A stretch of DNA of 64,000 nt, from NCBI RefSeq assembly GCF_019688735.1, contig NZ_JAIFYA010000002.1:558001-622000 (forward strand). The letters are read 5' to 3'. A model generated the notes under the pieces. That model was not told the origin of the DNA. It did no database searches and was given only the letters and a program-made list of their open reading frames with translations. Source of the stretch: Thermosulfurimonas sp. F29 (GTDB taxonomy: Bacteria; Desulfobacterota; Thermodesulfobacteria; Thermodesulfobacteriales; Thermodesulfobacteriaceae). Each line of letters opens with the position of its first letter. The stretch's first letter is position 1. The translations under genes were made by a program, and so were the position numbers. Shown here in pieces: positions 1 to 64,000 of the stretch.

Positions 1-2
1 TT

Positions 3-2228
3 CACTGGAGAGACATTTATGGTTGGCACTATTGTGCTTGCATACTCGGATATCAAGTGTCGCCACGCATTGAGACTACACCGGAAGTTCCGGAAAAGAT
101 TGATCGGAATTATGTGCCTGTTCCAGATGACCTCTGGCAAAAAGTCGCTAAGCAGGGCAAAGTATTCGTGCTTAAGCGGCGTCTGGGGGATGCTTCCTTT
201 TCGGAGAAAGATGTGATTGGATGGATTGATTGGAATGACGAGTGGTCCAATGGACACTGGGTTGTACCCAGCAGTATAAAAGCTCGATATTACGGAGCTT
301 CCACTTCACGAGATTCCGCATCAATTGATTTTGCTTCACTTCCCCTGCCCATTGTGCAGGCGGTTATTAAAAACCGATCTGAGGTTGAGCAATGTTTTTA
401 CTGGCGCACGGAAGCAGGGGATGCAGTCAAAGTGTTTTGTTTAGACGAAAAAGGAAACCTGAAGCAGGAAGATCCGGTGGCAGTCAGGGTGGAAGTAACG
501 AAGATAATGGCGAGTGACCAACGCATTTTTCGCTTAATAGATGCGAGAGGCGTGGTGTTGGCTGAAATAGACGAATCTTTGCGTCAGGAGATGTTGAAGC
601 CTGATTCCAAGAGATCCAAGCAGGCGAAAGACAGGCTGCGCATGTTGCGTTATGCATGGAACCTTCTTCCTTTGTATCGGCAGGGGGATTCCGACCACAT
701 GATTGGTTGGTGGAACAACGGGCGCATTGATTCGTTGGTTTTGAGAGGAGAAAACGGCACGCTTATAGCGGCAAACGATAACCGTCGTGTATCGTTGTAT
801 ATAGGACCGGCTCTTGAAAAGACAAATTGGCCACAAAAGGTGTTTGTGAAGCATTCGGAAATTTGGAGCAATAGAAGGTATAGGGGACGCAAACTCGAAA
901 TTTTCGACTTGTCTGACAAAAAACTGGGAGAAGTGTTAGCCAATTTCCATTCATACAGAAATAAGCAGTGGGCTGTGATTGTCACATACGACAGAAGAGG
1001 ACAAGTTGTTGGCAGAATACAATCTGCTCCGTTTTTCTATTCTCGCGTTGATTTTGAGAGGAACAAGAGGGCATCCAAGCTGTGGTGGCACTATAGATTT
1101 TCAGATCTATATTCACATTCGGGCACATTGTTTTGCACCAAAAGCACCGAAAAGAAGCATTCCTTGGACTGTATAATGGCGTCCAAAACGACCGTTGCAA
1201 AGGTGGCGGATAACTGGCGTCGCGAAATTCAAGCGGTGCTCAGATCTCGCTATACTGATGAAGAAAAAAAGCGGCGCGTTAGGCGGTTGGCCTACATGGG
1301 CTGGAAACAGGTGGAGGAACTGCTAACGGAGGGAAACATTGGAAACCCGCAGGATTTGGAGGAGTCACGGTCTTGGCTGTTACGGTTACGGACGCTGGCG
1401 GACAACGGAACTGATCCGGCCAAGATCGTTCATTGGGACAAGGATCTCAAGCGCTTTATTTGGGCGGATTCTGAGAGTGTCTGGCGGGAAGCGATGGATC
1501 ACGGTTCCAAGGAGCTTCGCGCGTGGTTAAAGCGCAAACAGGCTCTTATATTGCCGCCGTTGCGGGTAGCGCTGAGTCTTTCGGCGGAACGGGTTACGGT
1601 TGGGCAGACGATACAGGCGACGTTGATTGTGGACGCGCCTGCCGGTGTGAATCGGTGTTGGTTGCAGGTTGCTGAGAAGGGAACCGGGCAAGCCGAAGAT
1701 GATGTGCTGATCAAGCGAGAGGTGCAGCCCAATAGTGTTTTAAAAGTGCGCTTCAACAGGGAAGGGCGTTACAGGATTGTCGGTGTTTGTGAGGACAATT
1801 ACATACAGGCTGTTGAGGAGGAAGACAATGGATCCCAGCGTTTTCGGCAAGCGCGGGCTGAAGTGGCGGTGAAAGTTGATAGAGGCATTAAAGTGACGCG
1901 GGAGTTTTTGACGGGTTACCATGGTTTCCGTGGCGGAGGGTCCGGTTTTGAGGGTTCAAAGGGCGGTAACAATTCTGGGAGAGCAGATTCTTCGAAGGGA
2001 GATGAAAATGTGCCCAAGACAACAAGTGTAAACCAAGAACAGAGGTTTGCCGAACGGTTCAGGAGCAAGTTACAGAGCAATTTGCGGATGGCCAAGTTGC
2101 ACGTGGTGGCGGTGTGTCATGCGTTGGGCGGCGTATGGGTGGGGGATGCGGAAACCGGACGGTGCAAAATGTTGACAATAACGGAAGCCGCAAAAAATAG
2201 CGATAACGATACACTTGTGGTTTATTAG
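3..2228 (+). CDS. Large protein of unknown function with Ig-like region and C-terminal Cys motif (5' partial)
   Basis: The reading frame is open from the window edge (H-W-R-D-I-Y-G-W-H-Y before the first possible GTG at 57), so the true start is probably outside the window. I recognise no family in the first 500 residues. Around residues 500-600 a segment with 'RVALSLSAERVTVGQTIQ' looks like an Ig/CARDB-type beta-sandwich repeat, and a similar 'R.EETVTAELTVDN' stretch occurs in the giant protein at 8474. The C-terminus has a Gly/Ser-rich spacer followed by C-H-A-L-G-G-V-W and a second Cys ten residues on, a motif shared with the genes at 8474 and 12207. The gene ends just before a strong rho-independent terminator. 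It is probably exported or extracellular, but the N-terminus is missing and function is unknown. Confidence 0.75.
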   Translation, partial: HWRDIYGWHYCACILGYQVSPRIETTPEVPEKIDRNYVPVPDDLWQKVAKQGKVFVLKRRLGDASFSEKDVIGWIDWNDEWSNGHWVVPSSIKARYYGASTSRDSASIDFASLPLPIVQAVIKNRSEVEQCFYWRTEAGDAVKVFCLDEKGNLKQEDPVAVRVEVTKIMASDQRIFRLIDARGVVLAEIDESLRQEMLKPDSKRSKQAKDRLRMLRYAWNLLPLYRQGDSDHMIGWWNNGRIDSLVLRGENGTLIAANDNRRVSLYIGPALEKTNWPQKVFVKHSEIWSNRRYRGRKLEIFDLSDKKLGEVLANFHSYRNKQWAVIVTYDRRGQVVGRIQSAPFFYSRVDFERNKRASKLWWHYRFSDLYSHSGTLFCTKSTEKKHSLDCIMASKTTVAKVADNWRREIQAVLRSRYTDEEKKRRVRRLAYMGWKQVEELLTEGNIGNPQDLEESRSWLLRLRTLADNGTDPAKIVHWDKDLKRFIWADSESVWREAMDHGSKELRAWLKRKQALILPPLRVALSLSAERVTVGQTIQATLIVDAPAGVNRCWLQVAEKGTGQAEDDVLIKREVQPNSVLKVRFNREGRYRIVGVCEDNYIQAVEEEDNGSQRFRQARAEVAVKVDRGIKVTREFLTGYHGFRGGGSGFEGSKGGNNSGRADSSKGDENVPKTTSVNQEQRFAERFRSKLQSNLRMAKLHVVAVCHALGGVWVGDAETGRCKMLTITEAAKNSDNDTLVVY

Positions 2229-2256
2229 TTCCGAATTCGTCCACCGCAAATCCGTG

Positions 2257-2281
2257 GCCCGGCTCAACGCCGGGCTTTTTT
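2257..2281 (+). terminator. Rho-independent terminator after the first gene
   Basis: A perfect 7-bp stem GCCCGGC/GCCGGGC with loop TCAAC is followed by six T. It lies 29 bases after the stop codon. A nearly identical stem-loop core recurs at 4238. Confidence 0.85.
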
Positions 2282-2345
2282 GTTGTTTGCGGTTCTCTTT
2301 TCGGGCAAGTATGATGACACCAAACCGTCTCAAAGGAGGAGTCCG

Positions 2346-4154
2346 ATGGCGAAAAAAGTCGTTCAGGGATTGGCGTTTCTGGTTTGTTTGGGCTGGGTGG
2401 TCTGGTGGGGCGCTGCGGCCCTGGCGTTTTCGCTGAGCGCTGTTGATGCTCCCGGAAATCTGTCCGGCAGGGTTTTGGTCCGGCTTGCGGATGGAGGCAT
2501 CGTCGTCGGCGGCGCGTTCGAAAACGGAACGGGAAACGGGTTCCTGCTCAGGCTCGATCCCCGGCTCAATCCGGTCTGGATGAAGGTGTACGATTCGACG
2601 GACTTTCCTTACGGTCTCGGAGCGGTGGAAGGCGTTGCGGAGGTTCCGTCCGGGGGCTATGTGGCGGTCACCGAAAACGGTGTAATCTTCCGAACGGACG
2701 CCGATGGCGGCGTGATCTGGAGCCTGAAGTTCACGGGGCATGGCAACGGTGCGCGCGGTTTCCACGATGTGGTCCGCGTGGGGAACCGCTATGTCGCCGT
2801 CGGGTTCGGTCAATTTTCTGGAGTGTTTTCCGATCCCAACCAGGTTAGAGGCGGGTGGCTGGTGGTGTTTGAGGAGAACGGAACCGTGGATGCTGCGCTC
2901 GCTGACGAATCCGCCTGGGATCTCTTCAGAGCGAAGCCGACGCCCGATGGAGGATTCGTCGTCGCGGGCGTTGATAAGAACGATTCGCTGTACGTGGCGA
3001 AGTTTAACGAGAATGCGCAACTGGTTTGGCGGCGGCGCTTTCGCAAAAACGAACTTTACGGCGGGACGGGAACCGATGTGGCGGTCACCGAAGACGGATA
3101 CTACGTTACCGGGTTCGGAATGGAGTTCGTGGAGGAGAACTTGTTTGCGCACGGGACGGTGCTACTCAAGCTGAACCGAGACGGCGAACCGGAGTGGGGA
3201 CGTTTCTGGGGATACGTGGAGGACGGTCAGGGTGCTCTGGAGACGAACCCCAACTTCGCCGGGCGTTCCTCGGTGGTCGTCAACGGAAACACGGTCACGG
3301 TGGCAAGCACCTTCACCGTGTCCAGGCGGGGAGCCTTTTCGCCGGTGGAGGTGTCCTACGGTGTGCTGTTGCGGTTCGACGACAGCGGAAACTTTCTGGA
3401 CGCCCAGAAGTTTGGCGGCGAGGCCGACGACGGCTGGTTCGACGCAGCGGTCAACCCAGACGGTTCTCTCTTGATAACGGGATATACGGAGTCGAAAGCC
3501 AACGTTGATTCTTCTTGGGGACGTTCGCTCTGGCTGCTGCACCTTCCGGCGAACGGCACGGTGAACGTGAACGATCCGTTCGATCCGTGCTATGCGCAGT
3601 CCATGTTGCTTGCCGGGGACTCTTGGCGAGTGACCTCGTGGGGCGAGGTCAATGATGTGGATTCGACGCCGATGCGGGTGCTTACGGCTTTGGAGGCGGA
3701 GCCGGTGCATCTGGAAGCGCATGATGTTCAGGGTTCCGAGAGAAGGTACTGTTCGTTCGGAAGCGAGACGCCGGGGCCGATCGAGCTGGGGCCTCCCGGT
3801 GTTCTTCCGTACGGGACCCTGCACTCGCCGCCTGACGCTCCGGCGGAGGTGATCCATCGGCCCGCGGGGCCTTCCGTGATGCACGTTCGGTTGCTGGTCC
3901 CTGAGACCCACATCGGTCGTCCCTTGATGCGTTACTGGATGGTTTGCAACCGCGAGGCCGGGTGGTGTTCCGATATAATGAGCCTCGGTCAGGCGACAGC
4001 TTCGGGCGACGAGATGTCGTTTCCCTTGATCGAGTCTCCTCTCGACACCGCGGCTCTGGCGGGAAGCTGCTGGGATGTTTATGTGGGGGCGGCTTCGTCA
4101 TCCGACTTTGCGGACCTGGTGTACGGTTGGTATCGGGTCTGTCTGGACCGTTAG
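2346..4154 (+). CDS. Exported beta-propeller-like protein (delta-60-type repeats)
   Basis: The start ATG at 2346 is chosen because AAAGGAGGA lies 4-5 bases upstream; the longer frame has no such site. About 602 residues follow. Residues 1-33 form a typical signal peptide with a hydrophobic core ending near ALAFS. The body repeats the pattern 'G.GFVVAG.....LYVAKFNENAQLVWRRRF', with Asp/Gly-rich turns, as in delta-60/PQQ-like beta-propellers; seven or so units can be followed to about residue 430. The last 90 residues ('HVRLLVPETHIGR...CN.EAGWCSDI..LG') form a separate domain that recurs at the C-terminus of the metalloprotease gene at 5998-8316. Likely secreted or surface-exposed; ligand unknown. 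Flanked by terminators, so probably monocistronic. Confidence 0.8.
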   Translation: MAKKVVQGLAFLVCLGWVVWWGAAALAFSLSAVDAPGNLSGRVLVRLADGGIVVGGAFENGTGNGFLLRLDPRLNPVWMKVYDSTDFPYGLGAVEGVAEVPSGGYVAVTENGVIFRTDADGGVIWSLKFTGHGNGARGFHDVVRVGNRYVAVGFGQFSGVFSDPNQVRGGWLVVFEENGTVDAALADESAWDLFRAKPTPDGGFVVAGVDKNDSLYVAKFNENAQLVWRRRFRKNELYGGTGTDVAVTEDGYYVTGFGMEFVEENLFAHGTVLLKLNRDGEPEWGRFWGYVEDGQGALETNPNFAGRSSVVVNGNTVTVASTFTVSRRGAFSPVEVSYGVLLRFDDSGNFLDAQKFGGEADDGWFDAAVNPDGSLLITGYTESKANVDSSWGRSLWLLHLPANGTVNVNDPFDPCYAQSMLLAGDSWRVTSWGEVNDVDSTPMRVLTALEAEPVHLEAHDVQGSERRYCSFGSETPGPIELGPPGVLPYGTLHSPPDAPAEVIHRPAGPSVMHVRLLVPETHIGRPLMRYWMVCNREAGWCSDIMSLGQATASGDEMSFPLIESPLDTAALAGSCWDVYVGAASSSDFADLVYGWYRVCLDR

Positions 4155-4237
4155 AGACAGCCGGAGGCTCGGCCCGGTGCCGGGTCTTTGAGTGCTGAGC
4201 GCGGTCTTCGGACGGGTTTCCCATCGGCAGTTTTCGC

Positions 4238-4267
4238 GGCCCGGTTCAACGCCGGGCCTTTCTTTTG
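4238..4267 (+). terminator. Rho-independent terminator
   Basis: Stem GGCCCGG/CCGGGCC with loop TTCAACG is followed by TTTCTTTTG. The core closely matches the terminator at 2257, suggesting that the two exported-protein genes descend from one duplicated cassette. Confidence 0.8.
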
Positions 4268-4309
4268 TTTATCTGGCTTAGGAAACTTCGAAAACAGGAG
4301 GGAAGGACC

Positions 4310-4480
4310 ATGCTAGTATCAACCGGCAGACAAAAGTATCATTGGGGCGATGGATACGGTTCGGCGTTTGCGGTGTACCGGATGGAGCCGGAGGAAGCGC
4401 GTCCGGTGGGATGGGCCCAAATCGTAGACGGTCAGTGGCGACTTTACGGTGACAGGGATCAATTGACGAAAAATTTGTAA
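4310..4480 (+). CDS. Small hypothetical protein (56 aa)
   Basis: The ATG at 4310 has GGAGGGAAGG about 5 bases upstream. The 56-residue product (MLVSTGRQKYHWGDGYG...) is soluble, has no signal peptide and contains 'GWAQIVDGQWRLYGDR'. I do not recognise a family. It is convergent with the ATPase gene on the other strand, 20 bases away. The good ribosome binding site and the clean start after a terminator favour a real gene; short length keeps this uncertain. Confidence 0.5.
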   Translation: MLVSTGRQKYHWGDGYGSAFAVYRMEPEEARPVGWAQIVDGQWRLYGDRDQLTKNL

Positions 4481-4500
4481 GGAAATTTTTGTTAAGTTCT

Positions 4501-5784
4501 CTATCCCTCAAACAGAACCAACGGCAAAAAGTGCACCTTGGTCCCGTTGAGGGATTTCTCCTCCCACCGGTCGCGGGAGACCACTACCGCCCGGAGAGGA
4601 CGATACCGTTTGATGAATGACTTCAGGCCGGAGAGTTTTTCCGGGCGTCCGCGAAATTTTGTTTCCACGGGGAGATATTCTCCCGAAGTAAGGACCACGA
4701 AGTCCACTTCCGGGCCGCTTTTCTTTCGCCAGAAGCGGAGGCGTTCCTCAGGTCTCAAGTTTCTCAAGAGGGCAAGGGCTACCATGTTTTCCGCATAAAG
4801 TCCAGCGGCCTGCGGCCTTAAGGCCAAGGGAGAGAAGTTGCCCAAGGCCCAGCTTAAAAGTCCGGTATCAGCAAAATAGACCTTACAGGCCTTCTTGAGC
4901 TCCGTGCGGGGGTTTTCCGCAAGCGGCGGCACTTCCTTCACCAGGAAAAGGGCCTTAAGTAGTTCCAGGTAGTGTTTTACCGTCTTGTGGTTTACTCCTA
5001 TGTCCGAGGCCATCTCCGAAAACTTGACTATGGACCCCACGCTTCCGGAAAGGGCCAGGAAGACCCTCTCAAAGGTTCTGGGGTCCGGCTGGGCAAAGAG
5101 AAGCCTTAGATCCCTCAAGGCGTAGAGGCGGAAGATCTGTGAGAGGAGCTTGCTCTTTACTTCCGGATCCCGGGCCAGAACGACTTCGGGAAAGCCTCCG
5201 AAAAGGAGAAACTCTTCAAGCAGCTCCCATATCTTTCCGGGAATTCGTAAGGGCTCGGGGGCCCGGAGCTGGCGGATGGAGACGGGTTCAAGCCAGCGAG
5301 CGTAAGAGTCTTCTTCCCGGAAATGCAGGAATTCACGGAAGCTTAAGGAGAAAAGTTCAAACTCCACCAGGCGACCGATGAGGGAGTCCCTGAAGTGCTT
5401 GAGAACCGCAAGGCTTGAGGAACCCGTGAGGATGAGTTTGAGCTCGGGAAAGTGGTCCACGGTGAGCTTTACGAAACGGGCCGGATCTTCGAGCAGATGA
5501 AACTCGTCCAAGAAGACCACCCCGGGTCTGCCCAGAAATTTCCTGAGGGCCCCGGGGCCGGCCTCGATTACATCCCGGTCGTCGGGATCTTCGAGGTCGA
5601 AGAAAAATACCGGTTTCCCTTCTTCGGCCAGCCTCAGGGCCAGAAGCTTGAGCAGAGAGGTCTTCCCCACCCGACGCGGGCCCACTATGACTATGGCCTC
5701 CCTGCGGGCAAGCCAGGGCTCAAGCTTTGAGAGTAGCTCCCGCGGATAAAGACTTTCTTCCCTTATCCTATCAAGACCTATCAT
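4501..5784 (-). CDS. AAA_14/DUF4143-type ATPase
   Basis: A 427-residue protein with Walker A 'GPRRVGKTS' near residue 36 and Walker B-like 'VVFLDEFHLL' near residue 92. It has the sensor-like 'LILTGSSS' near 118 and the C-terminal DUF4143 region ('KVYFADTGLLSWALG', 'PEVDFVVL', 'PVETKF'). The C-terminal part resembles a restriction-endonuclease-like fold with a D...E-x-K pattern (D-F-V-V ... V-E-T-K). This is the full usual length for the family. Members are widespread in archaea and thermophilic bacteria and often sit in accessory regions; their biochemical role is poorly known. Transcribed alone. Its upstream region carries a strong palindrome at 5808-5830 that could be its operator. Confidence 0.88.
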   Translation of the reverse strand: MIGLDRIREESLYPRELLSKLEPWLARREAIVIVGPRRVGKTSLLKLLALRLAEEGKPVFFFDLEDPDDRDVIEAGPGALRKFLGRPGVVFLDEFHLLEDPARFVKLTVDHFPELKLILTGSSSLAVLKHFRDSLIGRLVEFELFSLSFREFLHFREEDSYARWLEPVSIRQLRAPEPLRIPGKIWELLEEFLLFGGFPEVVLARDPEVKSKLLSQIFRLYALRDLRLLFAQPDPRTFERVFLALSGSVGSIVKFSEMASDIGVNHKTVKHYLELLKALFLVKEVPPLAENPRTELKKACKVYFADTGLLSWALGNFSPLALRPQAAGLYAENMVALALLRNLRPEERLRFWRKKSGPEVDFVVLTSGEYLPVETKFRGRPEKLSGLKSFIKRYRPLRAVVVSRDRWEEKSLNGTKVHFLPLVLFEG

Positions 5785-5807
5785 CTTTACTAAATGGTAA
5801 CGTTGTT

Positions 5808-5830
5808 CCCAAAAAGTTCAACTTTTTGGG
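5808..5830. promoter_or_regulatory. Perfect inverted repeat upstream of the DUF4143 ATPase gene
   Basis: CCCAAAAAGT and ACTTTTTGGG are separated by TCA, giving a 10-bp perfect inverted repeat about 25 bases upstream of the ATPase start codon. Position and symmetry fit an operator for a dimeric regulator. It could also be the folded end of a small mobile unit, because a broken ATPase fragment lies 70 bases further on. Confidence 0.4.
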
Positions 5831-5902
5831 ATAAAGCCTTCCGTCTGGTACGGTTAATCCGGCGAGGTCCTTCCGCCGGGTTCGGAGCAGGAACGAATCC
5901 GG

Positions 5903-5983
5903 TCAAGCAAAACTTTGGGATCGGGCGCGGTAGGCGGCTTCCAGGCGTTCCAGTTCCCGTTGCCTGCCGACGAAAAACTCCAC
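5903..5983 (-). pseudogene. N-terminal remnant of a DUF234-type AAA ATPase
   Basis: Reading from GTG 5983, 26 residues (MEFFVGRQRELERLEAAYRA...) match the standard opening of archaeal-type AAA ATPases. Compare 'LKFVGRERELETLE' at the start of the intact gene at 16901. The frame stops before the Walker A motif, so this is a truncated fossil. It starts just downstream of the metalloprotease stop codon, which suggests rearrangement here. Confidence 0.6.
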
Positions 5984-5997
5984 GATGTCGTCCTCTT

Positions 5998-8316
5998 CTA
6001 CAAATTTAGCCCCACTACGCCCACGAGGAGGTCTTCGAGGTTCCAGGAGCCGTGTCCGTCGTCGGGGGCCAAGGCGAAGTAGATCGTCCACGAGGTCCCC
6101 GCCAAGGCTTCGAGGTTCGCGGGTTCCGGCACGAGGGGGAAGACCACGTAGACGCGTCCGTTCACGTAGCCGTTTTCGTCCACCCGCACCGTTCCCAGGT
6201 CGAGGAGGTCCGTGCACCAGCCGGAGTCGTTGCGGCAGGCCACGACCAGGCGATGCAGGACGCGTCCGGCGAACCGTCGGGGAAGCTCCGGCGAGGTGAC
6301 GGTCAGAACGACGCGGACGTGATCGAGGGGCCGCGAAGCCATCACGGAGCGAGGACGGAGGGAGGGGACGTCGTCGAGGGTAGCGTTGGCGCACAGGACA
6401 AAGGAGACCAGGTTGTCGTCGGCACCGCCCAGGGGATCGGTCGCCAGAGCCCACGGGATGAAGCTGTGAAACGATTTGCATGCGCTTGTGAACGGATCGT
6501 CCCCCATGTTGCCGGAGGAACCGCCGGAGTTATCGGAACCGGAGCCGGAGTTATCGGAACCAGAACCGGAGTTATCGGAGCCGTTGTCGGAGCCGACCTC
6601 GCCGTAGCGGGCGTAGTGCCGCCAAACCGCCAGCGCCCGATCCTTCACCTCGTCCCAGCTCCGCCCCGGAAACAGACACAGAAACAGCACCTCGCGGTGG
6701 GCTTGTTTGGAGTAGTAATTTTTGACTTCGTCCACCCCATACCATGTCCAGGCCCAGGCGGCCCGGTACAAATCGTCATCGTACCACTCCGTGTAGCGGG
6801 TTCCGTTCATGGCCCGGCAGAGGGCCTCCTGGTCCTCTTCGGGGACGCGCCCGAAGGTCCAGAACCCGGCCAGCTTCCGACCGCGACTGTCCGTGATGGT
6901 GAACCCCGATACCTCCGTGGGGGTTACCGGAAAGAGGTTGAGCTGGAGAGGATCGGAGTCGTCATAGATGGCGTCTTTTAGTGAAAGATAGCTTGCGACC
7001 CAAGGACTGATGTATCTCGGCGGGAACACGTCCCGACCGGGTTTCTGGTAGGCGTGGCGCTCCATGGGGGGACGGTTGCCCCAGGGCCAGTGCTTGCATC
7101 CGACCTCATCGCCGGACCGGGCGTCGTAGCGGCAAAAGGAGACGTCGAACGGGAACCACGGCGTGAAGTAGAGAAGGGCTACGGTGTAGTCGTAGGGACC
7201 GGTTCCATTTACCCAATTTCCCCACGTGTCCACCCAGAACCAGGGCCGGTACCGTTCGGCCCAGAGTGAGGCGTCCTTTTTGAGGCGGACGTGGCCGGGG
7301 TACCAGTCCATGTACTCGCAGTAGCCCTTCTGGAACTGCTCGATGTCCTGGAGGGTGGGGAAAGCAATGCCGTCGTAGCTCATGACCGAGAACCCCTCGG
7401 CCAAAAGGTCCTCTTCGGGCGCATGATAAATTTCGGAGTCCGCGGGATCGCTGAAGGCGTGGTTCAACCCCATGACATGCCCGAATTCGTGAAGGATTGT
7501 TTCTGTATCTACATCCCCGAGATTATTCAAAAATACCATAGCGAAGGTGTTGGGTAGAGTTACACCCCAAGCATCGAGGATCGGCACATACTCTCTCAGG
7601 CCGAGGTCCTGGATGCGGTCCACGTCTTCCCTGTAGAAGACGAAGACGGGCGGGGCGAGGTAGACGGTTTCGCCGTCGTCGAGACGCACGGATTCGTAGA
7701 ACCGGTAGGGCGGACAGCCCAGACCATGCGGTGCGCCGGAAACGCAGTCCGTGATTTGCGGAAGCCACTCGCTCATTTTGCGGAGCATGCGGTCGGGATC
7801 GTCCTCGTAGCCATAGTAGATTTCCCGCCAGACGGGGGCGGTCTGCTGATCGAAGCGGATGTGCAGGCCGCCCCACAGCTCGAACCGCCAGGGGACGATG
7901 GCGTTCCAGATGCGGAGGGCCGTGCGGAGTGCCGCGGCCCTGTCCGGCGTAAGGTTCTCCGTGGCGATCACCGGCACGATCACCCGCCCGAGATCCACCC
8001 CGCGGGCCTGATACCAAGAGTGGGGAACCGAGTTAACATAGTATCCCACCTGTAACAGATTATCCACAACCCTGAACCAGGAATATTCTTCGGGATCACT
8101 TTCGACCTTTTCCCTTTCATACTCGTCCAGATTGCAGTAGTCGTGCACCACGTGCGATTGCAAGTCTTGCCATCCGGCGAAGGCGCCTTTCCGCGGTCCG
8201 CGGCGCACGACATCCCCGATCAGGTTCGGGCGGAGCGCCGCGGCCAAGGCCCTCCCCATAACGAAAGTCAAGACCATCACGATGATCGTCGTTGCGACCG
8301 CAAGCCTTTTCGTCAT
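5998..8316 (-). CDS. Exported metzincin-type zinc metalloprotease
   Basis: The start at 8316 is chosen for GGGAGGG 8 bases upstream; 33 extra upstream bases are open but lack a site. The 772-residue product begins with a signal peptide (MTKRLAVATTIIVMVLTF...). Near residue 276 it has HEFGHVMGLNH, the metzincin zinc-binding HExxHxxGxxH, followed about 30 residues later by the Met-turn 'SVMSYDG'. These define a metzincin such as a matrixin. A Gly/Ser/Asn/Asp-rich repetitive linker (about 575-605) separates the catalytic half from a C-terminal domain of about 130 residues with conserved Cys ('VACRNDSGWCTDLLDLG'). That domain also ends the propeller protein at 2346. Likely secreted and perhaps anchored through this domain. 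The substrate may be one of the neighbouring exported proteins, but that is inference. Confidence 0.85.
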   Translation of the reverse strand: MTKRLAVATTIIVMVLTFVMGRALAAALRPNLIGDVVRRGPRKGAFAGWQDLQSHVVHDYCNLDEYEREKVESDPEEYSWFRVVDNLLQVGYYVNSVPHSWYQARGVDLGRVIVPVIATENLTPDRAAALRTALRIWNAIVPWRFELWGGLHIRFDQQTAPVWREIYYGYEDDPDRMLRKMSEWLPQITDCVSGAPHGLGCPPYRFYESVRLDDGETVYLAPPVFVFYREDVDRIQDLGLREYVPILDAWGVTLPNTFAMVFLNNLGDVDTETILHEFGHVMGLNHAFSDPADSEIYHAPEEDLLAEGFSVMSYDGIAFPTLQDIEQFQKGYCEYMDWYPGHVRLKKDASLWAERYRPWFWVDTWGNWVNGTGPYDYTVALLYFTPWFPFDVSFCRYDARSGDEVGCKHWPWGNRPPMERHAYQKPGRDVFPPRYISPWVASYLSLKDAIYDDSDPLQLNLFPVTPTEVSGFTITDSRGRKLAGFWTFGRVPEEDQEALCRAMNGTRYTEWYDDDLYRAAWAWTWYGVDEVKNYYSKQAHREVLFLCLFPGRSWDEVKDRALAVWRHYARYGEVGSDNGSDNSGSGSDNSGSGSDNSGGSSGNMGDDPFTSACKSFHSFIPWALATDPLGGADDNLVSFVLCANATLDDVPSLRPRSVMASRPLDHVRVVLTVTSPELPRRFAGRVLHRLVVACRNDSGWCTDLLDLGTVRVDENGYVNGRVYVVFPLVPEPANLEALAGTSWTIYFALAPDDGHGSWNLEDLLVGVVGLNL

Positions 8317-8473
8317 GGCCGATCCCTCCCGGCGTGTTTTCCTTTCCATCTCTTAGCATAACAAAGCGGAGGCTGTCATCTCCCGGAGGGATTCGGCGTG
8401 GTTCGGCGGGTGGAGGGGAGAGGACTTCTTTTTCTCGGAAAAAGCGAAACCCCATGCAGGGAGGAGGAGCGTC

Positions 8474-11400
8474 ATGAAAGACATCCGGCGCGGAATGACG
8501 GTGTGGACGGTCCTTTGCGGTTTACTGGCGGTGTTTCTCTGGGTGGTTCGTGCGGGGGCGGTGATCGCCCGTCCGCCCAGGGACCTCAAGATAAACGTGG
8601 AGGTCATCCGGCAGTGTCTCTTCGACTACGGAGGCGTGTACGGTTACTGGGAGATCCAGGCCGCCAACGGGACCGGCGGAGGGGTGCTCAAGTTCGTTCC
8701 GGTTCTCACCCGTGAGGACCTTTACCAGAAGTGCGTGAAAGAGAAGCGCAACTGTGTGTGCGAGAACACGCCGGGGATCGAGGCGGCCATTCAGGGGATC
8801 ACGCAGCCCTCTCCCAACGGCGGAAACGGGACGCAGCTTTCCCTTCAGGACGTGTGCGTGTCTCTGGGCGGGACCTGGACGGGCGACCGCTGCGTGCTTC
8901 CTCAGCAGACCGCGCAGGGTTCGCAGCAGAGCCCGCGGCAGATATGCGAGTCCTTGGGCGGGACCTGGACGGGGAACCGCTGCGTGCTCGCCTCGGCTGC
9001 GTCCAATCCGAGTTCATCCGCTCCGAGCAATCCGTCCAGTGGCGGCGGCACTGTAACTAATCCGAATCCGTTCACTCCGACCAATACGTCTGGTGGCGGC
9101 GGCAACCCCGGCGACACCAATCCTCCTACCAATCCTCCTTTGTGCGAACGCGATCCTCACGCCACCGGTCCTGATCCCAGTCACTCCGGTTGGTGTAAGT
9201 GCGAGCCTGGGTACCAGTGGTATGCGAAACAAGGACGGTGTGTTCCGATAGAAGGTCCGTGCGATCCTAGGCGCACCCCTCACGCCACCGGTCCTGATCC
9301 CAACCATTCCGGTCAGTGTTTGTGCGAGACCGGCTACACGTGGCTGAACGGGCGGTGCGAGCCGCTTTCCCGGGCCCGCATCCGGCTGGTGATTCGCCAG
9401 GAACAGCTGGAAAACAGCGAGAGATGGGGCGTGCAGACCTGGGACGCCGATCAGCTCGGTCCTAACGACGTGGTGACGCTGTATGCGGATCAACCGGTCT
9501 ACGTTGATCTCACTTACGAAGGGCTCAAAGACGCCGTGTGTCACTGGGAAGTGGGAACGCCGGGTGACGTGACCGTGATCGGCCAAAACTACACCGTCAG
9601 GGCCGATTACGATACCTCGAATGTGGCGTGGACGCCGGTTTACAAGGATCACGACGAAACCTTCCGGGTGGTCTGCGAAAAGGACGGGCAGTCCTATGAG
9701 AAGTTCGTGCGGGTGCGGTATGTGAACATGTCGTTCGGGCAGGAGTTTGTGAATGCGTTTCGGGGAAGGCGGGGTCCCAAGAAGTTCACGGCCACTCTCA
9801 CTCTGCGGTCGGCGAGCGACGTGGTTCGTCCGGAGGAGACCGTCACCGCGGAGCTGACGGTGGACAATGTTCACAACGACAAGCAGGTTCTGTGCCTGGT
9901 GAAGTTCAAGGGCGCGCAGGGGTTTCAGGTTGGCCGGGATGGGTGGACGACGCCTCCAGGAACGGTCGCTTACGATCCGCATCAGGCCGTGCACACGGAC
10001 ACCGTGCAGCTCAAAGCGAAAAATGATGCTGACGAATTGGCGGTTCGGATTGCGTGCGACGAGGTGGACGACCTGGCTGCAGCCTTGCGGGACAGGGAAC
10101 AGACTTTCCGGAATTTTCAGTTGTCCGGCGTGGTGCTGGAACGGTCGCTGCGGGTTGTAAAGTACGGATCTTCCGCCATGGCTTCCGCGGAGAGTCCGCA
10201 GATGTGGTTGCGCTTGTTTGTCGATCCGTCCGCCTTGTATCCCACGGACACAGGAAAGGCGACCGTGTGCTTTTACACGCTGTCGGGCAAGAAACTGAGC
10301 GATCTCGGCGGTCTTACCTGTCAGATGCGTGTCTGGATGGACGTCAACGCGAACGGCAACGTTGATCTGGACACCGGCTGGGTCACGACCACGGAAGCGA
10401 CCTGGGCAGACTGGCAGCCTGTGGCGACGGCGGATAGTGGTATTTGCTTGCAGACTTCGTTCCAGCCGAAGGCGATTATCGAGGGTCTTACGCAACGAAA
10501 GGGCAAGCCCTGGGCAAGCGTTTTCTTAAACCTGATGGCATCGGCGCGGGGAGCGGAGCTCAACTGGGCGATGCGGTGCAAGGATCCGAACTTCAACAAC
10601 GGCGAGTGGGTGGAAAGCGGTGTTCAGAAGATCACCGTGCTGAGACCGTCGGTGACATCGAGCATTCCGACGGGCGAGCGGCAACCCAACGATCCCATCG
10701 GAGGGGGAATCCGCATTCACGGCTTCAAGGGCGGAAAGTGCACCTTCACGGTGGAGTATCCCAATGATCCGAATGCGAACCCGGCGGTGAGCACTGTGTC
10801 CATCACCGAGCAGAATGTGAGCATCGATCTCAGCAACGCGACGGTGGCCTCGATCATTCCGCAGAATTACGAGGGACGGGTGCAGTACAGGGTGGTTTGC
10901 CGTCTGGGAAGCGGCGACAAAGCATATGTGTCGCAGGTGGAGTCGAACTTCACGGTGAAGCGTCCCCAGGTGACCCGGTTGGTTCAGTTTGATTTTAACG
11001 GACTGGAACAGGATCAGAACGAATACACCACCGGGGTCAAGGTGCATCTTTACATTTCAGGATTCCGCGGCGGCACTTGCTGGTACAAGTATGATGCAGG
11101 GGATACGGTCAGCGATGTGGGCGTGAAGGTAAGCAACGACGTTACGCTCAGGCCCACCAACGGGCGGTGGGTAGCGTGGTGGAACCCGGTGTCGCAGGAT
11201 GAGCTGGATACCGGAGACGTGACGTGGAACCTCACCGGTCACGGTGTGGGGACGGTGACTCTCAGCGTGAAGTGCTGTCCGCGGGGTGAATCGTCCGACA
11301 GCGCTTACTGTGAGGGGGATCAAATCCGGTTCCAAGTGAACCGTCCGCTGGAGGTGACGCTTGGGGCTTCAGCGGGAACTTCACGTAGCCGTCCGCTTGC

Positions 11401-12136
11401 GCCCAACGGTAGCTTCAACCTGACGCTTGTGATCAAGGGGTTCAAGGGAGGATCGTGCAAGTACTACGTATCGTCGAACCGAGACATGGACGTGCTCGGT
11501 TTAACCGAGGGGCGCTGGAGCACGCTGTATGCCAATGTGGACAACGATAACATCAATGCGCAGGCGCCGCTCACCGTCAAAAACGACAGCGAGTCGGTAC
11601 AGTCGCAGACGATCAAGGTGCGTTGCTGTCCGAGGACCTGGAGCACGAACTGTGCTGGCGGCAGGGAAGGCAGCGTGACGGTATATGCGAAGGGGAAGCC
11701 CGTTTCTTCCGCTTCGTCTGGTGCGTACAGGAGTTATCGGAGCGCTTCCGCAAGTCGGTCGGTGACGGTGAGTCTGTCACCGTCGAGTTCTTGGAGCAAT
11801 CCGTTGCGCACTTACGGTGGACGCAAGTCGTTCTCCGCGACCGTGACCGTTAGGGGATTTGCGGGCGGGCGCTGCAAGTACAGGTTCGTCAAGCGGACGG
11901 GTTACGTCGTGAGTGTCTATTACGGAAACACCTCGATTCCGTTTGCGACTTGGTATGACCTGCCTGATCAGCCCACGAGCAACAGCTTCAGCAGGACCTA
12001 CTCCGGCCTCGAAGTGGAACGTCCTTACAGCACCACGACCTGGGTCAGGCTTGAGGTGCGTTGCTGTCCGGGGGCCTGGAGCGCATCCTGTGCGAACGGC
12101 AAGACGGGAAGCGCGACGCTTTATGTGAAAAGGTAG
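8474..12136 (+). CDS. Giant exported Cys-rich repeat protein (1,220 aa)
   Basis: GGGAGGAGGAG precedes ATG 8474. After a signal peptide (about 1-35) there are two copies of a C-x2-LGGTWTG-x-RCV motif (about residues 126 and 158). A Ser/Pro/Asn/Gly-rich spacer follows, then two EGF-like Cys modules sharing 'HATGPDP.HSG.C.CE.GY.W' (about 223 and 263), then a series of Ig-like beta-sandwich repeats. The last four repeats are recognisable by 'GF(K/R/A)GG.C.Y' near residues 749, 862, 988 and 1128. The later ones end in 'CCP....S..C..G'. Such modular Cys-rich architecture is typical of adhesins and surface filaments. Divergent from the metalloprotease gene, with which it may share a control region. 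No anchor or sorting motif seen at the C-terminus (ends LYVKR). Function unknown; surface or extracellular role inferred. Confidence 0.82.
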   Translation: MKDIRRGMTVWTVLCGLLAVFLWVVRAGAVIARPPRDLKINVEVIRQCLFDYGGVYGYWEIQAANGTGGGVLKFVPVLTREDLYQKCVKEKRNCVCENTPGIEAAIQGITQPSPNGGNGTQLSLQDVCVSLGGTWTGDRCVLPQQTAQGSQQSPRQICESLGGTWTGNRCVLASAASNPSSSAPSNPSSGGGTVTNPNPFTPTNTSGGGGNPGDTNPPTNPPLCERDPHATGPDPSHSGWCKCEPGYQWYAKQGRCVPIEGPCDPRRTPHATGPDPNHSGQCLCETGYTWLNGRCEPLSRARIRLVIRQEQLENSERWGVQTWDADQLGPNDVVTLYADQPVYVDLTYEGLKDAVCHWEVGTPGDVTVIGQNYTVRADYDTSNVAWTPVYKDHDETFRVVCEKDGQSYEKFVRVRYVNMSFGQEFVNAFRGRRGPKKFTATLTLRSASDVVRPEETVTAELTVDNVHNDKQVLCLVKFKGAQGFQVGRDGWTTPPGTVAYDPHQAVHTDTVQLKAKNDADELAVRIACDEVDDLAAALRDREQTFRNFQLSGVVLERSLRVVKYGSSAMASAESPQMWLRLFVDPSALYPTDTGKATVCFYTLSGKKLSDLGGLTCQMRVWMDVNANGNVDLDTGWVTTTEATWADWQPVATADSGICLQTSFQPKAIIEGLTQRKGKPWASVFLNLMASARGAELNWAMRCKDPNFNNGEWVESGVQKITVLRPSVTSSIPTGERQPNDPIGGGIRIHGFKGGKCTFTVEYPNDPNANPAVSTVSITEQNVSIDLSNATVASIIPQNYEGRVQYRVVCRLGSGDKAYVSQVESNFTVKRPQVTRLVQFDFNGLEQDQNEYTTGVKVHLYISGFRGGTCWYKYDAGDTVSDVGVKVSNDVTLRPTNGRWVAWWNPVSQDELDTGDVTWNLTGHGVGTVTLSVKCCPRGESSDSAYCEGDQIRFQVNRPLEVTLGASAGTSRSRPLAPNGSFNLTLVIKGFKGGSCKYYVSSNRDMDVLGLTEGRWSTLYANVDNDNINAQAPLTVKNDSESVQSQTIKVRCCPRTWSTNCAGGREGSVTVYAKGKPVSSASSGAYRSYRSASASRSVTVSLSPSSSWSNPLRTYGGRKSFSATVTVRGFAGGRCKYRFVKRTGYVVSVYYGNTSIPFATWYDLPDQPTSNSFSRTYSGLEVERPYSTTTWVRLEVRCCPGAWSASCANGKTGSATLYVKR

Positions 12137-12145
12137 CCGAAGGAG

Positions 12146-12182
12146 CGGTCCGCGGGCCGTAGGGGTCCGCGGACCGTTCGTC
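12146..12182 (+). terminator. Terminator-like hairpin after the repeat protein
   Basis: A perfect 10-bp stem CGGTCCGCGG/CCGCGGACCG with an 11-base loop starts 9 bases after the stop codon. The following TTCGTCT is only weakly T-rich, so partial read-through into the next gene is possible. Confidence 0.6.
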
Positions 12183-12206
12183 TGATCGGGGAAGGGAGGT
12201 TGAACC

Positions 12207-13106
12207 ATGAAGGCACGGAAAGCGGTGCGGATGGTAGCGGGAGGTTTTCTGGCGGCCGCGCTGGTTCTTTCGTCCGTCTTTTCGTCCGCGGCGCGGGCGG
12301 GCAGAGGACACGAACGGTTTTCCATCCGCGTTCCCGGCGTTTCGGTGATGATGCACCAGGACGATGGTGAAGGCGAGCGGTTCTCCATCCGCATCCCCGG
12401 TGTTTCGGTGATGCACCGGGACGACGATGGGGAACACGCTTTCGCCGCTTCTCGGCCGAATCGGACGGACAGGGAAGACAGGGAAGAGGGCGAAACCCGG
12501 TCGGCGAATCGTGAGATTGAGGCGAAGGTGTGGTCGTGGGGTGAGCACAGGGTGCGGGTTGCGGTGCGGACGAACCCGGAGGCGGATTCGATCAGGCGGT
12601 GTCTGGAGCGGGGTGGAGGTGTACGGCTTGTGCTCCACTTCGGAGGACGCGAGCTTGCGGATCTGGGCGAAATCGTTCCGGGGCGTCGCTACGCCCTCGA
12701 TCTGGATCCTTCCGTACTGGCCGAGCGTTTCCACGTCAAAAATATCGGGCAGCTGAAGCTCGGACTGAGGTGCGTTTGGCCGGGGGAACGGGAAACACAG
12801 CGGGAAAGGGAAAACGCGGAGGAAAGGACAAGAGGGAATGTCGCCGCGGGTTCGGAACAGTCTGTGGATATGGGGCGGTTTCTGGTGCGGGAGCGCAGGC
12901 CGCAGGATGTGCTGCAGGCTCAGAGTCAGGTGCGCACCATGGCGCAGCGCAACCTGACGACGGCGCAGTTTCACGTGATAGCGCTGTGCCGGTCTCTGGG
13001 CTGGCGGTGGGTGCGTCTCCCTTCGGGGAAAGGGATCTGCCTGGCCCGCAGCCGGAGCCGCGGTTCCTCCAACGGGAATTCCGTCAACGGCACCACAACA
13101 CCCTAA
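12207..13106 (+). CDS. Exported protein with 'RFSIR(V/I)PGVSVM' repeats and C-terminal Cys motif
   Basis: Start ATG 12207 follows GGGAGG. The 299-residue product has a signal peptide (to about residue 32), then two tandem copies of 'RFSIR(V/I)PGVSVM' (about residues 35-75), a charged spacer, a domain with two Cys ('RRCLERGGG' and 'KLGLRCVWPG'), and a C-terminal stretch 'FHVIALCRSLGWRW' followed by a second Cys 16 residues on. That last motif matches the end of the first gene in the window and the repeats of the gene at 8474. So at least three neighbouring exported proteins share it, suggesting common assembly or recognition. No known family. Confidence 0.7.
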   Translation: MKARKAVRMVAGGFLAAALVLSSVFSSAARAGRGHERFSIRVPGVSVMMHQDDGEGERFSIRIPGVSVMHRDDDGEHAFAASRPNRTDREDREEGETRSANREIEAKVWSWGEHRVRVAVRTNPEADSIRRCLERGGGVRLVLHFGGRELADLGEIVPGRRYALDLDPSVLAERFHVKNIGQLKLGLRCVWPGERETQRERENAEERTRGNVAAGSEQSVDMGRFLVRERRPQDVLQAQSQVRTMAQRNLTTAQFHVIALCRSLGWRWVRLPSGKGICLARSRSRGSSNGNSVNGTTTP

Positions 13107-13157
13107 CACGGGAACCGTCCACTCCTTTTTCGTCCGTTTTTCCGTCACTCGCAATTT

Positions 13158-13190
13158 CGCCGCGCGCGGGCCTCGGCGGTTTTCTTTTTC
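13158..13190 (+). terminator. Possible terminator between the exported-protein gene and the AAA/VWA operon
   Basis: CGCCG and CGGCG flank an 11-base GC-rich loop and are followed by GTTTTCTTTTT. The stem is short, so confidence is moderate. Confidence 0.4.
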
Positions 13191-13233
13191 GTTTCGGCGG
13201 GATCTCTTCCGAATCCATGATGGGAGGTTTGCG

Positions 13234-13770
13234 ATGGCAGAGCACAGAGAGCAGGAAATCGCGGAGGCCATCGCGGACGCATGTGTGGCGGAGGACTATG
13301 AGGAGTTTAGGCGGATCTTCGTGGAGGAGGGTTGGCGGGGGGTGGCCGCACGGGACCCTTGGCGCTGGCATCCCGATCTGCTGGAGGAGCTGGCCGATCT
13401 TGAGGAAGATGGCGTGCGGCTCGTGCTTCAGACCCCCTCGCCCGCGGAGGTTGACGACGGGTTCATGGAGGCGGCCTGGTTGATCGGGGCATCGAGGTGG
13501 CGCACCCTGACGGATCTTGCGGCGGACGCTTATGAGGACGCCTGGGACGACGTGATTGAGCGGACAAGGGGACGGGGTTGGCGGGAAGGCCCCACGGAGG
13601 ACGAAGTGGCCCGCCGGGAAGCCGAGCTGATCGAACAGGTTTTCTACGAGGCGCGGGATCAGGCCGAGAAAGCACTTCGGGACGTTTATCGATCCTACTG
13701 GAAACGTCTTGCTCAGCGCAGGATACGCAGACTTCGGAGGGGAGTAAGCCATGGGTATACGGTTTCGTAA
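13234..13770 (+). CDS. Acidic hypothetical protein, first gene of the AAA/VWA operon
   Basis: GGGAGG lies 6 bases before ATG 13234. The 178-residue product is highly charged and probably all-helical, with many Glu/Asp early and an Arg-rich end ('RLAQRRIRRLRRG'). It has no signal peptide or membrane segment and no family I recognise. Its last 20 bases overlap the start of the MoxR-like ATPase gene, so translation is probably coupled and the product may be a partner or adaptor of the ATPase. Confidence 0.7.
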   Translation: MAEHREQEIAEAIADACVAEDYEEFRRIFVEEGWRGVAARDPWRWHPDLLEELADLEEDGVRLVLQTPSPAEVDDGFMEAAWLIGASRWRTLTDLAADAYEDAWDDVIERTRGRGWREGPTEDEVARREAELIEQVFYEARDQAEKALRDVYRSYWKRLAQRRIRRLRRGVSHGYTVS

Positions 13771-14815
13771 CGCCGAGGCGGAGGCGCAGATCGAGTTCGC
13801 TTTTCGGTACGGTTCAGGGGTGCTTTTGGTGGGTCCTCCGGGCACGGGCAAGACCACCTGTCTTCTCCAGAAGGCCCGTGAGGACGGTTTTGTGCCGGTG
13901 GTAGTGGCGGGTCGGGAATCGCTCCAAGATGCTGATTTGCTGGGGACCTTCGTGCCCCGTACGGACGGTCGGGGGTTCGTTTTCCGGTACGGTCCGCTGG
14001 GCGAGGCGTTTCAGCGGGCGGCCCGCGGCGAAAAGGTGCTCTTCGTGGCGGATGAGATCAACCGGATGCCTTCCCGCCACCAGTCCATTTTCATCGAGGC
14101 GATCAACGTGTACGACGAAAGCGAATGGGTGCTTCGGAATCACTTCACGGGGGAGACGCTCACGGCACCGCGGGAGAACCTGAAGTTTGCGGCCACGGCC
14201 AACACGGGCTACAACGAAGTTTACGAGATACCGGCGGCGCTTTTTGATCGTTTGGCGGTGGTGTTCGTGGGATACCCCTCGCCGGAGGAGGAGATGCTGA
14301 TCCTTGAGGATGCGGCGCGCGAGGTTCTGGGGGACGGTCTCGACGAGAAGGCGGTGCTTGCGCTGAGGGAGACGCTGTGGAGGCCCTTAGTGCGTTTTGC
14401 GGGTGCCGTTCGGACCATGGCCGAGGGGGAGGAGGGACCGCTTGTTGAGGGCATCTCCACGCGGGCTCTGGTAAACGTAGTGCGGCAGACGTTTGCGGCG
14501 GCGCGGAACGGGACCGATCCCAAGGTGGCGCTAGCGCGGGCGATGGAGCTGGCGTTCGTGAGGCTGGTGCGTCCGGGAGAAAACCCCGACTGGCGGGAAG
14601 CTTTGAACGGGCTTATGGAGACGTTCCGGCAGGCGGTGGATCTCTCGAAGGCGGCCAAAACGGTGGCGTGGACGCTTTCCCGGTTGACTTCGGCGAAATC
14701 CCCGGCTCCGGCGGAGTCGGCGAAGGGAGCCGCGTCGAGGCGACGGGTTTCCTCCGCCAGAGCTACGGTTAGAACCGTGCGGCGGGGACGGGGCGCAAGT
14801 CCCGTGGACCTTTAA
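13751..14815 (+). CDS. MoxR/CobS-like AAA+ ATPase
   Basis: A 354-residue AAA_5-type ATPase. It has Walker A 'GPPGTGKTT' near residue 27, Walker B 'VLFVADEINR' near 97 and sensor 1 'KFAATANTGYNE' near 145, then 'EIPAALFDRLAVVFVGYP', which carries the arginine finger region. This is the normal layout for MoxR, NorQ and CobS ATPases, which remodel or insert metal cofactors together with a VWA-domain partner. The partner gene follows 12 bases downstream. Preceded by an overlapping acidic gene. The target is unknown; the neighbouring exported Cys-rich proteins and metalloprotease are candidates, but nothing in the sequence proves a link. Confidence 0.88.
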   Translation: MGIRFRNAEAEAQIEFAFRYGSGVLLVGPPGTGKTTCLLQKAREDGFVPVVVAGRESLQDADLLGTFVPRTDGRGFVFRYGPLGEAFQRAARGEKVLFVADEINRMPSRHQSIFIEAINVYDESEWVLRNHFTGETLTAPRENLKFAATANTGYNEVYEIPAALFDRLAVVFVGYPSPEEEMLILEDAAREVLGDGLDEKAVLALRETLWRPLVRFAGAVRTMAEGEEGPLVEGISTRALVNVVRQTFAAARNGTDPKVALARAMELAFVRLVRPGENPDWREALNGLMETFRQAVDLSKAAKTVAWTLSRLTSAKSPAPAESAKGAASRRRVSSARATVRTVRRGRGASPVDL

Positions 14816-14827
14816 GGAGGCGAGGGC

Positions 14828-16762
14828 ATGAGGCGTTCGCGGGTTGCGGAGCTGGTGCGGACGGGGAAGCTTGACCCCGGCATTTCCGGCGAGGAGCTGA
14901 TCCGAGAGGCGGGGCGGCTTCTCGGCGAGGAGGATTTCGACCGGATGAAACTCAGGGGCGAGGGAGCGCTTTTCGCCCGCGAGATGGGGGCCGGTCTTCT
15001 GGTGAACGGTTTGCGGCGGCTTTTCGAGGAGACCTGCAACGGCCCGAAGGGGGTGCGGTTTCAGGGCACGGTCGAAATCGACGTCGGGGCCCCGGCCTGG
15101 TTCAACTACGACAGGCGAAGCGTGTACGTGAACTTTGCCTACGCCCTGAGCTTTGACCGGAAGGCGTTTCTGGGGCTGCTCTACCACGAGAACTGTCATG
15201 TGGTCTGGAGCAGGCTTCCCGAAGACCCGGAGGAGCGCAAACGGATTTTCGGGGATCCCCTGCTGAGGAATCTGGTCAATCTGTTGGAGGATCGGCGGGT
15301 GGAATGTCGTCTGGCGGAAAGGCTTCCGCAGGGTTTTTTGTGTGTGGAGAGGGCGCACCGGGTGTTTTTGGCGCGGATGCGGGGCGACGAGGCGGTGGAG
15401 AGGTACGGACCGGCGGCGCTTTTCTATGCGGCTTCGTTTGCGGACCTGGCGGACGTGTACGTTTCTCTGGGGGATCTTCCGCGGCGGCGGATGGAGGAGG
15501 GTTTGAGGTCCGCGGCGTTGCGGGAGCGTCTTGCGGACAGCGGGGTGGAGCTTTCCGAGTTTCGGGAGCTGATCGGGGACCTGGCGCGCACGGCGAGGCG
15601 GTGTGCGGAGCGCTGCCAGTCGCTTGCGGAGACGGCGAGGGAGGCCGAGGCGTTTCTCGCAAGGTGGCGGGAGACCCTCGCAAAGCTGTTTCCCCGTCAC
15701 GAGGCGGAGAGAGGTTTTTCGAGGGGGATTCCCGGTCTTGAGGGCGAGGCGAGCTTCAACGAGGAGGGGAAGGCGTTCGAGCCCGACCCGGAGGGAACGT
15801 TCGACGTGGACGCCCCGGATGCGTCCTGTCCGTCGGACGAACCGGATAACGACGATACGCCGGACGATGTGGAACCATTGCGGACGATGAAGGATGGCGA
15901 GGAGGAGGGTCTGCGGCGGTTGCTTCAGCGTTTTGCCGGGTCGCGTTTGGGGAGGTGTCGGCTGGTTCCGGCGAGGGAGCTCGGCGGTGCGGAGCCGGAT
16001 GAGGAGCACGTGCGGGCCGTGGCCGAGGGACGGAGAACGGCGCAGCGTCTCCTGCGGAGGTTTCCGATGGTGCGGATGATGCCGAAGACGGTTTGGACAC
16101 CTGACGTGGTTGGTGAGCGGCTTGACGTGCGGTCGTTGGTGCGGTCCGCGGAGGAGAACGGTCTTCCGGCGTGCTGGCTGCGGCAGGAGACGATCAGGGA
16201 ACCGCTTCCGCTTCCGGTGTGCGATGTGGTGTTGGACACGTCGGGATCGATGTACGGGAAGCCCCTGCGGGAGGGGGTGTTCTGGGGAGCGTTTTTCATG
16301 GAGGTTTCCCGACGGCTTGCGCCGCTTGCGGAGGCGCGGGTGTTTGCAACCCGGATGGTTGGTGGTGAACGCATGCTTGCTCGCATGGAGCGGTTTGAGG
16401 ATCTTGAGCGGCTTCAGACCGGTGGCACGGACGGGTTTGCGGTTTATGATGCGCTGGTTCCGGACAAGCCGGAGACGATTTTTGTCGTCACGGACGGGGC
16501 GTTCATGTCGCAAGAGGACCAGGAGGTTTGGGTGCGGGTCGGGCGTCGGTGTCGGGTGATAGGGCTTTACTGCGGCGATGAGGGGGATCTTCCGAAGGTG
16601 AAGGAGTTGCTTTCGCCCGTTTGTCGGCAGGTGGTGTTGGCTTCGGATCGGGAGGCGATGGTGCGGCTGGTGACGGCGGTTCTGCGTCGGTTTAGGGACC
16701 GAGTGCGTCGGAACGAGCTCGTGCGGCGGCGGTTTCGGACCGGTGTGGTATTGACGAATTAG
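14828..16762 (+). CDS. VWA-domain protein with HExxH motif, partner of the MoxR-like ATPase
   Basis: AAGGAGG precedes ATG 14828. In the 644-residue product the first half contains 'GLLYHENCHVVWS' near residue 118, an HExxH zinc-site motif, with 'LVNLLEDRRVE' 35 residues later, as in DUF2201-like putative metallopeptidases. A middle Glu/Arg-rich helical region is followed by an acidic segment (about 305-360). The C-terminal domain begins with 'CDVVLDTSGSMYG' near 465, a VWA fold whose DxSGS is a MIDAS metal site, then 'FVVTDGAF'. This layout resembles CobT/NorD-type partners of MoxR ATPases. No signal peptide, so cytoplasmic. The operon appears to end here. Confidence 0.85.
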   Translation: MRRSRVAELVRTGKLDPGISGEELIREAGRLLGEEDFDRMKLRGEGALFAREMGAGLLVNGLRRLFEETCNGPKGVRFQGTVEIDVGAPAWFNYDRRSVYVNFAYALSFDRKAFLGLLYHENCHVVWSRLPEDPEERKRIFGDPLLRNLVNLLEDRRVECRLAERLPQGFLCVERAHRVFLARMRGDEAVERYGPAALFYAASFADLADVYVSLGDLPRRRMEEGLRSAALRERLADSGVELSEFRELIGDLARTARRCAERCQSLAETAREAEAFLARWRETLAKLFPRHEAERGFSRGIPGLEGEASFNEEGKAFEPDPEGTFDVDAPDASCPSDEPDNDDTPDDVEPLRTMKDGEEEGLRRLLQRFAGSRLGRCRLVPARELGGAEPDEEHVRAVAEGRRTAQRLLRRFPMVRMMPKTVWTPDVVGERLDVRSLVRSAEENGLPACWLRQETIREPLPLPVCDVVLDTSGSMYGKPLREGVFWGAFFMEVSRRLAPLAEARVFATRMVGGERMLARMERFEDLERLQTGGTDGFAVYDALVPDKPETIFVVTDGAFMSQEDQEVWVRVGRRCRVIGLYCGDEGDLPKVKELLSPVCRQVVLASDREAMVRLVTAVLRRFRDRVRRNELVRRRFRTGVVLTN

Positions 16763-16834
16763 ACGCAAACGGGTGCGTAGAATCCGGCTCGCATGTGGCG
16801 GCAACGGTTTGACACGAGATCGAGGACTGCTCGA

Positions 16835-16863
16835 TTCGCTGTTTATATTTTTCGTATTATAAT
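16835..16863 (+). promoter_or_regulatory. Candidate sigma-70 promoter for the DUF234-type ATPase
   Basis: A perfect TATAAT at 16858-16863 lies 17 bases after TTCGCT (a poor -35). The start codon is about 38 bases downstream. The region is a sudden AT-rich patch in GC-rich surroundings. Confidence 0.4.
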
Positions 16864-16900
16864 AACATCAACACACAAAATTTTCGGGACAGGGGTTATA

Positions 16901-18478
16901 GTGTTGAAGTTTGTAGGACGGGAGAGGGAGTTGGAGACGCTGGAACGGGAAGACCTGGCTGAACGAAACTCGTTTGTGGTGGTGCACGGCCGCAGACGAG
17001 TGGGAAAGACGCGGCTCATCCTGGAGCACATCGGACGACGCAAGGGGTCGAGCGTGTACGTGCAGGTTCCGCGAGGACGTCCCGCGCAGGTGCTCTACCG
17101 GTTCATGGCCGAGGAAATATCCAGACAGATCGGGACACGGGTGGAACTGGAGTCCGCCGAGGGATTGACCGGTTTATTGAAAACGTTAATGGAAACGACC
17201 GCCGGGACGAAGCTCTGTTTCGTGCTGGACGAAGTCCCGCGGCTCATGGAGGCAGATCCTTCGTTCGCTTCGGTCCTGCAGGCGTTCTGGGACGTGCATG
17301 CGGACGCAAAGCCGGATCCTCGCCTTCTCCTGATCCTCTGTGGGTCCGCGCGTTCCGTCATGCGGCGTGCGTTCTTCGATACAGGCGAACCTCTCTATGG
17401 ACGCAAGACCATGAGCATCCATGTGCGGCCTCTTGACCTGGAAGACCTGTGCGATGCGTTCGGTCTGACATGGTTTCGCGGTGTGGCCCTGTACGCTATT
17501 GTGGGAGGTATTCCTGGGTACTGGACCTGGCTCGATCCGACACCGCTGCGGGACACCGAGGTCCCCTTCAAGGAAGCGTGTCTTGCCGTCCTGGAACAGG
17601 CGCTTAGGCCGGATTCGCCGTTCCTGGACGAGCCGCTTTTTATCCTGCGAGAGGAAACTAGCGCCCCCGATACGCTTCTCGGTCTCGTACGGGCCATAGG
17701 ACGGAGACGGGCCTCCATGTTCGCCGCCATACAGAAACACACCGGGATGCCGCCACACCAGCTCGCACCGTACCTCAAAAACCTGATAGAACTCGGTATG
17801 GTCCGTCGCGAGAAACAACCTTTCCGCGACAAGAAGTCTTTTTACGTGCTCGACGACCCCGTTCTCTGCTTCTGCTTCAGGTGCGTAGAACCGTTCGCGC
17901 CGCAGGTTTTGTTGGGGGGATTCCTGAACGAATCGGTGCGCAACCGGCTCTGGTCAACCTATCTCGAACACCTGGAATCTTTCTGGGAAACGTGGTGGAC
18001 CGGCATACTCTACACGGTGTTTCCAGGCCGGGAAGCAGGACGCCAGATCGTCAAGACACACACTAGCATTTGCGAACTCGATTTTGCCGTTTACACGCCG
18101 GACGGCAAGAAATTGTTGGCTCTGTTTGAGGCTACGTTCAGCGTATTCGGCCAACGAAAACTACGACAGATTAAGACTGCTCTTGACCGAATCGCCGCAG
18201 CTGGTGTAGACACAAGCGATGTCGAGATAGTGGCTCTGGCTCCCAAGATCGACCTGTCCAGTCCGCCAGAACGGTTCCACTGGTTCGATTTCCCGATACG
18301 CGACACAATGGAACGCCTTTTGGAATTCGCCGACCGTCTTAGCCGTTCGTTCGACAGAGAAACCGCCCGCACCCACGTCTATCATGCCCGCGAAGCAATC
18401 CTGAACCGAATCGACGCTGAAGCTAACGCCAATTCCCGCAGACGTCATTCTGATCGCAAGAACTCTCTACAACCGTAG
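16901..18478 (+). CDS. DUF234/archaeal-type AAA ATPase
   Basis: I start at GTG 16901 (MLKFVGRERELETLE...), because family members begin at this 'F-V-G-R-E-x-E-L' motif; the 36 codons upstream look non-coding. About 525 residues. Walker A 'GRRRVGKT' is near residue 29 and Walker B 'LCFVLDEVPRLM' near 107. A winged-helix middle region follows ('GMPPHQLAPYLKNLIELGMV'), then the nuclease-like DUF234 C-terminus ('CELDFAVYTPDGKKLLALFEATFS'). These proteins are common in archaea and thermophiles and may be mobile or selfish elements. A truncated relative lies at 5903. Standalone gene followed by hip gene fossils. Confidence 0.85.
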   Translation: MLKFVGRERELETLEREDLAERNSFVVVHGRRRVGKTRLILEHIGRRKGSSVYVQVPRGRPAQVLYRFMAEEISRQIGTRVELESAEGLTGLLKTLMETTAGTKLCFVLDEVPRLMEADPSFASVLQAFWDVHADAKPDPRLLLILCGSARSVMRRAFFDTGEPLYGRKTMSIHVRPLDLEDLCDAFGLTWFRGVALYAIVGGIPGYWTWLDPTPLRDTEVPFKEACLAVLEQALRPDSPFLDEPLFILREETSAPDTLLGLVRAIGRRRASMFAAIQKHTGMPPHQLAPYLKNLIELGMVRREKQPFRDKKSFYVLDDPVLCFCFRCVEPFAPQVLLGGFLNESVRNRLWSTYLEHLESFWETWWTGILYTVFPGREAGRQIVKTHTSICELDFAVYTPDGKKLLALFEATFSVFGQRKLRQIKTALDRIAAAGVDTSDVEIVALAPKIDLSSPPERFHWFDFPIRDTMERLLEFADRLSRSFDRETARTHVYHAREAILNRIDAEANANSRRRHSDRKNSLQP

Positions 18479-18479
18479 T

Positions 18480-18581
18480 GTTTCGGTTTCCACGATCAAA
18501 CGCATGGTCCAGGTTTCCGGCACAAGCGCCGGAGGAGCACGGGTCAACCGATCGGGCAAGAGGCTTCCCGGCAGCGGTTGA
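18480..18581 (+). pseudogene. Chimeric fossil of hipB and hipA
   Basis: Thirty-three codons in one frame read 'VSVSTIKRM', found in the HipB-like protein at 19928, followed directly by 'VQVSGTSAGGAR', found in the HipA-like protein at 18682, then a stop. The two pieces are normally about 290 codons apart and in the opposite order. This is a scar of recombination between hip modules rather than a gene. Confidence 0.65.
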
Positions 18582-18643
18582 GTTTCCGTCGTCCTCAATC
18601 CGAGGTTAACAGTTCAAAAAAGCGCCTTTAACCCCTGTTTTCT

Positions 18644-18672
18644 TTGACAAGGGATCAGTTTTGATCTATGCT
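18644..18672 (+). promoter_or_regulatory. Strong promoter of the first hip module (leaderless start)
   Basis: TTGACA, a 17-base spacer and TATGCT form a near-ideal sigma-70 promoter. The ATG at 18682 is only 9 bases beyond the -10 box, so the transcript should begin at or within a few bases of the start codon. Confidence 0.7.
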
Positions 18673-18681
18673 ATCTGTGGT

Positions 18682-19950
18682 ATGCGTTTGGCGCAGCGCA
18701 GGCGGTTGTTGGTCTGGCGGATAGATTCTGAGGGGAACCCGGTACCGTCCGGCGAGCTGATGCTCAGCGGCGAGCGCGTAGTTTTCCGGTATCTGAAGTC
18801 TTATTTGCGCAGGAAGGATGCTTATCCTCTGGATCCGATCCGGTTGCCGCTTGTCGAAAAAGTTTTTCGGGCTACGGCTCTGAGCGCGCCTCTGGGCGTG
18901 CTTGACGATACTCTGCCGGACGCTTGGGGACTGGCCATCCTTTCCAAGAAGCACCGTTTCGATTTTTCAGGACGTCGGCATCTCGCGCTGGGACTGCAGG
19001 ACACTTCTCTCATAGGCGCTCTTTTCTGCACCGCAGCGGACCTAAAGCATCCTCCGCCTCCGACCTGGATTCCGTTCGAGGCCCTGAAAGCCTGCTTTCG
19101 AGAATCGACACAGTTCGAAATGCGCAAAGCGGAAGCGGTCTTTCGCTATCTTCAGGTTTCCGGCACGAGCGCAGGAGGAGCGCGTCCCAAAGTCACCTTG
19201 GTTGACGAAGACGGAACCCCTTGGCTCGTTAAGTTTCCGTCTGTTCTGGATCCTTCGCCGAAAACCAATGCTCTGGTCGAGGCCGCCGGACTCAGGTTCG
19301 CCAAGCGTCTGGGAGTCCCGGTGCCTGATTTCCGCGTAATTGAAGTCGCTGATGCCTGTTGTCTCGCCGTCAAACGGTTCGACATCGTTCGACTGAACCC
19401 TCCTTTTCATGGTCGATGTATCGTTCTTTCCCTGGCCACTCTGATGGGGGGAAGCCACATGGTGGAGGCGGGTTATGAAGCCGTGGCCGGTTCGCTTCGA
19501 CGCTACGTTTCCGACCCGGACCGGGACCTGCGTCAGTTCTTTCGGCAGGCGGTGGTCAACGTCATGATCGTCAACACGGATGATCATCTCAAAAATTTCG
19601 CCTGTCTTTGGGACGGCAAGATCCTGAGATTGTCGCCCGCTTACGATCTCGTGGGAAACCTCTGGGGTTTGGACGAACATTCCATGCCGCTTCTGGGAAA
19701 GACCGGGGATTTTTCGCGTTCTGATCTGGTAAGGTTCGGCAGGCTCTTGGGACTTTCTTCCGCTGAGGCGAAAACGGTTCTGGACGACGCCGTCGATCTG
19801 ACCGAAAGTTACCTGCGGGAAATTTCGGACATTCCCGGAACCGAGAGCTTGTGCAAAGCGGTGCGCAAACGGCTCAATCAAATCAAAGGCCACAGTCGTC
19901 GGTTTCCGAGCAAACGGTGTTCTCGCCATGGCGGTCCTTCTCACGGCTGA
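18682..19950 (+). CDS. hipA: HipA-like serine/threonine kinase toxin
   Basis: ATG 18682 is chosen for its position just after the promoter; the frame is open 7 codons further up. The 422-residue protein has the HipA fold. It shows 'GTSAGGARPKV' (phosphate loop) near residue 165, the Lys of 'WLVKFPS', catalytic 'NTDDHLKNF' near 296 and metal-binding 'SPAYDLV' near 317. HipA kinases block translation, classically by phosphorylating glutamyl-tRNA synthetase, and are neutralised by HipB. Here the order is toxin first: the antitoxin gene overlaps by 23 bases. The last 15 or so residues lie in the overlap. A second, divergent module follows at 20325. Confidence 0.9.
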   Translation: MRLAQRRRLLVWRIDSEGNPVPSGELMLSGERVVFRYLKSYLRRKDAYPLDPIRLPLVEKVFRATALSAPLGVLDDTLPDAWGLAILSKKHRFDFSGRRHLALGLQDTSLIGALFCTAADLKHPPPPTWIPFEALKACFRESTQFEMRKAEAVFRYLQVSGTSAGGARPKVTLVDEDGTPWLVKFPSVLDPSPKTNALVEAAGLRFAKRLGVPVPDFRVIEVADACCLAVKRFDIVRLNPPFHGRCIVLSLATLMGGSHMVEAGYEAVAGSLRRYVSDPDRDLRQFFRQAVVNVMIVNTDDHLKNFACLWDGKILRLSPAYDLVGNLWGLDEHSMPLLGKTGDFSRSDLVRFGRLLGLSSAEAKTVLDDAVDLTESYLREISDIPGTESLCKAVRKRLNQIKGHSRRFPSKRCSRHGGPSHG

Positions 19951-20224
19951 TGAGAGCGAGATTGTGCGGTTGTTGGGGGAGATTGCGCGTCGGGCTAGGC
20001 TTGCAGCCGGGCTGCGTCAAGAGGATCTGGCGCGGCGCACCGGCGTTTCGGTCTCTACGATCAAGCGCATGGAGTCCGGGAAAGGCGCCGGGGTGTCCCT
20101 GGCGTCCTGGATAGCCGTGTTTTCCGTGCTGGGGATTCTGGATATTTTACGTTCCCTGGCCGATCCGTACGCCATCGATCCGTTCGACGACTACGGAAGC
20201 CGCAAACGGGTGCGCAAGACATGA
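19928..20224 (+). CDS. hipB: HipB-like XRE-family antitoxin
   Basis: A 98-residue protein with an HTH_3 domain ('LRQEDLARRTGVSVSTIKRMESGKG') over residues 28-55, followed by a hydrophobic helix and an acidic/basic tail. This is the usual size and layout of HipB, which binds operator DNA and the HipA kinase. Its start lies inside the end of hipA (23-base overlap), so translation is coupled. The operator is expected near the promoter at 18644. Confidence 0.85.
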   Translation: MAVLLTADESEIVRLLGEIARRARLAAGLRQEDLARRTGVSVSTIKRMESGKGAGVSLASWIAVFSVLGILDILRSLADPYAIDPFDDYGSRKRVRKT

Positions 20225-20285
20225 CCCGACACTTGACGACAAGCCGACACAGGACCAAAAACCGGAAACCACACCGTACGTTTTC

Positions 20286-20314
20286 TTGACAGCTGTGTGC
20301 CTGCCTCTTAAAAT
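20286..20314 (+). promoter_or_regulatory. Strong promoter of the second hip module (leaderless start)
   Basis: TTGACA, a 17-base spacer and TAAAAT. The start ATG at 20325 is 10 bases after the -10 box, as in the first module, so the message is probably leaderless or nearly so. Confidence 0.7.
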
Positions 20315-20324
20315 GTTCAACAGT

Positions 20325-21605
20325 ATGAACAAACCGCACCGTGTCGTGGTTTTCGCCGGAGGGGAGAGGGCGGGTGTTTACTGGTATCTGCCGGAGACCT
20401 TGGAGCACGTCTTCAACTACGAGAGGGACAATCCGGTTTCCATGGTCATGCCCTACACGCCCAAAAGTTACGTATCGCGGGCGGAGTTCCTTCCTGTGTT
20501 TGATCAGTTCATGCCGGAGGGATGGCTCTACCGGGTTCTGCGGGACATGCTCGCCAAGCGGTACGAAATGTTCGAGGAGTTTGAGATCTTCGAGGTGCTT
20601 GCTCCACGCATAAAAGGATTTCTGACTTTCAAGACCGAAAGGGAAAAAGCGCTTGATTCCGAAAAACCTCTTTTCCGGCTTTCCGAGGTGCTTGAGAGCG
20701 ACGATCCGGGTCTTTTCCGGGAGCTGGCTCAGGCTTTTCTCGCCGCCTCGCCGGTGGGAGGCGTGCAACCCAAGGTGCTGGCTGAGCTTGAGGACGACGA
20801 GAAGGGGGTTCTCCGCACGGGACGCTTCGTGGTCAAGACCTTCGGACGGGAGTTTTTTGCCCTTGCCGAAAACGAGAGACTGTGCATGGAGGCCTGCCGT
20901 CGGGCGGGGCTTCCTGTGCCACGGTTCCGGGTTTCCCGGAACGGAAGGCTTTTCGTGGTGGAACGGTTCGACACCGGAGCGGCCTTCGAGGAGTTTGCTT
21001 CCCTTCTCGGCAAGACCCGCAACCGCAAGTACGACGGATCGTACGAGGCCGTGGCCAGGGTCCTGCGCAAAATTTCCGCTGATCCCGCCGAGGACCTCAA
21101 GCGCTTCTACAAGCTCCTCGTGCTCAATTTCCTTCTCAAGAACGGGGATGCGCATCTCAAGAACTTCGGTGTACTGTATTCGCATCCCTACGCTGGGGAC
21201 GTGCGTTTGGCTCCGGCCTACGACGTGGTTTGCACTTGGGTGTACGATCCCACGGATCAACCGGCTCTCACCCTCTTCGGACGCAGGGTCTGGTTCGACC
21301 AGAAAACTCTGGAGCGTTTCGGCGAGGAACGGTGCGGTCTTGACGGGGGAGAGGTGGTTTCGGCATGGGACGAGGCGCTTGCCGCCGCGGAGGATCTCCT
21401 TGAGACGGTGCGGCACCTTGAGAGGGACGGAGGGCCTGAAACCGCAAGGCTTGCCCGGCGGATGAAGGTCGTGCTTGAGTTTTCCTTGACCGAGGGTCTC
21501 CGGAAAACCGTGAAGGAGCTGCCCCATGCTTTGCGAGGACCTTGGCAGGAAGATCCGGGAAAGGCGCAGGGAGCTCGGTTTGACCCAGGCGGACCTGGCC
21601 TCTAA
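20325..21605 (+). CDS. HipA-like kinase toxin, second module
   Basis: Start ATG 20325 (MNKPHRVVVFAGG...). The product has 426 residues. It shows the HipA signatures 'ASPVGGVQPKVLAEL' near residue 143, the Lys of 'FVVKTFG', catalytic 'NGDAHLKNFG' near 276 and 'LAPAYDVV' near 297. It differs clearly from the first HipA and belongs to another branch, so the two modules were not made by recent tandem duplication. An XRE gene overlaps its last 80 bases. That is a long overlap, and the final 27 residues (Pro/Gly-rich) look like read-through of the antitoxin frame rather than conserved kinase, so the original stop may have been lost. Confidence 0.88.
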   Translation: MNKPHRVVVFAGGERAGVYWYLPETLEHVFNYERDNPVSMVMPYTPKSYVSRAEFLPVFDQFMPEGWLYRVLRDMLAKRYEMFEEFEIFEVLAPRIKGFLTFKTEREKALDSEKPLFRLSEVLESDDPGLFRELAQAFLAASPVGGVQPKVLAELEDDEKGVLRTGRFVVKTFGREFFALAENERLCMEACRRAGLPVPRFRVSRNGRLFVVERFDTGAAFEEFASLLGKTRNRKYDGSYEAVARVLRKISADPAEDLKRFYKLLVLNFLLKNGDAHLKNFGVLYSHPYAGDVRLAPAYDVVCTWVYDPTDQPALTLFGRRVWFDQKTLERFGEERCGLDGGEVVSAWDEALAAAEDLLETVRHLERDGGPETARLARRMKVVLEFSLTEGLRKTVKELPHALRGPWQEDPGKAQGARFDPGGPGL

Positions 21606-21768
21606 AGCGGGAATCTCTCGGACGGCGCTTTCGGCTCTGGAAAACGGGTTTGTGGGCCGGGTATCCTTTCGGAAGGTGTGCCGGGTGCTTGAGGCGCTTA
21701 AGCTTGAGCTTGAGGTTCATCCCCGTCCGAAGCGCAAGCTCTGGACGGTAGAGGAACTTTTGGAATAA
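21526..21768 (+). CDS. XRE-family antitoxin of the second hip module
   Basis: An 80-residue protein with HTH 'LGLTQADLASKAGISRTALSALENG' (residues 18-42) and a short C-terminal strand/helix ending 'WTVEELLE'. AAGGAG lies 6 bases before ATG 21526, inside the kinase gene. By position it is the HipB-type partner of the kinase at 20325. It ends 6 bases before a tRNA gene. Confidence 0.85.
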   Translation: MLCEDLGRKIRERRRELGLTQADLASKAGISRTALSALENGFVGRVSFRKVCRVLEALKLELEVHPRPKRKLWTVEELLE

Positions 21769-21774
21769 AGCGGG

Positions 21775-21850
21775 GTCGGCGTGGCCGAGCGGTGAGGCGC
21801 CGGATTGCAAATCCGGTCCTACGGGGGTTCGAATCCCCCCGCCGACTCCA
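21775..21850 (+). tRNA. tRNA-Cys (GCA)
   Basis: Acceptor stem GTCGGCG pairs with CGCCGAC at 21840-21846. Discriminator T and CCA are encoded. The anticodon stem CCGGA/TCCGG encloses TTGCAAA with anticodon GCA, and the T arm is GGGGGTTCGAATCCCCC. A complete cloverleaf can be drawn. Confidence 0.93.
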
Positions 21851-21862
21851 GAGGCACCGATC

Positions 21863-22177
21863 ATGCGCTTTGCGGTCGTCGGCGACGTGCACGGGCGGTT
21901 CGAGCTACTGGCAAGGGTGCTTGCGGTCCTGCGCGACCGCTGTGGGGTGGAGCTGGCCTTCCAGGTGGGGGACCTGGCCTTCCTTTCCTCGGACGATCCT
22001 GAGTACCTGCGCATCCTTAAGGCGAGCGGCCCGCAGGACGCACCTCTGATCTACGAGGTGTTTGATAATGAGGTGCAGGCCATAAAGTTCCTTCACGGCG
22101 AGATCGAGCTTCCCGTTCCGGTTTACTTCGTCGGTGGAAACCATGAGGACTGGCCTTACCTGGCCCTTTTGACTTCT
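21863..22177 (+). pseudogene. Metallophosphoesterase, 5' part, interrupted by IS200/IS605
   Basis: ATG 21863 opens a calcineurin-like phosphoesterase: 'GDVHG' metal ligands at residue 8, 'QVGDLAF' near 38 and 'GGNHED' near 92. The frame then runs into the left hairpin of the IS element and stops at 22204, so the C-terminal half with its remaining His ligands is missing. A short open frame beyond the IS (to 24014) may be the other end. A related but longer gene is at 25040. The gene begins 13 bases after tRNA-Cys. Confidence 0.75.
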
Positions 22178-22330
22178 CCCACGGCTAAAGCCGTGGGATT
22201 CTGAGGGATGCAACCCTCAGAACCTCAGCCGCGGATGGGACGCGACTGAGGGATTGACGGCGTGGATTCCACGAGTGCTTGTCCCACTCGCAGGTTACCC
22301 ACGCCAGGCCGGCCTCCGGCCCGTCCCCGT
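22160..22330 (-). ncRNA. Candidate TnpB omega-RNA at the tnpB 3' end
   Basis: In this family the guide RNA scaffold overlaps the 3' end of tnpB and the element end, and the guide is the flanking DNA just past the hairpin. Here that would make the phosphoesterase sequence just left of 22178 the guide. Inferred from family knowledge and hairpin position; boundaries are approximate. Confidence 0.4.
22178..22197. repeat. Left-end hairpin of the IS200/IS605 element
   Basis: CCCACGGCT and AGCCGTGGG (9 bp) with a 2-base loop. It lies inside the last codons of tnpB and forms the 3' part of a presumed TnpB omega-RNA. Confidence 0.85.
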
Positions 22331-23486
22331 AGTCCGGGGTTTCCCCTAGAATGTTCCACGCCGCATTCACATCGGCGTGCATTCTTCCATGTTCGGGACA
22401 AATCACCACGGAACGCTTCGGACGCTTGACCTCCTCCCCGCACACGGCGCACCTTTCCGAAGTTCCGGTCTCGTCCACCGGCTCAACTTTTATCCCGCGC
22501 CGTTCACAGGCGTCCTTGAGATACCTGATCGCCTTGAGAAAGGCCCAGAAATTGTGAACCTTGATGTTGTTTCTGCCGAACCGCATCTCGCTCCGGCATT
22601 CCTTGGGGTAGCCGACCTTGAGGAGTCCCACATCATGTGCCTTGAGAATTTCGGCTACAGTTCTGGCAAAAGCCCGCAAAGCGTGCTCCAGTCGAGCCGT
22701 GCGTTTGCGATAAAGCTTCTTGAGTCGTCGGCTTGTCTTGAGCCCCTGGGACGCTAGGAGCGATTGCAGTTCGGCTATGCGCCTGGTCCAGTATCGGTAA
22801 TCCTTCCACAGGTTGCGAGCCGAGAAAACGATTCCCACAGGAACCCCTTCAATGACCAGCGCCGCTGTGCGTTTCGCGCCCAAATCTATAGCGGCGCGCC
22901 GTTTCCCTGTTTTTTTCACCGTTCGGATTTCGGTCTGTATTCGTGCATACCAGCGATCCCTTGCGGCGTCGTACTTGATTTCGCAGGTCGTGCGTTTGCC
23001 TCGAAAACGCATGGTTCCCTTGTAGAGCACGGATAACCGATCCCCCGGACGCTTTCTCATATCCGCAGGCAATGTCAGGTGAAACCAATCGCCGTCCACA
23101 GCATACGCGCGTGCGGATTTCACGGGAATCCAGTCGGAAAACCTTTTTCCCGTGGTCCGGTCCTTGCGGTAGCGAGGAGGCGATGGTTTCTCGGAGATCT
23201 TCCCCATCGCATAAAGAGCTTTCAGCCTGAAAAACGAAGTCCACGCCTGGCGCAGTTTTTTGAGAACTTCCTGGGCGATATCCGAGGGAAGCGCTTGGTA
23301 TTCCGGTGTGTTCTTCATGAGCGAACACAGTTCACCGTAGGAGGGAACCTTCTCCCCTTTGAAGAACCGCTGGCGACAGACGAAGTTCGCCGCGTTCCAG
23401 AGAGCACTAACCCGATCGCCGATTTCTTTGAGAATGCGCCTTTCCCGCCGTGTGGGAAGCAAGCGAACGGTTTCCGTCCTTGTCAT
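22185..23486 (-). CDS. tnpB: TnpB (OrfB) RNA-guided endonuclease
   Basis: A 433-residue OrfB/TnpB. It has an N-terminal helical domain, the OrfB_IS605 core, RuvC-I 'AAIDLGAKRTAAL' (Asp 201), a zinc finger 'CAVCGEE...VICPEHG' (346-367) and RuvC-III 'HADVNAAWNIL' (Asp 372). At the RuvC-II position, where many TnpB proteins have a catalytic Glu in 'VEDL', this one reads 'LLKVGYPKE' (288-296), so the Glu is absent or moved. TnpB uses an omega-RNA from its own 3' end to cut the donor-joint and aid retention of the element. Whether this copy is active depends on the rearranged acidic residue. Confidence 0.9.
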   Translation of the reverse strand: MTRTETVRLLPTRRERRILKEIGDRVSALWNAANFVCRQRFFKGEKVPSYGELCSLMKNTPEYQALPSDIAQEVLKKLRQAWTSFFRLKALYAMGKISEKPSPPRYRKDRTTGKRFSDWIPVKSARAYAVDGDWFHLTLPADMRKRPGDRLSVLYKGTMRFRGKRTTCEIKYDAARDRWYARIQTEIRTVKKTGKRRAAIDLGAKRTAALVIEGVPVGIVFSARNLWKDYRYWTRRIAELQSLLASQGLKTSRRLKKLYRKRTARLEHALRAFARTVAEILKAHDVGLLKVGYPKECRSEMRFGRNNIKVHNFWAFLKAIRYLKDACERRGIKVEPVDETGTSERCAVCGEEVKRPKRSVVICPEHGRMHADVNAAWNILGETPDYGDGPEAGLAWVTCEWDKHSWNPRRQSLSRVPSAAEVLRVASLRIPRL

Positions 23487-23515
23487 CTTGCTTTAAGCGT
23501 AGTATGTTTTTGTTT

Positions 23516-23914
23516 ATGAGTCAAGACTATAAACGGGCTTACACTTCAATGTATTTGTTGAACTACCATTTCGTTTGGATACCGAGGCGGCGCAGGCCGG
23601 TATTGGTGGGGAGAGTGGCTGAAAGGCTTAAAGAACTGATTCTGGAAAAGGCCGGGGAGCTCAAGCTTGAGGTTCTTGAGCTTGCGATACAGCCTGATCA
23701 TGTGCACCTTTTCGTATCTGCGCCTCCGAATCTAGCACCGAACCAGATTATGTTTCGCATCAAGGGATATACCGCGCGGGTGCTGCGAAGGGAGTTTCCC
23801 TGGCTGAGGAAACTCCCCAGCATGTGGACCAGAGCGTATTTCGTGTCTACAGCGGGAAACGTGTCCTCAGAAACCATCAGGCGCTACATCGAAGCCCAGA
23901 GTACATCGGCCTAG
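23516..23914 (+). CDS. tnpA: TnpA, IS200/IS605 HUH (Y1) transposase
   Basis: ATG 23516 (MSQDYKRAYTS...) gives 132 residues, the usual length for the family. The HUH motif is 'PDHVHLFV' near residue 63 and the nucleophilic Tyr is in 'SSETIRRYIEAQ' near 126. It cuts and joins single-stranded DNA at the hairpin ends of the element. Divergent from tnpB with a 29-base gap that must hold both promoters. It looks intact, so it could also mobilise related ends, such as those proposed for the IscB element nearby. Confidence 0.92.
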   Translation: MSQDYKRAYTSMYLLNYHFVWIPRRRRPVLVGRVAERLKELILEKAGELKLEVLELAIQPDHVHLFVSAPPNLAPNQIMFRIKGYTARVLRREFPWLRKLPSMWTRAYFVSTAGNVSSETIRRYIEAQSTSA

Positions 23915-23924
23915 CGCCGTTCCT

Positions 23925-23944
23925 CCCACGGCTTAAGCCGTGGG
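23925..23944. repeat. Right-end hairpin of the IS200/IS605 element
   Basis: A perfect palindrome, CCCACGGCTT/AAGCCGTGGG, matching the left-end hairpin except in the loop. Confidence 0.85.
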
Positions 23945-24014
23945 CTTCCCGGCGCTGTTCGCCGTGAAACTGCTTTTCGCGGAAGAGGCGAAAAGACTTC
24001 TCGCCGCAGCTTAG
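23945..24014 (+). pseudogene. 3' fragment next to the IS element
   Basis: About 20 coding-like residues (ALFAVKLLFAEEAKRLLAAA) end at TAG 24012. It could be the tail of the interrupted phosphoesterase, but then an internal segment has also been lost, because the two pieces together are too short for the family. Confidence 0.35.
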
Positions 24015-24024
24015 GAAAGCGCGG

Positions 24025-25047
24025 ATGGACCGCCTGGCGGAACGGTACCTGGAAAGACTGGTTCGGACGCCCGTGGTGCCGCCTTCGTGTCCGCGGAAAG
24101 ACGAGTCCTTTCTGGGGATCGATGCGAGGACTTTCCTTGCGGCGGTAGTCCGCTTCAAGGGGGTTTCGAATGGATTCCATCGGGAGGCTCCCTCCGGCGT
24201 GCTGCGGGCCGTTGAGGTTCTTCGGCGAACCGAGGGGGTGCTCGCGGTGGTGCTTTACGGCTCAAGGGCCAGGGGCGACGCCGATCCCGATTCCGACTGG
24301 GACTTCTTCGTGTTTTGCAGGCGCTACGGCGGCAGAACCCAGGAGGCCGTGCTCGACGCCCAGGGACTCGGCGAATCGGATGGAGCCTTCTTCATGCCCG
24401 GCGAGATCGAGGGACGCCTGAATCTTGTTTTCGCCGAAGAGGTCCTTCTTTCTGGACGGGTGATCCACGTTTCACCCGGTTTTTTGCGGGGAGCCGCCGA
24501 GATCGGTTCGGAAGAGGTCTTCCAGGCGTTTTTCGATCCGCGTCTGCGCTATCAGGCCATGTTGAAGGAAGTTCGCTTGGGCGTCCGATGCTTCGAAAAG
24601 GCCCTTGAGGAGGTGAGGGAACAGATGGAGCTTGCGCGCTTGCGCGAATATCGTCCGTTCTGGCCGCCTTTCGGTCTGGACTGGGTGTTTCAGGACCTCA
24701 AGCGAGCTGTGCGTTGTCCGGCGATGGGGCTCGCCTTCTGGTTGAGGCCCCGGTTCTCCGCGGGCGACCCGCCGTTTCTCCTCGGACGGAAGGAAAGGAT
24801 CCTCGAGGTGCTCGCCCGCGAGGGATGGGTTCCGGCCTGGAGCCGGGCGCTCTACGAGCACCTGGCGAGCCGCCTTCGGGAAATCGAAGAGCCCGTCTCC
24901 TGGATGACACCGCCTCCCTTTCCTCCCGGCGAATTCGTCCGGCTTGCGGAAAGGACGGCGGAGCACCTGGCCTTCGTGACGGAAAGACTCGGCTTGGAGA
25001 CTCCTTTGCCCGAATTCGGAGCAAAAGCCCGGTTTCCGCATGGCTAA
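24025..25047 (+). CDS. Nucleotidyltransferase-domain protein
   Basis: A 340-residue protein with the minimal nucleotidyltransferase signature 'LYGSRARGDADPDSDWDFFVF' split over residues 78-97 (G-S ... D-x-D metal ligands). The rest is helical with many Arg/Glu and no second domain that I recognise. The C-terminus overlaps the following phosphoesterase gene by 8 bases, so the two are co-translated and probably act together. Nucleotidyltransferase plus phosphoesterase pairs could add and remove a nucleotide, but that is inference. The first 55 residues are weakly supported and the true start could be further in. Confidence 0.75.
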   Translation: MDRLAERYLERLVRTPVVPPSCPRKDESFLGIDARTFLAAVVRFKGVSNGFHREAPSGVLRAVEVLRRTEGVLAVVLYGSRARGDADPDSDWDFFVFCRRYGGRTQEAVLDAQGLGESDGAFFMPGEIEGRLNLVFAEEVLLSGRVIHVSPGFLRGAAEIGSEEVFQAFFDPRLRYQAMLKEVRLGVRCFEKALEEVREQMELARLREYRPFWPPFGLDWVFQDLKRAVRCPAMGLAFWLRPRFSAGDPPFLLGRKERILEVLAREGWVPAWSRALYEHLASRLREIEEPVSWMTPPPFPPGEFVRLAERTAEHLAFVTERLGLETPLPEFGAKARFPHG

Positions 25048-25714
25048 AGTTCTGGCCGTGGGCGACATCCACGGGGAGTGGGAGTGGCTCAACGTGGCCG
25101 TGGAGCGGACCGAGGGCGGCATCGTGATTGCCTGCGGGGACTTCGGTTTCTGGCCCAAGCACAGGTACGTGGACAAGAAGACCCGCGAGCTCATCCCGGT
25201 CTTCCATCCTTCCTGCTTCGACCTCAAGGGTGCGACGGTCTACTTCTGCGACGGGAACCACGAAGACCACTGGACGATAATGGAATTCATCGAGCGCCAC
25301 GGTCGAAAGCCCATCGAGGTCGCTCCGGGTGTTTTTCTTTGCCCGCGCGGTGCGGTGGTGGAGGTCAAGGGCCGAAACGTGCTCTTTTTCGGAGGCGGAC
25401 TTTCCATAGATCGAGAGATGCGCCGGTTCGGACATAGCTGGTTCCCGGAGGAGATACCGAGCGGGGAGGACCTTGTGGCGGCACTCTCCGCCGTGGAAGC
25501 TGTGAAACGGAAGGGCGAGGAGATCCACATCGTAGTTTCGCATCAGGCCCCTCGGGCCTTCCGGTTCAGGCTCTCCTGGGGAGCGGAGCCCTCGGAGAAC
25601 GGCTCCCTGCGGGACCCGACGCGGGACATGCTCGACGAGATCCTTTTCGCCGCAAGGCCCCGGCTCTGGCTCTTCGGCCACTGGCATGAGAGGCTTGAGG
25701 GCTACTTCGAGTGA
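25040..25714 (+). CDS. Metallophosphoesterase, C-terminally truncated by a 16-bp duplication
   Basis: A 224-residue calcineurin-like phosphoesterase with all metal-binding motifs: 'GDIHGE' (residue 8), 'ACGDFGF' (31), 'DGNHED' (71), 'SHQAP' (169) and 'FGHWHE' (212). Its end is odd. The codons for E-G-Y-F-E are immediately repeated (25697-25711 and 25713-25727) with a one-base offset, producing TGA at 25712. Reading from the second copy gives 30 more residues with good coding character (to TGA 25820). The ancestral protein was therefore about 254 residues. The active site is intact, so it may still work. Confidence 0.85.
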   Translation: MAKVLAVGDIHGEWEWLNVAVERTEGGIVIACGDFGFWPKHRYVDKKTRELIPVFHPSCFDLKGATVYFCDGNHEDHWTIMEFIERHGRKPIEVAPGVFLCPRGAVVEVKGRNVLFFGGGLSIDREMRRFGHSWFPEEIPSGEDLVAALSAVEAVKRKGEEIHIVVSHQAPRAFRFRLSWGAEPSENGSLRDPTRDMLDEILFAARPRLWLFGHWHERLEGYFE

Positions 25715-25820
25715 GGGCTACTTCGAGGAGACCATGACCCGCTGGTACGGCCTGGCCATGCCGCCCAAACTCGGCTGGTGGAAGGATCTTACGCCGTGGT
25801 TCGAGCTAAAACCATCTTGA
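25713..25820 (+). pseudogene. Detached C-terminal codons of the phosphoesterase
   Basis: E-G-Y-F-E-E-T-M-T-R-W-Y-G-L-A ending 'FELKPS' and TGA at 25818. It continues the gene at 25040 if one copy of the 16-bp duplication is removed. Confidence 0.7.
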
Positions 25821-25845
25821 ACGAATCCGCCGCGCGGTCTTTCAG

Positions 25846-26139
25846 CTAGCAAGCAGGATGGTTCCCTCGCGCATTCCGTAACAAGACTTGCACTTTGTTG
25901 ATTCCGTACAACAAGCGCGAATACGTCAAGTAAAACGCCGCTTCCCCCAAACGAGCATCATCCTGGAAATCCCGTTCGAACTCCGACATCCACTCCTCAA
26001 CCGTTTTCTGTCGAAACAACTGAAGCACCCGCCTGAGCGTGTCCCGCTTGAGCCTTCTGCTCCAAACATCTACGATGAAAGCAAGATCGTAAAGGTCCCG
26101 ACCGGCCACCCTCTCCTGCAGGGCTTTAATTTTCAACAC
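25846..26139 (-). pseudogene. C-terminal remnant of an AbiEii-type nucleotidyltransferase toxin
   Basis: Ninety-seven residues starting 'LKIKALQERVAGRDLYDLAFIVD' match the middle/C-terminal part of AbiEii toxins, where 'K..A...R...RDLYD' follows the nucleotidyltransferase core. The N-terminal catalytic part ('GGTAL...RSEDLDF') is missing. The fragment begins exactly at the end of the iscB gene (7-base overlap), so the IscB element most likely inserted here or replaced the 5' half. Confidence 0.75.
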
Positions 26140-27545
26140 ATTTCTGCCGAGAATTCTCCGCCCAGACCGCAGGTTGGGTGGAGAGGAATCGGTGTAATAC
26201 CTTCGTTATACATGAGTCTTTTGCACCTCTTGATGCTGATGTAGTTTTTTCCCGTCATTTTTTCTAGATCTGGAGAGTAAATGCTTCGACCATTGTGCTG
26301 CGCAGCCCTGGCTACAAACACCACGCCGTTTGCACGATAAATGTTCCCTCCCCGGACGTCCGTCTGTATCCGTCGCACCAACTTTACCCCCAGACTAACT
26401 TCCACCATACCTACATGCTTGGGGTGTTTTTTCCTATACTCGTTCCAGCTCGGCTCCTTCTGATCCGTCCTCCGGTTCCGATTGCGAGCCACGATTTTTC
26501 CGTCCACCCGATACAGCCTGTCTCGAACCGCATGAACCACCGCTCTTCGGTGACGCCTGAACTGCGCTAGACGTTTTTCGGGAATTTCTTCCGGCTCGAT
26601 GTCCGCTCCAAGGATCGCTTCGAACGCCCCGATGAGAGGATCGTCCGGTCTCCTGCGAACCGCCTTCCAAGCCGAAATTGCTTTTAATTCCAGTTTCCTA
26701 AGCAAACCGCACACCGTGTTGACCACACCCAGCGCCCGCTGGTCCATTCCCTTCAGAGGGATGGGAAGCAATCCGTGGTGAACCAGACGGTGACAGGCTC
26801 CGCAAAGCGGTATCAGGTTCTCAGGAAGATCCGTTCCGGTTTGCTTGCGCGGTCTCAAATGGTGAATTTCCACGTCCTCCGTCCGTCCGCAGACCGCGCA
26901 TCGCCCGCCCCATACCCGTCTGGTGTACTCTTTCGGGCTTTCGCCCTTGAACTTTCCCCTCGGTGAAACCTGATAGTCCTCCGGCCTTTCCGGTTTCCCC
27001 CAGGTGATAGCCCGCACGTCGAGCCGGAAGTCCACGAGCACCGGCTCAAGATCGGCCCAGGGAAGACTCCACCACTTCCGAATCTTTCCTATCAGGGAAA
27101 GAACCGTCCTCACTCCGTGGTCCACCGTGGGAGACCGTTTCCCCTTCTCGAAAACCGTTCTCCGAACCTTGTTGAATCGTGGGAGCCCCTTTCGCTCTCG
27201 TTTTTTTCTTTCCAGATACCGCCTTCGTCTCCGATGCATCCTCCTCTCCTCGATGAGCTTCCTGATCTCGGGCGTTCTCGCCTGGAGGATTCCCCGATCA
27301 ATGAGATCCACACCGTCAAAGAGGGCGTAACGAACTCTCTTAAATCCAGGCCAGACAACCAGCGTGAACCTCCTCGGCACGGTCTTCGCCGGATCGAACT
27401 CCCGGTCCAGAAACTGGACGCACAGAGGTTTGAACCCGCCGCCGATGAGCTTCGCCCGTCCGCGACGAACCAGCCGAAACACCATGTCCACCTTCCTCGT
27501 GGGGTGCCCTGGATTGCCATGCTTGTCTTTCGTGGCAATCAGCAT
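26133..27545 (-). CDS. iscB: IscB-like HNH nuclease (RRXRR family) with degenerate RuvC site
   Basis: The 470-residue protein follows the IscB plan: PLMP-like N-terminus ('NPGHPTRKVDMVFRLVRRGRAKL', residues 11-33), RuvC-I, an Arg-rich bridge helix ('RRMHRRRRRYLERKK', 101-115), RuvC-II with 'PEDYQV', HNH ('CAVCGR...IHHL...ENLIPLCGACHRLVHH', 216-257) and a C-terminal region with the typical 'RNRNRRTDQ..WNEYRKKHP'. The HNH residues are all present. The RuvC-I motif, normally G-I-D-P-G, reads V-V-W-P-G (61-68), so the catalytic Asp is Trp. The RuvC-II Glu position appears to be Val, and no clear RuvC-III H-x-x-D is seen. IscB is RNA-guided; this copy should at most nick one strand with HNH. Confidence 0.85.
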   Translation of the reverse strand: MLIATKDKHGNPGHPTRKVDMVFRLVRRGRAKLIGGGFKPLCVQFLDREFDPAKTVPRRFTLVVWPGFKRVRYALFDGVDLIDRGILQARTPEIRKLIEERRMHRRRRRYLERKKRERKGLPRFNKVRRTVFEKGKRSPTVDHGVRTVLSLIGKIRKWWSLPWADLEPVLVDFRLDVRAITWGKPERPEDYQVSPRGKFKGESPKEYTRRVWGGRCAVCGRTEDVEIHHLRPRKQTGTDLPENLIPLCGACHRLVHHGLLPIPLKGMDQRALGVVNTVCGLLRKLELKAISAWKAVRRRPDDPLIGAFEAILGADIEPEEIPEKRLAQFRRHRRAVVHAVRDRLYRVDGKIVARNRNRRTDQKEPSWNEYRKKHPKHVGMVEVSLGVKLVRRIQTDVRGGNIYRANGVVFVARAAQHNGRSIYSPDLEKMTGKNYISIKRCKRLMYNEGITPIPLHPTCGLGGEFSAEMC

Positions 27546-27806
27546 GTCTTACCTCCCGCCCTTAAGGACGGCCCATAGATCGGGCGTCCCGTGTGGGACG
27601 GTTCGGCTCCCTGGAGGAGACGAGGGCGTTCGGTTCTTGCGGAGGGACGGGCCTCCTCCCGCCGGGAGCCTGGGAGCTTCAGCCCCGCGGTCGCCCATGT
27701 CCCTCGCCTCCTCATCGGTCACCCACCTCCCTCACCGGAAAGCCCATCGAAGCGTCCCGCCCCGCTCCGATAAGCCCCCACTAGACCGCTCCGCGGTTAG
27801 TGGGGG
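26135..27806. mobile_element. Candidate IscB-type IS200/IS605-like element (non-autonomous)
   Basis: It comprises iscB, its 5' structured non-coding region and a 14-bp hairpin at 27775-27806. At the other side a weaker hairpin (TCCGCCCA/TGGGTGGA, 26156-26183) lies within the last codons of iscB, and the element abuts a beheaded AbiEii gene. No transposase is inside; the TnpA at 23516 is a possible helper. Ends are inferred. Confidence 0.5.
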
Positions 27807-27825
27807 TGGGTGACAAAAACTTCAC
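27546..27825 (-). ncRNA. Candidate IscB omega-RNA
   Basis: About 280 bases upstream of iscB contain no plausible gene but are GC-rich and full of self-complementary runs, including the 14-bp hairpin at 27775-27806. In known IscB systems the omega-RNA is encoded just upstream of iscB and the guide lies at its 5' end, outside the element. By analogy the guide here would be bases just right of 27806 read on the minus strand. Confidence 0.55.
27775..27806. repeat. Strong hairpin at the presumed 5' end of the IscB element
   Basis: CCCCCACTA, a bulged G, ACCGC, loop TCC, GCGGT, TAGTGGGGG: a 14-bp stem with one bulge. Such hairpins mark IS200/IS605-type ends. Confidence 0.75.
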
Positions 27826-27931
27826 CCTTAAGCCGATCGTCAAGCGGCGTTATCGTCTTTGGTGACTTTTCCACTTTTGCGTTATTATTTCGACTTTTTG
27901 GTTAAAGTTTGGTTAAAATATCGGTTAACAG

Positions 27932-29050
27932 TTAGTAGCCCATAGAAGGCAAAGCATTCCGAATTGCTCGATACGTTTCATCTTCGTTTTTATCTTCGGA
28001 AAGGAGTTTTGTTAGTTTTCTCAATTTAACAGGAAGCGCTTGTAATTCCCGGTTCACTGTTTCTTCATTTAAAGGAAACTGAGGAAGGTAATGTTTGAGC
28101 AGGTAAAACACTAATAGAGCCTGGGCCACGTCACGTTTGCGTTTAAGGGCGGGTCTGTCAGTCTGACGCGCAACCCAGAGTTTATGTAGGACGAATGCTC
28201 TAGGGTCCGGTACTACTAGAGGAACGGGGAGGCCATCGTGTCCTATAGCAATTGCATAGACTTTAGGACAAGAAACGATCCATCGAGTCCCTTTTGTTTC
28301 CAACGCCAGCATATCTTCGGGAAAAGGAGAAATTCGTAAATGTGGATTTTGTATTTCGGTTAAAGTTTTAGGGGTGGGTTTGAGGAGTTCCACCCAGAAA
28401 CCGTCTTTATTGACTGCTCGGTAAGGCGTATCGCCAGGCCGAAAAGAAGGGTCGGCGCGTTTCAGTAATCCCAGGAAGCCTTCCTTGGAAAGCCCGGCGA
28501 TCTGCAGACACGAGCGGGCATCCCATAGCACATCAAGATCTCTTGTCGCTAAAAGTCCAGAAGACACAAAAACTCCTGCCATGGCCTCATACGCATATAT
28601 GGCATTAGTTCCTAAAATCATGGTGCGTTTACGCAAATCTCGCATCAAAAACATTTCTCGTGCGATTTTGGCAACTACCAAGGGAACACGGTTTAAATGT
28701 AATGCCTTACACATTCGTCGTACTATATCCGCTTTTTGCATGAAGGCTTCTCGCTTGCGTCGAAATTCTTCTTTCTTTCGGTGCCAATTCTCAAAAATTT
28801 TTTCGGTCTCGGGGGAACGCGGCCCTAGTGATTTTGTTGCCCCGCGTGAATCAAGCACACGGATTAAGTAATCGCGCCCTCTTACATTTTTCCAGTAAAG
28901 TCCTCCCCGGTACGACAGCCCTTCATGATACAGTTCGCAAAAAGCCTCCCATAACTGTTGAGCATCTATGAAAATACGCCTCTGCTCTTCATTGAACTCC
29001 AAGACTTTTCCTTTAAAACTCATGGCATTTTCATTTTTAATGGAAAACAT
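27932..29050 (-). CDS. GSU2403-type nucleotidyltransferase-fold protein
   Basis: A 372-residue protein. Its middle ('RTMILGTNAIYAYEAMAGVFVSSGLLATRDLDVLWDAR', split over residues 140-178) matches the nucleotidyltransferase-fold family (PF12281-like). The G-T-N at the usual G-G/S position and D-x-D of 'RDLDVLW' serve as metal ligands. The C-terminal half has 'PDPRAFVLHKLWVARQTDRPALKRKRDVAQA', also typical. These genes are frequent in mobile or defence regions and are probably TA-like, but the activity is untested. The start could also be Met 10 (29023); neither start has a clear Shine-Dalgarno site. Confidence 0.8.
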   Translation of the reverse strand: MFSIKNENAMSFKGKVLEFNEEQRRIFIDAQQLWEAFCELYHEGLSYRGGLYWKNVRGRDYLIRVLDSRGATKSLGPRSPETEKIFENWHRKKEEFRRKREAFMQKADIVRRMCKALHLNRVPLVVAKIAREMFLMRDLRKRTMILGTNAIYAYEAMAGVFVSSGLLATRDLDVLWDARSCLQIAGLSKEGFLGLLKRADPSFRPGDTPYRAVNKDGFWVELLKPTPKTLTEIQNPHLRISPFPEDMLALETKGTRWIVSCPKVYAIAIGHDGLPVPLVVPDPRAFVLHKLWVARQTDRPALKRKRDVAQALLVFYLLKHYLPQFPLNEETVNRELQALPVKLRKLTKLLSEDKNEDETYRAIRNALPSMGY

Positions 29051-29072
29051 AGATGTGTCAACCGCACCGAGA

Positions 29073-29957
29073 CTAGTTTACCTGCATCTTCCGGTTTTTA
29101 ATCCGCTCCGGAGACGCCGATCCGCTTTGATCCCCGCACGCCGACGGGAGCAGGAGTCCCAGATTCTTGCCGAACCACGTCCGACACCTGTCGCAGCGCA
29201 GTTCCAAGCAATCCCGGAAAAACAGCGCTGTTTCCTCTTGAAAACAAAGGCCCAGGAGATCCCACCACCGCCGCACGGCCAAACGGAAACTCTCCAGCAA
29301 AAACTCCGTTACATCCTCCGTCCGGGCCTCCGACCAGAATACCCCTTCCATCAGCGGCGAACGCCACGTCAGAAGCACCGGTACATCTTCATCATCCTCA
29401 TCGTTTTCCGCATCGCCTTCGCCCCGCATCAACACCATACTGTCAATCTCCATCAAAAACTTGTCGCTTCTGAAAGACTTAGCCACCATGAACATCTTAT
29501 AGAACATCAACGGACAGGGCCGCACCACATCATCAAAAAACCGTGCCGCTCCCGAAAACGCAAACCGAGGCGTCAAGGCCGTCTCCACCAGGAAACCAGA
29601 CTCGTTCACCTCTTCATTCCATAGTGCTTCCAGAAACATCGCCATCCCAAAACAATTGCTCCACAGATTGGTTTCCCCGTCCTCCACGTCTATGGCCAAG
29701 GGCCAAATCGTAAACTGCAGCCTGTCACCATTCGCGCCACTGTCAAGCCCTCCAAGCCGCCACTCGAAACCACTTACAACCCCCACACCTTTCGGAGACG
29801 GCAAACCCCGTCCGAGCACGTCCAGCATTTTCAATAAGCCGTCCGCCACCTTGGAAGCCACCATGCGCATCTCCATGCGCCGATAAAACGGCGCAAAACA
29901 GGCCTCCACCACCTGACGCAAATTCTGCTCCAAATTGAAATCCTTGCTGTTTTTCAT
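29073..29957 (-). CDS. Hypothetical protein with C-terminal Cys pairs
   Basis: I choose the ATG at 29957 (MKNSKDFNLEQ...), with GGGAGG 8 bases upstream; the longer frame has no site. The 294 residues are acidic in the middle ('GEGDAENDEDDEDVP') and end with 'LRCDRCRTWFGKNLGLLLPSACG', a possible zinc ribbon. No family recognised. A compact neighbour of toxin-like genes and of the phage-like block to the right. Confidence 0.6.
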   Translation of the reverse strand: MKNSKDFNLEQNLRQVVEACFAPFYRRMEMRMVASKVADGLLKMLDVLGRGLPSPKGVGVVSGFEWRLGGLDSGANGDRLQFTIWPLAIDVEDGETNLWSNCFGMAMFLEALWNEEVNESGFLVETALTPRFAFSGAARFFDDVVRPCPLMFYKMFMVAKSFRSDKFLMEIDSMVLMRGEGDAENDEDDEDVPVLLTWRSPLMEGVFWSEARTEDVTEFLLESFRLAVRRWWDLLGLCFQEETALFFRDCLELRCDRCRTWFGKNLGLLLPSACGDQSGSASPERIKNRKMQVN

Positions 29958-30041
29958 CCCGGAAACCTCCCTGGTGTTTTGTTCATCCCATAAAAGCATA
30001 CCAAACCCGAAACGAACGGATCGGCGGGGAAACCGCAACGA

Positions 30042-30163
30042 TCAGCACGACCGGTCCGGCGGGATCAAAAACTTAAGTCCCCGGTGTCCACCGATTCGCC
30101 GCAACTCCTCTGACCGCCGCGCGAGAATCAACTCGTTTTCCGAAACTTCTCGCCGCTTGCAAA
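30042..30163 (-). pseudogene. Decayed copy of the 3' end of the gene at 31514
   Basis: On the minus strand 'RREVSENELILARRSEELRRIGGHRGLKFLIP' parallels 'ERREVSGDELALARRSQVHLRV' plus the 'ANRWTLG' end of the protein at 31514-32353. The DNA also matches (GTGTCCACCG.TTCGCCG). So a segment of about 100 bases was duplicated 1.4 kb away, on either side of the AbiEii module. Confidence 0.6.
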
Positions 30164-30172
30164 AGGGTCCGG

Positions 30173-30526
30173 TTAGGCATCCTTGGCGCGGTTGTTTTTA
30201 AGAGCCTGCGGCCAGTACTCCAAGTAGGCTTCGCATTGACGGTAAAGACTAAAAGGATGATCAGAAGGTTTCAAAAACGGTTTGACCCGCAGCCAGACCT
30301 TTTGAGCCTCTTCAAATCCGAGTATGCGGCAAATCCAGTCCACACTCGGCGCCACCTCAAAAAGTCTCAAGGTGAGCTCGAAATCGCCTTTCAGAACACT
30401 CGCACGCACCTCTGCAAAGGTTTTCTCTCTTCGATCATAAGTTAACGCCTTGAGTAACAGACGCGCCCAATTCCTGGGCGGGTTCAGATATCTCATCCGT
30501 CTGGAAATTTCTTCTTTGGTGTACAT
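30173..30526 (-). CDS. Hypothetical partner of the AbiEii toxin
   Basis: A 117-residue helical protein (MYTKEEISRRMRYLNPPRNWARLLLKAL...) directly downstream of the AbiEii-like toxin gene with a 3-base gap. No HTH or other signature stands out. Genes in this position and of this size can be part of the TA unit, but antitoxins of AbiEii normally lie upstream, so its role is unclear. Its neighbour on the other side is only a gene fragment. Confidence 0.65.
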   Translation of the reverse strand: MYTKEEISRRMRYLNPPRNWARLLLKALTYDRREKTFAEVRASVLKGDFELTLRLFEVAPSVDWICRILGFEEAQKVWLRVKPFLKPSDHPFSLYRQCEAYLEYWPQALKNNRAKDA

Positions 30527-30529
30527 TTT

Positions 30530-31384
30530 TTAAGGCCCGGGATAACGTATGCGAAAAGTTCTGCTTTTTATTTTCGATTCCCTTTGTTTTTGATCTTGGA
30601 TTTCATCAAGATCGCATTGAAAAAGGGCTATGATACTAGGAACTCTTTCTTCATACCACTTGAACATTTCTTCAATAGATATATTAAGATTCAAGATGTT
30701 GGAATAATCGATCTGCCTAACGATGTTTCTAGCAAATAACAATATATTCTCGATAGGAAAATCTGGGAAAAGTCTTTTGTACTCATCAAGAAGCGAAACC
30801 ATGTCCAGTGCAGAAGTTCCTAGCACATAAATATCAACAATATCTTTGGAACGAGGCGGCAGTCGTTCCACCATACTGGTATGAAATGCCCATAGCTTTT
30901 TAACACCAATAGCTACAACGGGATCCACCCTAAAAACAAAATTCCCCTTGGATTCCATCATATCCATATCCAGAAAAGTGCCTTTTTTTATCTCTTTAGG
31001 AAAAAGACCAGGAAATGGATCTGAAACAAAATCTACAATGATGCTTTCGTTGCTCGAAGAGAATTCAACTATACGTCTTGACACAAAAGACGATCCCTTC
31101 TCTTGCACTGCAAATTCGGTAATAGCACAATCCAGACTGTGATGTAGTTCTCGTTCCCACATTACAATGATTTCTTTGATCTCATCAGGTGACAGGTCAA
31201 AAAAGAAATCTAGATCTTCGGAAAACCGGTGGGTAAAACCATGAAATAGAGTAAGGGCTGTCCCTCCAGTTAATTTCCACTCAACAATATGCTGAGCCAG
31301 CCTCCACGAAACTTTCAACACCTCCTTCTGTAAACGAGCAATTGCTTGTTGTCTTACCTGTGATTCTGCTGAGACTCGATCCAT
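30530..31384 (-). CDS. AbiEii-type nucleotidyltransferase toxin
   Basis: A 284-residue protein with the AbiEii/AbiGii core 'WKLTGGTALTLFHGFTHRFSEDLDFFF' (split over residues 36-62): G-G-T-A plus S-E-D-L-D. Later 'VDFVSDPFP' supplies the third acidic residue, and 'VAIGVKKLWAFHTSMVERLPPRSKDIVDIYVL' fits the family's K...R...KD-x-x-D motif. AbiEii enzymes transfer nucleotides to tRNA acceptor ends and act as toxins or phage-abortive factors. Full length, unlike the remnant at 25846. The segment just upstream (31385-31513) has no gene. Confidence 0.88.
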   Translation of the reverse strand: MDRVSAESQVRQQAIARLQKEVLKVSWRLAQHIVEWKLTGGTALTLFHGFTHRFSEDLDFFFDLSPDEIKEIIVMWERELHHSLDCAITEFAVQEKGSSFVSRRIVEFSSSNESIIVDFVSDPFPGLFPKEIKKGTFLDMDMMESKGNFVFRVDPVVAIGVKKLWAFHTSMVERLPPRSKDIVDIYVLGTSALDMVSLLDEYKRLFPDFPIENILLFARNIVRQIDYSNILNLNISIEEMFKWYEERVPSIIALFQCDLDEIQDQKQRESKIKSRTFRIRYPGP

Positions 31385-31513
31385 TTTTCGCCTGCCTTTT
31401 TTCGGCTGAGTTTATAATGTCCCTGTTCAGTATATACCCAACAGGTCGCAAAAATCAACAAAGACTTCCCACCGGACCCCAACCACCCCGACAGGATCAG
31501 GAAGTCGCGATTC

Positions 31514-32353
31514 TCACATCCCCAGTGTCCACCGGTTCGCCGAAATTCCTCGGACGCGGACGCTCTTCGGCCCCTGCCCTTCCACGCGCAAATGAACCTG
31601 CGACCGCCGCGCAAGAGCCAACTCGTCTCCCGAAACCTCTCGCCGCTCACTCAGGTAACGCACCAGGGCCTCCGCGCTCTCAGGAACCGTGTTCAACGGT
31701 ACCGACCAGGACATCCACGAACCATCAAAACTGCGCTCATAAAACCGCAAACGTTTGCCCTCCACCGAAACGAACGCATTGCCCCGTGCCACCCTGCGTG
31801 CATTAAGCGAAAGATAAGCGCGCAAAACACGCCTGGCGGAATCCAGGTTCCTCTTGGGCACATCCCTCAACACCGCCTCCAATCTCAAACCGTCCCTTTC
31901 CACCCTTACCGTGCGGTCCTCCTGTGTCGGAGTCCAGAGCTGCAAAGACCGCTCCGCCACCTCGGTGAGCCGACGCATCATTCCTTCAAGCTCCTCATCG
32001 GTAACCTCATGCCGAAACCGCTCACGCCCCTCAACCTCAACGGTCAACCTGCCCCGCGGTCTCTCCCTGAAAAAAAGCGACCCCAACACGGACCGACGCT
32101 TCAACGGCATAAAAGTTATCCGCACGTTCCGTCCGCGATCATCAAGCCCACTCCACTCCTGAAACACACCCTGAGGAGCCCGAACCACATCCACCCACCT
32201 CGCAAACTTCATCGCCAGTCCCTCAACCTCACCCGGCGAAAGAGCAAAAACCTCCTCACCCTTCTCATCCCTAAAGGAGGCAATGACCCTGCCGTTCCTG
32301 CGGACAACCATCGCCGAAACCATGACCGCCCCCCTCAAGCCCAGCGTCTTCAA
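31514..32353 (-). CDS. Hypothetical protein
   Basis: A 279-residue protein with alternating strands and charged loops ('VVRRNGRVIASFRDEKGEEVFAL...', 'TVRVERDGLRLEAVLRDVP'). It has no signal peptide, membrane segment or known motif. It overlaps the end of the upstream gene by 4 bases (ATGA), so the pair is co-translated. Part of its 3' end is duplicated at 30042. The neighbouring genes suggest a phage- or plasmid-derived block. Confidence 0.65.
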   Translation of the reverse strand: MKTLGLRGAVMVSAMVVRRNGRVIASFRDEKGEEVFALSPGEVEGLAMKFARWVDVVRAPQGVFQEWSGLDDRGRNVRITFMPLKRRSVLGSLFFRERPRGRLTVEVEGRERFRHEVTDEELEGMMRRLTEVAERSLQLWTPTQEDRTVRVERDGLRLEAVLRDVPKRNLDSARRVLRAYLSLNARRVARGNAFVSVEGKRLRFYERSFDGSWMSWSVPLNTVPESAEALVRYLSERREVSGDELALARRSQVHLRVEGQGPKSVRVRGISANRWTLGM

Positions 32354-32874
32354 AGCCCCGGCGCGCTGACCAAACGCCGCTTGCGCGACATGCCAACGGA
32401 CCGAGCGAAATCATACTCCACGCTGCGGATCAGACGCCTGACGCCCACAATGCGACCGTTTTCATCCCGCACCGCGGAGTCCGGCCCGGTATCAGGCGCC
32501 GCAAGCTGACAGGCAGCGTCAACCGTGATGCCGAGAGCCGTGCCGAACACCTTCCGCAGAACCTCCGCCCGTTCGACATTGTCCAGCGTAGCGAAGGCCT
32601 GCAACACCGGAAGACTCGCCACCACCACGACCTGATAGCGCGGATCGGACAGAATCCGCTTGAGTCTATCCATTTCCTCCGGCCCGCGGACCTGAAACTC
32701 CAGGTTGACAAACCGCTTGTCCACCAGGGGCACACCGGGATCGACCGGAGACGACACCTCCTCGGTCCTCTCGGTCAAACGAAGCACTCCCAGGGAGGGA
32801 TACTCCCGCTTCTCGCCCTTCCGAAAAATCGTCAACGGATGAGGCGTCAGGTTGACCAAAACGGTCTGCGACAT
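32350..32874 (-). CDS. Phage/plasmid-type 'NLTPHP' hypothetical protein
   Basis: The start at 32874 follows AAGGAGGTG. The 174-residue product opens 'MSQTVLVNLTPHPLTIFRKGE', a beginning common to uncharacterised phage and plasmid proteins ('NLTPH.L.I'). No enzyme motif is visible. Co-translated with the downstream gene (ATGA overlap). It supports the view that 31.5-36.1 kb derives from a phage or integrative element. Confidence 0.7.
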   Translation of the reverse strand: MSQTVLVNLTPHPLTIFRKGEKREYPSLGVLRLTERTEEVSSPVDPGVPLVDKRFVNLEFQVRGPEEMDRLKRILSDPRYQVVVVASLPVLQAFATLDNVERAEVLRKVFGTALGITVDAACQLAAPDTGPDSAVRDENGRIVGVRRLIRSVEYDFARSVGMSRKRRLVSAPGL

Positions 32875-33057
32875 GGTAACACCTCCTTGAACCAGTTTGT
32901 GACCAAGAAAAAGAACAAGGATCACCGAACCGGACGACATATTCGCCACCGCACAGCCCCTGATCCCCTTTCCACGGCAGGAAACGCGGGCATCGGTACC
33001 CGCAGAAACGACCGCTCCTGTCGGACAAACCGTCCCTGTCGCCCGCCGCGTGGTGTT

Positions 33058-33911
33058 TTAGGCGCGGCGGGCCATGCGCGCACAAACCACCAACGCCGCA
33101 TCGACCAACAGCCCGACGCGGCGGATCGCCATGACGCGGCGGATCAGGCCCAAAAGCGTTCTTCGGCGCGAAGCCGGTAAGGGTGGTGGGGGGAGAAAGA
33201 GCGGCCCACCCACCCGGCACCCCGGTTGCGGGCGTACCGCCCGCCCCACGACTTATTTGTTCAGGCAAATTTCCGATTTCCGGCTCGCGGTCCTCTTCCT
33301 GCGTGGGGTTTTCCTGTGTCTCCTGCGTCAGCCGTTGGAGGAGCGACTCCAGCGCGGCCCGGCGTTCGGTGGGTCGTTCGGACAGGCGGACGCCGTGCTG
33401 CTGGAGCCAGCGATAGATGGTTCGCCGGGCCACTCCGATCCGTCGAGCCGCTTCCGCCACCGAAAGGTCCTCTTTGAGCACGAGAAGCAGAAAGGTTCGC
33501 AGTTTCTGTTCCTGCTGTTTTTTCTCATAAGACGGTTTCGGAGGACGACCGGGTTTTCCGGAAAGGTTTTCCGGAAAGTCCCATTTTGCGCAACCAGAGT
33601 CTGACGGTGCGTTCGGTCACTCCCAGGGCCTCGGCGATGGTGGAGATCTTTTCGCCTGCTTGGCGCGCTTCGAGGGCTTCCTCCATGGCGCGACGTCTCG
33701 CTTCGTCGGTTTCCCACTTGGGATACGGTTTGCGGTTTTTGCGTGTCGCGGAGGGGCCGTTCGCTCCTTTCCGGCGGCGGGATATTTCCTTGAGACCCAG
33801 GTCTTCGGGAAGGAGTCCACTTTGAGTTTCCAGTTTGCGCTGGAGATAATCGGACAGCGGTCCGGCCCTGAGATCCGGAGAATACGAACCCGCCTGCGGT
33901 TGAAGCAGCAT
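33058..33911 (-). pseudogene. Double helix-turn-helix regulator broken by a 13-bp tandem duplication
   Basis: From 33911 the frame encodes an HTH ('KISTIAEALGVTERTVRLWLRKMGL', near residues 88-111) and then stops at 33525. Removing one copy of a perfect 13-bp tandem repeat (33552-33577) makes the frame continue as 'SGKPGRPPKPSYEKKQQEQKL' and a second HTH ('LSVAEAARRIGVARRTIYRWLQQHGVRL'). The intact protein would thus have two HTH domains joined by an AT-hook-like GRPPKP. The 3' end is uncertain. A different frame (33058-33249) has a hydrophobic 'RRVGLLVDAALVVCARMARRA' ending and may be the true end after another indel. Divergent from the SNF2 gene. Confidence 0.65.
33552..33577. repeat. 13-bp tandem duplication causing the frameshift
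   Basis: GGTTTTCCGGAAA is present twice in perfect tandem (33552-33564, 33565-33577). Thirteen is not a multiple of three, hence the frameshift. Confidence 0.9.
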
Positions 33912-34015
33912 CGTGGGAGAAGGAAAAGAACGAGTCCGCCAGGGGATCGGCGAACCACGCGGAACGGAGGGGAGCTTTTGTTATGCTTAGGGATAGAGGG
34001 GAAGGAGGTGTTGAA

Positions 34016-35677
34016 ATGGCGACGATAATCGGTCGCGCGCATCCGCTGGTGGGCGTGGTCCACCTGCACGAAAAGGGGGACCGGTTCCAGGAGGCGCTTG
34101 CGGTTCTGAAACGGCTTCCCGTGCGGCGGTACGATCCGGCGACCAGACAGTGGCTGTTTCCGGCATATCTTCTGCCGCGGGTCAAGGAGAGGCTTGCCGA
34201 GCTGAGCGTGGATTACGTGGAAAGCGATTTTCCCCTTTGCGGGTTGCGTCGTCCTGACGTACTCGAACGGGAGGACCTGAAGGAGTATCAGCGGAAGGGG
34301 GCGCGGTTTCTGGCGGAAGCGCCCCACGGGGTGCTGCTGGCGGACGAGATGGGACTGGGCAAGACGGTGCAGGCGATTCTGGCGTGCGAGGCGTTTGATG
34401 CGGATCTTCTGGTGTTCGCCCCGGCGTTTCTGTTGGAGAAGTGGCGGCAGGAGGTGGAGCGGTGGACGGGAAGAAGGGTTCTGGTGTTTCCCGACGAGGT
34501 TGTTTCCGTGGAGGCGGAGGCGGTGCTGGTGAGCTACGGTCAGGCCTCGGCGGGGGACAAGGGCTGGGAGGCGGTTCGGCGGATGACGCTCGAATGGCGC
34601 GCTCAGCGTCGGGACCGGTCTCTCTGCGTGGTGTTCGACGAGGTTCAGTACCTGAAGAACCGTCGGTCGCGGAGGTTCAAGAACGTGTTACAGCTCGTTC
34701 GGGAGATCGAGAAGGAGGCGAAGGCCCCGGTGAAGCGCATGGGGCTTTCGGGTACGCCGATCACTCGCGGGAGGCCGGATGAGCTTCTGGCGATCCTGGA
34801 AGTCCTGGGGCTGGTGGACGAGCGCGGCAATGCGTATTCGGCGCTGATCAGGGAACTGATTTTTCGGCACCTCACGGTGTGGGAGTACAACCGGTTTGCG
34901 GGACGGGAGGTGGCCGTGGGTCTCAGGCCGGGAAGGGACCTTCGGGAGTTCTGTGGGCTTTTCACGCTGAGGCGCACGATGGAGGAGGTGGCGGGGGAGC
35001 TGCCGGATCTGGTCCGGCGCGTTGTTCCGCTTCCGCTGGACGAGGAGGCTTTCGCCGCGGTTCTGAGGAAGCTGATGCGGGATCGGCGGACGGACGATGA
35101 AGCGGAGGCGCTGGTCGAGGAGGGCCTGGGAGTTCATCTGACCACGGAGCGGCGGGCGCTTGAGGCGAGCAAGGCGGAGCATCTGAAGGAGTACCTGAGG
35201 ATGCTGGCGGAGGGCGGTGCCCGTCGGATCGGCGTGTTCGTCTGGCATCGGGACGTCCTGAAGGAGGTGCGGAAGTTTCTGGAGGGCGAGGGGGTGTTTC
35301 GCGGTTGGCGGAAGGCGTTCGTGGACGGGAGCACGTCGCCGCGGGCCCGCGAATCTCTGGTGGGGAGCCTTGCGGGAAGCGGGGATCCGGTCGCGCTTGC
35401 GGCCACGGTGGGAGCGGTGAACGTGGGGATGGATCTCGACTGGCTGGAACATGCGGTGGTGACGGGATTTGACTGGTCTCCCGCGACGTTTGTGCAGTTT
35501 GAGGGACGGTTTCGGCGGATTTCGTCGAAGAGGTCGGTGTGCGTGCACTATTTGGTGGGGAAGAGGGTGGAGCTGAGGGTGCTGGATGTACTGCTGCGCA
35601 AGGTGAAGGCGCTTGACGAGTCGTTCGGGGGGTTTGAGCGTCAGGCGCGGGTTCTTGCGGCGTTGAGGAGGCGTTGA
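34016..35677 (+). CDS. SNF2-family helicase/translocase
   Basis: ATG 34016 has GGAGGTG 6 bases upstream; an in-frame ATG at 33983 does not. 553 residues. It has an N-terminal HARP-like region ('LKRLPVRRYDPATRQWLFP'), then motif I 'LLADEMGLGKT' (near residue 108), motif II 'VVFDEVQYLKN' (near 205), motif III 'GLSGTPI' (near 243), motif V 'VGAVNVGMDL' and motif VI 'QFEGRFRR' near 500. The order resembles SMARCAL1-type annealing helicases and phage SNF2 proteins. It uses ATP to translocate on double-stranded DNA. The next gene is a Holliday junction resolvase starting in its stop codon, so the two probably act on the same branched DNA. Confidence 0.9.
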   Translation: MATIIGRAHPLVGVVHLHEKGDRFQEALAVLKRLPVRRYDPATRQWLFPAYLLPRVKERLAELSVDYVESDFPLCGLRRPDVLEREDLKEYQRKGARFLAEAPHGVLLADEMGLGKTVQAILACEAFDADLLVFAPAFLLEKWRQEVERWTGRRVLVFPDEVVSVEAEAVLVSYGQASAGDKGWEAVRRMTLEWRAQRRDRSLCVVFDEVQYLKNRRSRRFKNVLQLVREIEKEAKAPVKRMGLSGTPITRGRPDELLAILEVLGLVDERGNAYSALIRELIFRHLTVWEYNRFAGREVAVGLRPGRDLREFCGLFTLRRTMEEVAGELPDLVRRVVPLPLDEEAFAAVLRKLMRDRRTDDEAEALVEEGLGVHLTTERRALEASKAEHLKEYLRMLAEGGARRIGVFVWHRDVLKEVRKFLEGEGVFRGWRKAFVDGSTSPRARESLVGSLAGSGDPVALAATVGAVNVGMDLDWLEHAVVTGFDWSPATFVQFEGRFRRISSKRSVCVHYLVGKRVELRVLDVLLRKVKALDESFGGFERQARVLAALRRR

Positions 35678-36099
35678 TGGTGTCGTTTTTCGTGCGGGGG
35701 ATACCGAAGGCGCAGGGTCGGCCCCGTGTGGTTCGGTTCAGGAACGGTCGGGTGGGTCTCAAGGATCCGGAGGCCAGTCGGGACTGGAAGAGCTACGTGC
35801 GGCTCGTTGCGGCGGAGAGGGTATCGAGGCCAATCGAGGGGCCGGTGGCGCTGGAGTTGTGGTTCTACTTGCCGGTGCCGAAGAGTTTTTCGAGGAGGAA
35901 GCGGCTTGCGGCGCTGGCGGGGGAAGTCCTCCCGGCCAAAAAGCCCGACCTCGACAATTTGGTGAAGGCGGTGCTCGACGCTCTGCTGGGGGTGGTCGTG
36001 CTCGACGACCGTCAAATCGTGGAGATCCGGGCCGGCAAGCTCTACGGGGCCGTGCCGGGAGTGGAGATTGTGCTGAGGAAACCGAAGCGGGCGGGTTGA
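35677..36099 (+). CDS. rusA: RusA-type Holliday junction resolvase
   Basis: The start ATG overlaps the SNF2 stop codon by one base. The 140-residue protein has the RusA hallmarks: 'FFVRGIPKAQGRPR' at the N-terminus, then 'KPDLDNLVKAVLDAL' (near residue 88) and 'VVLDDRQIVEI' (near 108), which supply the catalytic Asp residues. RusA cuts Holliday junctions and is usually phage-borne. With the SNF2 translocase it forms a recombination or replication-restart pair. Last gene before the presumed attachment site. Confidence 0.9.
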   Translation: MVSFFVRGIPKAQGRPRVVRFRNGRVGLKDPEASRDWKSYVRLVAAERVSRPIEGPVALELWFYLPVPKSFSRRKRLAALAGEVLPAKKPDLDNLVKAVLDALLGVVVLDDRQIVEIRAGKLYGAVPGVEIVLRKPKRAG

Positions 36100-36230
36100 G
36101 GAGATACCCGCCAAGGGATTGTTTTCGGTCCCTGTGAGAAAAAAATGGCAAGCTCTATAACTGCTATGGGTCTAGCCCATCAATTCCTGGTGGCCAAACC
36201 TGGTGACGGTTTGGTGACGGTCGAAAGCTC

Positions 36231-36258
36231 TTGACTTCTTCTTTTTTCTCGTTATACT
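36231..36258 (+). promoter_or_regulatory. Promoter upstream of the tRNA-Lys-like sequence
   Basis: TTGACT, 16 bases, TATACT; the tRNA-like sequence begins 13 bases later, which is the spacing expected of a tRNA promoter. Confidence 0.5.
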
Positions 36259-36271
36259 TCCTTTTTCGAAA

Positions 36272-36326
36272 GGGCCGCACTTTCCTCTTAATCCATAGGT
36301 TCCAGGTTCGAGTCCTGGGCGGCCCA
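36272..36326 (+). pseudogene. Partial tRNA-Lys (CTT): 3' half intact, D arm missing; probable attachment site
   Basis: From 36285 the sequence is a normal tRNA-Lys 3' half: anticodon loop CTCTTAA, 3' anticodon strand TCCAT, T arm CCAGG/CCTGG and acceptor strand GCGGCCC. The 5' anticodon strand does not pair and the whole D arm is absent. GGGCCGC at 36272 could pair with the acceptor strand, so either a 19-base internal deletion occurred or the left side was replaced. A break exactly at the anticodon loop is typical of integrase attachment sites. Confidence 0.65.
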
Positions 36327-36434
36327 CTGAAATATTGCGATAAAATCCACAGTTACAGGATATTGCATTATAACACTTCTTGCTGGAAGATGGTTGACAA
36401 TTTTTGATAGTAAGTTATGTTATTGATGCCTTAC

Positions 36435-36510
36435 GGCCCCATCGTCTAGCGGCCTAGGATACTGGCCTCTCACGCCAGAGACCCGGGTTCGAGTCCCGGT
36501 GGGGCCGCCA
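36435..36510 (+). tRNA. tRNA-Glu (CTC)
   Basis: Acceptor GGCCCCA pairs with TGGGGCC, discriminator G and encoded CCA. Anticodon stem CTGGC/GCCAG with loop CTCTCAC (anticodon CTC). T arm CCGGGTTCGAGTCCCGG. Confidence 0.93.
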
Positions 36511-36645
36511 GTATTTTCAAGGGTTTCCAGACACCCCCTGCTTAATAGGTCCGCTTGGTGTCCATATTACCTGCTCCCCATTTTTCGAACCACCCGAGAT
36601 GTTAGGATTTATAGGAATGGCAACTCAAAATAATGGAGGTGAGCC

Positions 36646-37203
36646 ATGAAAAAGTTTACTATCGACCAGATCATAAGAATCCTAGCCGAGGCCGACAGTC
36701 CCGGTAACTCCGTAGCCGCTATCGCAAGAAAATACGGTGTATCGCGAGACCATCTACCGGTGGCGCAAAAAATACCGCGGGTTTTTTCTATCCAAGTCCT
36801 CTTACTTCTATCGGAGAAAAAAGGCTTCTTACGAAGAAAAACTGGCCAACCAGTCTTTGTCCTCGCAAGAAGCGAGGCTGGCGGAGGACCCCGAGAACGG
36901 AAGAAGAAGCTTTTCCCATTGAGGTTGCCAGAAAGCCTTCGAAACGATGGAGCATGGACTCCAAGGAGGAACGGTTAGCTGACGGAAAAAATCCGGATAT
37001 TTCAGGTCATGGACGAGGCTACCCGATTTTTTCTGGGAGCCTGGTGAGACAGAAGGATAGATGGGAAGATGGGTGCGGAGTACTTTGACCATTTATGCCG
37101 GCATTATGGGCCACCGGAGAAGATAAGGCGGGACGATGGTCCTGAGTTTCGCTCCAGGGAATTCCAGAAGGTATACTTACAGGGAGGGTGGTTCAGAAAA
37201 TGA
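36646..37203 (+). mobile_element. Degenerate IS3-family element
   Basis: The start 'MKKFTIDQIIRILAEADSPGNSVAAIARKYGVS' is a transposase_8-type HTH (IS3 orfA). It is frameshifted near 36740 and resumes as 'ETIYRWRKKYRGFF' in another frame. Further on, 'FQVMDEATRFFLGAW', a stop and then 'HYGPPEKIRRDDGPEFRSREFQ' are pieces of the integrase core with its second Asp and the usual N-G replaced by D-G. Most of orfB is deleted. Inactive remnant. Confidence 0.8.
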
Positions 37204-37233
37204 CAGCGGTAGGTAAAGACCCTAACATTCCAG

Positions 37234-37755
37234 GTGGTCCAAATTTCGGGGCATATCACCTCCCAAAAAGGTCCGCCCTGTCTTCTCCCCTTCGTCCCCC
37301 TCATGAAAGACGGCGAAAGCCTCCTGGAAGAAGCCGAAAGAAAAATCTATGAGGGGAAGTACAGCCGGGAGGAGAAAGCGGATTTACTCACGGGAATGGC
37401 CATCCTGGGAGGCCTTGTTTCCAGGGAAATACCGCTTAAACTTTTAGAAAGGAGGCGAGACCTTATGATCGAATCCGCGGCCTATGAAATAATCAAAAAA
37501 GAAGGCTTCGAAGAAGGCCTTCAACAGGGATTGCAACAGGGATTGCAACAGGGATTGCAACAGGGATTGCTCGAGGAGGCCAGGGAAATGGTCCTTGAGG
37601 CCCTGGAGGAGAGATTCGGAATAGTCCCCTCCTCCATCATCTCCAGGATTAAAGACATTCAACAAAGGGAACTTCTCAAGGTCCTCCACAGGGCGGCCAT
37701 CAGGGTCAAAACCCTGGAGGAATTTAAGGAGGTGTTGAAACGGGCGGAAGAATAA
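37234..37755 (+). pseudogene. Rpn-family (recombination-promoting nuclease) C-terminal part
   Basis: From 'LLPFVPLMKDGESLLEEAERKIYEGKYSREEKADLLTGMAILGGLVSREIP' onward the sequence matches the C-terminal region of Rpn/transposase_31-like proteins of about 300 residues. The N-terminal PD-(D/E)XK nuclease domain is missing and the IS3 remnant lies where it should be. A Q-Q-G-L repeat (four copies) precedes the terminal helix region. It could still be translated from ATG 37303, but would lack the active site. Confidence 0.65.
37522..37569 (+). repeat. 12-bp tandem repeat, four perfect copies
   Basis: CAACAGGGATTG four times encodes Q-Q-G-L. Changes in copy number keep the reading frame. Confidence 0.9.
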
Positions 37756-37796
37756 AATGCCATAGGAGGTAGGATATCTTCTCCTACTTCCCTCCC

Positions 37797-38014
37797 CTAT
37801 CTCTCCCCCTCCGCCAATTTCAAAAGATATTTCCCGTATTCCGTCTTAGCCAGCGGCTCGGCCAGCTTCCGCAGAGCTTCTCGGTCTATCCAGCCGTTCC
37901 GGTAGGCAATCTCCTCGATACAGCCGATCATTAGCCCCGTCTTTTTCTCTATCGTGGCCACGAACTCCCCGGCCTCAAGGAAACTGTCGTGCGTTCCGGC
38001 ATCGAACCAGGCAA
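37797..38014 (-). pseudogene. Duplicate of the 3' end of rmlA
   Basis: About 70 codons ('[25 protein letters not shown]...') are nearly identical to the end of the intact rmlA gene at 38781-39659. The DNA is strongly conserved, with long perfect runs, until 38014, where similarity stops abruptly at the VapBC module. The duplication is therefore recent and flanks the module as a direct repeat of about 215 bases. Confidence 0.85.
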
Positions 38015-38034
38015 GCCTCCTCAAAGAACATTGC

Positions 38035-38433
38035 TTAACATCCTTTAGCCTTAAAATAAACCGCTGGTGGTAGTACAAGTACGCCCTTGACCGAGCGTCC
38101 GAAGAATTTTCCAAAATGGCGTATATCTCCTGTCAAAAGGTGCGTGGCTTTGGCCTTAATCGCTGCCAGTAAGATTGGTCTATCTTTTTCGGGAAGATCA
38201 ATTTCGTCCGAAAGTTTCTCCTCTGAGTGTTCTTCTACAATCTCAAGAGCTTTAACAAGTTGCTCCAGCCTTTCTCTCTGTTCTTTAGTTTCCAGATTTA
38301 TACGAGCTTCTTCTAAAGCGTATCTGGAGGTCATGAGTTTGACGTCTTTTAATTCCCAGAGTTTTCGCAACTTTGAGTCGGATCGATAAGCCGCAGAGAA
38401 AAGCACATTAGCGTCCAAAAAGATGCGATCCAC
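38035..38433 (-). CDS. PIN-domain toxin (VapC-like)
   Basis: A 132-residue PIN protein: '[13 protein letters not shown]' with the first Asp at residue 7, 'ALEEARINL' (Glu near 41), '[13 protein letters not shown]' (Asp near 84) and '[12 protein letters not shown]' (Asp near 103). PIN toxins are metal-dependent RNases. The gene follows an AbrB-type antitoxin gene with a 2-base gap, and both sit between two copies of the rmlA 3' end. The last residues enter the duplicated region boundary. Confidence 0.88.
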
Positions 38434-38435
38434 CT

Positions 38436-38732
38436 TTAATCTTCCGGTCTGATGTGAGGAATGGCATCGGGATTGAGCCCCATTTTTCGAACCTCTTCCC
38501 GGGCTTTCTGGTAGTCTTCAGGGTCAAGAGCGGTTGATAGCAGAAACTCAGCCTTTCTTTCTGGAGAGTAGACCTCCACCGGAAGAGTCACAGCTTTGCG
38601 CAACAAGATTCCATCCTCTCTGGCCTCGACTAACAAAAGATCTCCTTCTTCAAGTTTATAGCGTTTCCTCAGCTCAGCGGGAATGACCACAACCCCTCGC
38701 TTTCCTATACGGATTTCCTGACGGTTAACCAT
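38436..38732 (-). CDS. AbrB/MazE-type antitoxin
   Basis: The start at 38732 (MVNRQEIRIGKRG...) has AGG 6 bases upstream; four codons earlier another ATG is possible. The swapped-hairpin AbrB domain is clear ('IRIGKRGVVVIPAELRKRYKLEEGDLLLVE', split over residues 6-35). The acidic C-terminal part should bind the PIN toxin downstream. The protein also binds the operon promoter in related systems. Confidence 0.85.
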   Translation of the reverse strand: MVNRQEIRIGKRGVVVIPAELRKRYKLEEGDLLLVEAREDGILLRKAVTLPVEVYSPERKAEFLLSTALDPEDYQKAREEVRKMGLNPDAIPHIRPED

Positions 38733-38780
38733 AAGCAACCTCATAATTTCAAATTTTCTGAAATTATAACACGAAATTAT

Positions 38781-39659
38781 CTATTTACCATCCGCTAATT
38801 TCAAAAGATACCTGCCATAGTCTGTTTTCGCGAGCGGCTCGGCCAGCTTCCGGAGCTGCTCCCGGTCTATCCACCCGTTCCGGTAGGCGATCTCCTCGAT
38901 ACAGCCGATCATCAGCCCCGTCTTTTTCTCTATCGTGGCCACGAACTCCCCGGCCTCAAGGAAACTGTCGTGCGTTCCGGCATCGAACCAGGCAAATCCT
39001 CGCCCGAGAAGCTTTACCCGCAAATTCCCTTCCTTCAAATACTCCTCGTTCACCGAAGTGATTTCAAGCTCCCCGCGATCCGAGGGTTTTATTTTCCGGG
39101 CCTTCTCAAAAACCGTGGAATCGTAAAAATAAAGCCCCACAACCGCGTAATTTGATTTTGGCTTTTTCGGCTTCTCTTCGAGCGACAAAACCCTTCCCTC
39201 TTCGTCAAATTCGACTATGCCGTATCTTTCGGGATCATGGACGTAGTAACCGAAAACGCAGGCTCCCCCGTTCGTCTCCACATCTTTCCTGGCTTCCTTC
39301 AAGATTTCGGGAAGCCCGTGCCCGAAGAATATGTTATCCCCGAGCGCAAGGCACACATTATTCCCTTCCGCAAACTCCTCCGCCACCAGGAGCCCATGGG
39401 CAAGCCCCTTGGGTTTATCCTGCACGGCATACCGGATGTCCATCCCCAGTTGCGAGCCGTCCCCAAAAAGTCTCCTGTAAACCTTGAGATCCTGCGGGTT
39501 CACCACGAAGATAACTTCCCTTATCCCTGTGAGCATAACCACCGAAAGGGAATAATAAATCATGGGCTTGTTGTAGATGGGCAGAAAGTGCTTGTTGAGT
39601 ACTGTGGTAATCGGATAGAGCCTGGTCCCCGAACCACCGGCTAGGATTATGGCTTTCAT
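38781..39659 (-). CDS. rmlA: Glucose-1-phosphate thymidylyltransferase
   Basis: A 292-residue RmlA with '[18 protein letters not shown]' (nucleotide-binding G-x-G-T-R-L), '[18 protein letters not shown]' and '[13 protein letters not shown]' (metal-binding Asp). It makes dTDP-glucose from dTTP and glucose-1-phosphate, the first step to dTDP-rhamnose and other deoxysugars. No rmlB, C or D gene is in the window. Its 3' end is duplicated at 37797 with a TA module between the copies. It probably ends the polysaccharide operon. Confidence 0.93.
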
Positions 39660-39698
39660 TGACTCTTCCTGTAAAAGCAGTAGGTATTTTATTACATT

Positions 39699-41018
39699 TT
39701 ATAATCTCCAATAAAAAAGTCCCTTCTCTATCGCTTCTTTTCTATCATAAAGGCCTCTAACATCAAAAAGAATCCCTGGATAATTAAGAAGCAATGAAAT
39801 TCTGTCCAATTTAAAATTTTCTTTAAAGAAACTGTGTCTAACTGCCACTAATATAGCCTCAAAAGGTGCATAATTTTCGGGATTTTCAATAAAATTAATT
39901 CCATATTCACGATGAGCAGTTTCTTTATCCGCTATAGGATCAAAAACCAAAACCTCAAGTCCATACTCCTTTAGCGCCTTAAAAATATTGTAAACTTTGG
40001 TATTTCTCACATCAGGCACATTTTCTTTAAAGGAAAAACCGAGAATCAATACTCGACCACCCTTAACCTTTTTATCGTTCTTTATTAAGGCTTTGATGAG
40101 TTCCTGAGCCACATACTCGGGAATTAACTCGTTAATTCTCCGACCGGCCAGGATCAACTCGGGAATGTAACCCGCCTCCCGGGCCTTGCGGGCCAGATAG
40201 TACGGATCCACCCCTATACAGTGTCCTCCCACCAGCCCCGGCTCAAAGGGCAAAAAATTCCACTTCGTAGCCGCGGCCTCAAGCACCTCCCTCGTATCTA
40301 TGCCCAGCCGGTGAAAAATTAGAGCCAGCTCGTTCATCAGGGCGATGTTGACATCCCTCTGGATGTTCTCGATCACCTTGGCCGCCTCCGCCACCTTTAT
40401 GTTCGGGGCCACATGCACTCCGGCCTCAATCACCGCCCCGTAAATCCCGGCCAAAAAAGCTGCCACCTCCGGACTGTCTCCCGCCACCACCTTTACGATC
40501 TTTTCAATGGTATGCTCTCTATCTCCGGGATTTACACGCTCCGGCGAATATCCCACATGAAAATCCTTTCTCCACCGCAATCCGCTCGCCTTCTCCAGAA
40601 TGGGCACACAGACCTCCTCGGTTAGTCCCGGCCAAACCGTGGATTCGTAAACCACCACACTGCCACGGCTCAAATTCCTTCCCACCGTGTCTGAAGCGGC
40701 TTCCAGAAATTTGAGATCCGGATCATTGAGTTTATCCACCGGGGTGGGTACCGCCACGATAATAAGCCGACACTCCCCGAGCTTATCCTCCTTCCAGGTC
40801 CATTCCACCTCCGCCCCCCTCCGGCTCAAATCCACCTCACCCGTTCGGTCGATGTTTCTCTTAAGCTCCTCAATTCTGGTTCTATCCACATCGAACCCCA
40901 CCACCCGGAACTTTCGAGCCAGTAGCACCGCCAGGGGAAGCCCCACATATCCCAGCCCCACCACCGCAATCCTTTCCCGTCCCTCTTCGAAATCTCTGAG
41001 GCTCAGCGACAAACTCAC
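39699..41018 (-). CDS. UDP-sugar 6-dehydrogenase (WbpA/TviB family)
   Basis: The GTG at 41018 overlaps the preceding stop (GTGA) and has AGGGAGGTGAGG upstream, so I start there; 439 residues. N-terminal Rossmann 'IAVVGLGYVGLPLAV' and the catalytic Cys motif 'GLVGGHCIGVDPYYL' place it in the nucleotide-sugar dehydrogenase family, closest in style to UDP-GlcNAc/GalNAc dehydrogenases (WbpA, TviB, WbpO). It would oxidise C6 of UDP-HexNAc to a uronic acid, the first step for the aminotransferase and oxidoreductase encoded at 53300 and 55064. Translationally coupled to the epimerase upstream. Confidence 0.9.
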   Translation of the reverse strand: MSLSLSLRDFEEGRERIAVVGLGYVGLPLAVLLARKFRVVGFDVDRTRIEELKRNIDRTGEVDLSRRGAEVEWTWKEDKLGECRLIIVAVPTPVDKLNDPDLKFLEAASDTVGRNLSRGSVVVYESTVWPGLTEEVCVPILEKASGLRWRKDFHVGYSPERVNPGDREHTIEKIVKVVAGDSPEVAAFLAGIYGAVIEAGVHVAPNIKVAEAAKVIENIQRDVNIALMNELALIFHRLGIDTREVLEAAATKWNFLPFEPGLVGGHCIGVDPYYLARKAREAGYIPELILAGRRINELIPEYVAQELIKALIKNDKKVKGGRVLILGFSFKENVPDVRNTKVYNIFKALKEYGLEVLVFDPIADKETAHREYGINFIENPENYAPFEAILVAVRHSFFKENFKLDRISLLLNYPGILFDVRGLYDRKEAIEKGLFYWRL

Positions 41019-41983
41019 GGGATCCTCACCTCCCTGAGCCAGTCCCAGTTCGCCACAAACCAGTCCACCGTCTTCCTGATCCCCTCCACGAGATCCGTCT
41101 CGGGTCTCCAATCCAGTAGCCTCTTTGCCTTATCAATATCCGCCCAGGTGGCTTTCATGTCCGCCCGGTGAAACTCCCGGTGCCTGATCTTCAATTTGCG
41201 CCCCGTGTATTTTTCCACCAGGGTGATCACCTCCTGGAGACTGTGCGGACGACTGTTCCCCAGATTGACGATCTCGTATCCCATCGGCCGAAGCGCCCTT
41301 ATCGTGCCCTCGGCAATGTCGTCAATGTAGGTAAAATCCCGGCTCTGGGAACCGTCTCCAAACACCTCGGCTTCCTCTCCCTTTAAGGCCCACCATATAA
41401 ACCGAAAAATACTCATATCCGGCCGGCCCGCCGGACCGTAAACCGTAAAATATCGCACCACCGTAACATCAATTCCGTATAAATAGTGGTAGGTGTAAGC
41501 CAGCACCTCGGCCGCCTTTTTGGAAGCCGCATAGGGCGAAAGGGGCTGATTCACCGGAAGATCCTCCGAAAAAGGCATCTTCTGACCGGCGTAAAGGGAA
41601 GAGGTGGAAGCCAGTACCATTTTCCTCACTCCAAATTCCCTCATCAGCTCCAGCAGATTGAGCGTGCCCTCCGCATTGGTGCGAAGATACACCCAGGGGT
41701 TCTCAAGGGAGTAACGCACCCCGGCTCTGGCGGCCTCGTTGATCACCGCCTCGATCTCGTATTCTTCAAAAAGCGACCGCAAAGAATCACGATCTTCAAT
41801 GTCCACCCCCTGGAAAACAAAACCGGGGCGTCCCTCAAGACGCTCAAGCCTCCATCTCTTCACCCGGGGATCGTAGTAATCATTCAGAGTGTCCACCCCT
41901 ATCACCTCGTGGCCACGGTCGAGCAACTTTTCACAAACCCGCCATCCGATAAACCCCGCGCATCCGGTCACCAGTACTTTCAT
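41015..41983 (-). CDS. NAD-dependent nucleotide-sugar epimerase (UDP-glucuronate 4-epimerase-like)
   Basis: A 322-residue extended SDR: 'VTGCAGFIGWRVCEKLL' (G-x-x-G-x-x-G), 'GVDTLNDYYDPRVKRWRL' as in CapI/GAE epimerases, 'ASTSSLYAG' and the catalytic Y-x-x-x-K in 'SPYAASKKAAE'. It probably inverts C4 of a UDP-hexuronic acid or UDP-HexNAc. Coupled to the dehydrogenase by a 4-base overlap, so the two likely act in sequence on one nucleotide sugar. Confidence 0.88.
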   Translation of the reverse strand: MKVLVTGCAGFIGWRVCEKLLDRGHEVIGVDTLNDYYDPRVKRWRLERLEGRPGFVFQGVDIEDRDSLRSLFEEYEIEAVINEAARAGVRYSLENPWVYLRTNAEGTLNLLELMREFGVRKMVLASTSSLYAGQKMPFSEDLPVNQPLSPYAASKKAAEVLAYTYHYLYGIDVTVVRYFTVYGPAGRPDMSIFRFIWWALKGEEAEVFGDGSQSRDFTYIDDIAEGTIRALRPMGYEIVNLGNSRPHSLQEVITLVEKYTGRKLKIRHREFHRADMKATWADIDKAKRLLDWRPETDLVEGIRKTVDWFVANWDWLREVRIP

Positions 41984-42069
41984 TTTCTTCCCCCTATAAT
42001 AGAATCAAAGTTTCTCAACATGGCCGCAAGCTCCCGGTCGCTTTTAGCCCACTCCCTCAAAATCTCAAG

Positions 42070-43248
42070 CTAGCTTAACTCTGTTAATAGTCCATTATAA
42101 AGCTCCAGATGCGCTTGCACCACTTTGTCCAGGGAAAATTCCTCTTCGGCCTTGCGACGCGAGGCCTCTCCCATGCGCCGCCGAAGCACCGGATCCCTCA
42201 CCAGACGCCCTATCGCCTCCGCCAGGGCCCGTCCGTCCCTCGGGGGAACGAGAAATCCGTTCACCCCCGGCTCCACCGTCTCCCGACATCCCGCAACATC
42301 CGTGGTCACCACCGGAAGCCCGCAGGCCATGGCCTCGAGTACGCTAACCGGAAGCCCTTCCCGATAAGACGGAAGCACATAAATATCCGCCGCGGCCAGC
42401 CACGGACGCACATCCTCCTGAAAACCGCAAAGCACCACGCCCTGCTCTCTGAGAAAGGAAAGCTCCTTCTCCGTGAGAGCAGAGGGGTTCCCGGGGTCCG
42501 GATCACCCACCAGGACGAACACCGTTTTGCTTTTCCTAAGCCTTCCCGCCGCTTCCGCAAACTCAAACACCCCCTTGGCCCTAATAACCCGGGCCACCAT
42601 CAGCACCACCACCGCATCCTCCGGCAACCCTTCCTTCTCCCTGAACCGCCTGATCTCTTCGCTTGAAAACATGCCGGGACAAAACTTTCGGACATCCACC
42701 CCCGAGCCCCTGATGAGCACGGACTTTTTCCCGGAAAGCATCCCTCCTTTCACAAAATACTCCAGATCGTCTCTGTTCTGAAAAATTACCTTCTGCGCCC
42801 TTGCGAAGGCTCTCCTGAGAAAAAACTCCGCGCCCCTTCTCGCCAGGCGCCACTTTATCCCATCTTCCAGATAGAGATTGCCCAGGCCGGTTATGCTGGC
42901 CACGAAACGCACCTTCGTGCCGTAAAGGGCAAGCCCCGCGTAGAGGGCCGGCCGCAGGGTGAAAGCGTGCACCACATCCGGAGAAACCTCCTCACAAATC
43001 CTCCTCAACTCCCTTATGGCCGAAAAACCGGAAAAGGGATTAAGAGTCCGCCGGTTGATTCTCCAGGACTTGAAGTGTATTCCGTGTTTCGCAAAACGCC
43101 GGCTGAACTCTCCGGCCGGGGCCACCGCCCAGACCTCGGCCCCCTTTGACACCAGAGCCTTCATAAGAGGCAGGCGAAAGTTGTAAAGATTGAAGTCTGT
43201 ATTGGCAAGAAAGAGAAACCTTGCCTTTCTTAAAACATCGGTCTCCAC
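42070..43248 (-). CDS. Glycosyltransferase family 4
   Basis: I start at GTG 43248, with GGAGG 5 bases upstream; GTG 43260 is an alternative. About 392 residues with a GT-B fold: N-terminal 'FLFLANTDFNLYNFRLPLMKAL', and C-terminal 'VVLMVARVIRAKGVFEFAEAAGRL' and 'PSYREGLPVSVLEAMACGLPVVTTDVAGCRE' (split), the E-x7-E donor-binding motif of GT4. It resembles PglA/CapM-type transferases that add sugars to an undecaprenyl-linked glycan. It overlaps the asnB-like gene by 19 bases, so it belongs to the same operon. Confidence 0.9.
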   Translation of the reverse strand: METDVLRKARFLFLANTDFNLYNFRLPLMKALVSKGAEVWAVAPAGEFSRRFAKHGIHFKSWRINRRTLNPFSGFSAIRELRRICEEVSPDVVHAFTLRPALYAGLALYGTKVRFVASITGLGNLYLEDGIKWRLARRGAEFFLRRAFARAQKVIFQNRDDLEYFVKGGMLSGKKSVLIRGSGVDVRKFCPGMFSSEEIRRFREKEGLPEDAVVVLMVARVIRAKGVFEFAEAAGRLRKSKTVFVLVGDPDPGNPSALTEKELSFLREQGVVLCGFQEDVRPWLAAADIYVLPSYREGLPVSVLEAMACGLPVVTTDVAGCRETVEPGVNGFLVPPRDGRALAEAIGRLVRDPVLRRRMGEASRRKAEEEFSLDKVVQAHLELYNGLLTELS

Positions 43249-45119
43249 CTTCGCCTCCACACCTCAAAGACGAAAACATTCCATAGCTCCCAGAACCGAT
43301 CCCTTCGGCGGCTGAGATGTTCCCCCCACAGTTTCCGCACCCCCTCCGGTTTCCACACGGATTCGCTAAGCCCCGAAGATGAAAAATACTCCTCGAAAAC
43401 CTCCCGAAGCTCCCCGCGCATCCACTCCCCGAGGGGGATACCGAAACCTCCCTTGGGTCTTTCAAGAATCTCCTCAGGGAGGTATTTATCCGCCACCTTC
43501 CGGAGGATCCACTTCCGGGTCAATCCCCGGAGCTTCCACTTACCGGGAAGGGAAAAAGCCATCCGCGCCACCCTTACATCCACCAGCGGCACCCGCACCT
43601 CAAGGCTGTATTGCATACTGGCCGTGTCAACCTTATGCAACATATCGTAGGGAAGTACCCAGTGGGCGTCCGCCCGAAGCCAGGTGTTTATCCTGTCTTC
43701 CGGATACCGCTCCTCGGACTCCTTCCACACCCGATAAAGGGCCTTTGAGCAAACCGATAATGGCCCTGAAAAGTCATCCCTGAGCAAACCGTCCACCGTC
43801 TCCGGCTCGGTGGCCATGGTAGCCCGGAGGTAGCGCTCGAAAGCCTCCGGACGAAGCAGTCTCAAAAGCTTTCGAACCTGGCGAAGCCTCTCCCCCACAC
43901 GACTTCCCCGTCTTTCCGGAAAAGGCAGCCATTTAAGGGGCATGAAAAGACCACGCCAGGGATAGAGCCTCTCCACCAGGGCCAGCCCCTGATACTTGTT
44001 GTATCCGGCAAAAAACTCGTCTCCCCCGTCCCCAGAAAGGACCACTTTGACTCGCCTTCCCGCCATCTTGCTGATAAGGCCCACATTAACCAGGGAGGAA
44101 TCCGCAAAGGGCTCGTCCAGGTGCTCCAACACCTCCCACATAATCTCCCGGGCCTCACGGGCGGTCACCGGGATTTCTTCGTGCTGTGTACCAAGGTATT
44201 CGGCCACTTTCCTGGCATAGCGAGCCTCATCGTAAGTGGGCCACTCGGGAAAAGCAATGGTAAAGGTCCGGAGGGGCCCGGAAAGCTCTCTCTGGGCCAG
44301 CGCACAGACGAGGGAGGAATCAAGCCCACCGGAAAGAAAAGCTCCCACCGGCACATCGGAAATAAGATGCCCTCGCACGGAATCCTTCAAAGTCTCCTCC
44401 AATCTTTCCACGGCCTCTTCTATCGAAGAGGGGGCGGGTTCCCGAGGCCACTCCACATAGGATCTAAGCTCAACAACCTTCCCCTTCCTCACCCGCATGA
44501 GATACCCCGGCGGAAGTCTGCGGGCCGCCTTCCAGACGGTCCACGGGGCGGGGATGTAATTGAAAGCAGCGTAAAAAGCCACGGCCTCGCCATCCACCTC
44601 GCGGGGGAAGAAGGGCAGGGAAAGGAGGGCTTTGAGCTCCGAGGCAAAAAAGAAGCCTTCTGGTAGTTCAGCATAAACTAAAGGTTTAATACCGAAAGAA
44701 TCCCGGGCCAGAAGAAGCTCCTGTTTGCGTTGATCATAAAGGGCGAAGGCGAACATCCCCCGTAGGCGTTTCACAAAATCCGGCCCCTCCTCCTCGTAAA
44801 GGTGCACCAGGACCTCAGTATCCGTGCGGGTGGCGAAGCGATGGCCCTTCGCTTCCAGTTCAGTCCGTAGTTGGGGGTAGTTGTAGATCTCGCCGTTATA
44901 GACGACCACCACCGAGCTATCCTCGTTGAACACGGGCTGCCGCCCGCCCTCGAGATCGAGTATGCTCAGACGGCGATTGGCCAGGCCCACAGGCCCTTCG
45001 GTAAAGAAGCCGTCCTCGTCAGGGCCGCGGTGGGTAAGGGACGCGTTCATTTGTGCAAGCCGCCCTCGCTCATCACCTTTCCCAGCATACTTAATCCAAA
45101 AACCGGTAATGCCACACAT
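43230..45119 (-). CDS. asnB: Asparagine synthetase-type amidotransferase, first copy
   Basis: A 629-residue protein with Cys-2 of 'MCGITGFW' as N-terminal glutaminase nucleophile, the GATase-II motifs 'LTHRGPDEDG' and 'IYNYPQLR', and the synthetase domain with the PP-loop 'GAFLSGGLDSS' and 'LSGDGGDEFFAGYNKY'. In polysaccharide clusters such enzymes (WbpS-like) amidate the carboxyl of uronic acids. Full length. A second, quite different copy is at 48096. Confidence 0.9.
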   Translation of the reverse strand: MCGITGFWIKYAGKGDERGRLAQMNASLTHRGPDEDGFFTEGPVGLANRRLSILDLEGGRQPVFNEDSSVVVVYNGEIYNYPQLRTELEAKGHRFATRTDTEVLVHLYEEEGPDFVKRLRGMFAFALYDQRKQELLLARDSFGIKPLVYAELPEGFFFASELKALLSLPFFPREVDGEAVAFYAAFNYIPAPWTVWKAARRLPPGYLMRVRKGKVVELRSYVEWPREPAPSSIEEAVERLEETLKDSVRGHLISDVPVGAFLSGGLDSSLVCALAQRELSGPLRTFTIAFPEWPTYDEARYARKVAEYLGTQHEEIPVTAREAREIMWEVLEHLDEPFADSSLVNVGLISKMAGRRVKVVLSGDGGDEFFAGYNKYQGLALVERLYPWRGLFMPLKWLPFPERRGSRVGERLRQVRKLLRLLRPEAFERYLRATMATEPETVDGLLRDDFSGPLSVCSKALYRVWKESEERYPEDRINTWLRADAHWVLPYDMLHKVDTASMQYSLEVRVPLVDVRVARMAFSLPGKWKLRGLTRKWILRKVADKYLPEEILERPKGGFGIPLGEWMRGELREVFEEYFSSSGLSESVWKPEGVRKLWGEHLSRRRDRFWELWNVFVFEVWRRRWRPMF

Positions 45120-45120
45120 A

Positions 45121-46395
45121 TTAAACGCGCCCTCCAGAGAACCATGTTCGTCTTAGAAGCACATTTAACGCTACCACTAAGGCCAGCGCCACCCACAGGT
45201 GGCGGGCCCGAAGCATATGATGCTGAGTGGCGTACAGCAACTCGGCCAATAATCCAATCCACAGCCCCAAGGCCACATCGGGCCATTGACCCGTTTTTTT
45301 AGCCCAACGAGTATTTTGCCAAGCGAGAAAGAGCGTGAAAGTCAGGAGCCCAATAAAAGGCAGGAGCCCTAAAAAACCGGTCTCTGCCGCCACAGCGAGG
45401 TAGGTGTTGTGGATTTCGTACCCGTAGTCTAGGGCTATGTTGGCCACACCGTAGCCTGTGAGCGGATATCGGTAGAAGATCTGTAAAGCCATACGCCAGT
45501 TTTCCTGACGAAATGGGTCGGTGATTTCTCCATGTGCGACAACCTGAAAGCCACCAAAAGCACGATGAATCACCCAAATAGAAGGCTGTAAATAAGCGAT
45601 TGCTGCTCCAAAGCCAGCAGCGATTATTCCTATCAAGACCACTCGACGCAACGAAAACCTAAAAACGACATATGCTGAGCCCAACCCCAACCCGAAGAGC
45701 GCAGCGACCATGCCCGCTCTCGATCCGCTCGCTGCAATTTCCACAAGCGTCAGCAAAGACAATGCTCCATAGAACACGCGCGTTTTTAAGCGAGTAGCAT
45801 AGAGAAAACGCTCCCAAATCAAGGGTAAGAATAGTACAAAAAACCCTGCAAGCTGGTTGGGGTGCTTGAATGTTGCTATAAGTTTATTCGCATTGTTGTA
45901 GAAGAAGACCGTGAACTTCCCTAATAGTATAGCATCTAAGATGCCAACAAGCCCAAAGGATAAGGTCACAGTTATCCCTAAAATAATGGCATTAATAGTT
46001 GTTTTAAAGATTAAAGATGAAGTGGAAAGAACATAGGCAAGCAGCCAGCTTAACCCAGCTAAGTAAATGAGTCCGACGATTTCGAAAGTATACGCCCCTA
46101 GATGGGGGACATTCATTCCAGAAGTAAGCAGGGTTATTGTCCACAGGATTAGAAAAAACCCGTAAACCCTTAGCGGCCACGAAGGCAGCCATAACGGACA
46201 TTGATGAGAAGTCCATTGTATGTAAAGTGTCAGGCCCCAAAGCAGAAATACCGCATCGGCCCAAGTGATTCGAGGAAACAACTCGAGCTTAACCCAAGGA
46301 AGCAGAACAAGCGCCAAAACCAAAACTTTCGAGGAGATTCCTCGCAAAAGGACAGATGATAAAAATTCTATTCTTTTCAAAGAAACACTTTTCAT
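45121..46395 (-). CDS. O-antigen polymerase/ligase-like membrane protein
   Basis: 424 residues with about 11 hydrophobic segments and the Wzy_C/WaaL-type loop 'EIAASGSRAGMVAAL', followed by a large external loop ('PFRQENWRMALQIFYRYPLTGYGVANIALDYGYEIHNTYLAVAAETG', split) containing the 'H-N-x-x-L' motif. Such proteins link or polymerise O-antigen repeat units at the periplasmic side. Overlaps the upstream glycosyltransferase gene by 4 bases. Confidence 0.85.
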   Translation of the reverse strand: MKSVSLKRIEFLSSVLLRGISSKVLVLALVLLPWVKLELFPRITWADAVFLLWGLTLYIQWTSHQCPLWLPSWPLRVYGFFLILWTITLLTSGMNVPHLGAYTFEIVGLIYLAGLSWLLAYVLSTSSLIFKTTINAIILGITVTLSFGLVGILDAILLGKFTVFFYNNANKLIATFKHPNQLAGFFVLFLPLIWERFLYATRLKTRVFYGALSLLTLVEIAASGSRAGMVAALFGLGLGSAYVVFRFSLRRVVLIGIIAAGFGAAIAYLQPSIWVIHRAFGGFQVVAHGEITDPFRQENWRMALQIFYRYPLTGYGVANIALDYGYEIHNTYLAVAAETGFLGLLPFIGLLTFTLFLAWQNTRWAKKTGQWPDVALGLWIGLLAELLYATQHHMLRARHLWVALALVVALNVLLRRTWFSGGRV

Positions 46396-47717
46396 AATTT
46401 TATCACAAAATCGAGAGTTTTTGACAAATCTTGCGTTTGCTCCCGACGAGTATACCTCAGGATAACTTCTTCATCCCCTTGATAAGCAGGGGCACCGTAC
46501 ACCTTCTTCTCCTGCAACCACCGCTCCAGCCACGACGCAATACTTTCTACAGATTTTAGATGAACACCTGCTTTCGTTTCATTAAGAAGCTCTTCAATAA
46601 CATCTCCCTCTGGCCCTATGCTTAGAATAGGCCGTTTCGCTCCCAGGTACTCAAAAACTTTTCCCGTGTAAATCCCCCGGGCTTGAGGATCCGTCCACCC
46701 CAAAAGTAAAAGCACATCCGCAGCCCGCTGAGCTTTCATAGCCTCCTCGTGGCTTACTTCTCCTCTAAGCTGCACCATGTCCTTCACCTCTGGATAGCGT
46801 TCAAGCAGATCCAATACAACATCCAGCTTGCGACCATAAAAATCCACCCGCACATCCCCGGAGCTAATCTTTCCACGCCGCAACAAAACACTTAGTGCTG
46901 CAAATAAGGGACTCGGATCTCGCTTCCCGGGATAGATCATGCCGGTATACACAATAAGGAGCGGTCCATCAGGGTTGGACGAAATAGATTCTTCCGGAAA
47001 ATCGTCCGGATCGAAACCGTTGGGTATGACGAAAACGGGTTTACGATGAAGACTTTCCAGTTGGTCCTTCAGCGGTTCTGAGACTGTAATCAGTGCAGCT
47101 GCGTGAGCAATGGTGCGCTTCTCTAACCATACTTCAAGTAAACGCAGTGGAAAAATTCTGCGAAACGCATGATTTTGCGTCCAGAGATCCCGAAAGTCCG
47201 CCACCCATGGAAGTCTCAAACGCCGACTTAGGCGAGAAGCAATAATATGACAAGTGTTGGGCAGAGAGGAACTAAGCACAACATCAGGGCGTTCCTTCTG
47301 AGTAATGCGTTCAATTTTGGGGTATTCGAGCAGCCAGGGGACGGCTTCATCAGGAAAACAGATCAGCTGCTTGTAAAGGCGGTAGGCAAAGGATCCAATC
47401 CTTAGTCCAAATCGGTGGAGCGTGGAGGGACTTTTATACCCTCCACCGTCGGAAACGCCTTTTTGCGTACGAAAACGGCTCGCCCAGGAGTAAAGAAATT
47501 CATTCAGGGAGAGGTCACGAGTCCGATATACTTTTCCCCGACGCAGCTCATCTGGAAGCGCACCATGACGCGTGTACATATCCGTGCGAGGCTCCACCGT
47601 GACTACGATCGGCTCCCAGCCAAACTCTGGCAGATACTTGGCCCATTTTTCCACACGCAGAGAGCCGATAGCCTGCTTTGGAGGATACCAATAGGTAACA
47701 ATCAAAACCTTCCGCAT
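46392..47717 (-). CDS. Glycosyltransferase family 4 (WcaI/PEP-CTERM type)
   Basis: 441 residues opening '[39 protein letters not shown]', typical of GT4 enzymes of exopolysaccharide clusters. Later come '[16 protein letters not shown]', '[13 protein letters not shown]' and '[19 protein letters not shown]'. It transfers a sugar to a lipid-linked acceptor in the cytoplasm. Its start lies at the end of the broken 2-epimerase gene. Overlap with the polymerase gene by ATGA. Confidence 0.9.
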
Positions 47718-47721
47718 CTGT

Positions 47722-48103
47722 CTTCCTTATTATCTCTACGATTCTCTCCGCAGCCCTTCCGCCGCCATATAAGTCTTTTAAAGTCCGTGCCTCATCATTC
47801 TTCAACGAAAGCGCAGTTTGGGCCTTCTGTAGAATATGCTCTGGATCCGTACCAACCAGCCGATTCCAGCCTCCCTCAAGGGTTTCCACCCATTCCGTCT
47901 CTTCCCGCAGGGTAAGGCAGGGTACCCGAAAGAAAAAGGCCTCCTTTTGCACACCGCCCGAGTCGGTAAGGATGAGACGGGCATTTTTTTCCAGTATGAG
48001 CAACAAACAGGTGGCATGAGCATTTCTCTCTAAAGGCTTTGAGCACCGGAGCCAGCTTGATAAACTGTGGACGCGCGCCCGCCACATGCACAACTTTACT
48101 CAT
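47722..48103 (-). pseudogene. UDP-GlcNAc 2-epimerase (WecB/WbpI family) with a large internal deletion
   Basis: The first 40 codons ('[24 protein letters not shown]...VAHTG') are the normal N-terminus of the family. They are followed, with a frame change at about 47998, by the normal C-terminus ('[40 protein letters not shown]', split, to 'VEIIRK'). Some 200 central residues with the active site are missing. The gene is dead. In WbpABDE-type pathways the family member WbpI makes the manno-configured sugar, so its loss would change or stop the product. Confidence 0.85.
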
Positions 48104-50018
48104 ACTCCACCTCGAACCGCTCCGTCCAGCGGATGAGATTCACCCAGCGCCAGAAACGGCTGTCATAACGCCGCTTTTCCTCAAGCATGGCCTTCCACTC
48201 CTTTCGGGCCGCCTCCAGACAGAGAACCGGTATCGCCCGGGTTGCCTCGCTTCGAAGTAAGTCTTCCACCCAGGGGCGAAGAGCAGTCAGCCAGCGCGCC
48301 TCCGGCGTCCGAAAGCCAATTTTATCACGCCGGTTGAGAATGGAGTCGGGGACGAGCCCTTTTATTGCCTCGCGAAACACAGCCTTGGTCACGCCCTGAA
48401 GGGAAAGAATGTACCCCTCAGGCAAAGAAAAGACAAACTGCACGACTTGAGGAGTGAGAAAGGGAACCCGGCTTTCAATGGAATGCCACATGGAATTTCG
48501 GTCCTCGTAGCGCAGCAGGGATGGCAGATTGATTTGGGCAAAGGTGAGGAGCAACTGTTCTTTCAGGGCCTCCCGGCTACGGCTTTTCCAGAGGGGACGA
48601 GGACGCACCCCGCGCTCGGCAAACCACTCGCCGTTCATCCAGGCGGGGAGCACTTCCTCCCCGGCCATTCGCCGAAGAGGGCTTTGCAACGAATCCGGCA
48701 ACAAATGTGCTACGGTCCGCTTGAGAATGGCCCAAATCCCTTGAGAAGCCGGATGCTTCGAGGCGTGCCTCAGGAAATATAACGCCGCTCCCCACTTTCC
48801 CTGCCGAAGAAGGGAAAGAAAGCGCGCCGCATAGTAGGTGGGATACCCCGCCAATAGCTCGTCTGCGCCCTGTCCGTCAAGCATCACCTTAATGCCGTGC
48901 TCCCGGGCCAGACGGAACACCCGGTACTGGGCATAAATGCTGGTGCTGCCGAAAGGTTCGTCCTGGGCATATATCAGGTCGTCCAGATCCTCCACGATCT
49001 CCTCCGGCCGGGGACGCACCTTGTGCACCCGGGCCCGCACATGCCTTCCCACCAGGTCCACCCAGCGCTCCTCATTGATCTCCGGCGCATCCTCGGCAAT
49101 GAAACTGAAGGTGTGAATCTCAGCCCCGGGGTCCAGATGGCGTATGGCGCACACAATGGCCGAGGAATCAATCCCTCCGGAAAGGGCGCTTCCCAGCGAC
49201 ACATCGCTTCTAAGATGCAAGCGCACGCTTTCAAGAAACATCTCCCTCAGGCGAGAGGTAGCTTCCTCAAAGGAAATGTCCAGGGTTTCCGTGGGCGTGG
49301 GGTCCCAGTATCGAACGGGTTCGGCCCTTCGTGGCTCATCCACCGGCACCACCATGTAGTGGGCCGGAGGCAGGTGGTAAATGCCCTGAAAGAGGGTCTC
49401 CGGGGCGTGGTCGGTAAGACCGTAGCGGAGATAGTCGTAAAGACGCTGGGGATGGGCCCGGGCTTTCACTCCGGGCAGAGCCAAGAGAGCCTTGATCTCC
49501 GAGGCGAAAGCCAGCCCCCCGTCGGGAAGATGGGTGTAATAAAGGGGCTTGATGCCGAAAAAGTCGCGGGCCAGAAAGACCGCCCGCCTTTTCGTGTCGA
49601 GTATGGCCAGGGCGAACATCCCGACGAACCGGTTCAGCGCCTCCGGTCCCCACAGGGCGTAAGCCCGGAGCACCACCTCGGTATCCGTATGGGAACGGAA
49701 CCGAACGCCCGCCTTCTCCAGCTCCGCACGCAACTCCCGGTAGTTGTAAACCTCGCCGTTGTACACGATGTAGTACCGCCCGTCCGGCGTCCCCATGGGC
49801 TGCCATCCGGCCTTAGAGAGGTCCAGAATGGAAAGACGGGTGTGAGCCAGATATACCAGAGAGGCGGCACAGCTCACACGCTTTCCCCGGGTGGGGGGTT
49901 TTTCTCCATCCCAGCACAAAAGGCCATAATCGTCAGGCCCTCTGTGACGAAGGAGGCGGAAAACATCTCCGGATACAGAAGAGCTATTCTTCCCGATCAG
50001 TCCGAAAACGCCACACAT
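48096..50018 (-). CDS. Asparagine synthetase-type amidotransferase, second copy
   Basis: The start at 50018 puts Cys directly after Met (MCGVFGLIG), required for the glutaminase nucleophile; the longer frame upstream is spurious. 640 residues with 'RHRGPDDYG', '[11 protein letters not shown]', the PP-loop '[14 protein letters not shown]' and '[17 protein letters not shown]'. It differs from the copy at 43230, so it probably has its own substrate, such as a second uronic acid. It overlaps the deacetylase gene by 35 bases. Confidence 0.9.
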
Positions 50019-51123
50019 TCCACTGCTCCAGGGGTAAATTTTGAAAAACCTGCCCCAAAGCTTCCTCCCACAAGGATTCGTAGTGCTCCTGCCAGAAACG
50101 CCCCACTTCGCCAATGGTCATAAAGACAGCTCCCAGATGGATGGCTTCGCTCAACAGGGCTTCAAGCCACCTCAGACGCTCCTCACTCTCCGGAGATCCC
50201 CGAATGGAAGGATGCACCAGAATCACCGCCACGCCGCCCACCCTGGCTATCCGTTCAAGTATCGTTTTCCCTAGCTCCACGGCCCGTTTCAGCGAAAGTC
50301 CCAGAGCCCCCGCGCTAAGCCCTTTCAAAAGAGTCCCTTCCTGCAGGATAAGAGGCAACTCAAGAACCGAGTCTTTATAAAAGCGAAAAGGATAAGAGGT
50401 ACCGGCGCGAAAACCCGGAAGCCGATTAAAGCCAAAAGTGGAATCGTAGAGAAAGCCCGCTTCGGTTTGGAGGCGGGGAGTCTCTTGAGGGTGCCACATC
50501 AGCCAGTGCTGGCGCAGGCTGACAATCTCCATGTCCAGCATCCGCTCAAGCCCCAGCTTTTCGCTTTTGAGGCGTTCCCCATCAAAAGCCGCGGGAATAG
50601 AGGGGTGCAATCCGATTTCATGGCCCTCTTCTGCTATTCGAAGCAAAACCTCCCGAAGCACATATTTCCGTCCGTCAAAGGCAATCTTTTGGGTCAACGA
50701 ATAAAGAGGATCCCGGGGATCCTGGCTGTATCCCAAGTAAAAAGGCACAAAGAAAGTGGCCCGCACCTTATGTTTTCGGTAAACTTCCAAGTAATCTTCA
50801 AGATCCGTATCACCATTTCTCCTCATCAGGCCATACACGGAGGCCAAAATCATCTTGGGTTCGTGCTTCCGCAAAGCCCACACCAGCTTTCGCAGATATT
50901 CCTTCCTGGTGAAAAAGGAATCCAGGTCCATGGTGATACAAACCGCAAACCGTTTTCCATAGTAAGAAGGCGGCTCCCACAATCCCCGTGAGATGATAAA
51001 CTCATCAAGATAGGGACGAAAAATGGGCAGATCGTAAAAGGGCCTTTGGGAGGGAAAATCCAGTGGCAACCCTTCTTTAGTCCACTCTTCTCGTTCGAGC
51101 CATTTGAGCCAGTGGTGCATCAT
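49984..51123 (-). CDS. Polysaccharide deacetylase-like protein
   Basis: 379 residues with NodB-like features: 'AVCITMDLDSFF' (Asp-Asp region near residue 63), 'KVRATFFVPFYLG' near 122 and 'EEGHEIGLHPSIPAAF' (the H-x3-H-like metal site near 165), then 'WHPQET' and 'VAVILVHPSIRG'. This layout is that of polysaccharide deacetylase-like proteins found in capsule clusters. It may remove acetyl groups from the glycan; some relatives are inactive. Coupled by 4 bases to the gene upstream. Confidence 0.8.
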   Translation of the reverse strand: MMHHWLKWLEREEWTKEGLPLDFPSQRPFYDLPIFRPYLDEFIISRGLWEPPSYYGKRFAVCITMDLDSFFTRKEYLRKLVWALRKHEPKMILASVYGLMRRNGDTDLEDYLEVYRKHKVRATFFVPFYLGYSQDPRDPLYSLTQKIAFDGRKYVLREVLLRIAEEGHEIGLHPSIPAAFDGERLKSEKLGLERMLDMEIVSLRQHWLMWHPQETPRLQTEAGFLYDSTFGFNRLPGFRAGTSYPFRFYKDSVLELPLILQEGTLLKGLSAGALGLSLKRAVELGKTILERIARVGGVAVILVHPSIRGSPESEERLRWLEALLSEAIHLGAVFMTIGEVGRFWQEHYESLWEEALGQVFQNLPLEQWNVWRFRTDREE

Positions 51124-52001
51124 ATTCGCTTCATCATCCGATAAAGAGCGTGAAAAATCTGAAAACGAGGTGACATGTAACGCACGGCATAATACGGAGT
51201 CAGTACTCCACCAAACTTTCTAAAGTAACGCTCAATGGAAGGAATTTCAGATCCCTCAAAATCAAACCGTTTAAGTCCTATGCTTTTCGCAAAACGAATG
51301 GCTTCCCACATGCCTAAAGGTCCGGCACCATGATGACGCTTTTCCTGATCATAACCTCCGAGAAGGTAGTAAGCGGTCGTCTCATCCCACACGATGAAGG
51401 TAAAACTGATTGGTGTATCTCCCTGCTTCACCAGCCAACCCCGTCCCCAGCCTTCACCAAGAGACTTCTCCATTATCCTTCTGGCCAGGCCAAGCCACGG
51501 CACAGATCGACCCTGACGGGCAAAGGTTTTTCGTATAAGACCTGCGGCTATTGATACAGATTGAATGTCTAACGAGACGACCTGAAGTCTATCGTTGTAG
51601 GCTTTTCTAATGTCATTTCTACGAGTTTTATCCATATTTCTCCACAACTTTTCCTCATCAAATTCTAAATCAAGAATATAAGTATATCGCACTTCGACTG
51701 TAAACCCTGCAAACTTAAAGGGCAGTAAATCATGTACTCCAGGAGGGAAAGCAATATAAACATAATCTGGGCGTTTGTCCTTAATAGATTTTGCATAGAA
51801 ATCCAAAGCTTCCCGTGTAGCGCATTCTTTAGGAAGCCCCAAGTAAGGCGTTAGTGGAGGATGAGTAATAACACGCAGGCCGAAACGATTTTTAAAAACC
51901 AAAGGCAAAACCATCTCATCTTTTACCAGATAACTAAAAAAATAAGCCTCTTTATACAAATCCAACCATTTAGGCTGAACAAAAAGATGAGGTGATATCA
52001 T
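51120..52001 (-). CDS. GNAT/FemAB-like acyl or aminoacyl transferase
   Basis: 293 residues of the BioF2-like acetyltransferase_6 type: 'WRNMDKTRRNDIRKAYNDRL' near residue 103 and 'GDTPISFTFIVWDETTAYYLLGGYDQE' near 197. Further on are 'GPLGMWEAIRFAKSIGLKRFDFEGSEI' and 'YFRKFGGVLTPYYAVRY', the common signature of FemAB/PEP-CTERM GNAT proteins. Such enzymes acylate or add amino acids to cell-surface sugars. ATGA overlap with the deacetylase gene. AT content rises from here to the right. Confidence 0.8.
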   Translation of the reverse strand: MISPHLFVQPKWLDLYKEAYFFSYLVKDEMVLPLVFKNRFGLRVITHPPLTPYLGLPKECATREALDFYAKSIKDKRPDYVYIAFPPGVHDLLPFKFAGFTVEVRYTYILDLEFDEEKLWRNMDKTRRNDIRKAYNDRLQVVSLDIQSVSIAAGLIRKTFARQGRSVPWLGLARRIMEKSLGEGWGRGWLVKQGDTPISFTFIVWDETTAYYLLGGYDQEKRHHGAGPLGMWEAIRFAKSIGLKRFDFEGSEIPSIERYFRKFGGVLTPYYAVRYMSPRFQIFHALYRMMKRI

Positions 52002-52027
52002 TATATCCCCAGAATCATTTTCATTTA

Positions 52028-52978
52028 CTATGGATAACTATCTAAATTACCAAATCTATCAATCACCAAAGCTTTCAATTTTTCCGTATTAATTTCTGGT
52101 ACAGACAAATCTTTATTTACTTCAGAAGAATTTAGTATACCTTCAAAGCGAGGATAATTACGAGAAGTCCTAACCCATGGATAAAAAGATGATATCCTTA
52201 TTAATTCCTCTTGCGGATTATCAACTAAATCTTCAAGCTTAATAACCAAAAATTTGTCCGGATAGACATTAATAAAATGCTCGATATATTTATATATAGC
52301 AGCAATTTGATCTAACACTTCTTCATATGGGCTATTGGCTTTAATGTCTGGCGGTTTCACAGAAAACCAGTTACTCAAAGATCCGCTAATTCTAACTCTT
52401 GCAATTAAGATAGATAAAGCATTATAATAAATTTTCCTTTTAACTACAATAAATTTAGATTCTGGCATAACGGAAAGAAAATGCTGGAGCCGTAAAGAAT
52501 TATAGACATTTTTAAACAATAAAGGTCGATCAAATAATCTTTCTAAAAAAATTAGAACTTTGCGCATTTTACGAAGACTTCCCGCAGGTACATATTCGAC
52601 AAAATCCGGAGACTTCGGAAACCATCTGTACCAAAAAGAGCCACACTCACTTGGTGATAGAAAACCGGACACATAACCGTAATGAGAATGATAAGGAATA
52701 CAAGATACACTAATATTTAAAATCCTTAAAAAAAATTGTACTAACGAGGGAAATCCGTAAAAAAAACAATGCAAATTCGAGAGGAATCCATACTCGAAAT
52801 TATTAATTAGAATTTGATATAAAATAGTAGTACCACTTCTTGGCGCACCTATTATAAACAATGGAGGATTTTTAAAGTTATTAGAAGAAACATTACAAGC
52901 CAAAAAATTTTCTATATGGCTTAACATTATGTTTGAGGTTTTATAAACTAAACCAGCAATATATTTAAAATTTTTCAT
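52028..52978 (-). CDS. Sulfotransferase family protein
   Basis: 316 residues. The PAPS 5'-phosphosulfate loop is 'LFIIGAPRSGTTILYQIL' near residue 40. Later 'SKFIVVKRKIYYNALSILIARV' provides the 3'-phosphate-binding Arg/Ser region, and 'DKFLVIKLEDLVDNPQEEL' is the conserved C-terminal element. It could sulfate the surface glycan. Distinctly AT-rich codon use compared with the glycosyltransferases, so it was probably acquired separately. Confidence 0.85.
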   Translation of the reverse strand: MKNFKYIAGLVYKTSNIMLSHIENFLACNVSSNNFKNPPLFIIGAPRSGTTILYQILINNFEYGFLSNLHCFFYGFPSLVQFFLRILNISVSCIPYHSHYGYVSGFLSPSECGSFWYRWFPKSPDFVEYVPAGSLRKMRKVLIFLERLFDRPLLFKNVYNSLRLQHFLSVMPESKFIVVKRKIYYNALSILIARVRISGSLSNWFSVKPPDIKANSPYEEVLDQIAAIYKYIEHFINVYPDKFLVIKLEDLVDNPQEELIRISSFYPWVRTSRNYPRFEGILNSSEVNKDLSVPEINTEKLKALVIDRFGNLDSYP

Positions 52979-53052
52979 GACATAGACCTCCTCTCTAAAA
53001 TCCGAAAATCTCTCAAAAACTTGAGTTATAACTTGTGCACCGATGGTCTCTC

Positions 53053-53322
53053 CTATCCAGAAAACATAAGCAAAAACACCGTGACCTCATCACAGCCTGT
53101 TTCGTTCACAGGAAAATCACCCAAGCGATAGCCGAGACGCCGCAGAGCAGGCTGCAGATGCACGGAGAGAGGATAATAAACCGCTGTATCTATCCCCTCC
53201 TTTCGTAAAAAATCCTGCAAAGCGTTCCGGCGACCGCCCAATACCCGTACCACCACCCGTAAGCCGTAGCGAAAGGCGATATCCATATAGCGTAAGGTCT
53301 TACTCGCATTCCAAAAAAGCAC
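53053..53322 (-). pseudogene. C-terminal fragment of a DegT/DnrJ/EryC1 aminotransferase
   Basis: 'LQDFLRKEGIDTAVYYPLSVHLQPALRRLGYRLGDFPVNE' (split) is the standard C-terminus of sugar aminotransferases, then it degenerates ('TGCDEVTVFLLMFSG'). The piece is more divergent than a fresh copy of the gene next to it, whose own C-terminus reads 'GVHTMVYYPVPLHRMEVFR'. It is a leftover of another aminotransferase gene or of recombination. Confidence 0.75.
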
Positions 53323-54859
53323 TTACCACTTTTTCCAGAATATCCTTACGCTCAAAATACAAAGGTTCTATGGGTAAACTCAAAACACTTTTGGAAACTG
53401 TCTCGGCATTCTTCAGACTTCCGAATATCTCCATTCGGGTCCGACGGAAAACCTCCATTCGATGAAGCGGAACCGGATAATACACCATGGTGTGGACCCC
53501 CTTCTCCCTCAATCCTTCCCGCACATCATCTCTGTTCCTTCCCCGCACCCTTACCGTATATTGATGATATACATGAAAAGCTTTTTCGTGCTCCACCGGA
53601 AGAACTAGCCAGTCTATTCCTTTTAATTTCTTATGATAAAATTCGGCTATTTTCCTGCGTTTTTCCGTAAATTCATTTAGATATTTTAGTCTGGTAAGTA
53701 ATATGGCTGCCTGAAGGGTGTCGAGTCTGGCATTGTAACCTATGTGCTCGGGACGATTTTTGTCTCTTCCACCATGCGTGCGAAGCATTTTGATGATATC
53801 CGCAAGCTCATCATCATCCGTCACTATCATGCCTCCGTCTCCAAAGCCTCCGAGAGGTTTAGTGGGAAAAAAGCTAAAACAACCGGCATCGCCGAAACTC
53901 CCGGTTTGTTTACCGTTCCACCGAGCCCCTAAACTTTGCGCACAATCCTCCACCACAAAAATTCCCGCTCCTCGAGCAAGCCTCATTATCCGGTCCATGT
54001 CACAGGGGTGTCCGTAGAGATGGACCGGTAAAATTCCCACCACTCTGTTTTCATATTTCTCAAGAGTTTTTTCGACTTCCTCAGGGTCAAGGTTAAAGGT
54101 ATCAAGAGTTATGTCTACAAAAAGAGGGGTTGCCCCGGCCCTTAAAATGGCCTCTCCGGTGGCGGTAAAAGTGAGGGGGGTAGTAATCACCAAATCCTCT
54201 TTATCCCAATACTCCTTTCCCTTAAGTTTGATTGCCAGGGCCCTTAAGGATAGCACCAAAGCATCCGTGCCGGAAGATACCCCTATGGCATGTTTGACAC
54301 CGATGTAATTAGCTAATTTCTGTTCGAACTCCGAAACTTCCGACCCGAGTATGTATTTGCCACCTGATGCACACTTTAATATGACATCATCAATTTCCTC
54401 CATCAGATGTCTGTATTCTTTCTGCAAATCCAACAGGGATATCGTTTTATTCTCCTCTTGACCAAAAAGTTCTTGGTTATATAACGCCTCCTCGGGTGTT
54501 AAAACCGATAAACCATTTGAGGGGAATTTCCTGTCTTTTGTAATTATCAAACCATCTTTAGCCACTCTTTTAAAAGATAAAGATATCAAAGCATCTTCAC
54601 CGTCTTCAAAAGATAAGGCATTCAATGCATCCATACCAGTAGTAGTAATTACCTTAAATCTGCTAAAGAACTTCTTCTTGAATTCCTTTTTGTTTGCGTT
54701 ATATTTATTGAGAAAATAATCAAGAACAGCTACCATAGAAGCCGTTACAAACAATTCATGATAAGAATCGGCCAATTTATCTAAGAGTGCACTACTAATC
54801 TCATCTCTATTTAAAACTGCATCCAAAATCACATTGATATCAACGAGTATTTTAGCCAC
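53300..54859 (-). CDS. PIN-domain/sugar aminotransferase fusion (WbpE-like)
   Basis: One uninterrupted frame of 519 residues. Residues 1-130 are a PIN_3-type toxin domain: 'ILVDINVILDAVLNR' (Asp 7), 'FEDGEDALISLSF' (85-97) and 'LIITKDRKF' (Asp 109). From residue 139 a complete DegT/DnrJ/EryC1/StrS aminotransferase follows ('TISLLDLQKEY'), with PLP Asp in 'VVEDCAQSLGA' (305) and Schiff-base Lys in 'FFPTKPLGG' (334). The natural aminotransferase start would be at about residue 139, so the PIN gene has lost its stop and replaced that start. The enzyme should aminate the 3-keto group of a UDP-HexNAcA, like WbpE. The antitoxin-like gene lies directly upstream. Confidence 0.88.
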   Translation of the reverse strand: MAKILVDINVILDAVLNRDEISSALLDKLADSYHELFVTASMVAVLDYFLNKYNANKKEFKKKFFSRFKVITTTGMDALNALSFEDGEDALISLSFKRVAKDGLIITKDRKFPSNGLSVLTPEEALYNQELFGQEENKTISLLDLQKEYRHLMEEIDDVILKCASGGKYILGSEVSEFEQKLANYIGVKHAIGVSSGTDALVLSLRALAIKLKGKEYWDKEDLVITTPLTFTATGEAILRAGATPLFVDITLDTFNLDPEEVEKTLEKYENRVVGILPVHLYGHPCDMDRIMRLARGAGIFVVEDCAQSLGARWNGKQTGSFGDAGCFSFFPTKPLGGFGDGGMIVTDDDELADIIKMLRTHGGRDKNRPEHIGYNARLDTLQAAILLTRLKYLNEFTEKRRKIAEFYHKKLKGIDWLVLPVEHEKAFHVYHQYTVRVRGRNRDDVREGLREKGVHTMVYYPVPLHRMEVFRRTRMEIFGSLKNAETVSKSVLSLPIEPLYFERKDILEKVVSAFLECE

Positions 54860-55067
54860 AATATTTCTCCTCTAAATATTTATGCCATTCTTCTTTAAAA
54901 TCTATCTTTCTGTTTGGATTTTTTTTTAGGGTTTTTCTTAATTCTTCGGTGAAAGATCTTTTTATCAATAAAACATACAATTCCACTTCATCTGCCTGAA
55001 TATTTTTAAGATTTCCGCAAAAAGGAATCAAGAAACCCTCTTCCGTTCTCCTGGCAATAACCCTCAT
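54852..55067 (-). CDS. Putative antitoxin for the fused PIN domain
   Basis: A 71-residue protein (MRVIARRTEEGFLIPFCGNLKN...) with a short N-terminal beta part and a basic helical C-terminus ('KKNPNRKIDFKEEWHKYLEEKY'). It resembles the small antitoxins that precede PIN_3 toxins. It overlaps the PIN-aminotransferase gene by 8 bases and the upstream oxidoreductase gene by 4, so it is embedded within the sugar operon. Confidence 0.7.
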   Translation of the reverse strand: MRVIARRTEEGFLIPFCGNLKNIQADEVELYVLLIKRSFTEELRKTLKKNPNRKIDFKEEWHKYLEEKYCG

Positions 55068-56662
55068 ATCTTTTCCTCCAATACTATAAATTTTTCTCCG
55101 TCAAGTATGTATTTACTTCCACAATTTGCACAAACTAATTCCTCTCTTTTCTCACTCTTTGTCTTTCGTGTAAGCACCACACCGCACTTACAGACCCATC
55201 CGGAATGCCTGGCCGGAACCCCCAGAAAAAGAGCATAATCGGGAACATCAGAGGTCACCACCGCCCCGGCTCCAATAAACGAATATCTGCCGATTGTTAC
55301 TCCACACATGATGGTTGCATTAGCTCCTATAGTAGCCCCCTGTTTTACCCGTGTTGGCTTAAATTCGTGCTTTCTTTCAATAAAGGCTCGTGGAGTTATA
55401 ACATTGGTAAAAACGCAAGACGGACCACAAAATACTCCATCCTCCAGAGTTACTCCTTTATAAACAGAAACATTGTTTTGAATTTTACAGCCATCTCCTA
55501 TCACTACATCCGGCCCAATCATTACATTTTGCCCGATTATACAATTTCTACCTATTATTGTATTTTGAAGAATATGAGAAAAATACCAAATTTTAGTACC
55601 TTCACCAATTTTCACATTTTCGTCTATGTAACTTGAGGGGTGGACAAAAAACGACCCACTCTCAAAAATTTGACCTTTTATTTCAATAACTTTGCCCTCT
55701 CGAAGAGCATCTTCACAAGATTTTAATATCTTTAGAACCCTCAATCCTTCCTCACCGTCCGTTCGCGGACGCTTCCTCTCAAGTACACATTCAATAAAGT
55801 GTTTCATCTCTTCTTTTAGTGGCTCAAGTGGTTCTACCTCCACGGTGTAACATTCCGCCTTATGAGCTACTGGAATCTTTCCATTCTTCCATTCAATTCG
55901 ATGGGGATAAATAACAAGTTTTTCATCACTGACATCATTAAACACAGCCATAGCTTTTGAGCCCACTACCACCAATTTTCGCTCTTTAAAGGGATGTAAC
56001 CAGCTTACAAATATATGAGCTTTTATACCACTTTTAAACTCGAGAGTAGTAATAGTTACATCAAATATATCTTTATTTAGTGCTGCCAATCCAAAAGCAC
56101 CTACTCTAAAGGGTTCCTCTTCTAATAACATCAAAATAATCGAAATATCATGAGGAGCAAAGCTCCAAAGCACATTTTCTTCGGTCCTAAATTTACCTAT
56201 GTTTAATTGATTAGAGTAAATATATTGAATTTTTCCCAAACCACCATCTTTTATGATTTGTTTCAACTTTATAATCGCTGGATGATAATGAAAAATATGG
56301 CCAACCATTAAAATTAGATCTTTATATTTCGAAATCTCGATCAACTCTTTTCCTTCTTCCAAATTTAATACCAATGGCTTTTCCACAAAAACATCTTTAT
56401 TAGCTAAAAGCGCCTGCTTTGCCTTTTCATAATGAGTAGCTGCAGGAGTAGCAATAACTACTGCCTTAATTTCTCTATTATTTAAGACTTCTTCATAAGA
56501 AGAAGTATAATATACATCCGGAAATTTTCTCATTCTTTCAGCGACAATTCTTTCATCAATTTCACACACTGTATGCAAAACTTTCAATTCATATAGAACT
56601 CTCAATAAATTTTTACCCCAATATCCAGCTCCAACCAATGCTACGAATCTGTTATTCTCCAT
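55064..56662 (-). CDS. WbpB-WbpD-type fusion: Gfo/Idh/MocA oxidoreductase plus LbH N-acetyltransferase
   Basis: ATG 56662 follows GGGGGAAG; about 532 residues. The N-terminal part has Rossmann 'ALVGAGYWGKNLLRVL', 'VFVEKPLVLNLEEG' (the E-K-P motif) and 'GHIFHYHPAI', as in WbpB/WlbA 3-dehydrogenases. From about residue 345 hexapeptide repeats begin ('VKIGEGTKIWYFSHI', 'IIGRNCIIGQNVMIG'), as in WbpD/WlbB acetyltransferases. A C-terminal zinc ribbon (C-x-C ... C-x2-C) follows. The fusion covers the oxidation and N-acetylation steps on either side of the WbpE transamination encoded next door. Confidence 0.9.
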   Translation of the reverse strand: MENNRFVALVGAGYWGKNLLRVLYELKVLHTVCEIDERIVAERMRKFPDVYYTSSYEEVLNNREIKAVVIATPAATHYEKAKQALLANKDVFVEKPLVLNLEEGKELIEISKYKDLILMVGHIFHYHPAIIKLKQIIKDGGLGKIQYIYSNQLNIGKFRTEENVLWSFAPHDISIILMLLEEEPFRVGAFGLAALNKDIFDVTITTLEFKSGIKAHIFVSWLHPFKERKLVVVGSKAMAVFNDVSDEKLVIYPHRIEWKNGKIPVAHKAECYTVEVEPLEPLKEEMKHFIECVLERKRPRTDGEEGLRVLKILKSCEDALREGKVIEIKGQIFESGSFFVHPSSYIDENVKIGEGTKIWYFSHILQNTIIGRNCIIGQNVMIGPDVVIGDGCKIQNNVSVYKGVTLEDGVFCGPSCVFTNVITPRAFIERKHEFKPTRVKQGATIGANATIMCGVTIGRYSFIGAGAVVTSDVPDYALFLGVPARHSGWVCKCGVVLTRKTKSEKREELVCANCGSKYILDGEKFIVLEEKI

Positions 56663-56779
56663 AATCACTTCCCCCATATCTAACGATATATTAGCGCACC
56701 CTTAATAACACCATCGACCGGAAACCATTCGAATATATCCTGGTCAAACTCCACCCTTCCTCCGGAGGAAAGTCTCAAC

Positions 56780-58147
56780 CTACAATCCCATCCTCATACT
56801 CAAAATTCCAAAACTAACAGTATAAAATCCATACAAAGACTTAATATAAAACAACATAACTATATTCCAGAAGCAAACACTAAAAAAGCTGGAAATAGCA
56901 GCTCCATACAAACCAAACATGGGAATCAACAAGAAATTTAAGCCTATATTAATTAAACACGCCAAAAAAATAACAGCGTAAACGATTTTTTCTTTACCGG
57001 TCATTTGAAGAATATATCCCACACTACCACATAGAGCGTTCACGCACTGCCCCAGAGCAAGAAACACCAGAGCCAAGGCCCCCATTCTAAACTCCTCTCC
57101 AAACAAGCCCATGAACCATCCGGGAAAAATTAAATACAAAACAAGAACCGGAGCCGAAGTCCAAAAGATTAACTTCGTAGATTGCTGAGCCACTCTTTTT
57201 AAACTCTCCAAATCTCCCTTTCCCCAAAACTCGGCAAACTTCGGGGCCGCAATGGAATTTATGGCCGCAAGAGTAAAGCTCGTGATCATGGATAGCCTTA
57301 CCGCCACATTATATATACCAACCTCTTCCGGCGTGCGCCACATCCCCAGCATTATCGTGTCCGTCCAGGACATTACCATAAAAAGCGAGCTTGACATGAG
57401 CATGGGAAAAGAAACCGAAAGTATGTGTTTGAGGGGAACATTTTCTTTGGTTCCGTTTGCTTTAACGAATTCCTCTCGAAGAGAGGCGGCACTCAACAGA
57501 AACGCTGCCCCTATTCCGATAACATAAGCATAAATAACCGCTTCCGTACTTTTGATATGTAAATAGGCAAAGAAAATTCCAAGAGAAAATAAGGCGATTA
57601 AAAACGGCAGTAAATTTTGAAATATCGTGTATTCTTTTATCTTTTTAAAGGCCCGGAGGCTTTCCGAATTTATATAAAGCAAAACAAAAGGAAGAACGGC
57701 AAAAGCCATAAGCCTCATGTAAGGGGTTAAATATTCTTTCCCGAAAACCTTTGCGGAAAGCACGGGCGCCAGGAAATATAGAGCAACGGAAAGGAATAGC
57801 GAAAAAGGAATTACCAGACTTACCGATTTAATATATATGCTTCTCGCGGTGGCTCCCTTACCCTGGGCGTTGTATTGGGCTATAAACCTTAAAAGTGCCG
57901 TATCCAGCCCGAGTCTTCCAATTACCGAGGTTATCTGGAGCACGGTCAGGCACAGCGCAAAGATTCCCCAGGCGGAAGCCCCAAGGGTGCGGGTGACCGT
58001 AAGCGTAAAGGCGTAGGCCACGGCCATGCCGAGGATTCTGAGGACGAAAAAGGTGGCGCCGCCCTTAACCAGCTCCCTGAAATGCGCATCCGCCTCAAGC
58101 TTCGCCCGGAGTCTGCTTAGCGCCGCCGCAACCGAGAGACTATTCAT
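56780..58147 (-). CDS. wzx: Wzx-like polysaccharide flippase
   Basis: 455 residues with 12 or more hydrophobic segments and the MATE/MOP 'polysaccharide_synt' pattern ('FVLRILGMAVAYAFTLTVTRTLGASAWGIFAL' near the start, split; 'SWTDTIMLGMWRTPEEVGIYNVAVRL' in the middle). It flips the lipid-linked repeat across the inner membrane. Its first 20 codons (MNSLSVAAALSRLRAKLEAD) are the source of many degenerate copies scattered over the next 5 kb. Confidence 0.9.
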   Translation of the reverse strand: MNSLSVAAALSRLRAKLEADAHFRELVKGGATFFVLRILGMAVAYAFTLTVTRTLGASAWGIFALCLTVLQITSVIGRLGLDTALLRFIAQYNAQGKGATARSIYIKSVSLVIPFSLFLSVALYFLAPVLSAKVFGKEYLTPYMRLMAFAVLPFVLLYINSESLRAFKKIKEYTIFQNLLPFLIALFSLGIFFAYLHIKSTEAVIYAYVIGIGAAFLLSAASLREEFVKANGTKENVPLKHILSVSFPMLMSSSLFMVMSWTDTIMLGMWRTPEEVGIYNVAVRLSMITSFTLAAINSIAAPKFAEFWGKGDLESLKRVAQQSTKLIFWTSAPVLVLYLIFPGWFMGLFGEEFRMGALALVFLALGQCVNALCGSVGYILQMTGKEKIVYAVIFLACLINIGLNFLLIPMFGLYGAAISSFFSVCFWNIVMLFYIKSLYGFYTVSFGILSMRMGL

Positions 58148-58255
58148 AAAGGCCTAATCCACCCCCACTTATCCAGAAACAAAGCTATCTGTAACATAGT
58201 GATATATATCACAAAGATTCAACAGACAGAAGTCCCGAGAGTGCAGATAACCGCA
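58085..58255. repeat. Direct repeat unit: wzx 5' end plus upstream region
   Basis: This stretch, covering the first 20 wzx codons, the 100 bases upstream and part of a wzx remnant, reappears at about 61563-61733 with only scattered differences. The upstream part contains a run around GTAACATAGTGATATATATCAC, given here as two overlapping halves GTAACATAGTG and GTGATATATATCAC, the latter a palindrome that could be an operator. Confidence 0.8.
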
Positions 58256-58310
58256 TACGTAAAGGCATAAGCCGCCCTTGCCCCTTACCAGCTCGGCGAA
58301 GTAAGGGAAT
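58225..58310 (-). pseudogene. wzx 5'-end remnant 1
   Basis: GAGCTGGTAAGGGG, then GGCTTATGCCTTTACG, then ATCTGCACTCTCGGGACTTC follow the order of the wzx codons for 'ELVKGG', 'AYAFT' and 'TRTLGAS', with deletions between. No open frame. Lies between the intact wzx promoter region and the DUF2283 gene. Confidence 0.6.
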
Positions 58311-58553
58311 CTATCCAAAGTCCCTATTTTCAATAAGAAGATCAGATCTCTCTGAAAAATATCTAATAGGCAATATATCTTTCAAATTCACCTTCTCAGA
58401 TGCATTTAAAATTTCTATTCCCACTATCTTGTCGTCTTTTCCAATATCTAAAATAATATCCTCCATAACTTCCACATTCTTAACATTTTCTTTTTCTATT
58501 TCTGAAAAACGTATATATAAAAGATCATATTTATCATCGTAATAAATCTTCAT
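58311..58553 (-). CDS. DUF2283 protein, probable antitoxin
   Basis: 80 residues beginning 'MKIYYDDKYDLLYIRFSE', the DUF2283 signature, with 'ILDIGKDDKIVGIEILNASE'. It overlaps the DUF4258 gene by 4 bases (ATGA). DUF4258-DUF2283 pairs are frequent in thermophiles and are regarded as toxin-antitoxin systems by gene association. AT-rich. Confidence 0.85.
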   Translation of the reverse strand: MKIYYDDKYDLLYIRFSEIEKENVKNVEVMEDIILDIGKDDKIVGIEILNASEKVNLKDILPIRYFSERSDLLIENRDFG

Positions 58554-58855
58554 TTCTTAACCTCCATCTTCCATTCTCCATAGAAAACATAAACAGTTAT
58601 TACCACTATATTATCTTCCTCTTCAGTATAAATAACTCTTATTTTCTTTTCCTCATAAATCTTCCCCATCCATTCCTTCCCAAATTTAAAAATCTTTTCT
58701 TTTTGATATTTTCCTTTTTTAGCAAGAGAACTTTCAGCTGTATTCAAAACCTCCCAAATTTCCTCTATTGTAGCACCTCTTTCTTCAGCTCTCTCAAGTG
58801 CATGGTTTGTAAAAATTATCTTTTTAGAAAAATTGTTAACCAGCTTTATTTTCAT
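58550..58855 (-). CDS. DUF4258 protein, probable toxin
   Basis: 101 residues with 'IIFTNHALERAEERGATIEEIWEVL' and 'KIRVIYTEEEDNIVVITVYVFYG', the DUF4258 pattern, related to BrnT/RelE-like RNases (H-A-x-x-R-x-x-x-R-G). Upstream partner of DUF2283. A wzx remnant begins 6 bases before its start. Confidence 0.85.
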   Translation of the reverse strand: MKIKLVNNFSKKIIFTNHALERAEERGATIEEIWEVLNTAESSLAKKGKYQKEKIFKFGKEWMGKIYEEKKIRVIYTEEEDNIVVITVYVFYGEWKMEVKK

Positions 58856-58860
58856 CTTTT

Positions 58861-58947
58861 ATACAAAAAGAGCCCCAAGGATACAAGTAACCGTATCCGC
58901 CTCAAGCTTCGCCCGAACTCTACTCAGCGCCACCGCAATTACCATTA
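58861..58947 (-). pseudogene. wzx 5'-end remnant 2 (mini-ORF with shared deletion)
   Basis: The ATG overlaps the stop codon of the PIN gene upstream (TAATGG). It reads 'MVIAVALSRVRAKLEAD' then directly 'TVTCILGALFV' and a stop. The codons for the first membrane helix of Wzx are missing, as in remnants 4 and 5. Confidence 0.75.
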
Positions 58948-59359
58948 AGATATCCCGACAAAAGGATTTACTATTTTTAATCTCCCCTCAATTATCTGAC
59001 CATGCTGCATGTCCTCTGTATATAAAACTGAACAATCATTCTCTAATGCTGAGGCTATTATTAAACTATCCCAATAATTATATTTATACTTTTCTTTAAC
59101 GAACATTGCTTTTTTAATATCTCTCTTCGTTATAATTGCAAAATCAAAAATTTCCATAAAAGCATTAGCATAAATATTTTCCATAATTAAGATATTTTTC
59201 TTTAGAGATACGGCAATAAACCCATTATATTACTTGAGAACTGACAACTACTTGATTAGCTTTATCTATCAATAATTGCCTGACAATATCACATTTTGGC
59301 GAGTTTTCACATATCGCATAAATCAAAATATTTGAATCCACAAAAAATCTATCTAGCAT
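58945..59359 (-). pseudogene. PIN-domain toxin with a +1 frameshift
   Basis: From ATG 59359 the frame gives 'MLDRFFVDSNILIYAICENS...NQVVVSSQVI' with the first PIN Asp, then a stop. One extra base near 59230 separates it from 'NGFIAVSLKKNILI' and the rest ('YNYWDSLIIASALENDCSVLYTEDMQHGQ'), which holds the Asp of W-D-S and the T-E-D motif. Without that base a normal 135-residue PIN toxin would result. The antitoxin gene upstream is intact. Confidence 0.8.
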
Positions 59360-59555
59360 GTACTTCTTCTCTATCAAACCTATAATCTTGAGGCAATTTT
59401 CCTTTAGGCTTCGTAAATAGTTTTTTCAATTCTTCGACTTTGTTTACTCTTTTTCCATATTTAAAAATCAAAAACTGATAAAAATCTATTAATTCTTTTT
59501 TTGCTTCTTCAGGCAATATTCCAAGATCGAAATCTTTTTCACTAAACTTTTCCAT
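59349..59555 (-). CDS. VapB-type antitoxin (DUF2281-like)
   Basis: The start at 59555 has GGAGG 6 bases upstream. 68 residues: 'MEKFSEKDFDLGILPEEAKKELIDFYQFLIFKYGKR' (split) and 'FTKPKGKLPQDYRFDREEVHAR', the DUF2281 form with a Leu/Pro-rich end ('LP.DY.FDREE.H.R'). It overlaps the PIN start by 11 bases. Probably still repressing or neutral, since its toxin is frameshifted. Confidence 0.8.
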   Translation of the reverse strand: MEKFSEKDFDLGILPEEAKKELIDFYQFLIFKYGKRVNKVEELKKLFTKPKGKLPQDYRFDREEVHAR

Positions 59556-59652
59556 CTTAAACCTCCGGTAAAAATTTACCATTAGCTATCAAGCAGTACA
59601 CAAAATAGTAAACGCAACCACCTTCCTCCTCCCCACTGCATCACTCTTCACG

Positions 59653-59920
59653 TCATGGTTCAAATATTCGTCCGCATCCAACCCCGGACTGTATCTCGGC
59701 AAATAAACTTTCCAATATTTCTAGAGCTTCGGCAGCATCTATCTTTATATCTTTATCTTTACTTCTTGTCAGAACAACTAGAAATTCAGAAACATTTTTA
59801 GAGGTAGTATACAATATATAATCTGATCCCAAAATAACATCAATAGCTTTACCATGAAATTTAGAATCAGCGTCAATCGCATATATTAATATTATTAGTA
59901 TCAACAAGCAGTGGATTCAT
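59653..59920 (-). pseudogene. PIN-domain toxin, frameshifted and truncated
   Basis: ATG 59920 gives 'MNPLLVDTN', the PIN start. One extra A then shifts the frame to 'ILIYAIDADSKFHGKAIDVILGSDYILYTTSKNVSEFLVVLTR' (split), typical PIN sequence. It ends after about 80 residues without the C-terminal acidic motifs. Start overlaps the antitoxin gene by 20 bases. Confidence 0.75.
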
Positions 59921-60095
59921 AAGCTATTTTTCTAACATTTAAATTATCGTATTGTCCCTTTAAATGAATCGTTTTTCTTTGTTTTTTTCTTTGTTTATCT
60001 TCCTTGACAATATCCTCAAGATATTTTTGTAAACAATGAAGCAATTCTTCCGGCATATTATCTATTTCCTTTTTTATTTTCTCTCTAAGCTCCAT
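59901..60095 (-). CDS. VapB-type antitoxin (DUF2281-like), second
   Basis: ATG 60095 follows GGAGGG. 64 residues, 'MELREKIKKEIDNMPEELLHCLQKYLEDIVKE' (split), then a basic segment 'KQRKKQRKTIHLKGQYDNLNVRKIAYES'. Usual form of small antitoxins with an N-terminal helical pair and a toxin-binding tail ending in a Tyr-Glu-Ser. The longer frame upstream runs through wzx remnants and is not coding. Confidence 0.75.
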   Translation of the reverse strand: MELREKIKKEIDNMPEELLHCLQKYLEDIVKEDKQRKKQRKTIHLKGQYDNLNVRKIAYESTAC

Positions 60096-60118
60096 ATTAT
60101 CCCTCCTGCGATATTCAA

Positions 60119-60200
60119 AATAACGCAAAAATTCCCCAGGCGGAAGCTCCGAGCGTGTACCTCTAGCTTCGCCTACGAGCTCCTCACCCCCGCGATTGGC
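60119..60200 (-). pseudogene. wzx 5'-end remnant 3
   Basis: ATGCCAATCGCGGGGGTGAG..., then GCGAAGCTAGAGG and GGAGCTTCCGCCTGGGGAATTTTTGCG correspond to wzx codons for 'AVALSR', 'AKLE' and 'GASAWGIFA'. Same join of distant codons as remnants 2, 4 and 5. Confidence 0.65.
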
Positions 60201-60261
60201 ATCAAAATTTCTACCATCAACGCCTTTCAAAAAAGCGCCTCTACCCCGAAAGTTCAGGACA

Positions 60262-60375
60262 AGGCTCAAAAATTCCTAGGTGGAAACCCCAAGAGTGCGG
60301 GTAACCAATCCGTTTCAACCTCCGCCCGGAATCTCCTTAGAAGCACCGCAATTAGGATCAAGATGTTCCAACAGA
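60262..60375 (-). pseudogene. wzx 5'-end remnant 4
   Basis: 'ILIAVLLRRFRAEVETD' followed by 'WLPALLGFPPRNF' and a stop. The DNA after the join (TTACCCGCACTCTTGGGG) aligns with wzx 'VTRTLG'. Same internal deletion as remnants 2 and 5. Confidence 0.7.
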
Positions 60376-60428
60376 AAGGTTCACTATTTGTGATTCCATT
60401 AATATTTTTGGCTTTACCTGTTCGCTTC

Positions 60429-60803
60429 TTAGCGAATAACTCGAACCTCAATGTCCAGTCGAAGATTCTTCCAAGAGCGATCAGCCGTAATCACCGGAAG
60501 CCCAAGCCTCAGGCCGAGGGCGAGGCAGGCCCTATCCCCAAGGGACAGGCCCAGAGAACGGGTCTGAGGCCACAATCCGGCAGCAAGCTCAGCATCTTGC
60601 AGCGTAAAGGGTTCGATGGAAAGGCCCAAAGCTTCTAAGTCCTCACGCAACCCCTGAATGTCTACTCCCCAACTCAGGCACTTATAAAGCACCTCCGACC
60701 AGTTGACGGCGGAGATTACCGAACGCTCCAGCTCTACAAATTCTGCTCCGGGCTCTTTGTGTAGGAAGGCTAAAAGTGCCGAAGCATCCAAAACGCGATT
60801 CAT
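60429..60803 (-). CDS. PIN-domain toxin (VapC-like)
   Basis: I start at ATG 60803; AGGAGGGG is about 13 bases upstream at the end of the antitoxin gene. 124 residues with 'RVLDASALLAFLHKEPG' (Asp 5), 'ISAVNWSEVLYK' (Glu near 37), 'LGLSLGDRACLALGLRL' (Asp near 91) and 'VITADRSW' (Asp near 108): all four PIN acidic positions present. Complete and apparently functional, paired with the AbrB-type gene upstream. Codon use is more GC-rich than the surrounding TA genes, so it came from a different source. Confidence 0.88.
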   Translation of the reverse strand: MNRVLDASALLAFLHKEPGAEFVELERSVISAVNWSEVLYKCLSWGVDIQGLREDLEALGLSIEPFTLQDAELAAGLWPQTRSLGLSLGDRACLALGLRLGLPVITADRSWKNLRLDIEVRVIR

Positions 60804-60813
60804 ATCTATGTGT

Positions 60814-61053
60814 TTACCCCTCCTGCCGGACCTCTGCATTGCGCTCGGCGATTAGCTCTTCGGCCAGATCGACCTCCGGGGGTACCGCCGCAAATCTCTG
60901 TTTAACCCGCTCGAGTATGGCCTCTTTTCTTTCAAGAATGATCCGTCCACCCTCCACACGGACAATCAGTGGGTCCCCGGGGCGTAGCTCTACTGTTTGC
61001 CGTAATTTGGCAGGAATAACTATCCTTCCTTGCTTATCCAAGCGTACTTCCAT
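60814..61053 (-). CDS. AbrB/MazE-type antitoxin
   Basis: 79 residues from ATG 61053 (GGAAGG 5 bases upstream; four codons earlier another ATG exists). 'MEVRLDKQGRIVIPAKLRQTVELRPGDPLIVRVEGGRIILER' (split) is the AbrB domain. An acidic tail 'EVDLAEELIAERNAEVRQEG' should hold the toxin. Intact antitoxin of the PIN gene at 60429. Confidence 0.87.
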   Translation of the reverse strand: MEVRLDKQGRIVIPAKLRQTVELRPGDPLIVRVEGGRIILERKEAILERVKQRFAAVPPEVDLAEELIAERNAEVRQEG

Positions 61054-61267
61054 ACTTCCTTCCATAGCAATCCATATTTACCAGATTGAAGTTATTTTTA
61101 CCATAATCAAAAAAATTTTCCAAGTATTCCTGCTGTCACCATTCCCGTCGCAAGGCCCGCTTGGCCTCAAAGACCGTGCCCTCACCACCGACTTAAACCT
61201 TCAGTTATTAAGCGCATAAGTAAGAACACAACCAATATGAGTAGAAAAGCAGCCTATGTCGTTCCCC

Positions 61268-61318
61268 AACCTTCCAGGTTGAAACCTTTATAAGGAAGGT
61301 TTTAGACTTTTTAAAAAT
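61268..61318. terminator. Double hairpin, possible terminator
   Basis: AACCTTCC/GGAAGGTT (8 bp) encloses AGGTT/AACCT. It is followed on the plus strand by a T-rich run. It lies between TA remnants, in a stretch (61066-61318) where I find no gene. Confidence 0.45.
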
Positions 61319-61487
61319 TTATCGCTTCATGAACCACTGCTGAATTGAAGGTATTTTAGAGAAATGCTTAACTAAAGCGGAAGTGTCAAAGAAATAATTC
61401 ATAACCTATCTCGTCTTTCTGAAGTAATCATCTTACTTCTTTTACCATGGACTTTATGTGTTCGATTAGAAATTCCCTAATTTCCAT
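61319..61487 (-). pseudogene. Truncated PIN toxin and antitoxin starts
   Basis: ATG 61487 reads 'MEIREFLIEHIKSMVKEVR' then stops (antitoxin-like start). After 25 bases ATG 61402 reads 'MNYFFDTSALVKHFSKIPSIQQWFMKR' then stops. 'FFDTSALVK' is the classic PIN N-terminus. Both genes are cut after their first 19-27 codons. Confidence 0.7.
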
Positions 61488-61492
61488 GTCAA

Positions 61493-61627
61493 CTACCTCT
61501 CAAATATCTTTTCAAAGCATAACGCAAGAATTGTCCGAATAGAAGCTCCAATAGCACGAATGACCGCATCCGCCTCAAGCTTCGCCCGGAGTCTCCCCAG
61601 CGCCACCGCAACCGAGAGATTATTCAT
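61493..61627 (-). pseudogene. wzx 5'-end remnant 5 (in-frame mini-ORF, 44 aa)
   Basis: From ATG 61627: 'MNNLSVAVALGRLRAKLEAD', 20 codons nearly identical to wzx, joined in frame to 'AVIRAIGASIRTILALCFEKIFER', which parallels 'VTRTLGASAWGIFAL'. The first membrane helix is deleted. The 100 bases upstream also match the wzx upstream region. Confidence 0.8.
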
Positions 61628-61704
61628 AAAAGACTAAGCCACCCCCACTTATCCAGCAACAAAGCTATTTGTAACATAGTGATATATATCACAAAGATTC
61701 ACCA

Positions 61705-61800
61705 GACAGAAGTCCCGAGAGTGCAGATAACCGCATACGCCTTAATCTTAGCTAGAATCTCCTCAGTACCACCGCAATTGAGATCAAGATACCCCAATAA
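61705..61800 (-). pseudogene. wzx 5'-end remnant 6
   Basis: ATTGCGGTGGTACTGAGGAG, then GCTAAGATTAAGGCG and GTTATCTGCACTCTCGGGACT match wzx codons for 'VAVALSR', 'AKLEA' and 'VTRTLGA' in order, with the shared deletion. Two frames are needed, so it is not a gene. Confidence 0.65.
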
Positions 61801-61808
61801 ACAAATCT

Positions 61809-62294
61809 CTAACTTTCACCTGCCACTCTTAGTATTTCTTTTATAAGATCCTTTCTTATCCAGAATCCACTACTTTGTAAATTCTCAATTTCTTTTTTTA
61901 AACTTTTTATCAGTCCTTTCTTCTTCGCTTTAAGCAAGACACCTATTGTTTCTGTCACTTTAAATCCGAACAATCTTGCTTTTTCTCTCACTTCATAGTC
62001 ATCTAACAACACTAAATCCGCACCTATCTCTAAAGCTAAAACAATTACCTCTGATTCTCCTTCGTCAATTTGTGTTTTTAAAAGCTTAATTAAATTTGTA
62101 TCGTCAACTTCAAGTACTTTAATCCATCTTGCATTTTTAATAACCTTAACTTCCGGCCTACTACCTCCTTCTATTACACACTCCTGATAGACAGCTTTTG
62201 GAATTTTTATTGTCTCGAATAAAAGATTCAATAAATCAAGCTTTCCAATCTTGGCAAGATGTATTATAGGAGAAGAATTACTAACTACTTCCAT
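61809..62294 (-). CDS. DUF3368 (PIN-like) toxin
   Basis: 161 residues with 'VVSNSSPIIHLAKIGKLDLL' (DUF3368 start, S-N-S/T-P), 'QIDEGESEVIVLALEIGADLVLLDDYEVREKA' (split) with the catalytic Glu and D-D, and a helical end. Member of the PIN superfamily and usual partner of UPF0175 proteins. It overlaps the antitoxin gene by 10 bases. Complete. Confidence 0.88.
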   Translation of the reverse strand: MEVVSNSSPIIHLAKIGKLDLLNLLFETIKIPKAVYQECVIEGGSRPEVKVIKNARWIKVLEVDDTNLIKLLKTQIDEGESEVIVLALEIGADLVLLDDYEVREKARLFGFKVTETIGVLLKAKKKGLIKSLKKEIENLQSSGFWIRKDLIKEILRVAGES

Positions 62295-62530
62295 ACTCTA
62301 TATCTTCCATTAGCTCTCTCTCCATAATGCCTTTTCACCTTTCTCTCTGCTAATGCTTCTATAAATTTCCACTTACTAAGTCCGGATAATTTTCTTGCTA
62401 ATCCCATAGAGATTATCCCTCTTTCATAAAGTGAAAAAGCTAATTCTTCTTTTATTTTTGCTGCTGCAATATCTTTAGGCAACTTCATACCTTCTAAAAT
62501 TTCATCAGGAATACTTACTACAATAGGCAT
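62285..62530 (-). CDS. UPF0175 antitoxin
   Basis: 81 residues: 'IVVSIPDEILEGMKLP', 'KEELAFSLYERGIISMGLARKLSGLSKWKFIEALAER' (split). This is the UPF0175 fold with an HTH-like helix pair, the standard antitoxin for DUF3368 toxins. Upstream lies wzx remnant 7, 54 bases away. Confidence 0.88.
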   Translation of the reverse strand: MPIVVSIPDEILEGMKLPKDIAAAKIKEELAFSLYERGIISMGLARKLSGLSKWKFIEALAERKVKRHYGERANGRYRVWK

Positions 62531-62584
62531 TTTTATCCTCCACTATTATAGCTAAATTTGTGTCAAAGATTTCCTAATATATAG

Positions 62585-62788
62585 TCAAAAATAAAAAATT
62601 CCCCACGCGAAAGCCCCAAGAGTGCGGGTAACCGCAGGCGTAAAGGCGTAGGCCACGGCCATGCCGAGAATCCTAAGGACGAAAAAAGTGGCCCCGCCCT
62701 TCACCAGCTCCCTGAAATGCGCATCCGCCTCAAGCTTCTCCCGAACTCTGCTTAGCGCCACCGCAACCGGCATGTTGTTTTTACCCAA
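62585..62788 (-). pseudogene. wzx 5'-end remnant 7 (longest, first helix present)
   Basis: 67 codons from ATG 62788: 'MGKNNMPVAVALSRVREKLEADAHFRELVKGGATFFVLRI...' track the intact Wzx almost residue for residue through 'AWGIF', then stop. Unlike the short copies it keeps the first membrane helix, so it is an independent, more recent duplication. Confidence 0.85.
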
Positions 62789-62803
62789 TCAGACTCATCA
62801 GTA

Positions 62804-62958
62804 CTAAGGAAAGCACCTATAAATTTCCTTCCTATGCAAAAATCTAACAAAAATAATCTTATTTTCTTTAATCTGAAGACCAATCCTATAGTCGCCTATT
62901 CTTATTCTATAGAAATCTTTATAACCTTTAAGTTTTTTCAAATCTTTAAATTTACCTC
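62804..62958 (-). pseudogene. C-terminal fragment of a RelE/ParE-type toxin
   Basis: Reading down to TAG 62804: 'KFKDLKKLKGYKDFYRIRIGDYRIGLQIKENKIIFVRFLHRKEIYRCFP' (split). 'YRIRIGDYRIGL' and 'F..HR.EIY' are the core of RelE/ParE RNase toxins. The N-terminal 40 residues are replaced by the boundary of the 302-bp repeat. Not in the longer frames elsewhere. Confidence 0.8.
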
Positions 62959-63256
62959 CTGCGATATTCAAAATAACGCAAAAATTCCCCAGGCGGAAGC
63001 TCTGAGCGTGTACCTCTAGCTTCGCCTACGAGCTCCTCACCCCCGCGATTGGCATCAAAATTTCTACCATCAACGCCTTTCAAAAAAGCGCCTCTACCCC
63101 GAAAGTTCAGGACAAGGCTCAAAAATTCCTAGGTGGAAACCCCAAGAGTGCGGGTAACCAATCCGTTTCAACCTCCGCCCGGAATCTCCTTAGAAGCACC
63201 GCAATTAGGATCAAGATGTTCCAACAGAAAGGTTCACTATTTGTGATTCCATTAAT
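62955..63256. repeat. 302-bp direct repeat, copy B (with wzx remnants 8 and 9)
   Basis: Near-identical to 60102-60403. Its left edge cuts the RelE fragment and its right edge is 21 bases from the end of the oligosaccharyltransferase gene. It carries second copies of wzx remnants 3 and 4. It holds no gene. Confidence 0.9.
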
Positions 63257-63276
63257 TTGTATTCAAGGAATATTAA

Positions 63277-64000
63277 TCACGGTTTCCACTTGACCCGGTA
63301 GACCACCATGAAGGGAAAATCGTCCATTACCAGATCAAAATACCGGGGATCGTAACGACGAAGGATGTACATCTGGTTGAAATTACTCTTAAAGGAGCGC
63401 TCGTCCACCAGAAAGAGGGTTTCCCCGTAACGGGTGGGGACCACCTCCAGGATGAACCCTCTTTCCCCGAAGCTGCGGGAATGCACTCCCTCGGGAGTCT
63501 TAAAGACCATCCTGGAAATATTATAGCTCCGGCCTCCCAGATAAACCCTGTGGGCGGCGAGATCCACCCTTATTCCCCGTCTGCACAAAAGGACCTGCCC
63601 CCTTCCCATCCTCCGACATGGAGCGAGATCCAACACCAGACCGAAATGTCCCCTTCGGGTGCGGAAGTCCCAGGTACCGAAATAACCTATCCAGCCGTAT
63701 TTCGGGGGGAGATCCTGGGTGAAAACCCAGTAAACGGGGTGTTCCGGAGGTGCATAGAAGCGCCCCTTTCGGGCGGAATCCGTAATCTCCTCGGCGGAAT
63801 GTCCCTCCTCGAGGAGTTTCTTGAGGCCCGTTTTCCCCTCCCGGGCCACGAAGGCGGTGATGTTCCGGGCCTCCTCCGGCGAGGAAGACGCAAAGGAAAG
63901 GGCTACATAGTAGGTCTTGGGAGTGGTTTGCGAACCGCCGTCGATAAATACCGCCCGTCTGGAAAGGTAAACGAAGGCGTACCCGTAATCCCACCAGCTC
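63277..64000 (-). CDS. STT3/PglB-type oligosaccharyltransferase, C-terminal part (5' partial)
   Basis: The frame is open to the window edge and begins 'SWWDYGYAFVYLSRRAVFIDGGSQTTPKTYYVALSF' (split). W-W-D-Y-G is the acceptor-sequon-binding signature of STT3, AglB and PglB, and 'DGGS' follows as in bacterial members. About 240 residues of the periplasmic C-terminal domain are present. Such enzymes move a lipid-linked glycan onto Asn of N-x-S/T in exported proteins. Its position beside the flippase and sugar genes suggests that the glycan made here may be attached to protein. The membrane part lies outside the window. Confidence 0.82.
   Translation of the reverse strand, partial: SWWDYGYAFVYLSRRAVFIDGGSQTTPKTYYVALSFASSSPEEARNITAFVAREGKTGLKKLLEEGHSAEEITDSARKGRFYAPPEHPVYWVFTQDLPPKYGWIGYFGTWDFRTRRGHFGLVLDLAPCRRMGRGQVLLCRRGIRVDLAAHRVYLGGRSYNISRMVFKTPEGVHSRSFGERGFILEVVPTRYGETLFLVDERSFKSNFNQMYILRRYDPRYFDLVMDDFPFMVVYRVKWKP

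What the first reader, a model, noticed from the sequence alone, without database searches (positions are those of the whole stretch)
26133..27825. IscB-like nuclease with lost RuvC residues but an intact HNH domain
The protein keeps the whole IscB plan, but the RuvC-I Asp is Trp (V-V-W-P-G in place of G-I-D-P-G) and the RuvC-II Glu position appears to be Val, while all HNH residues remain. If expressed with its omega-RNA it would be a natural single-strand nicking or binding protein. IshB proteins lack RuvC altogether; a full-length copy with point loss is different and could be either decay or a new use.
Basis: partly seen in the sequence, partly recalled or inferred. Interest (0 to 1): 0.8.

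Follow-up and report, generated by a model that had tools for sequence, protein, structure and literature searches.

The report
RuvC-dead IscB with conserved guide RNA
A bacterial relative of the Cas9 ancestor IscB has lost one of its two DNA-cutting sites but keeps the other, together with its own well-preserved guide RNA, so it may be a natural RNA-guided enzyme that nicks only one DNA strand.

Summary
ORF 26133-27545(-), 470 aa, is a full-length IscB with RuvC-I Asp→Trp65 and RuvC-II Glu→Val171. All HNH and zinc residues remain. Full-length relatives (Acidithiobacillus, Ammonifex, a viral-collection contig; 37-40% identity) all keep intact RuvC, so the loss is specific to this lineage. No closer relative was found in 41 genomes of its class or 395 of its phylum. 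The rest of the protein evolves about as fast as in intact relatives, so it does not look relaxed throughout. Upstream (27546-27814) lies an omega-RNA. A covariance model built only from the intact relatives' RNAs finds it at E 4e-7; all 27 modelled pairs are kept, 7 through lineage-specific two-sided changes. Trp from Asp needs three base changes, which argues against very recent decay. Most likely reading: an RNA-guided target-strand (HNH-only) nickase, the mirror image of IsrB, in an IS605-type element whose right end looks degenerate. Recent decay is the main rival. Expression, target and activity are untested. Novelty: new variant of a known kind.

The parts
26133..27545 (-). RuvC-dead, HNH-intact IscB CDS, 470 aa
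   Evidence: full-length alignment to relatives
27351..27353 (-). codon 65 TGG: Trp in place of the RuvC-I Asp (D61 of OgeuIscB)
   Evidence: catalytic residues from PMC9640706
27033..27035 (-). codon 171 GTG: Val in place of the RuvC-II Glu (E193 of OgeuIscB)
26640..26651 (-). site of the 7-aa in-frame deletion that removes the RuvC-III His; D302 at 26640-26642 may be the surviving Asp
   Evidence: alignment-dependent
26778..26900 (-). HNH/zinc region, residues 216-256, all catalytic and zinc-ligand residues kept
27546..27814 (-). omega-RNA scaffold (269 nt up to the start codon; true 3' end not determined)
   Evidence: alignment with relatives, fold z -3.7
27718..27814 (-). 5' domain of the omega-RNA: stem P1 enclosing hairpins 1 and 2 and a variable third hairpin
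   Evidence: covariance model from relatives only: 37.5 bits, E 3.8e-7; fold z -6.5; 27/27 pairs kept
27815..27834 (-). predicted guide, GGCTTAAGGGTGAAGTTTTT
   Evidence: position 5' of the scaffold as in IscB; no second match with fewer than 3 mismatches in the genome
26144..26186 (-). probable element right end: imperfect hairpin (26156-26186) plus tail AATTCTCGGCAG; now read through by the last ~15-20 codons of the ORF
   Evidence: comparison with the right ends of relatives and with the IS605 element next door
25846..26139 (-). C-terminal fragment of an AbiEii-type nucleotidyltransferase beginning at the element's right end (flank, not part of the system)

Best explanation
A full-length IscB of the HEARO/IscB kind that has permanently lost its RuvC active site and is retained as an omega-RNA-guided, HNH-only DNA nickase. 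Proposed mechanism: the omega-RNA from 27546-27814, with its guide at 27815-27834, is bound through the PLMP, bridge-helix and C-terminal parts. The complex opens DNA next to a target-adjacent motif. HNH cuts only the guide-complementary strand, leaving a nick and a bound R-loop instead of a double-strand break. Shown: loss of the RuvC-I Asp, RuvC-II Glu and RuvC-III His; intact HNH residues; retained RNA-binding regions; structurally maintained omega-RNA. Inferred: expression, RNA binding, target-strand nicking (from OgeuIscB and Cas9), and the biological role, which is most likely low-toxicity retention, homing by nick repair, or local repression by an immobilised element.
For: RuvC is lost at three separate motifs while every HNH and zinc residue is kept. 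The open frame is 470 codons; about 3.5% of random substitutions would make a stop, so an unconstrained copy would survive 0.05 substitutions/site with a chance near 9%, whereas Asp to Trp needs three changes in one codon. Outside the RuvC cores the ML branch is 0.98 against 0.86 for an intact relative; in the cores it is 1.62 against 0.69. The segment after RuvC-III that holds RRHRRA..HA.RDR keeps 14 of 15 sites conserved in relatives, HNH 17 of 23. A covariance model from the four intact relatives' RNAs finds the window RNA at the predicted place, E 3.8e-7, with no non-standard pair. All 27 pairs are kept, 7 by two-sided changes found only here. OgeuIscB catalytic residues are D61, E193, H340, D343, and HNH is proposed to cut the target strand (PMC9640706). 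RuvC-inactivated (D61A) IscB is used in base editors (PMC13180657).
Against: It is a singleton: no orthologue shares the Trp, so selection after the loss is not measured. The faster RuvC-core rate is significant in one alignment (p 0.001) and not in another (p 0.26-0.6). The compensatory RNA changes cannot be dated relative to the RuvC loss, and the omega-RNA's first hairpin may also serve as a transposon end. The right end is degenerate, the stop codon has moved, and a gene fragment lies beside it. The guide has no convincing second target in the genome. No expression data exist.
Confidence: 0.45

Rival explanations
1. Ordinary decay: a selfish IscB element landed in this genome, lost mobility and then RuvC function, and is drifting toward a pseudogene that happens still to be open.
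For: Single copy in one genome of its class; all relatives intact; degenerate right end and shifted stop codon; rearranged flank with a truncated AbiEii gene.
Against: Losses at three RuvC motifs, one needing three base changes in a codon, imply a long time without RuvC, yet there is no stop or frameshift. HNH, zinc and RNA-binding residues are kept. All 27 RNA pairs are kept with lineage-specific compensation. The non-RuvC rate is not raised.
Confidence: 0.3
2. RNA-guided DNA-binding protein or transcription regulator that works without cutting, analogous to the TnpB-derived TldR repressors; HNH remains but is not the selected activity.
For: RuvC loss as in TldR (PMC13418256, seen as an abstract); RNA and RNA-binding parts maintained; two genomic near-matches to the guide with 3 mismatches, none in the reversed control.
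Against: If cutting were irrelevant HNH should have drifted like RuvC; all its catalytic and zinc residues are intact. The two near-matches are weak; one lies in a long open frame.
Confidence: 0.15
3. RuvC is still active through rearranged residues (D302, E167 or D172 taking the place of the lost ones), so the protein still makes double-strand breaks.
For: D302 aligns with the RuvC-III Asp in some alignments and starts a predicted helix; E167 lies four residues before Val171; a rearranged catalytic Glu is known in TnpB (own knowledge).
Against: The RuvC-I Asp, which holds a metal, is Trp with no acidic neighbour on that strand, and the RuvC-III His is deleted. The model was too poor to place residues (mean pLDDT 47).
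Confidence: 0.05

Closest known systems
IscB (OgeuIscB and HEARO-type), HNH+RuvC omega-RNA-guided endonuclease
   Same: Domain order PLMP-RuvC-I-bridge helix-RuvC-II-HNH-RuvC-III-C-terminal domain; best PDB sequence matches are IscB/OgeuIscB; upstream omega-RNA starting GUCA with the P1/hairpin plan of Rfam HEARO, which matches one relative below threshold (22.5 bits).
   Different: RuvC-I Asp, RuvC-II Glu and RuvC-III His are gone; below the NCBIfam IscB cut-off.
IsrB (OMEGA nickase)
   Same: A natural one-nuclease member guided by an omega-RNA (PMC9581776).
   Different: IsrB keeps RuvC and lacks HNH, and nicks the non-target strand; here HNH is kept and RuvC is dead, so the opposite strand would be nicked.
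IshB
   Same: HNH without a working RuvC (own knowledge).
   Different: IshB lacks the RuvC domain altogether; here the whole RuvC region is present with point losses and one small deletion.
TldR (nuclease-dead TnpB repressors)
   Same: Loss of RuvC catalysis with a retained guide RNA (PMC13418256, abstract).
   Different: TldR derives from TnpB, has no second nuclease, and its guides have known host targets; none is shown here.
RuvC-intact relatives in Acidithiobacillus caldus/ferrivorans, Ammonifex thiophilus and IMG/VR 3300005573_000069
   Same: Full-length 37-40% identity, PGHPT motif, RRHRRA..HA.RDR segment, same omega-RNA plan, IS605-like right end.
   Different: All keep complete RuvC and HNH active sites.

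Membership tests
IscB | RRXRR/PLMP N-terminus with split RuvC and inserted HNH in one ~400-550 aa protein | tested here: met
   Pfam RRXRR and HNH above cut-off; full-length alignment
IscB | RuvC catalytic residues D, E, H, D | tested here: not met
   D to W65, E to V171, H deleted, D uncertain
IscB | HNH catalytic residues | tested here: met
   H228-H229, N243, H252 and four Cys kept
IscB | omega-RNA encoded directly upstream, guide at its 5' end | tested here: met
   RNA structure: model from relatives hits 27718-27814, E 3.8e-7; the guide itself is placed by position only
IscB | NCBIfam guided_IscB curated score | tested here: not met
   105 bits, cut-off 175; the RuvC-intact A. caldus relative also misses it, 129 bits
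IscB | RNA-guided DNA cleavage | not testable with these tools
   needs biochemistry
IshB | HNH protein without a RuvC domain | tested here: not met
   RuvC regions present and alignable over the full length
IsrB | RuvC present, HNH absent | tested here: not met
   HNH present, RuvC residues lost
HEARO RNA (RF02033) | match at the Rfam gathering score | tested here: not met
   no HEARO match to the window RNA even with the permissive search; one relative 22.5 bits against 83
TldR-like repressor | guide matching a host promoter | tested here: inconclusive
   only two 3-mismatch sites in the genome

The most novel reading that the evidence does not exclude
A natural target-strand nickase produced by point loss of RuvC in a full-length IscB, kept under selection together with its omega-RNA after the element lost mobility: a third way, beside IsrB and IshB, in which nature uses a single-nuclease OMEGA effector.
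Probability: 0.4. Interest if true: 0.8.

Novelty: new variant of a known kind. Interest (0 to 1): 0.62.

Why it matters
IscB nickases are made in the laboratory by mutating the RuvC Asp. A natural version would show that evolution also favours nicking over double-strand breaks for some element or host function, and would give a compact natural nickase scaffold. It would also be a parallel, on the Cas9 side, to nuclease-dead TnpB derivatives, and would let one ask what selects for a nick rather than a break.

Tried and rejected
Closer relatives: single-protein scans of genome contigs and viral contigs found none; 60 relatives, 395 phylum genomes and all 41 class genomes gave only the window copy; two more viral scans returned only the same contig. 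Guide target in viral contigs: none; in own genome: only two 3-mismatch sites. Extra omega-RNA copies in the genome: BLAST found none; the whole-genome model search missed even the known copy, so it says nothing. Rfam HEARO on the window RNA: no match. The structure prediction was too poor to use (pLDDT 47) and was not searched. The domain-rate contrast depends on the alignment of RuvC-III (p 0.001, not significant), so I do not rest the case on it. Empty-site comparison failed because the neighbouring gene is absent from the 40 other class genomes. A frameshift or assembly error as the cause of the RuvC changes was set aside: all changes are in frame and spread over three motifs. Literature: the held library has almost nothing on IshB and I found no report of natural RuvC-dead IscB in it; Altae-Tran 2021 is not held.

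Full report
What is there. The minus strand at 26133-27545 encodes a 470-residue protein with an unbroken frame. Pfam finds RRXRR and HNH above their cut-offs, and NCBIfam's IscB model matches it below its curated score. It is the only full-length such gene in a 2.35-Mb genome. The best solved-structure matches by sequence are IscB and OgeuIscB.

Relatives. Protein search of plasmids gave a full-length relative on Acidithiobacillus caldus megaplasmids. A DNA pattern for the shared RRHRR...HA.R.R segment gave Ammonifex thiophilus, an Acidithiobacillus-like MAG and an A. ferrivorans copy split by a transposase insertion. A four-sequence alignment found one more in IMG/VR. Identities to the window protein are 37-40% over nearly the full length. 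Every one of these relatives has RuvC-I Asp, RuvC-II Glu, RuvC-III His and Asp, and a complete HNH. The 60 nearest genomes, 395 of the phylum and all 41 of the class gave no other copy.

The losses. OgeuIscB uses D61, E193, H340 and D343 in RuvC and H247 in HNH (PMC9640706). In the window protein the first is Trp65 and the second Val171. A seven-residue in-frame gap removes the third. The fourth may survive as D302 if the gap is placed at LGLEKxH, or be Glu if it is placed later. Without the RuvC-I Asp and the His, RuvC catalysis should be dead whichever is right. HNH keeps H228-H229, N243, H252 and its four cysteines.

Decay or use. Four lines bear on this. First, time: about 3.5% of random substitutions in this ORF create a stop, so an unconstrained copy would be open at 5% divergence with a chance near 9% and at 10% with less than 1%. 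Asp to Trp needs all three bases of the codon to change. This argues that RuvC has been dead for a long time while the frame stayed constrained. Multi-base mutation or recombination would weaken the argument. Second, rate: on trees fitted to RuvC cores and the rest separately, the window branch is 1.62 against 0.69 for an intact relative in the cores, and 0.98 against 0.86 elsewhere. The first contrast is not significant by site counts in this alignment, although it was in another. The second shows no general relaxation. Third, the omega-RNA, described next. Fourth, against: the right end, stop codon and flank look worn, as described below.

The omega-RNA. The 269 bases upstream align with the upstream regions of all relatives, including the 3' block AGGGA..C..ACCG-hairpin-GCC..GATC. 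The 5' 97 bases fold into a stem P1 enclosing two hairpins and a variable third one, z -6.5 for the 100-nt stretch, as do the relatives'. I built a covariance model from the four RuvC-intact relatives only. It found the window RNA at exactly 27718-27814, 37.5 bits, E 3.8e-7, with no non-standard pair, and nothing else in 64 kb. On the joint alignment 98.5% of cells pair and 16 of 27 pairs have two-sided changes. Sliding the partners drops pairing to 32-43%. That alignment was fitted to the model, so the counts lean towards the structure. The window RNA itself keeps 27 of 27 pairs, 7 of them by two-sided changes seen in no relative. Its first hairpin is about 12-16 nt longer than in relatives and still paired. 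Rfam's HEARO family, the earlier name for this RNA (PMC9755519), matches one relative below threshold with the same start and first hairpin.

The element. The relatives end in a perfect or near-perfect hairpin plus a tail such as ACTTCCCGGCGG; the Y1-TnpA/TnpB element at about 22.1-24.0 kb in this window ends CTTCCCGGCGC after a hairpin. The window copy has an imperfect hairpin at 26156-26186 and the tail AATTCTCGGCAG. The ORF now runs through it, which explains its extra C-terminal residues. So this was probably an IS605-type IscB element that may no longer move (inference). The flanking AbiEii fragment starts at its right edge.

How it most likely works. HNH of IscB is proposed to cut the guide-complementary strand, as in Cas9 (PMC9640706), and RuvC-inactivated IscB is used in base editors (PMC13180657). 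A protein with this residue set, guide RNA and RNA-binding parts should therefore bind and nick the target strand. IsrB, which lacks HNH, does the opposite (PMC9581776). I put 0.45 on a retained HNH nickase, 0.15 on a non-cutting binder, 0.3 on recent decay. The guide (27815-27834) has no perfect second match in the genome; two sites with three mismatches are the best, and one of these lies in a long open frame. No target can be named.

Standing. By plan it is an IscB, but a defining catalytic feature fails, so I file it as a RuvC-dead variant rather than as a member in full standing. It is not IshB, since the RuvC regions are present, and not IsrB. I found no report of a natural RuvC-dead IscB in the held library, but the founding paper is not held, so novelty is stated with that limit.

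Noticed in passing
window 22185-23914: An IS605-type element: Y1 transposase ORF 23450-23914(+) (PF01797 E 3e-38) divergent from a TnpB 22185-23486(-), about 2.2 kb from the IscB element and with a similar end tail. It might mobilise the IscB element in trans.
   Followed up: partly
window 22185-23486: The TnpB's RuvC-I Asp (AIDLG) and RuvC-III Asp (HADVNAA) are present, but the RuvC-II Glu position reads KVGYPKE, perhaps a rearranged active site.
   Followed up: no
window 25846-26139 and 30530-31384: Two AbiEii-type nucleotidyltransferase genes near the IscB: a C-terminal fragment at its right edge and a full-length one upstream, not similar to each other by BLASTP.
   Followed up: partly
window 27932-29050: Nucleotidyltransferase (NTP_transf_8) gene directly upstream, absent from the 40 other genomes of its class searched; with variable GC around it this looks like an accessory region.
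   Followed up: partly
L032 4351-6897: The A. ferrivorans IscB is split by a ~1.1-kb transposase insertion near the position of residue 290 of the A. caldus protein.
   Followed up: no
L003, L004: The A. caldus relative sits on megaplasmids that also carry gyrA, gyrB and recJ homologues.
   Followed up: no
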